The notes under the pieces were generated by a model. The model was not told where the DNA came from and made no database searches. It saw only the letters and a program-made list of their open reading frames with translations. Source: a virus. From it: 20,430 nt of DNA. Within the stretch, counting starts at the first letter, position 1, and every line of letters starts with the position of its first letter. Positions 1 to 20,430 of this stretch are shown piece by piece. The translations under genes were made by a program, and so were the position numbers. The DNA is taken from IMG/VR virus record IMGVR_UViG_3300025666_000059, positions 1-20,430 of that record; one strand, given 5' to 3'.

Positions 1-718
1 CAATATTTCTCATGCTAAAATCATTATCAACAACAGTAATTAAATTTGTTGAGCCTGAATAAGTAAGTTTGTCAATATCTCTATTAAAACCAACTATTGC
101 ATTTCCTGAGCTAACTAATAATTCATTAGTAATAGCAACATTACCTCTAACAAAATAAGTTGTATTTGCAGTCAAAGTAATAACACCAACTGAAGGAGTA
201 CCAAAATCAGACTCCTGAGAAACCTCAACCATATTTGTACTATTAATAGTTGGTGTAAAAACAACGCCTGAACTAATAACGCCTAAAGGATCTCCAACCG
301 TTCCGTCACCTTTTAACGTTGCATCGTGAGCGACTGAGGTTAAAACGCCTGTAATATCTACAACAACGCCAATAGGGTTTGGATCAAAGTAAAAGCCTGT
401 ATTATTTCCAAGCCATGTCTCCATTAAATCAGGAGTAATAAAATGTAAGCCCGTATCAGGGTTTAAAGTTGTTGTATAAACAAAAGAACTAACGCCTACT
501 TGCTCTCCTGTAATATCTCTTAAGACACCTAACTGATTAATATTTTCATTGCCTCCGTTGTTTATTATTGGTACTGAATTAAAGAAAGTAAAATTATCGT
601 CTTTATCTCTTTTCCAGCGTAAATGGTCTATAAAAGTTGAAAAATATTCCTGTTTTGTAGTCGTATCAATAAAACGAATTGACCGTTTGTTTACTATTAT
701 TTGAGTTTCGTTTGCCAT
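1..718 (-). CDS. Partial tail fibre or tail spike protein, N-terminal 239 residues
   Basis: The reading frame opens with ATG at 718, directly after the TAA of the upstream gene (719-721), and stays open to the left edge, so the C-terminus is missing. Residues 1-60 are polar, with a basic and aromatic patch near 33-45. Residues 135-147 read LKGDGTVGDPLGV, a linker type that recurs in phage tail fibre and baseplate proteins. From about residue 165 there are short beta strands with regularly spaced Gly, Asn and Thr (for example ITLTANTTYFVRGNVAI), which resembles the start of a parallel beta-helix. I infer a virion host-recognition protein, possibly with polysaccharide-degrading activity in the unseen part. 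The class is fairly supported, the enzymatic role is a guess. Confidence 0.72.
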   Translation of the reverse strand, partial: MANETQIIVNKRSIRFIDTTTKQEYFSTFIDHLRWKRDKDDNFTFFNSVPIINNGGNENINQLGVLRDITGEQVGVSSFVYTTTLNPDTGLHFITPDLMETWLGNNTGFYFDPNPIGVVVDITGVLTSVAHDATLKGDGTVGDPLGVISSGVVFTPTINSTNMVEVSQESDFGTPSVGVITLTANTTYFVRGNVAITNELLVSSGNAIVGFNRDIDKLTYSGSTNLITVVDNDFSMRNI

Positions 719-1582
719 TTATTGAGTATTATAAAATGATTTTTGGTTTTTTGTGCGAATACCAAAAGAGGCTTTTACATCTGCTAACCTACTTCCAGGA
801 CGGTACGTAAACTCTGCGCCCTCATCTAATACAACAGGAACATCAAATAAATTATAATAATGGTTTGTTTTATTATGGTCTGAGATAAACGCCTCGTCTT
901 GATTTAAAAACTGAAATTGTAAACGCCTTGTGAACATTACTAATAATGGTATTGTTTTTAATTCATAAGCAACTAAATTTTCTCTTTTAACCTTTTGTGA
1001 AACTCTACCCTTTGTAATTAATTGAACGATTTCAGTATTATTTTGAGGATCTCCAAAATAGCCGTTTAATCTTAATGTTGTAGTGCAATTTGAATTACTA
1101 AAATCAATATTTTCAGACTCAGAAAACGAATCAAATGTAGAACGTACTCTAATAGTATTTGATGCTGAACTAATAGAAAACTCACTTAAATCGTAAACTC
1201 CCCAATCGTAACCTCCTACAATTCCACTAATTGTAAATTGTACTTTTATTGTATATTCTCCAATTCCATAAGTTGTTAAATATTGTTTCCAATCAAACAT
1301 AAAACCAACAGCCAAAGTATCCTGATTAAATACTGCAACCGTTCCTAAATTAGATAAAGCGCCTGTAGTTCCGCACTTTTCAATAGTAAACGTTACAATA
1401 TCTGTTAGTGCTGATCTTTTAATAAAGGCTAATTCAATATCATTTTTATAGGAATCATTAGAGGTTGATGAAGCAAGTACCATAAAATTCTCACAGCACC
1501 CCAATTTTACGCCTCTGTCCTCCTCAGAAAATCCTTGTGGAAATCTTATAATTGATACTTTCTCCTTAAACCTGTAATCCAT
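719..1582 (-). CDS. Unknown protein of the tail-tip gene cluster (287 aa)
   Basis: I do not recognise a family. The protein is soluble, with no signal peptide or membrane segment. The middle (about 60-170) is rich in alternating hydrophobic and polar residues with many Ser, Thr and Asn, as in beta-sandwich virion proteins. Cysteines occur as a CC pair near residue 29 and singly later. The C-terminal third is more basic and ends with a motif around TYRPGSRLADVKASFG. Its ATG at 1582 follows three bases after the stop of the 91-residue gene, and its TAA abuts the ATG of the fibre gene, so all three are probably co-translated. Position between receptor-binding-like genes suggests a minor tail or fibre-connector protein; this is inference from context only. 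Confidence 0.75.
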   Translation of the reverse strand: MDYRFKEKVSIIRFPQGFSEEDRGVKLGCCENFMVLASSTSNDSYKNDIELAFIKRSALTDIVTFTIEKCGTTGALSNLGTVAVFNQDTLAVGFMFDWKQYLTTYGIGEYTIKVQFTISGIVGGYDWGVYDLSEFSISSASNTIRVRSTFDSFSESENIDFSNSNCTTTLRLNGYFGDPQNNTEIVQLITKGRVSQKVKRENLVAYELKTIPLLVMFTRRLQFQFLNQDEAFISDHNKTNHYYNLFDVPVVLDEGAEFTYRPGSRLADVKASFGIRTKNQKSFYNTQ

Positions 1583-1585
1583 GTT

Positions 1586-1861
1586 TTAATATTTTTGCGA
1601 TGGCCCTTGAAACTTTTCAGAATCACTTTCAACCGCATTTTTATAATAGTTTGCTCCAGCAATGTTATCTAAATAAATTTCTAATTCATCTTCGGTCAAA
1701 AAAGCTAATATGTTTGGTTGTCCTGTTACTAATTCGTTTACGTCTATTGGCCCAACATAACCAAAAAGGACAAAACCTAACTCTCCCTCATCACTATCGT
1801 AAACAAGAAACCACCTTTTCGGATTGTCTTTAGTGATTTGATTAATAGTATTTTCTAACAT
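1586..1861 (-). CDS. Small acidic protein of unknown function (91 aa)
   Basis: This short protein starts at an ATG at 1861 behind a purely A/T leader, the usual initiation context in this window. It is acidic, with Trp, Phe and Tyr scattered through it (WFLVYDSDEGELGFVLFGYVGP in the first half, split here only for description). It ends with a hydrophilic tail rich in Ser, Glu and Lys. No signal peptide or membrane helix is evident. It sits 18 bases after the BspA-like gene and 3 bases before the 287-residue gene, in a compact run of tail-tip genes. It may be a chaperone or small structural partner of a neighbouring fibre, but nothing in the sequence names a function. Reality of the gene is supported by strand, spacing and lack of alternatives. 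Confidence 0.68.
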   Translation of the reverse strand: MLENTINQITKDNPKRWFLVYDSDEGELGFVLFGYVGPIDVNELVTGQPNILAFLTEDELEIYLDNIAGANYYKNAVESDSEKFQGPSQKY

Positions 1862-1879
1862 AATTTTATTATTTTTATT

Positions 1880-2776
1880 TTAAACTGGCCCACCGTCAGT
1901 TATTGTCCATAAATCTGTTATCAATCCAGCTCTTGCCGTTGCTGGAGCGCCTGAACTATATTGAGCAGTTCCCGCGTGAAAATTTACTGAATTGTTATGC
2001 GTTTGTCCTTGCCACGCTACTAATAATAAGTCATAGTTAGTAGTTGAAAATGCTGACGCATCTAACATTTGTGTTGCGCTTGTTAAACTTGAAATGTTAA
2101 AGCTACTTATATCTTGGTCAAAAGCTGTAGTTCTTAGCATGTTAGTCATATCCGTAACGTTTGACGTATCAAAGTTTAGAGGTTTATTAAATACCGTTGC
2201 AGTCCTAAACATTGCATTCATACTTAAAACGTTTGACGTATTTGTAAAAGTAACATCACTATTAAATGAGCTACAACCGAAAAACATAAAAGCCATAGTT
2301 GTAACATTTGAACAATCAAAAGTTAAAGGACTATTGAAACTTGAACAACCTCTAAACGCTCCATACATATCCGCTACTAATGACGTATCGGGACTATCAG
2401 TATACGTGCCGACCATATTACTACAAAGATAAAATGCAAATTGCATAGTACCCCATTGATTCGTACCCCAATTATCTATTGATGAAAGTTTTAATCTATC
2501 ACCACCACCGCCAAATCTAATTCCTGAAAACGAGCCGTCCAAAGAAATTTGATACGTTCCACTTGATGCGTAAACGTGAGTAAGTTCGGATTGATTGTAA
2601 GTCGTAATAACGTCACTATTGCCGTCACCCCAATAAACGGTCATTGATGTCGCACCATTCTGCAAAGGTAAAACAAAAGTATCTGAAGCACTTCCAGGTT
2701 GTGTTGTGTCAACCGTCATTTTAAATTCAGTTGAAACAACAGGTACTGACTCAAATATAAAAGGGTTTATTATCAT
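1880..2776 (-). CDS. BspA-like (DUF285) leucine-rich repeat protein with PKD-like domain
   Basis: Residues about 20-85 form a PKD-like beta-sandwich: VYWGDGNSD at 47-55 and THVYASSGTYQISL at 66-79 match the WGDG and H-Y-GTY signatures. Residues 136-240 hold about five repeats of 24-25 residues with the pattern M-x-x-MF-x-x-(A/C)-x-x-FN-x-x-(L/V)-x-F-x-x-SNV, which is the BspA or DUF285 type of leucine-rich repeat. The end (NYDLLLVAWQGQ and ARAGLITDLWTITDGG) is the usual C-terminal cap of such Bacteroidota proteins. Family members are mostly secreted surface proteins with signal or sorting sequences; this one has neither, which fits a virion part. Its ATG overlaps the TGA of the upstream receptor-binding-type gene (ATGA at 2773-2776). 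I infer a tail-tip ligand-binding protein. Confidence 0.87.
   Translation of the reverse strand: MIINPFIFESVPVVSTEFKMTVDTTQPGSASDTFVLPLQNGATSMTVYWGDGNSDVITTYNQSELTHVYASSGTYQISLDGSFSGIRFGGGGDRLKLSSIDNWGTNQWGTMQFAFYLCSNMVGTYTDSPDTSLVADMYGAFRGCSSFNSPLTFDCSNVTTMAFMFFGCSSFNSDVTFTNTSNVLSMNAMFRTATVFNKPLNFDTSNVTDMTNMLRTTAFDQDISSFNISSLTSATQMLDASAFSTTNYDLLLVAWQGQTHNNSVNFHAGTAQYSSGAPATARAGLITDLWTITDGGPV
2057..2371 (-). repeat. DNA-level trace of BspA-like repeats, period 72-75 bases
   Basis: The repeat units of the BspA-like protein are still visible in DNA. The string aacgtttgacgta occurs on the plus strand at 2156-2168 and again at 2228-2240, exactly 72 bases apart, and a diverged copy (aacatttgaacaa) begins at 2303, 75 bases further on. 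These spacings equal 24 and 25 codons. The similarity suggests expansion by duplication of a unit, and gives a substrate for gain or loss of repeats by recombination. Confidence 0.7.
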
Positions 2777-3273
2777 AACCTGTAACCGTTAATTGTTATT
2801 GTTAAACCAGCTCCAGCAATAGTTGCTCCTATCTGAGTACATTCTACAGTAATAATTTTATCGTTATTTAAAGTAGGCGTTGATATAACTGCTGGTACTG
2901 TGGCTGTTGTTGAGCTTGTTTCCCCAGGGTCAATAGTAATTTTAGTACTTAAAACTGAAACCCCGTCCATTTTAATATCAAAAATAAGCTCTGCATCTGT
3001 TGGTGCTGTCTTAACATTTGCTCTAATCTCAGTTGCATAAAATTCGTATGGTATTGGAATTACTACATCAAATGTTGAAACGGTAAAAGGCGTTGTTAAA
3101 TCAGTTGCCGCAAATTGTATAGGAGCTGTTGCAAATGTTTTTAACATTACAGAAATTGGAACTTTTTGACTTTCATAACTTGTACCCTCTATAAATTGGT
3201 CAATATCAAAAAATGATGCTGTATCTATTACAGTTGTTGTAACTGGATATTCGTTTATTTGATCTAATGCCAT
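2773..3273 (-). CDS. Small tail fibre or receptor-binding-type protein (166 aa)
   Basis: The first 45 residues (INEYPVTTTVIDTASFFDIDQF and then YESQKVPISVM) resemble the short attachment segment found at the start of many phage fibre and collar proteins. Residues from about 60 onward form a beta-sandwich-type domain with the recurring phage pattern IRANVKTAPTDAELIFDIK, a Ser/Thr turn (GETSSTTATVPAVI), and a closing VECTQIGATIAGAGLTITI. Such domains are common in virion proteins thought to contact host surface glycans. The start is ATG at 3273 behind an A/T leader, and the stop overlaps the next start as ATGA, suggesting coupled synthesis with the BspA-like protein and perhaps a joint structure. 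Structural role is likely; the specific receptor is unknown. Confidence 0.75.
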   Translation of the reverse strand: MALDQINEYPVTTTVIDTASFFDIDQFIEGTSYESQKVPISVMLKTFATAPIQFAATDLTTPFTVSTFDVVIPIPYEFYATEIRANVKTAPTDAELIFDIKMDGVSVLSTKITIDPGETSSTTATVPAVISTPTLNNDKIITVECTQIGATIAGAGLTITINGYRL

Positions 3274-3292
3274 AATTTTAAATTTTATTTAT

Positions 3293-5740
3293 TTATGCTT
3301 TCTGCTTTATAACTGTGCCTATTCCTTTTCGTGCTGATGTTCTTTTTAATACACCCCATGTTGTACGTTTTCCCTCTACTAATATTGGCGTTGAGAAAAT
3401 CCTTACGCTCAAAGATACATTATTTACGTTTATTAAAGAGGTATCAATTAAACATTTTACCGTTGCAACATTCGCTGGAGAAATTACTAAATCTAAAAGC
3501 GTGTTTCCTGAAATTGGTTTTAATGGATTTGCGTTAATGTTTCCCTGTGGTAAAACGCTTGAAATAACCCAACGATTTCCAGCCTCATAGTCCTCAATAG
3601 TTACTTCCGCCCATTCATCAGAATAATTTGCCGTTGACCACGTTAAAACATATTCAACCTCTACTAATTCATTTTCAGGTAAATTTGTTGGCGTTGTTAA
3701 ATCTGATAAAACGGTAAATTGTCGCGTTGTTGTAATATTTGGGTTATCCTCATACGGTCTAATCTTAACAGCCTGATGATTGAAATCGTCAACTCCATTT
3801 ACAGTTGTATAATATGAAAGTCTTAAAATCCAATCTCCAAGTCCTGAGCCGTAAACTTGCCAATTTTTATTATCTCCATTAAAACTCTGTAAAATATCAA
3901 AGAAATCGTTAGATACATTTGACTGCTCTAACCAATAACGCCAATCATTTAAGAAACCGTAACGTAATTTAACTCCATATTTTCCAGCTATATCATTTGC
4001 AGTATTTCTAACTAATTCTATAACGTTTCTATCTGATGTTGGAGGTAAATTAAACCCTCTTGAAATTGAAAAGTTAGGTTGAAACTGTCCCGAAATATTG
4101 ACAACATTACTAAAACTAAAAAAGTTATTTTCTAAAGTAAATTCTTGCTCTGTTACAGTATTATATGCAAATATTCTCGCTCTAATTCCTTCGTAATCTA
4201 CATTGTCAATTAGTCTAAAATTACTTTCGTATAAAACATCGTCCTCTGTTGTTGTATTTGGATCTGCTGAGGCTGTAATATTGTTTAAATTATGATCGTA
4301 TAAATTTTGATCTACAACGTCAGGTATTTGAACACCAATTACAGGCGCGTCAATGTTATCTTCATCAAATAAAGTTAAAGAAACCCTATCAACTGAAAAG
4401 CCTGTTAAGGCAACATTTGCTATTGAAATCCATAAAGTTGACTTTCTGCCGTCATCTTGAATTTGAGAAAACATTGCAGTTGCGTTTGCATTTGGTATTA
4501 CATCGCCTTTAACTGTTAATTGATTTGCTCCTGTTAACTCAAATTTTAAGTTTTGGAAGTCCCATTGCGCACCGTCTGAATTAACGCCACTTTGATTACC
4601 AATGTAAGGCAGTCCAGCATAAACAGTTGGATCTATTAAACCGTCAGCGTTAAAATCAACTTCAGGAGCGTTAATCAAAAGATTATTACCTAATGAGGGC
4701 AGTCTATTTTGGTAAAACTCAGCATCTATTGGCCTCCAAACTAAACCAATATTATAAATACTTGTAGGGTTAATTTGATTAGGTGCGTTTATTACTGCTG
4801 TAAAAGATGAAGTTGCTGAGTAATCTAAAGCCTCTATAACATCACCTAAAACATTATTCCAAACAATAGATTGAACACTATAATTATTTGGCGCACCGTT
4901 ATAATTCTCGTTATATTCGCCTGTATTAGCCTCTAAATTTGTTGTAGTATCTTGTAAAACTCCGTTTGGATTTCCATATTGAGCAAAGCCTTTTATATTA
5001 ATAATTGGTGCAACGTGACCGGCATTCTCATAAACAGCTGGTATAATAAAACCGTCTTGAATAATAACATACTGCAAAAATTTATAAGTTACTTTGAAAT
5101 CATTGTACCCTCCTGTATTATTTGCAATATATGTTATATTTACGTCCTTTATTAAACCGCCTGACTTATTACCTATTTGAGTCATTGGTAAAACATCTGT
5201 AATTGTCATTGCGTCAACATCTTGTAATTCAAAACGGTTTAATTCGCTATCAATTAAAGAGTTTAAAGAAACAGTACCATTTGGCGTTAAGTTAAAATAA
5301 AACTCTAAAGCGTTTGGTAATTTATCAGCAACAACGCTCATTCCTGATAAAATACCGTCTAAAGGAAAAGTTGTACCGTTTCCAGGGGTACCAAAACCGC
5401 CAATGTATGGCCCTAAAGGAGCGTTTAAATATAATTCGTTGCCGTTTATATAAGTTATTGTGCTAACCCAACTTTGAGCCTGACTATTTTGACCGTTTGC
5501 GTAAACAGTTGCAGTTATTGTAATTATATCACCTTCTAAAAATCCAGCATCAGCCCAACTTGCATTATCAAATTGAAGCCAATAATTAGATCCTTGATTA
5601 TAATATGTAATTTTATTTGACGTTCCACTTCCAGCCTGAAAACGAGTAGTAAATAATGACTCACCGTCTACCCAATCACCACCATTTGCATAAAGTGAAT
5701 TAAGCGTATTATATTGCTCTGTAACTATCTGTAAAGGCAT
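3293..5740 (-). CDS. Large tail-tip or fibre structural protein (815 aa), family not recognised
   Basis: The 815-residue protein has no signal peptide or membrane segment. It is mostly beta-type sequence, rich in Asn, Thr, Gly and aromatic residues and poor in Cys, as expected for an assembled virion component. Residues 362-370 read DFNADGLID, a DxNxDGxID loop like an EF-hand or dockerin calcium site; there is only one copy. Residues 575-660 contain a Trp- and Tyr-rich part (NDWRYWLEQSN). The C-terminal 20 residues are strongly basic. It lies after the tape measure and the 577-residue protein, where baseplate, hub or central fibre proteins usually are. Its ATG at 5740 is 3 bases from the end of the 67-residue gene. 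A major tail-tip component is the best inference. Confidence 0.78.
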   Translation of the reverse strand: MPLQIVTEQYNTLNSLYANGGDWVDGESLFTTRFQAGSGTSNKITYYNQGSNYWLQFDNASWADAGFLEGDIITITATVYANGQNSQAQSWVSTITYINGNELYLNAPLGPYIGGFGTPGNGTTFPLDGILSGMSVVADKLPNALEFYFNLTPNGTVSLNSLIDSELNRFELQDVDAMTITDVLPMTQIGNKSGGLIKDVNITYIANNTGGYNDFKVTYKFLQYVIIQDGFIIPAVYENAGHVAPIINIKGFAQYGNPNGVLQDTTTNLEANTGEYNENYNGAPNNYSVQSIVWNNVLGDVIEALDYSATSSFTAVINAPNQINPTSIYNIGLVWRPIDAEFYQNRLPSLGNNLLINAPEVDFNADGLIDPTVYAGLPYIGNQSGVNSDGAQWDFQNLKFELTGANQLTVKGDVIPNANATAMFSQIQDDGRKSTLWISIANVALTGFSVDRVSLTLFDEDNIDAPVIGVQIPDVVDQNLYDHNLNNITASADPNTTTEDDVLYESNFRLIDNVDYEGIRARIFAYNTVTEQEFTLENNFFSFSNVVNISGQFQPNFSISRGFNLPPTSDRNVIELVRNTANDIAGKYGVKLRYGFLNDWRYWLEQSNVSNDFFDILQSFNGDNKNWQVYGSGLGDWILRLSYYTTVNGVDDFNHQAVKIRPYEDNPNITTTRQFTVLSDLTTPTNLPENELVEVEYVLTWSTANYSDEWAEVTIEDYEAGNRWVISSVLPQGNINANPLKPISGNTLLDLVISPANVATVKCLIDTSLINVNNVSLSVRIFSTPILVEGKRTTWGVLKRTSARKGIGTVIKQKA

Positions 5741-5743
5741 AAT

Positions 5744-5947
5744 TTAATATTTATTTGTAAAGTTTTCTAAATCCTTTGAAGCTTTTTTAATAGCCTCATC
5801 GTCAACACCTTTTTTTGCGTCCTCAATCTCTTGCCTTTGCTCATCAGTCATTTGCTCTAATATCTCAGGCGTTAAAATACTATTTAAAATGTTTTTTGCA
5901 CTTGCTAAACCCTCTAAAACTTTCGTAAAATCTTTGTTATTATCCAT
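5744..5947 (-). CDS. Small acidic helical protein (67 aa)
   Basis: The protein is short, charged and predicted helical by eye: an N-terminal segment with VLEGLASAKNILNSILTPEIL, then a run of Glu, Gln and Asp (MTDEQRQEIEDAKKG), then a Lys/Asp-rich end. There is no Cys, no Trp and no membrane helix. The ATG at 5947 lies inside the end of the 577-residue gene (8-base overlap), so translation is probably coupled. It sits between two large tail-tip proteins and could be a small linker or an assembly chaperone for one of them. No family is recognised. Confidence 0.7.
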   Translation of the reverse strand: MDNNKDFTKVLEGLASAKNILNSILTPEILEQMTDEQRQEIEDAKKGVDDEAIKKASKDLENFTNKY

Positions 5948-7673
5948 TTATTAATATTGTTTTAGTGTTATTGCCCTCTGTTGAGCTAACTGAGTATTCA
6001 ATTTCTGCTTCTTTAGAATCGTTAATAAAATCAAATGTAAGCAATTTCAAATAAACTCCGTTTTCATCTTGTACGTAATTATTATTTATAATCATGTCAA
6101 AATTAGCAGTTGATAAAGGTATTCTCGCTGTTTGAATTTTCTGAAAATTCTCTTTTACTTTGTTCTTTGCGTGATATTTATTTGCAATTGGTAAAGCTCC
6201 AATTTTTGTTAGATAATTTGCTGGTTGTTTTCCATTTGTCGCCCATAGCATCTTAGAAGTTGAGTAATACTGTTGAGAAATTTGTGTTACTCCAATTCTA
6301 CCTACAATTTTAGAAACTAAATTAGAATTTCCGCCAAAGAAATTAATAACATTATCAGCAGTTATTGCAAATGGTAAAGATTGCTTTTCAACCCATGTAA
6401 GGGACTCTTTTCTATTGCCTAATGCAAAGGGTAAATTAATGTCAACTAAGCCTTTAACAACGAATAAATCAACATTTGAAGTCGTTACGTACTCTGTACT
6501 CCATTCCATATCTAAAGACTCCATTCTATCCATAGTGTGAGAATCTGAAATATCATATTGCCAATGTAAATAATAACGTTTCCAGGCTTCATCAATATTA
6601 AAAGTCCATTGATTTTCTCTAACCTCCTGTAGATTTAAAGTATTTATTATTTGTAAACCGCTTTGATTAATCCAATAGTTTTCCTCTTCTAAATAAACAG
6701 TTGTACCAATTATTCTAATTTGGGACTGTGTAAAATCCTCTAAAAAGTCAAATAATCTGCCTAAAGTTGGCGTTGTATCTCTTGCTGTTGGATAGCCTTT
6801 AGAATACGATTGAGTATTTAAACTAAGTAAATTTTTCCAAATTGATTTATTTGTTTTCTGTAAAGGAACAGGCATTAAAGTTAAATTATTTAACTCATCT
6901 AATACCGTACTTGAAAACGTTAACCCTAAATTTGCGCAACCTTTATTTATCAATTCTCTAACTGTAGATCCTTTTAACTTTTTAACAGGTGGAAAAATTA
7001 ACTCTATTATTTGTTTTGTTAATTTAATTAACGCAACAATTAAAGCAACAGTATAAATAATACTTGCAATTAATTTTAATGATGCCGTTATTATTTCTCC
7101 TATATTAAAAACGGGTAATCCTGATGCTGATATACTTGGAATACTTGCCTCTTGTACGTCTGAAATCCTATCTGTAATATCATTAATACCTTCAATTAAA
7201 GCCTTAGTTAATGTAAAAGTTGAGATAGCCAACATTATAAGCATTTCAGCCTGATTATCAGGTATAATTAAATAAGGTATTTGAACAGTACTTATTGGAT
7301 TTGTTTTGTTTATAACCTCAAAAGATAAACCGTTTATTTGCTCTCTAAACCAATTTATTGACCGTCTACGCTTTATTGAAACTTCTATTTCACTATCTCC
7401 AAAACCGCTAATTTTTGGGTTTTGTTGTAAGTCTATATAATATTCAAGAACTGAATTACCAACCTGTATAATAATTGGAACGCCCTCAAATATACCAAAC
7501 TGCTCAATATGTTGTAAAACAAGATACTTTGCCCTGTTAGATAATACAATAGAATCTGTATTTAGTTCAGCCTCTTGTATATCGCCTCTCCAATTCATTC
7601 TTATGCCAATCTCATCAGCGTTAACAGGTCTGAAACTTTCTCCAGCAATAAAATATGTAGTTTCTAAGCTCAT
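5940..7673 (-). CDS. Tail-tip protein with two hydrophobic segments, distal tail or hub candidate (577 aa)
   Basis: This gene follows the tape measure, overlapping its stop as ATGA (7670-7673), the place where distal-tail and tail-hub proteins are encoded in long-tailed phages. Residues 1-130 look like a compact beta domain. Residues about 143-160 (MLIMLAISTFTLTKALI) and 194-229 (including IASIIYTVALIVALIKL) are strongly hydrophobic and helical, separated by a soluble stretch, which is unusual for a tail structural protein. Residues 300-577 return to mixed beta sequence with many aromatics (YYLHWQY near 367-373). I infer a tail-tip protein that may touch or enter a host membrane during infection. 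The tail role comes from position, the membrane role from hydrophobicity only. Confidence 0.75.
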   Translation of the reverse strand: MSLETTYFIAGESFRPVNADEIGIRMNWRGDIQEAELNTDSIVLSNRAKYLVLQHIEQFGIFEGVPIIIQVGNSVLEYYIDLQQNPKISGFGDSEIEVSIKRRRSINWFREQINGLSFEVINKTNPISTVQIPYLIIPDNQAEMLIMLAISTFTLTKALIEGINDITDRISDVQEASIPSISASGLPVFNIGEIITASLKLIASIIYTVALIVALIKLTKQIIELIFPPVKKLKGSTVRELINKGCANLGLTFSSTVLDELNNLTLMPVPLQKTNKSIWKNLLSLNTQSYSKGYPTARDTTPTLGRLFDFLEDFTQSQIRIIGTTVYLEEENYWINQSGLQIINTLNLQEVRENQWTFNIDEAWKRYYLHWQYDISDSHTMDRMESLDMEWSTEYVTTSNVDLFVVKGLVDINLPFALGNRKESLTWVEKQSLPFAITADNVINFFGGNSNLVSKIVGRIGVTQISQQYYSTSKMLWATNGKQPANYLTKIGALPIANKYHAKNKVKENFQKIQTARIPLSTANFDMIINNNYVQDENGVYLKLLTFDFINDSKEAEIEYSVSSTEGNNTKTILING

Positions 7674-10600
7674 CGTTTTACCTTAAATCTTGATGTTGTA
7701 GTTTTACCGCCTTGTATTTTATGGTTTTCAAATACCATGTAATTAGATAGCATTTCAGCAGTATTATTTGACTCTTTAGGTTGGTTTAAAATAGCCTTTT
7801 TAACGTCAATCATTTCAGCTTTTAAAGAACTTAACCCATTAACTAACTCAGCATTATCAACTTTAGTTACTAACTGCCCTCCGTCCATATAATTGCCTAA
7901 TCTGTGTTGCTCCATTACTTGTGCAACATGATCATTAGAAACGCCTCCTATCATTGCGTTTTGTTTAGCTGTCATTATTCGCTCGTTATCATGTAGTAAC
8001 ATTACGCGCCCTCCATTACTATCTAAAGGATTTGTTGCCTTTCCTGTGTCCTCCATACCTTCATAAGCTGAGGCAAGAGACGCAATAAATTGATTAAGTA
8101 CCGCCTCTGATGTTATTGCCTTTGCCAACGCTTCGCCTGATGTTGTACCCTCAACAGATAAGTTTGCATTAAACGCTTTTAATACATTTGTAACCATTAA
8201 AATACGTTGTTTACGCTTTTCTAATTCAGCTGATTTACGCTCAGACTCAGCCGCTAATCTGTTTTCTTCTGCTAATGATTCCTTTGCCTCAATACTTCCG
8301 TTTTCTGCAAGTGTTCTAAATGTTTCAGCCTGTTTAATATGAGCCTGAGTTTCCCTGTCTAATGCCTTTATTCTTTCGTCAATTAATGCGATAGCAAAGT
8401 CTTGTGAAAACTGTAAAGCATCTTGACGCATTTTAGTTAATTCTTCAAGGTTTTTTATATCAAATTCTTCCCCCTCAACATCAACCTCTGCTGATAATTC
8501 AGCTGGTGCATCTAAACTATTAATATCTAATAAATCTTTTTTTTGTTTATTAGCCGCTTTTATATTTTCAATATATTCTGCATAAGTTTTATTTATATCT
8601 TCTAAAGCCTCATCATAATCCTCTATTGCCTCTGTTGCATTTTTTGTTGCCTTAGTACCGCCTTCTAACTCTCCTGAATGGTCTGCAATTCTTACTGTAT
8701 AATCGTGTATTTCATCACTTGTCCCTTCAATAGCCTGTTGAAAAGCCGCCTCCGCTTGTTCTTTAAATACTATTAAATCTAAGTTTTTCTTTAAAGTTGC
8801 ATTATAAGCGTTTTGATTTGCTGTTAATAAAATACTTCTGTCGCTTCCTCTAATACTTGTATCATTTTTAATAGCCTCAGCTCTTGTTTTTACATTTTCT
8901 TTCTCTAATTCATTAAACTCTTTTAAATCAGAAATTTGGTTTGTTCTTAAATTCCTTTCGTGTTCTAATCTTTTTAATTTGCTTTCTTCTAATGCTTTTA
9001 TTTTTTCATCAAATTCAACTTGACCGCGTTTTAACTCACCGTTTGCTAATTGTAATTCAAGTTTTTCGCGCTCTGCTTTTATCTCAGCGTTAATTGGAGC
9101 TAAAACCTTTTCAACTGATTTATCACTAACTTCACGAGCAGCAGCCAATAAATCCTCTTGCCTTCTTAATTCAGCCGTTCCACTCGCTAAATCATATAGT
9201 AATTTTAATAATTCTAAACCAGCAGTAATAGCTAAACCAAAACCAATACCCTTTAATGCTTTGCCTAAATTCTTTGCGCCTGTTGTAGCACCTTTTGCGC
9301 CTTTTCCTATTGATTGAAACGCTTTCCCTAAACCCTTTAAGCCTCCAATACTTTCGCTAATCTTGATTGCTTTCATTGCAACCTTAAATTGAACAATAAG
9401 TACAACAGCTTTACCAACCCAACTAATAAGAGTATCAAAATTATCTGCTAAAAATGCTATTCCATTTCTTAACTTTTCTCCAACGCCTCCAGCTTCATTC
9501 ATTTTCAAGATCCAACCTTCATAAGCTGAGGTTAAAAGTTTAATTGCACCGCCTAAAGTATTTCTTTGAGTATCAGCCATGTCTTTAGCCGCATTGTCAC
9601 TATCTAATAATTTATCTGTCAACGTTCCAACAGCACCTTGATTTTCTGCTAAAATAACACCCAATGTTGCGCCACGTTTACCAAACAATTCAAAAGACTT
9701 TGCCGTTTTATCACTTGCACCGTTTACCTCCTCTAAGGCTTCATTGAAAGTTAAACCAGCTTTTTTAGAATCTAAGAACATATTTCTTAAGCCTGTTCCA
9801 GCTGAACTTGCATCTATTCCACGATCTGTTAAAGTTCCTAATAATGCTGTTGTTTCTTCAATAGAGAATCCAGCGTTTTTTGCAACAGGAGCAACAGATG
9901 ACATTGCCGTTGCGAATTTCTCCATATCTAAAGACGAAGAACTAAATGACTTTGCCATTACATCTACAACTCTTTGAGTTTCATCAGCAGATAAGCCAAA
10001 ACCTCTAATTGTCGCACCTGTAACCTCTGCGGCACGTCCTAAATCAGTCCCTGTTGCCTCAGCTAATGATAAAGTTGCTTCGGTAACCGCCTCAATTTCT
10101 GACATTGAGAAACCTAATTTTGCGTATTCTTTTTGAAGCTCAGAAACCTGAGAGGCAGTAAAAGTTGTTGTTGCGCCTAAATCTTTTGCCTGTTCAGTTA
10201 ACGCGCTCATTTGATCAACGCTAACACCTAAAACAGAAGCTAAATCCGCTTGTCCTTGCTCAAAGTCTTTTACAATATTAAACGCACCTTTTAAAGCTGT
10301 AACAAGTCCTGTAACTCCAGCAGTTATACCTAATGCACTTCCTAAACCTCTTAACGCGCTTCCGTAATTACCTATATTGTTTTTTAATTTTCCGAGCTTA
10401 GAGGCATTTTTATCAAGTATTTTATTATTCTTGTTTAATTCGGCATTGAGCTTTTTGATAGCCTCTTGACCTTTTTTAGTAGTAAAGTTTACTTTGTCTT
10501 TAGCTATTTTAATAGCCGCATTCCTTGCTCTTAATTTCTCTAATGTATTTATTTGTTTATCACCTAACGCAACCTCAGTTTTAATAGCTTTGTTTTGTGC

Positions 10601-10897
10601 CGCCTGTTGTTGTTTTAACTTTTCCTTTTCAGTTAATAACTGCTTATCAATTTGTAATCTATTTTTTGCGTTTTGATTTGATTTTTCAGTTAAGGCGTTA
10701 AACTGCTGAACTGTTTTAACATCTTTAGGCTTTACTGTTGAAACTCCTTTTTTTAGTTTTTTCCCTGTTTCTGCAACTGCTAAAACTGCCGTTTTTAACG
10801 TATTAATATTAGCAATAGTAACCTCAATTTCTTTGTTAAAGTCCCTTAATACGCCTTCGGCTACGATATCGCCTTTCTCAATTCTACCTTTAGCCAT
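7670..10897 (-). CDS. Tail tape measure protein, TP901 type
   Basis: At 1075 residues this is the longest gene, in the expected place. Residues 20-170 are coiled-coil-like, rich in Lys, Gln and Leu. Residues about 210-465 match the TP901 tape-measure core: ASVLGVSVDQM, LGATTTFTASQV, LAEATGTDL, then FELFGKRGATLGVILAENQG. Hydrophobic helices lie near 490-508 and 550-570, and further charged helices follow at about 600-730 and 850-900. The protein spans the tail lumen, sets tail length and is released during DNA ejection. The usual estimate of about 0.15 nm per residue gives a tail near 160 nm. The ATG at 10897 overlaps the previous gene by 8 bases. No muralytic motif is obvious to me in the C-terminal part. 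Confidence 0.96.
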   Translation of the reverse strand: MAKGRIEKGDIVAEGVLRDFNKEIEVTIANINTLKTAVLAVAETGKKLKKGVSTVKPKDVKTVQQFNALTEKSNQNAKNRLQIDKQLLTEKEKLKQQQAAQNKAIKTEVALGDKQINTLEKLRARNAAIKIAKDKVNFTTKKGQEAIKKLNAELNKNNKILDKNASKLGKLKNNIGNYGSALRGLGSALGITAGVTGLVTALKGAFNIVKDFEQGQADLASVLGVSVDQMSALTEQAKDLGATTTFTASQVSELQKEYAKLGFSMSEIEAVTEATLSLAEATGTDLGRAAEVTGATIRGFGLSADETQRVVDVMAKSFSSSSLDMEKFATAMSSVAPVAKNAGFSIEETTALLGTLTDRGIDASSAGTGLRNMFLDSKKAGLTFNEALEEVNGASDKTAKSFELFGKRGATLGVILAENQGAVGTLTDKLLDSDNAAKDMADTQRNTLGGAIKLLTSAYEGWILKMNEAGGVGEKLRNGIAFLADNFDTLISWVGKAVVLIVQFKVAMKAIKISESIGGLKGLGKAFQSIGKGAKGATTGAKNLGKALKGIGFGLAITAGLELLKLLYDLASGTAELRRQEDLLAAAREVSDKSVEKVLAPINAEIKAEREKLELQLANGELKRGQVEFDEKIKALEESKLKRLEHERNLRTNQISDLKEFNELEKENVKTRAEAIKNDTSIRGSDRSILLTANQNAYNATLKKNLDLIVFKEQAEAAFQQAIEGTSDEIHDYTVRIADHSGELEGGTKATKNATEAIEDYDEALEDINKTYAEYIENIKAANKQKKDLLDINSLDAPAELSAEVDVEGEEFDIKNLEELTKMRQDALQFSQDFAIALIDERIKALDRETQAHIKQAETFRTLAENGSIEAKESLAEENRLAAESERKSAELEKRKQRILMVTNVLKAFNANLSVEGTTSGEALAKAITSEAVLNQFIASLASAYEGMEDTGKATNPLDSNGGRVMLLHDNERIMTAKQNAMIGGVSNDHVAQVMEQHRLGNYMDGGQLVTKVDNAELVNGLSSLKAEMIDVKKAILNQPKESNNTAEMLSNYMVFENHKIQGGKTTTSRFKVKR

Positions 10898-11354
10898 TCT
10901 GTTGCTGTTTTATTGCGTCAATTTCTCTTTTAAAATCTCTTAATAAGTACATAAATTCATTAGTACTCATTTCCTTTTGGTTAATTCTATAACCTTGCCA
11001 CTTGCTTATTGAGTTTATAGCACTCATTAGATCACCCTCAACAGGACGCTCAATTAATTCTTTTACCTGTTCTTTTAAATGTCTGATCTTGTTTTGTAAA
11101 AACATATCACCACTAATTGCGTAATCGTTTTGTACAATTGCTAAGTCCATTTTAAGCTCTATTAAGACTTCGTAATCATCACTTAAACCAAACTCAGCGT
11201 AATATGTATCTAAAACAAGTTCCCACGCCTTAGAGTCGTTCTTTTTAGTTCCTTTATTTTTGTCAATTCTTAAAAATGTAAAATCAGATTTATCGTTTAC
11301 CATTCGCCAATTAAGCAAAGGAAAATATTCCGTATCTGTATAATAACCATTCAT
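10890..11354 (-). CDS. Helical protein in the tail assembly chaperone position (154 aa)
   Basis: The protein sits immediately before the tape measure, where tail assembly chaperones (G/GT type) lie in most siphophages. It begins with an aromatic stretch (YYTDTEYFPLLNW), continues with a helical central part (LVLDTYYAEFGLSDDYEVLIELKMDL in outline), and ends in charged helices finishing with KQQQNG. Its ATG overlaps the TGA of the 179-residue gene (ATGA, 11351-11354), and its end overlaps the tape-measure start by 8 bases, in the +1 frame. I see no obvious X-XXY-YYZ slippery heptamer near its end, so a programmed frameshift product is not supported. Chaperone is an inference from position; family not recognised. 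Confidence 0.72.
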   Translation of the reverse strand: MNGYYTDTEYFPLLNWRMVNDKSDFTFLRIDKNKGTKKNDSKAWELVLDTYYAEFGLSDDYEVLIELKMDLAIVQNDYAISGDMFLQNKIRHLKEQVKELIERPVEGDLMSAINSISKWQGYRINQKEMSTNEFMYLLRDFKREIDAIKQQQNG

Positions 11355-11890
11355 GAAATTGCTATTTTATCTCTTAAAAACTTTATATAATTAACAAGTA
11401 TCATTTTACGTAATAACACTAAATTATCATCTGTCAATCCTAAAACATTTAAACCGTTTTTTAATGAATCTAAAATATTTCCGCTACCACCTTCATCACC
11501 AGTTACATTAAAATCTGCGCTTATTTGCATACCACGTTCATCTATTTTAACAAAAAATGATTTATAAAATCCACCTGAATTTTTAAGAGTTGGGTGATCG
11601 TATCTCTGTCCCTTTTCTTTTTTCTTCATTACTGTATATGGAGCGTATTCTCCACCAACTAAATAATTTATACCTCCAAAACCTTCTAATCTATCACCTT
11701 TTGAATCAATACCTTCCTCAAATAACTGATCCTCTGTATTTAGCCGTATAATTTCAAATTGAGCTTCCATGTCAACAACGTAAAACCAAGCTGTATTTTC
11801 ATCAACTTTCATTCTATTCAATTTTGACTGTAACCCTTCTAACATATCTTTTAAACAAAAAAAAAGCATCATTTCTGACACCTTTTCCAA
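11351..11890 (-). CDS. Tail completion (gp10-like) protein candidate (179 aa)
   Basis: The region YAPYTVMKKKEKGQRYDHPTL followed by NSGGFYKSFFVKID recalls HK97 gp10-like or tail-completion proteins, where a G-x-x-Y-x-x-T segment precedes an L-x-x-(S/T)-G-x-(F/L) motif; similarity is weak and only by eye. The stop overlaps the next gene as ATGA. The start is uncertain: a TTG at 11890 has the A/T-rich upstream context seen elsewhere here, while two ATGs at 11872 and 11869 lie 6 codons inside. A run of nine T on the coding strand (11857-11865) follows these, encoding part of LFFC, and could allow slippage. It is the first gene after the terminator and promoter at 11936-11998, so it likely opens a separate tail transcript. 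Confidence 0.7.
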   Translation of the reverse strand: MEKVSEMMLFFCLKDMLEGLQSKLNRMKVDENTAWFYVVDMEAQFEIIRLNTEDQLFEEGIDSKGDRLEGFGGINYLVGGEYAPYTVMKKKEKGQRYDHPTLKNSGGFYKSFFVKIDERGMQISADFNVTGDEGGSGNILDSLKNGLNVLGLTDDNLVLLRKMILVNYIKFLRDKIAIS

Positions 11891-11935
11891 TAAAAACCAA
11901 TAATTTATTTACCTAAATACTTTGCTCTTGCTCGT

Positions 11936-11967
11936 CAAATATACAACTTAAAATTGATATGAATAAA
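11936..11967 (-). promoter_or_regulatory. Bacteroidota-type promoter for the tail module
   Basis: On the minus strand TATATTTG (11943 down to 11936) is a perfect match to the Bacteroidota -7 element TAnnTTTG. TTTA at 11967-11964, twenty bases upstream, matches the -33 element TTTG in three of four bases. The spacing (19-21 expected) fits. Transcription would begin near 11929, giving a leader of about 40 bases to the TTG start at 11890. The -33 element lies within the T-tract of the terminator, so the two signals share bases. Confidence 0.5.
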
Positions 11968-11998
11968 AAAACCCTCACTAAATTAATAGTGAGGGTTT
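11964..11998 (-). terminator. Strong intrinsic terminator inside the structural gene cluster
   Basis: The arms 11969-11980 and 11987-11998 (aaaccctcacta and its reverse complement) form a perfect 12-base-pair stem with a 6-base loop. Read on the minus strand the stem is followed by a run of T (11968-11965). It lies just after the stop of the 73-residue gene (12016) and before the tail-completion candidate, so it ends or attenuates the head and tube transcript. Its loop and stem are the clearest structure in any intergenic gap here. Confidence 0.85.
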
Positions 11999-12015
11999 CT
12001 ATACCGTATAGAAAA

Positions 12016-12237
12016 TTACTTTTTTCTTTTCGATGTTGTTTTTTTCTTTGTGACTACAACCTCGTCAATATAATTAGGTTTACTCAACCCGTTAGCAATT
12101 TTCCACGCTTTTCGTACTCGGTTACGATTATTTAACGCTTTACCTAAACCATTTACCGCGTGGCTTTCTGTGACGCTTCTCAGCCAATCACCGTTAAAAT
12201 CATCTTCGCCTAATACTATTCGCTTAAGATTACTCAT
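12016..12237 (-). CDS. Small basic protein after the tail tube gene (73 aa)
   Basis: The first 50 residues are mixed and probably helical (RIVLGEDDFNGDWLRSV, then NRNRVRKAWKIANGL). The last 14 are almost all Lys, Arg, Thr and Val (VVVTKKKTTSKRKK), a strongly basic tail that could bind nucleic acid or an acidic partner. There are no Cys or membrane segments. Its ATG shares a base with the TAA of the tail tube gene (TAATG at 12237), a re-initiation arrangement, and it ends just upstream of the strong terminator, so it is the last gene of that transcript. No family recognised. Confidence 0.72.
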   Translation of the reverse strand: MSNLKRIVLGEDDFNGDWLRSVTESHAVNGLGKALNNRNRVRKAWKIANGLSKPNYIDEVVVTKKKTTSKRKK

Positions 12238-13196
12238 TAAACAACAGTAAATGATGAAGTAGTAACATCATAACCCGTTGCAGTCACTTCAATTTGGATT
12301 ATATCAGATACTGATACTGGCGCACTTAAAGTTAATAAATAAGTCCCATTAGGTGCCTCAGGCGCTGTTGATACCGTTAAAGGTGTTCCAGGCAATCCAG
12401 CAGTAATATCAGTTGCTGTAAATGCTCCAACTAATAACCCTGTAATTGGCGTTCTAACTCCAGCCGTTCCAAATCCTTCGTATACAACATCTTGAAAAGT
12501 TGTTGTTGTTGGATTTGTAAGCGTTTGGAATCCTGAAACTAAAGGAGTCAAAGAAGTAGATTTTACTCCTCCTGTATCAATCATTTCATTTGAAGTGATT
12601 ACATAAGAATTTTCTATACATACATCTCTGTCAACATCAAAAGATAACATTGTCTTTGCCTTAGCTCCTGGAACAGGAAACATAAAGAAAGAATCAATAG
12701 TTTCCTTGCTCAACTTATAACCGTAAAGCGTATCACCTGTAATTGAGTCTTTAGTTCCCCATAAGTTGCCGTCAGTCGTTGCAATATACATAACGATGTC
12801 AATACAACCCATTTTTTTAAATTCTCTAAAGATTTGAAAAACTCCGTCAGCACCATAGTACTCCATTAAAAAAGAGTAAATACCGCCCTCACCGTCTAAA
12901 CGAAACTTATCTCCGTTTGCCGTTGTTTCATAGTTAGTATCTGTTCTACTTACTGTTGGGTTTTGTACTCTAAGCGTTGGAAATAATCTCTCCGCTACTG
13001 CTGTACTTGCTAAAACCTTTGCTACAATATCAGCTCCAAGCGTTGCGCTCGTTACATCAATTCCGTTTCTCGTGCCGTCAGCTTTTCTCTCATATTCAAA
13101 TATAGGAAACGCCATTGGCTTCATTTCAATCGTACACCCTGAACTACCCGCATTTATTCCAGCTGGTGATCCGCATACGCAATTTATTGCACTCAT
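12237..13196 (-). CDS. Probable major tail tube protein (319 aa)
   Basis: Size and place (after the neck genes, before the tail-completion and tape-measure genes) fit the major tail protein that polymerises into the tube. Residues 25-250 are a mixed beta-type body with conserved-looking Gly turns (RLDGEGGIYSFLMEYYGADGV near 99-119). The C-terminal portion (about 262-319, with APNGTYLLTLSAPVSVSD) looks like an extra Ig-like beta domain, as on many tube proteins exposed on the tail surface. The N-terminus has three closely spaced cysteines at 6, 8 and 21. The ATG at 13196 has an A-rich leader after AAGAG. Tube identity rests mainly on synteny; a virion protein of another kind is possible. Confidence 0.72.
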   Translation of the reverse strand: MSAINCVCGSPAGINAGSSGCTIEMKPMAFPIFEYERKADGTRNGIDVTSATLGADIVAKVLASTAVAERLFPTLRVQNPTVSRTDTNYETTANGDKFRLDGEGGIYSFLMEYYGADGVFQIFREFKKMGCIDIVMYIATTDGNLWGTKDSITGDTLYGYKLSKETIDSFFMFPVPGAKAKTMLSFDVDRDVCIENSYVITSNEMIDTGGVKSTSLTPLVSGFQTLTNPTTTTFQDVVYEGFGTAGVRTPITGLLVGAFTATDITAGLPGTPLTVSTAPEAPNGTYLLTLSAPVSVSDIIQIEVTATGYDVTTSSFTVV

Positions 13197-13230
13197 ATTT
13201 TTTTGCTCTTTCGAGTCTTATTAAATTTAT

Positions 13231-13917
13231 TTAACAGCATTCGTTTACCCTGTTAATAGGTAGGGTTAGCCGTAATTCAACCCCTGTTAGATTTGCATCT
13301 ATAATATTAGCCTCCATTCCTGAGGACGTTTCTTTTCCAAACTTTGTAAAGTTTTTAGTTTTAAAGGACAAATTATCAGAGTAAAATAAAAATTCTCTTT
13401 TAATCGTATCCATAAATTCCTCAACCATATTATACAAAGATCGTAATCTATTGTCATGTGTATCCATTGTTCGCCATTGACTCGTATTATTAGAATCTAA
13501 AAACACTATTAAAATATCACTTTCGCGCTCTAATGTATCTTGATCATCTTTAAAATCTTCATCGTTTGGCTCAACTAACCATGCAAACGGTACTTTATTT
13601 CGCTCATCACTACTAAAACTTTTCCACTCTTTATTGGTACTAATTGGCGTACCTGTAAAAAAGTAGGGTTTATTTAAGTTTATGACCATTCCAGTGAAGG
13701 TATAAGCTCCATTTGGCGTTATAGTTATTGTATTCAACACATAATCAACAGCTGTTATTGTGTAAGTTTGGCTTATAGAATCAGTTAAAATTAAACCAAT
13801 TCTACTCCATTTTACATTACAAACAGTTAAAACATTACCATTAACCGACTGAACTGATATTATACAATTCATTCGATCAATGATATTTTCCTCTATTATG
13901 TAAACTATATCTCTCAA
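13231..13917 (-). CDS. Head-closure or tail-terminator candidate (228 aa)
   Basis: This gene lies between the adaptor candidate and the tube gene, where head-closure or tail-terminator proteins are encoded. Residues 16-95 form a beta-rich part with repeated Thr, Val and Ile strands. Residues 110-180 contain VPFAWLVEPNDEDF, a dense Asp/Glu stretch, DILIVFLDSNNTSQW and a helical end (RLRSLYNMVEEFMDTIK), suggestive of an alpha/beta neck fold. The protein ends in CC. The predicted start is TTG at 13917, which overlaps the upstream TGA as TTGA, mirroring the ATGA couplings elsewhere; the next ATG is at 13872 (residue 16). The structural role is inferred from position only. Confidence 0.7.
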   Translation of the reverse strand: MRDIVYIIEENIIDRMNCIISVQSVNGNVLTVCNVKWSRIGLILTDSISQTYTITAVDYVLNTITITPNGAYTFTGMVINLNKPYFFTGTPISTNKEWKSFSSDERNKVPFAWLVEPNDEDFKDDQDTLERESDILIVFLDSNNTSQWRTMDTHDNRLRSLYNMVEEFMDTIKREFLFYSDNLSFKTKNFTKFGKETSSGMEANIIDANLTGVELRLTLPINRVNECC

Positions 13918-14408
13918 AATACTTGTAAATTTTGTGGCTCATACCCTAAAAATGAAGGGTAAACACTACTATACTCGTTTATGTATTCCTGAATAGCTTT
14001 ATAAGTTGCTCGTGACTCACTCCAACGGCTTTGTACATTTGCTTTAAATGCACTTGCTCTGTCTGAATTTTCGCCCTTTGAACTTACATTACCATTACTC
14101 GTAACTTGTGTATTAATGTCCCTTGAATAATAGAAGTATATCATGCCTGTAAGCATATCAACTAAACCTCTACTATCTAAGATTTGACCACTTTCTAATT
14201 GTATCGTAAACGGATCTCTAAGTGCTTCATAAATCGGATCAGCTCCAGCAATTCCAATAACGTATAAATCATATAATTCTTTACCCATTAATTCAATTAA
14301 TGTTATAGTTTCATACCTATCAATATACGCTGTTAATTTTGCTGTGTTAAAATCCGTTAAAGTCAATTCAAACTTATTTACGAAATCTGTTGTTGTTACA
14401 ATTGCCAT
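13914..14408 (-). CDS. Head-tail connector (adaptor) candidate (164 aa)
   Basis: The protein is largely helical. The first half (FNTAKLTAYIDRYETITLIELMGKELYDLY) has the helical pattern of phage adaptor proteins that sit under the portal (gp6-like class), and the middle helix (VDMLTGMIYFYYSRDINTQ) is aromatic-rich. A Ser/Asn-rich linker precedes a C-terminal helix with KAIQEYINEYSS. The location after the capsid gene and a small protein is the usual adaptor position. The ATG at 14408 follows an A/T leader (TAGTGTAAATT) and its stop overlaps the next start (TTGA). Adaptor is likely on context and helical make-up; it has no catalytic motif to confirm it. Confidence 0.72.
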   Translation of the reverse strand: MAIVTTTDFVNKFELTLTDFNTAKLTAYIDRYETITLIELMGKELYDLYVIGIAGADPIYEALRDPFTIQLESGQILDSRGLVDMLTGMIYFYYSRDINTQVTSNGNVSSKGENSDRASAFKANVQSRWSESRATYKAIQEYINEYSSVYPSFLGYEPQNLQVF

Positions 14409-14411
14409 AAT

Positions 14412-14609
14412 TTACACTATTTTTTTTCCAAGTCCTTTATGCTCCAAGATTTCAGCAACGTTTTCTGAAACTTCGCAAACTTCATCTTTGTTCATTTTAC
14501 CAAATTTCTTGGACGCTTTAAAAGATACAAGTTTAGTAGAACTTGAAAACTCTAAAGGCTTCACTACTTTTTTAACTGCAACTTTCTTTTTACTTTCCTT
14601 CTTTTCCAT
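14412..14609 (-). CDS. Lys-rich small protein between capsid and connector genes (65 aa)
   Basis: The first 17 residues are dominated by Lys (MEKKESKKKVAVKKVVK). The rest holds the pattern KKFGKMNKDEVCEVSENVAEILEHKGLGKKI, which fits a class of short proteins often encoded right after phage capsid genes (a basic or small turn, then G-x-x-x-E-V-x-x-x-x-A-x-x-L-x-x-x-G-x-A/G). Their role is not well established; a capsid accessory or DNA-contact role is possible. Spacing is 24 bases from the capsid gene and 3 bases to the connector gene. The Lys-rich tip suggests nucleic-acid or scaffold contact, which is inference. Confidence 0.72.
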   Translation of the reverse strand: MEKKESKKKVAVKKVVKPLEFSSSTKLVSFKASKKFGKMNKDEVCEVSENVAEILEHKGLGKKIV

Positions 14610-14633
14610 TATTCAAACTTTTAAAAGTTAATA

Positions 14634-15911
14634 TTAAGCCGTTTCAAGTGCCGCATTTGTTGTAGCAAATACACCTTTTACGAATGCTGTTGTATCATTA
14701 TTCTCAATGATAACTTCACCTCTCCACTCTGCTATAATTGTTCTCATGTTGTTCGTGAAGTCGTTACCGTCTAAACCAACGTCAACCATAATTCCACCTT
14801 TCTCAGCAATTAACGCCTTAGTTAAATCACCAATCATGAATGTACCTTGTGCCATTGCAGTAGTTTCTACAATTGGAATACCGTCTAACATCATCATTGA
14901 CCCAACCTGTAAAAGTCTATCAACATAACGCTTATCAGTAGCAGATAACTTCACTAATTTAAGTGCTGTTACATCGTCTGGGTGCATAAAAATAGATAAA
15001 GCACCGTTATGGTTAGCCAATCTAATTTGATTTGCCGCCACTACTAATGAATCAACATTGTTTGCTGAATCAACAGATAAAGCGAAACTTCCAGCCGCAA
15101 ATGCAGTTGCCTGAGTATAAAGACCGTTTAGGTTTGTTCCTGTACCGTCTCCAACTATAACTTGTGAATCAACGCGTAAGAATAAACGAACGATTAATTT
15201 GTTTCTCAACCATGCACCCATAAAAGAAACATCGTCTAACATCTCAGTTGATACCTTGAAATACGCTGTTTGCTTCAATAAAGAAACCGCAGTTACAACA
15301 AAGTTGTTATCTATTTGATTCTTAGATGCACCCTCAGCAGTTCCACCAGCAGCACCTTCCTGAGCTGTTTCGTAAACCCAATCAACAGTATTTCCTGAAA
15401 CAGGTAACTTTGGTATTCTACCATAAGCCTGTGCCACTCTTTCTGCAATGTCATTGATACCTTCAATTCTTTCTGCTTGTGGCATATTACCTCCTGAAAG
15501 ATTGTTAGCAAATGTCATATCTCCAACAGCTTTATTAACTGTAAAGTTGAAACCATGTCGTTTTGTTTTAGCAGTTGCGAAATCCTCAGAATGCGCTTTT
15601 AACATTGCGTCAATAGATCCTTCTGCGTCCTTAATTGAATCAGCAGATAAACTACCTTCTCTTAATTTTTGCATTACCATTCCTTGCTCATGGATAGCCT
15701 CAGACAAAGTTTTCAATGTGTTTTCACGCATCTCTTTAACTTCTTTAGCCAATCCTTCGTGCTTATCAGAATTGTGGTCAACAGCCTCTAATGCCTTAAC
15801 TCTCAATTCTAATTGCTCCTTTTCGTGAGTAAGTTTAGCAGTATAGTAAGCGTGTAAATCGTTGCTCTCCATAACTTCTAACTCCTCATTTGATTTTACT
15901 ATAAAATCCAT
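14634..15911 (-). CDS. HK97-type major capsid protein with N-terminal delta region
   Basis: At 425 residues this matches HK97-fold capsid proteins that carry their own scaffold. Residues 1-110 are highly charged and coiled-coil-like (KLTHEKEQLELRVKALE), the delta region normally removed by the prohead protease encoded just upstream; cleavage is expected somewhere around residues 110-145, but I cannot place it exactly. The capsid body follows, with NTVDWVYETA at 174-183, GDGTGTNLNGLY at 254-265, IFMHPDDVTALKLV at 307-320 and GIPIVET at 344-350, all typical HK97 capsid landmarks. The ATG at 15911 follows an A/T leader, six bases after the protease gene ends. No separate scaffold gene is seen. 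Confidence 0.94.
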   Translation of the reverse strand: MDFIVKSNEELEVMESNDLHAYYTAKLTHEKEQLELRVKALEAVDHNSDKHEGLAKEVKEMRENTLKTLSEAIHEQGMVMQKLREGSLSADSIKDAEGSIDAMLKAHSEDFATAKTKRHGFNFTVNKAVGDMTFANNLSGGNMPQAERIEGINDIAERVAQAYGRIPKLPVSGNTVDWVYETAQEGAAGGTAEGASKNQIDNNFVVTAVSLLKQTAYFKVSTEMLDDVSFMGAWLRNKLIVRLFLRVDSQVIVGDGTGTNLNGLYTQATAFAAGSFALSVDSANNVDSLVVAANQIRLANHNGALSIFMHPDDVTALKLVKLSATDKRYVDRLLQVGSMMMLDGIPIVETTAMAQGTFMIGDLTKALIAEKGGIMVDVGLDGNDFTNNMRTIIAEWRGEVIIENNDTTAFVKGVFATTNAALETA

Positions 15912-15916
15912 TTGTT

Positions 15917-16759
15917 TTAATTTTTAATCAATTGTAATAATATATTCTTTTTTGCCTTCTCATTAAGGACTTTTTTTTGATTGCTGTTTAGCGAATCAGT
16001 ATCAATGTCGTTTGACGATTGAATTTCTTTTTGATAAATCATTGGTGTAACATCATTTGATCCAGCTAACACCATTGATCCCTCTTTATATATTTTAGCC
16101 TCAGTAACTGCCCAAAAATAACCCTGTTCTATTACTTCGTCTTTATTTGCTATCTCGCTAATATGCTTTTCCCATACTGCCTTTTCTTCTATATTATCCT
16201 CATCACTTGAATTAATTGCAAGGTCAATTTTAACATATTGCATTCTAACTGAATGTTCTATATTCATTTTCTCCTTAACTATCTTTTTAGCGTCCTCATT
16301 AGAGTAATCAAATATGTTAGTTTTAAAGATTAATGCCTGAGTATATCCGCTATAATTTGCGCCTAAATCAGTCCAAAGAACATCTTTAATAAGCACCTCT
16401 ACATCTTTAGGATAGGCAATTACTTTTCCAACTTCTAACTCATGGTTAATTAAATAGTGGACCTTACCTTTCTGATCGTTAATACTTCTGTTCCAAATGC
16501 CGTCAAAATGTACATCGTTATGAGAGTCCATGTATTTAGTTGTATTGATTACAGGGTAAATAAATGATTTATCTAAGCCTTCAATACCTTTTACCGTTCC
16601 TATTTTATCTAAACTCATTGATAAAGGAGCTGAATTTTTAACCTCAGCCTTTTTAAGTCCTAACAATTCCTTTTTATTGGCTCTTAATTCCTTAAATAAA
16701 TCCTCTTTTGTATCAAAAGATTTGCCTTTAAACTCTACTGCCTTAATTACTTTATCCAT
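15917..16759 (-). CDS. Prohead protease, HK97 (U35-like) family
   Basis: This serine protease cleaves the capsid delta region during head maturation. The family layout is visible: a strand with DSHNDVHFDGIWNRSI at 78-93, the His motif NHELEVGKVIAY (candidate catalytic His106), IEHSVRMQY with candidate nucleophile Ser170, and WAVTEAKIYKEGSMVLAGSN (216-235, with Glu220 as a possible third residue), closely matching the usual E-x-S-x-V-x-x-x-A/G-S-N tail. About 45 C-terminal residues are Lys- and Asn-rich and probably flexible. It lies just before its substrate, the capsid gene. Its ATG at 16759 falls inside the end of the 41-residue ORF (13 bases shared), so they may be translationally coupled. 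Confidence 0.9.
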   Translation of the reverse strand: MDKVIKAVEFKGKSFDTKEDLFKELRANKKELLGLKKAEVKNSAPLSMSLDKIGTVKGIEGLDKSFIYPVINTTKYMDSHNDVHFDGIWNRSINDQKGKVHYLINHELEVGKVIAYPKDVEVLIKDVLWTDLGANYSGYTQALIFKTNIFDYSNEDAKKIVKEKMNIEHSVRMQYVKIDLAINSSDEDNIEEKAVWEKHISEIANKDEVIEQGYFWAVTEAKIYKEGSMVLAGSNDVTPMIYQKEIQSSNDIDTDSLNSNQKKVLNEKAKKNILLQLIKN

Positions 16760-16872
16760 TTTGTAATAGTTTTTAGTTTCTTTTCCTCAATATCTTTAAG
16801 TAATTTTTCCTTAATCGTGCTGGTAGGCATTGACTTAATCTTATCCTCTATTTTCTTAATTGCTTGTTTCAT
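16747..16872 (-). CDS. Small overlapping ORF between portal and protease (41 aa)
   Basis: Reading minus from ATG at 16872 gives 41 codons and TAA at 16747-16749. The ATG shares bases with the portal TGA (ATGA at 16869-16872), and the last 13 bases overlap the protease start. The product is very basic and helical: MKQAIKKIEDKIK, then SMPTSTIKEKLL and a KLKTITKW end. The ATGA junction is the same coupling used at several other gene borders here, which argues for real translation. No family is recognised; a scaffold, protease or portal accessory is possible. Without it the 109 bases between portal and protease would be one of the larger gaps in a tightly packed cluster. Confidence 0.6.
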   Translation of the reverse strand: MKQAIKKIEDKIKSMPTSTIKEKLLKDIEEKKLKTITKWIK

Positions 16873-18116
16873 GTTCCAACAGTTAAAGTTGGTGCATTAC
16901 CTTGCATTCCAACTGTTATTTGTCCCTCAGTTAATATACCTAAATCAACAATGGATCTAATTTCGTCCTCAGTCATTGACTCCAAAACCTTATTAGAAAG
17001 TAATGGAGAAAGACTTGATAAAGCCTGTGCAAGTTCGTTAGTAGTTGCCTTTAATACCTCAATACTCGTTAAATCAATTATAATATTTTCGTTTACTCTT
17101 AACTTTTTATTTAAAAACATTGATAAAGCCTTATCTACTTTCTGCCCTAATGGAATATAAACATCTGTAAAGGCCGTTCTTTTTGCCTCAGTTACATTGT
17201 TATAAGTACTCGTTTCATTGTCATTAAATAATACTGAAGGCATTCCATAAAGACCGCAAATAATACGCAAAGAAGATAATATACCCTCCAAAAGTTTTAA
17301 ATCTGTTGGACTCATTCCTGTTTGAAGAAATCTTAAACGAGTATTTGTAACTGCTATCTTATTGTATTTGTCAGATCCTCCAACAGTATCTTGAAAAGAC
17401 TCCTGTAATTCTTTTTGCTCTTTTCCAAGCATTGGAACGTCAGTATCATTTGTAAGCAGTCCAACAATACCTCTGTTCTTAAATATACTCGCATCAGCAT
17501 TAAACTTTTCTGATGATGATTGAACAACTATCCAACCAGCCTGGAGAGGACTTAAGCCTAAATTTGTTGAAGGCTCAACTATATTATTTGTTTTTAAATG
17601 CAACATATCCTCATCACTTATAAAGATTACTTTGCTATCTGTATTAGTGTATTTATAACCTGTTACTCCAGCGACATCAGATGTTATTTCAACTGAATTA
17701 GTTGGTAGTATAATCAATTCGCCACTACCAAAACCGCTATCAATCCAACGAATAAAGCAATTACCTGTTATAGATAAATACTCGTTTATTTCTTCAAATA
17801 GCTCAGTCATTCCCTGATCACTATTAGGCTTTTCTAAGAACTCTTGTAGCTTTGAGTTTTCTATTGTTTCGCCTTGCTCATTAGTAAATACACGCTTAAT
17901 AGATGCGCTTGAAAACGCTATCTTTTTAACTATCATGTAAACTAATGGGTTATCTCCGTATGACTTTGTATAAACTTCAAATGACTTTTTACCTGTTAGG
18001 TAGTCAAGTACTCCACTAAGAATACCAAAGTTATTTGTAGATGCTGAGGATAATGAAAACGAATGATTTTTATTAGTAAAAGCGTTAAATACTCGCTTAA
18101 TTAGATTATCAGCCAT
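16869..18116 (-). CDS. Portal protein, HK97 type
   Basis: The 415-residue length and several landmarks fit the HK97-type phage portal family: NPLVYMIVKKIAFSSASI at 56-73, a helical stem-type segment, NLGLSPLQAGW (185-195), IFKNRGIVGLL (211-221), and RIICGLYGMPSVLF (284-297) followed by TYNNVTEAKR (304-313), which is the typical G-(V/M)-P-x-x-L-x-x-x-x-x-x-Y-x-N-x-x-E pattern. The portal is the dodecameric gateway at the capsid vertex to which terminase docks. The gene follows terminase by 87 bases and precedes protease and capsid genes, standard order. The ATG at 18116 sits directly behind an A/T leader with eight A on the plus strand. Confidence 0.95.
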   Translation of the reverse strand: MADNLIKRVFNAFTNKNHSFSLSSASTNNFGILSGVLDYLTGKKSFEVYTKSYGDNPLVYMIVKKIAFSSASIKRVFTNEQGETIENSKLQEFLEKPNSDQGMTELFEEINEYLSITGNCFIRWIDSGFGSGELIILPTNSVEITSDVAGVTGYKYTNTDSKVIFISDEDMLHLKTNNIVEPSTNLGLSPLQAGWIVVQSSSEKFNADASIFKNRGIVGLLTNDTDVPMLGKEQKELQESFQDTVGGSDKYNKIAVTNTRLRFLQTGMSPTDLKLLEGILSSLRIICGLYGMPSVLFNDNETSTYNNVTEAKRTAFTDVYIPLGQKVDKALSMFLNKKLRVNENIIIDLTSIEVLKATTNELAQALSSLSPLLSNKVLESMTEDEIRSIVDLGILTEGQITVGMQGNAPTLTVGT

Positions 18117-18203
18117 AAAAAAAACTTTAATTTGTTGTAAAAATAAAGAATTTTTTGTTATAACTATTAAATTTTAAACATAATTTGATTAAAAGCTAAT
18201 CAA
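18117..18203 (-). promoter_or_regulatory. Short gap between terminase and portal with hairpin and weak promoter-like bases
   Basis: The gap is strongly AT-rich. Right after the terminase stop, 18185-18191 and 18197-18203 form a 7-base-pair stem with a 5-base loop, but no T-run follows, so termination is doubtful. On the minus strand TATGTTTA (one mismatch to TAnnTTTG) follows an ATTG 18 bases upstream, a weak Bacteroidota-type promoter. I would treat this only as a candidate. Confidence 0.25.
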
Positions 18204-19385
18204 TTAAGTAAAAGTATAGAGAGGATAGCGTATAGCATCTAAGGCGTCATCATGCTTTTTTACAGGAATATCGAGTATTGAATCAGTCTTAGTATCAACT
18301 TTCCATTTGTAGTTATTAAGCTCGTTTTGTATGTTGATTGAGTTAACGTGAACGTGAATATTAAACGCCTTTACTTTGCGAATACCGTCTAAAACGCTTC
18401 CAGGAGGTTTCTTTACATTCAATGCTGGAATCCCTCCACGTATTAATTGGTTAACGCTTCGCGGCTCAGAACTATCACAAACAACATAAGTATTCTCAAT
18501 CTCAGGTTGTTCTTTAAGTATCTCAATAACTTCGTCTAAATCGTCTATTCTACTTTTGTACATTATTTCTTGTACGTATAAATCACGCCCGTTAACGATT
18601 ACTTTAATAACTGCTAAAGGGTGATTATGTCCCCAATCTAAGCCAAAAAAAGCATTATCGTACTCATCAGGCTCTTTGTCGTATGTAGTCCACTCACTAT
18701 AAATGATTTCTTTACCTTTATACACTTCGCCTTTACCGTAAACGCTCCATAGTCTCTCATCACTTGTACCGTTATTTATGTTTATTTCGTTAGGCTCATA
18801 CGCTTCAATCTCTTTTATTACTTCAATAGGTAAAAAAGGATTATCGTTGTAAGTTGTACGATATTCTAAGACATCAGGGCGTAAATCTAATTGATAAACC
18901 CAGCTGTTAGGCTCTGAGGGATTACAGTCTAAGATAAAACCCTCAATACAACGTTGGTTTAGTTGGTTAAATGTATGTTTATACGTTGCTACGGCTTCAT
19001 TAATATAGAATAAATCTGAGCGTAAACCGTAAACCCTCATTGGATCATCTAATAAACCTATAAAAGTAATTGTATTGCTGTTAATATTGGCGTACATTTC
19101 TGACTTATTCATTGTCATCTCAGGATACATTGAGGCATATTCGCCAAAACCATAACATAAAGCCTGAAAGTCTTTTAAAGTTGTACGTTTTAAATTGGTT
19201 AATGTATCTCTACATATAACAATATCTTTATTAGTATTTCTGAGGCAATAGGCTATTATCCATTGTAATATAGCTATTGTTTTCCCTGACCTTGTGCCTC
19301 CTGGTAAAACAATACCCCTATAGTTATAAAAGTTTTCATCAATTACTTCAAACGATATTGTAGTTTCAACCTCTTTTACGCTCAT
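18204..19385 (-). CDS. Terminase large subunit (packaging ATPase and nuclease)
   Basis: The 393-residue protein cuts concatemeric DNA and pumps it into the prohead. The Walker A motif is GGTRSGKT at 29-36 (Lys35). The Walker B region is DLFYINEA at 124-131 with the catalytic Glu130. LDCNPSEPNSWVY at 152-164 resembles the coupling motif. The nuclease domain shows FFGLDWG (Asp250), VVCDSSEP (Asp304) and the closing KKHDDALDAIRY with the acidic pair Asp379-Asp380 and Asp383, typical of the Terminase_3/PBSX-like group. Start is ATG at 19385 and the family length is normal. The gene lies between small terminase and portal, the canonical packaging order. Confidence 0.96.
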   Translation of the reverse strand: MSVKEVETTISFEVIDENFYNYRGIVLPGGTRSGKTIAILQWIIAYCLRNTNKDIVICRDTLTNLKRTTLKDFQALCYGFGEYASMYPEMTMNKSEMYANINSNTITFIGLLDDPMRVYGLRSDLFYINEAVATYKHTFNQLNQRCIEGFILDCNPSEPNSWVYQLDLRPDVLEYRTTYNDNPFLPIEVIKEIEAYEPNEININNGTSDERLWSVYGKGEVYKGKEIIYSEWTTYDKEPDEYDNAFFGLDWGHNHPLAVIKVIVNGRDLYVQEIMYKSRIDDLDEVIEILKEQPEIENTYVVCDSSEPRSVNQLIRGGIPALNVKKPPGSVLDGIRKVKAFNIHVHVNSINIQNELNNYKWKVDTKTDSILDIPVKKHDDALDAIRYPLYTFT

Positions 19386-19464
19386 TATTGACTTTTAAAG
19401 AATCGTTATTTTATAGGCATTGAGGCAACTTCTTATACGCGCTGGATACAATTATTATTTTGCT

Positions 19465-19884
19465 TTATCTCTTTTTGCCTTTTACAACTGTAATTTTCAT
19501 TTCTGTAGGCTGATCTGTTTTGATTTCTTGCCTATCAGTCAGTCCATTTAAACGTTGTGTAATACTTGGGTTAAATATCCCTGACATACCGCCTTCAATC
19601 TGTTGAGAGCGTATTTCCTTGCGTATACGTGAACAGATAGTCCTATATTCCTCGTACCTTCCGTCAGTATTATCGAAATAATGGTGTACATCTGAGGCGT
19701 TATCAAAGCAATACACCTCAAAACCAGCCATTGTATATGGTCTTTGTTTCTCTCTCCATACTTCGGTTGCTTCTTTACCTACAAAGTCTTGGACTCTTAT
19801 AGGGTTGCTTTTAATATATTCTTTGTAGTCTTTCCAAAGTTTATTTAGAGCTTCAGGCGTTTTTATGTATTTAGTTTTTGACAA
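19465..19884 (-). CDS. Terminase small subunit, gp3-like DNA-packaging protein
   Basis: The pattern fits the gp3-type DNA packaging family: an N-terminal helix (ALNKLWKDYKEYIKSNP), then YTMAGFEVYCFD near 50-61, a central helix with ICSRIRKEIRSQQIEG, then GIFNPSITQRLNGLTDRQE at 102-120, followed by a basic tail (VVKGKKR). It recognises the packaging site and directs the large subunit. Translation starts at TTG (19884): the nearest upstream codons are Glu, Ile, Thr and then a stop, and the next in-frame Met is residue 52, which would remove the conserved front. There are 79 bases between it and the large subunit gene. Identity is well supported. Confidence 0.88.
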   Translation of the reverse strand: MSKTKYIKTPEALNKLWKDYKEYIKSNPIRVQDFVGKEATEVWREKQRPYTMAGFEVYCFDNASDVHHYFDNTDGRYEEYRTICSRIRKEIRSQQIEGGMSGIFNPSITQRLNGLTDRQEIKTDQPTEMKITVVKGKKR

Positions 19885-19904
19885 TTCTATTGTTTATTGT
19901 TTAT

Positions 19905-20120
19905 TTATATACCAAAAAACAGGTTTAATCCCCACCTTATTATTAATAGTATTAAAATTCTGATTATTGCAAATGTTATTTTTTCAGCGTCTAACCACTC
20001 TGTAAAGTTCTTATGATCGAGCTGAGGCATTAAAACCATTAAGCACCTATCAATTAGCCAAATAATAAAAGCCAAAGGGAGTAATAAAAAGCCTAAACCT
20101 ATTTTTAATTTTTCTCTCAT
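19905..20120 (-). CDS. Small two-helix membrane protein, unknown function (71 aa)
   Basis: The product starts MREKLK and has two hydrophobic helices, about residues 7-31 (GLGFLLLPLAFIIWLIDRCLMVLM) and 48-70 (ITFAIIRILILLII and beyond), joined by a polar loop (PQLDHKNFTEWLDAEK). Charged residues lie at the N-terminus and in the loop. A holin would look similar, but no lysis enzyme is next to it, so I only note the possibility. I chose ATG at 20120, behind an A/T leader (TAAATTAAACGAA). A longer form starting with GTG at 20165 would begin inside the hairpin at 20143-20168 and add 15 residues; this is less likely. It precedes the small terminase by 20 bases. Confidence 0.65.
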   Translation of the reverse strand: MREKLKIGLGFLLLPLAFIIWLIDRCLMVLMPQLDHKNFTEWLDAEKITFAIIRILILLIIRWGLNLFFGI

Positions 20121-20142
20121 TTCGTTTAATTTAGTTAAAACA

Positions 20143-20168
20143 AGCGTGAGGAAACAACCCCTCACGCT
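20143..20168 (-). terminator. Hairpin, probable terminator or leader structure upstream of the packaging genes
   Basis: Arms 20143-20151 and 20160-20168 (agcgtgagg and its complement) make a perfect 9-base-pair, GC-rich stem with an 8-base loop. Read on the minus strand the stem is followed by TGTTTT, a modest T-tract, so an intrinsic terminator for a transcript entering from the right is possible. It may also be part of the leader of the 71-residue gene. Confidence 0.55.
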
Positions 20169-20215
20169 CTACAAACAAAAAACATAAATCCACAGACGGA
20201 GCTATATTAGATAAT

Positions 20216-20223
20216 CAAAAATA
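20216..20223 (-). promoter_or_regulatory. Promoter -7 element only (TATTTTTG), weak candidate
   Basis: On the minus strand TATTTTTG fits the Bacteroidota -7 form TAnnTTTG exactly, but no TTTG lies 19-21 bases upstream, so the -33 element is missing. Transcription would start about 95 bases upstream of the 71-residue gene. The rest of 20169-20317 is AT-rich non-coding sequence; a short 6-base-pair hairpin (20220-20225 with 20235-20240) overlaps this area and could also be a weak terminator. Confidence 0.25.
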
Positions 20224-20317
20224 AGCATTTTTTTCTTATTAGCTTTTATTGGGCAATTAATTAACATTATCCTAAAAACCATTGAAACGATTTTTTAGCC
20301 TTGCGTTAGCATTAATA

Positions 20318-20430
20318 CTAATCTTCCGTTTTCATAAAGCAAATCCAGTGTGTCTGCATTTTTATTCCGCTTTTATGTCCATACAAAGGTTTTTCATCTG
20401 TAAGTTTTAATATTTCTTTAACAGGGAATC
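20318..20430 (-). CDS. Partial C-terminus of an unknown protein at the right edge
   Basis: On the minus strand, one frame entering from the right edge stays open for 36 codons and stops at TAG (20318-20320); the other two minus frames stop within eight codons. It reads FPVKEILKLTDEKPLYGHKS and then GIKMQTHWICFMKTED. The strand agrees with all other genes. It is too short to recognise, and a plus-strand frame is also partly open here, so I give it moderate to low confidence. Confidence 0.4.
   Translation of the reverse strand, partial: FPVKEILKLTDEKPLYGHKSGIKMQTHWICFMKTED

Follow-up and report, generated by a model that had tools for sequence, protein, structure and literature searches.

The gene at 1880-2776 (-) of the virus DNA analyzed here probably encodes an exchangeable adhesin at the tip of a tail fiber, which would be mounted by an N-terminal docking tag and would work like the gp37/gp38 pair of T-even phages while lying outside that family. 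The DNA is a 20430-bp IMG/VR virus record, called the window in the following. It also appears fairly likely that the tag, [IL]INP[YF]x[FY], and the fiber-head domain of the neighboring gene form a general plug-and-socket system that mounts swappable lectin-like, repeat or enzyme tips on the tail fibers of phages and prophages of Bacteroidota, Pseudomonadota, cyanobacteria and others; the product of 1880-2776 would be one plug of this kind. The features discussed are the following:

1880-2776 (-): candidate tagged adhesin of 298 aa, consisting of tag, PKD-like domain, DUF285 repeats and conserved C-terminal cap
2753-2776 (-): proposed N-terminal docking tag MIINPFIF, residues 1-8
2471-2725 (-): PKD-like constant domain, about residues 18-102
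2057-2464 (-): DUF285/PARCEL repeats of about 24 aa each, in which the twin phages diverge (about residues 105-240)
1880-2047 (-): conserved C-terminal cap, about residues 244-298, ending with WTITDGG
2773-3273 (-): partner gene for a 166-aa fiber-type protein, with ATGA overlap to the adhesin gene
2776-3120 (-): C-terminal domain of the partner, residues 52-166, proposed socket for the tag
1586-1861 (-): 91-aa gene, also present together with the DUF285 gene in five relatives (75-90% identity)
3293-5740 (-): homologue of Fpv5/FpV9 gp11 (phrog_12056), conserved tail protein
719-1582 (-): homologue of Fpv5 gp14 (phrog_12180), conserved, on the far side of the variable slot
2-718 (-): N-terminal part of a fiber-like protein, open at the window end, with 63-72% identity to proteins encoded on crAss-like contigs in which the DUF285 gene is present too

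The DUF285 repeat protein and its position in the tail block

The BspA-like repeats that an earlier note had recognized from the letters were borne out by Pfam, which identified DUF285 in three stretches of the ORF (E 3.9e-43, 146.5 bits against a cut-off of 25 bits). The repeat unit is about 24 aa long with FN-type centers at residues 147, 171, 195 and 219, and the repeats in the DNA are spaced 72-75 nt apart. The second domain named in the note is present in the N-terminal part, but its PKD_4 match stays under the Pfam cut-off (E 8e-4, 19.8 versus 27 bits), and therefore the wording "PKD-like" is appropriate. Hydropathy analysis agreed with the reported lack of a signal peptide: it revealed neither a hydrophobic signal segment at the N-terminus (the best mean over 15 residues was 1.45, at residue 1) nor a signal peptide or lipobox of the secreted BspA type in the N-terminus MIINPFIFESVPVV. 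At the other end the ORF contains no further domain beyond the DUF285 cap.

The gene order of the window is that of a siphophage, with terminase, portal region, capsid and tape measure (7670-10897) followed by homologues of gp9, gp10 and gp11 of the Flavobacterium siphophage Fpv5. Past gp11, Fpv5 continues with gp12-gp13 and gp14, and the window with 2773-3273, the DUF285 gene, the 91-aa gene and the gp14 homologue. The Flavobacterium siphophages Fpv5/FpV9 and tant8-1 share with the window the order gp8-gp11, variable slot, gp14; unlike in the window, their slot carries gp12 and gp13, in which Pfam found no DUF285 domain. The DUF285 gene thus occupies the variable slot of an otherwise conserved tail-tip block of Flavobacterium siphophages. 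Thus both the tail-block placement and the ATGA coupling to the upstream gene claimed in the note hold, the latter as a real overlap of 1880-2776 with 2773-3273. The 91-aa gene lies beside the DUF285 gene in the relatives L003, L004, L005, L006 and L008, sometimes before and sometimes after it, and possibly encodes a dedicated accessory protein or chaperone.

The DUF285 gene, the 91-aa gene and the fiber N-terminus (2-718) were also found together, with 61-84% identity, in two contigs with a crAss-like portal (35% identity to crAss001). The occurrence of the same module in siphophage and crAss-like contigs indicates that it moves between unrelated phage types. The crAss-like contigs sharing it with the siphophage of the window are L028-L032 and L033 (88 kb and 17 kb).

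A BspA-like surface protein that is secreted or modifies the host, encoded as a moron and present in the tail operon by chance, is a very unlikely reading of these data. DUF285 proteins are mostly bacterial surface proteins and recombination next to the gene, as described below, is typical of accessory genes. Against it stand the absence of a signal peptide and of any domain C-terminal to the DUF285 cap, the ATGA coupling to a fiber-type gene, the sharing of the tag with genes beside annotated tail fibers and the presence of the same module in unrelated virion blocks. A putative role of the adhesin candidate in the virion is supported by its context, namely the position in the tail block, the missing export signal, the coupling to the fiber gene and a switch of alleles within the gene in a twin phage. 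DUF285 proteins have already been annotated in phages, for example in the jumbo phage pir03 (PMC7765460); in the accessible part of the open-licence literature we found no proteomic proof of such a protein in a phage virion.

Linkage of the tag to the partner domain

The linkage was analyzed from both sides. A tag-first scan of viral contigs for DNA coding for M[IL]INP[FY]I[FY] yielded 58 contigs. The ORFs of at least 60 aa with this sequence belong to unrelated families, and nearly all of them are located directly downstream of a gene ending in a common domain of about 115 aa, usually with the 4-base overlap ATGA as the junction. The upstream gene 2773-3273 of the window ends in the same domain.

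For the partner-first scan only an alignment of the partner domain (A2) was used against viral contigs and bacterial genomes, leaving the tag out; its seeds were ten partners of tagged genes, that of the window among them. In the loci of the best 80 of at least 592 matches, a sample of related loci that leans to one subfamily, there were 83 non-redundant downstream genes, of which 68 encode [ILVM][ILVM]NP[YF] among residues 1-12 and 72 among residues 1-45. With both scans joined, 97 of 114 downstream genes had the tag; among the 2926 other ORFs of these loci it occurred in 3. These figures describe one large subfamily, since tagged genes supplied the partners for A2 and the loci are related and restricted to the best 80 of at least 592 matches. 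Among the hosts of the genomic loci are Pseudomonas, Mesorhizobium, Variovorax and MAGs of several phyla. The pair in the window conforms to the rule: MIINPFIF fits [ILVM][ILVM]NP[YF]xx, and the upstream gene bears the partner domain (the A2 HMM scored E 2.5e-47 on the L003/L026 partner, which is identical to the partner of the window, itself an A2 seed).

Among the close DUF285 relatives the tag is present wherever the partner is present; L007 and L008 lack both. Even when a small gene separates them from the partner, the DUF285 proteins of L006 and L005 keep forms of the tag (MLINPYIY and MLINSYIY). The 88-kb crAss-like contig contains two genes with tag forms (MLINPFIY and MLINSYIY) after one partner. 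The two relatives lacking INPF, L007:1309-2331 and L008:9986-11869, have another N-terminus in common, PLEFEIPNLIDPLFKM, perhaps a second type of anchor, which could not be generalized beyond L007 and L008.

Several named phages follow the same arrangement. In Rhodobacteraceae phage LS06-2018-MD05 the partner domain is part of a "virion structural protein" and is followed by a FISUMP protein starting with MIINPYVF, and in Synechococcus phage S-CRM01 a collagen-like "tail fiber protein" serves as partner ahead of MSLIIINPFRF. The tag rule is also obeyed in Mwe-JY26 (MTTIINPFRA), MinM2 (MLLDPYRF) and Tiera (GGFLLNPWRF), and Sphingomonas phage Carli (MSMMIQPSRF) fits it loosely. In the Microcystis phage Mwe-JY26 the tag heads a protein annotated as D-alanyl-D-alanine carboxypeptidase (L215:3285-4859), which presents an enzyme as payload. 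Flavobacterium phage FL-1 carries the most common type of payload domain as part of a longer, untagged fusion protein (L108:3569-4723). In Schitoviridae with a distant partner domain (Pokken, PB119 and RiverRider) the next fiber genes carry no tag. Agrobacterium phage 7-7-1, whose solved fiber weakly matches the partner, has no tagged gene in its fiber region, and the sole regex match in the stretches examined is a reverse-strand ORF elsewhere.

Payload exchange and the allele switch in a twin phage

The proteins downstream of the partner form 37 clusters without blastp similarity to each other, 26 of which have the strict tag among the clusters counted. The payloads identified by Pfam behind the tag include Laminin_G_3 (LamG), Fib_succ_major (FISUMP), DUF285, Gly_rich_2, ArabFuran-catal, beta-propellers and others. 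This changes the assignment in the earlier note, which had called the upstream gene receptor-binding-type: its product looks like the fiber head or socket, and the role of payload falls to the DUF285 protein, whose family is one of at least 37 seen behind this partner.

We identified 104 pairs of loci with 80-95% identical partner DNA and unrelated payloads. Across the best 14 of these, identity is 96-100% over the 24 nt of the tag and falls to about 30%, the level of chance, over the 120 nt after it. The near-identity of the tag followed by DNA at chance level demonstrates that the payload is exchanged at the tag.

This exchange, and the nearly identical tag DNA of close pairs, would also be expected if the shared N-terminus were merely a recombination joint at the DNA level or a signal for translation start, a reading that we consider most improbable. 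The codons of the tag vary synonymously across all payloads, and the tag spans phages and prophages of several bacterial phyla. It is also found 3-40 residues inside proteins and away from the partner gene (L005 and L006); 2-40 extra residues precede it in some proteins, as in S-CRM01 and Tiera. The synonymous variation, the internal tags and the tags of L005 and L006 argue that the tag is held at the protein level.

A switch within the DUF285 gene itself was revealed by a twin of the window phage, the IMG/VR contig G001 (29.6 kb), which is the same phage over most of the shared DNA. The two are identical between 6616 and codon 70 of the DUF285 gene, and at the terminase-capsid end they differ at 1 position in 5110 bp, so that the shared backbone of about 9 kb contains one mismatch overall. 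From codon 70 (nt 2569), in the PKD-like part, identity drops sharply and stays low through the 91-aa gene; past this gene the contents of twin and window are wholly different. In the twin, the DUF285 gene and the 91-aa gene are followed not by the gp14 homologue of the window but by a gene for a protein of 824 aa that weakly resembles tape measure proteins (L026:5364-7838).

Between the two DUF285 alleles, 58 codons differ synonymously and 32 nonsynonymously, and one codon is inserted or deleted; the substitutions are of all types, with 69 of 114 at third codon positions. An assembly chimera is less likely, because a contig from a second metagenome bears the same switched allele and bridges the switch from codons 42-70 into the other allele. 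A diversity-generating retroelement was rejected: no reverse transcriptase (RVT_1) was found in the window, the twin or the analyzed contigs of relatives, and the substitutions show no adenine bias. The switch thus represents recombination with a diverged allele. Repeat duplication was not seen as a source of the variation between the twins, which consists of substitutions except for the one codon indel. The duplication-prone repeats suggested in the note therefore fail for near-identical phages, in which an allele is exchanged by a crossover after the constant N-terminal part with mostly synonymous changes. Among more distant relatives the repeat number does vary, from 4 to about 17 units (about 17 in L008).

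Proposed docking at the fiber tip and comparison with known systems

The structure of both proteins was predicted with AlphaFold2. The DUF285 protein gave a mean pLDDT of 85.6, with residues 1-12 as the only segment below 50. A tag that becomes ordered only upon binding its partner would look disordered in this way, which lends weak support to docking, low confidence at termini being common. The fold of the remainder was predicted with confidence; its fold matches in the PDB were weak, and the DUF285 protein has no sequence match there. For the partner, AlphaFold2 predicted a beta domain (pLDDT 79.7). Its best matches in the viral library BFVD were collagen-like, tail-fiber and minor-tail proteins; matches in the PDB were weak (best E 3e-3), led by the head of a Bacillus collagen-like protein (BclA) and including TNF-like trimers. 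The partner matches no PDB chain by sequence and its domain no Pfam family. That it forms a trimeric fiber head is our guess from these models.

In the proposed mechanism the ATGA overlap would allow both proteins to be made together. The product of 2773-3273 would trimerize into the fiber head and act as a socket, and MIINPFIF (residues 1-8) would dock onto its C-terminal beta domain. Docking would display the surface of the DUF285 repeats at the tail tip of the virion, where it may bind a ligand on the host surface and influence host range. The constant tag and N-terminal part would let recombination swap payloads with the socket unchanged.

Alternatively, the tag may mount a virion protein that adheres in a general way to mucus, particles or glycans in the surroundings of the host, with the product of 3293-5740 as the receptor binder. 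The payloads do include broad glycan-binding and enzyme folds, as well as the annotated carboxypeptidase of Mwe-JY26. Records named as derivatives of FpV9, a phage of Flavobacterium psychrophilum, on another host strain were compared with it (L043 10744-13257 versus L041 and L042; the derivative history was taken from record names and host fields). They differ from FpV9 by single substitutions, several of them in gp11 (F567L, S464P), the homologue of 3293-5740. These substitutions point to gp11 as a host-contact protein that may also set host range. The invariant neighbor may therefore contribute to the choice of receptor, and adhesion by the DUF285 protein could be accessory. Near-identical phages differ at the payload, as is typical of host-range determinants, and we consider general adhesion alone rather unlikely compared to an exchangeable fiber-tip adhesin.

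If the tag docks, a few N-terminal residues would reveal tail-tip adhesins among unannotated phage genes, including receptor binders that homology misses since the payloads are unrelated. Docking would also explain how DUF285, LamG, FISUMP and hydrolase domains reach virions, would provide a simple rule for natural switching of host range and predicts a peptide-domain interaction between two small proteins. Modular phage adhesins as such are known; a short tag common to dozens of unrelated payloads, or its fixed partner, was not found described in the accessible part of the open-licence literature.

Proteins with DUF285/PARCEL/BspA-like repeats have been described from cellular microbes and mobile elements, as proteins of the membrane and the surface; the part of the source available mentions none from phages (Roske et al. 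2010, PMC2996958). According to the same part, the repeats are about 24-25 aa long, variable in sequence and horizontally moved, with an antisense ORF over them. The window shares the unit of about 24 aa and has an antisense ORF, 2094-2432 (+), over its repeats. It differs in that the repeats come after a phage fiber tag and that the palindromes in the DNA appear weak (few, imperfect inverted repeats of 14-19 nt). The partner resembles the collagen-like and C1q/TNF-like fiber heads of phages: its domain caps collagen repeats in gp23 of S-CRM01, and the BFVD and PDB matches point in the same direction. It differs from them by having neither a PDB sequence match nor a Pfam family.

In T-even phages gene 38 adjoins gene 37, and 1880-2776 is likewise a separate gene directly downstream of a fiber-type gene; capping of the fiber is a proposal for the window protein. 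In Salmonella phage S16 and E. coli phage PP01, gp38 caps the tip of gp37 via conserved hydrophobic residues, and its variable distal receptor-binding part decides host range (PMC6851490, PMC12892980). Common to both systems would be a fiber protein and a separate tip adhesin with N-terminal attachment and a variable distal part. Membership of the gp38 family was rejected for the window protein, which has no PDB sequence match and consists of PKD-like and DUF285 domains. In gp38, attachment relies on a helical bundle with tryptophans, and a polyglycine sandwich is present; the window protein would attach by a peptide of eight residues to a socket that consists of a different beta domain, and the payloads are of many unrelated folds.
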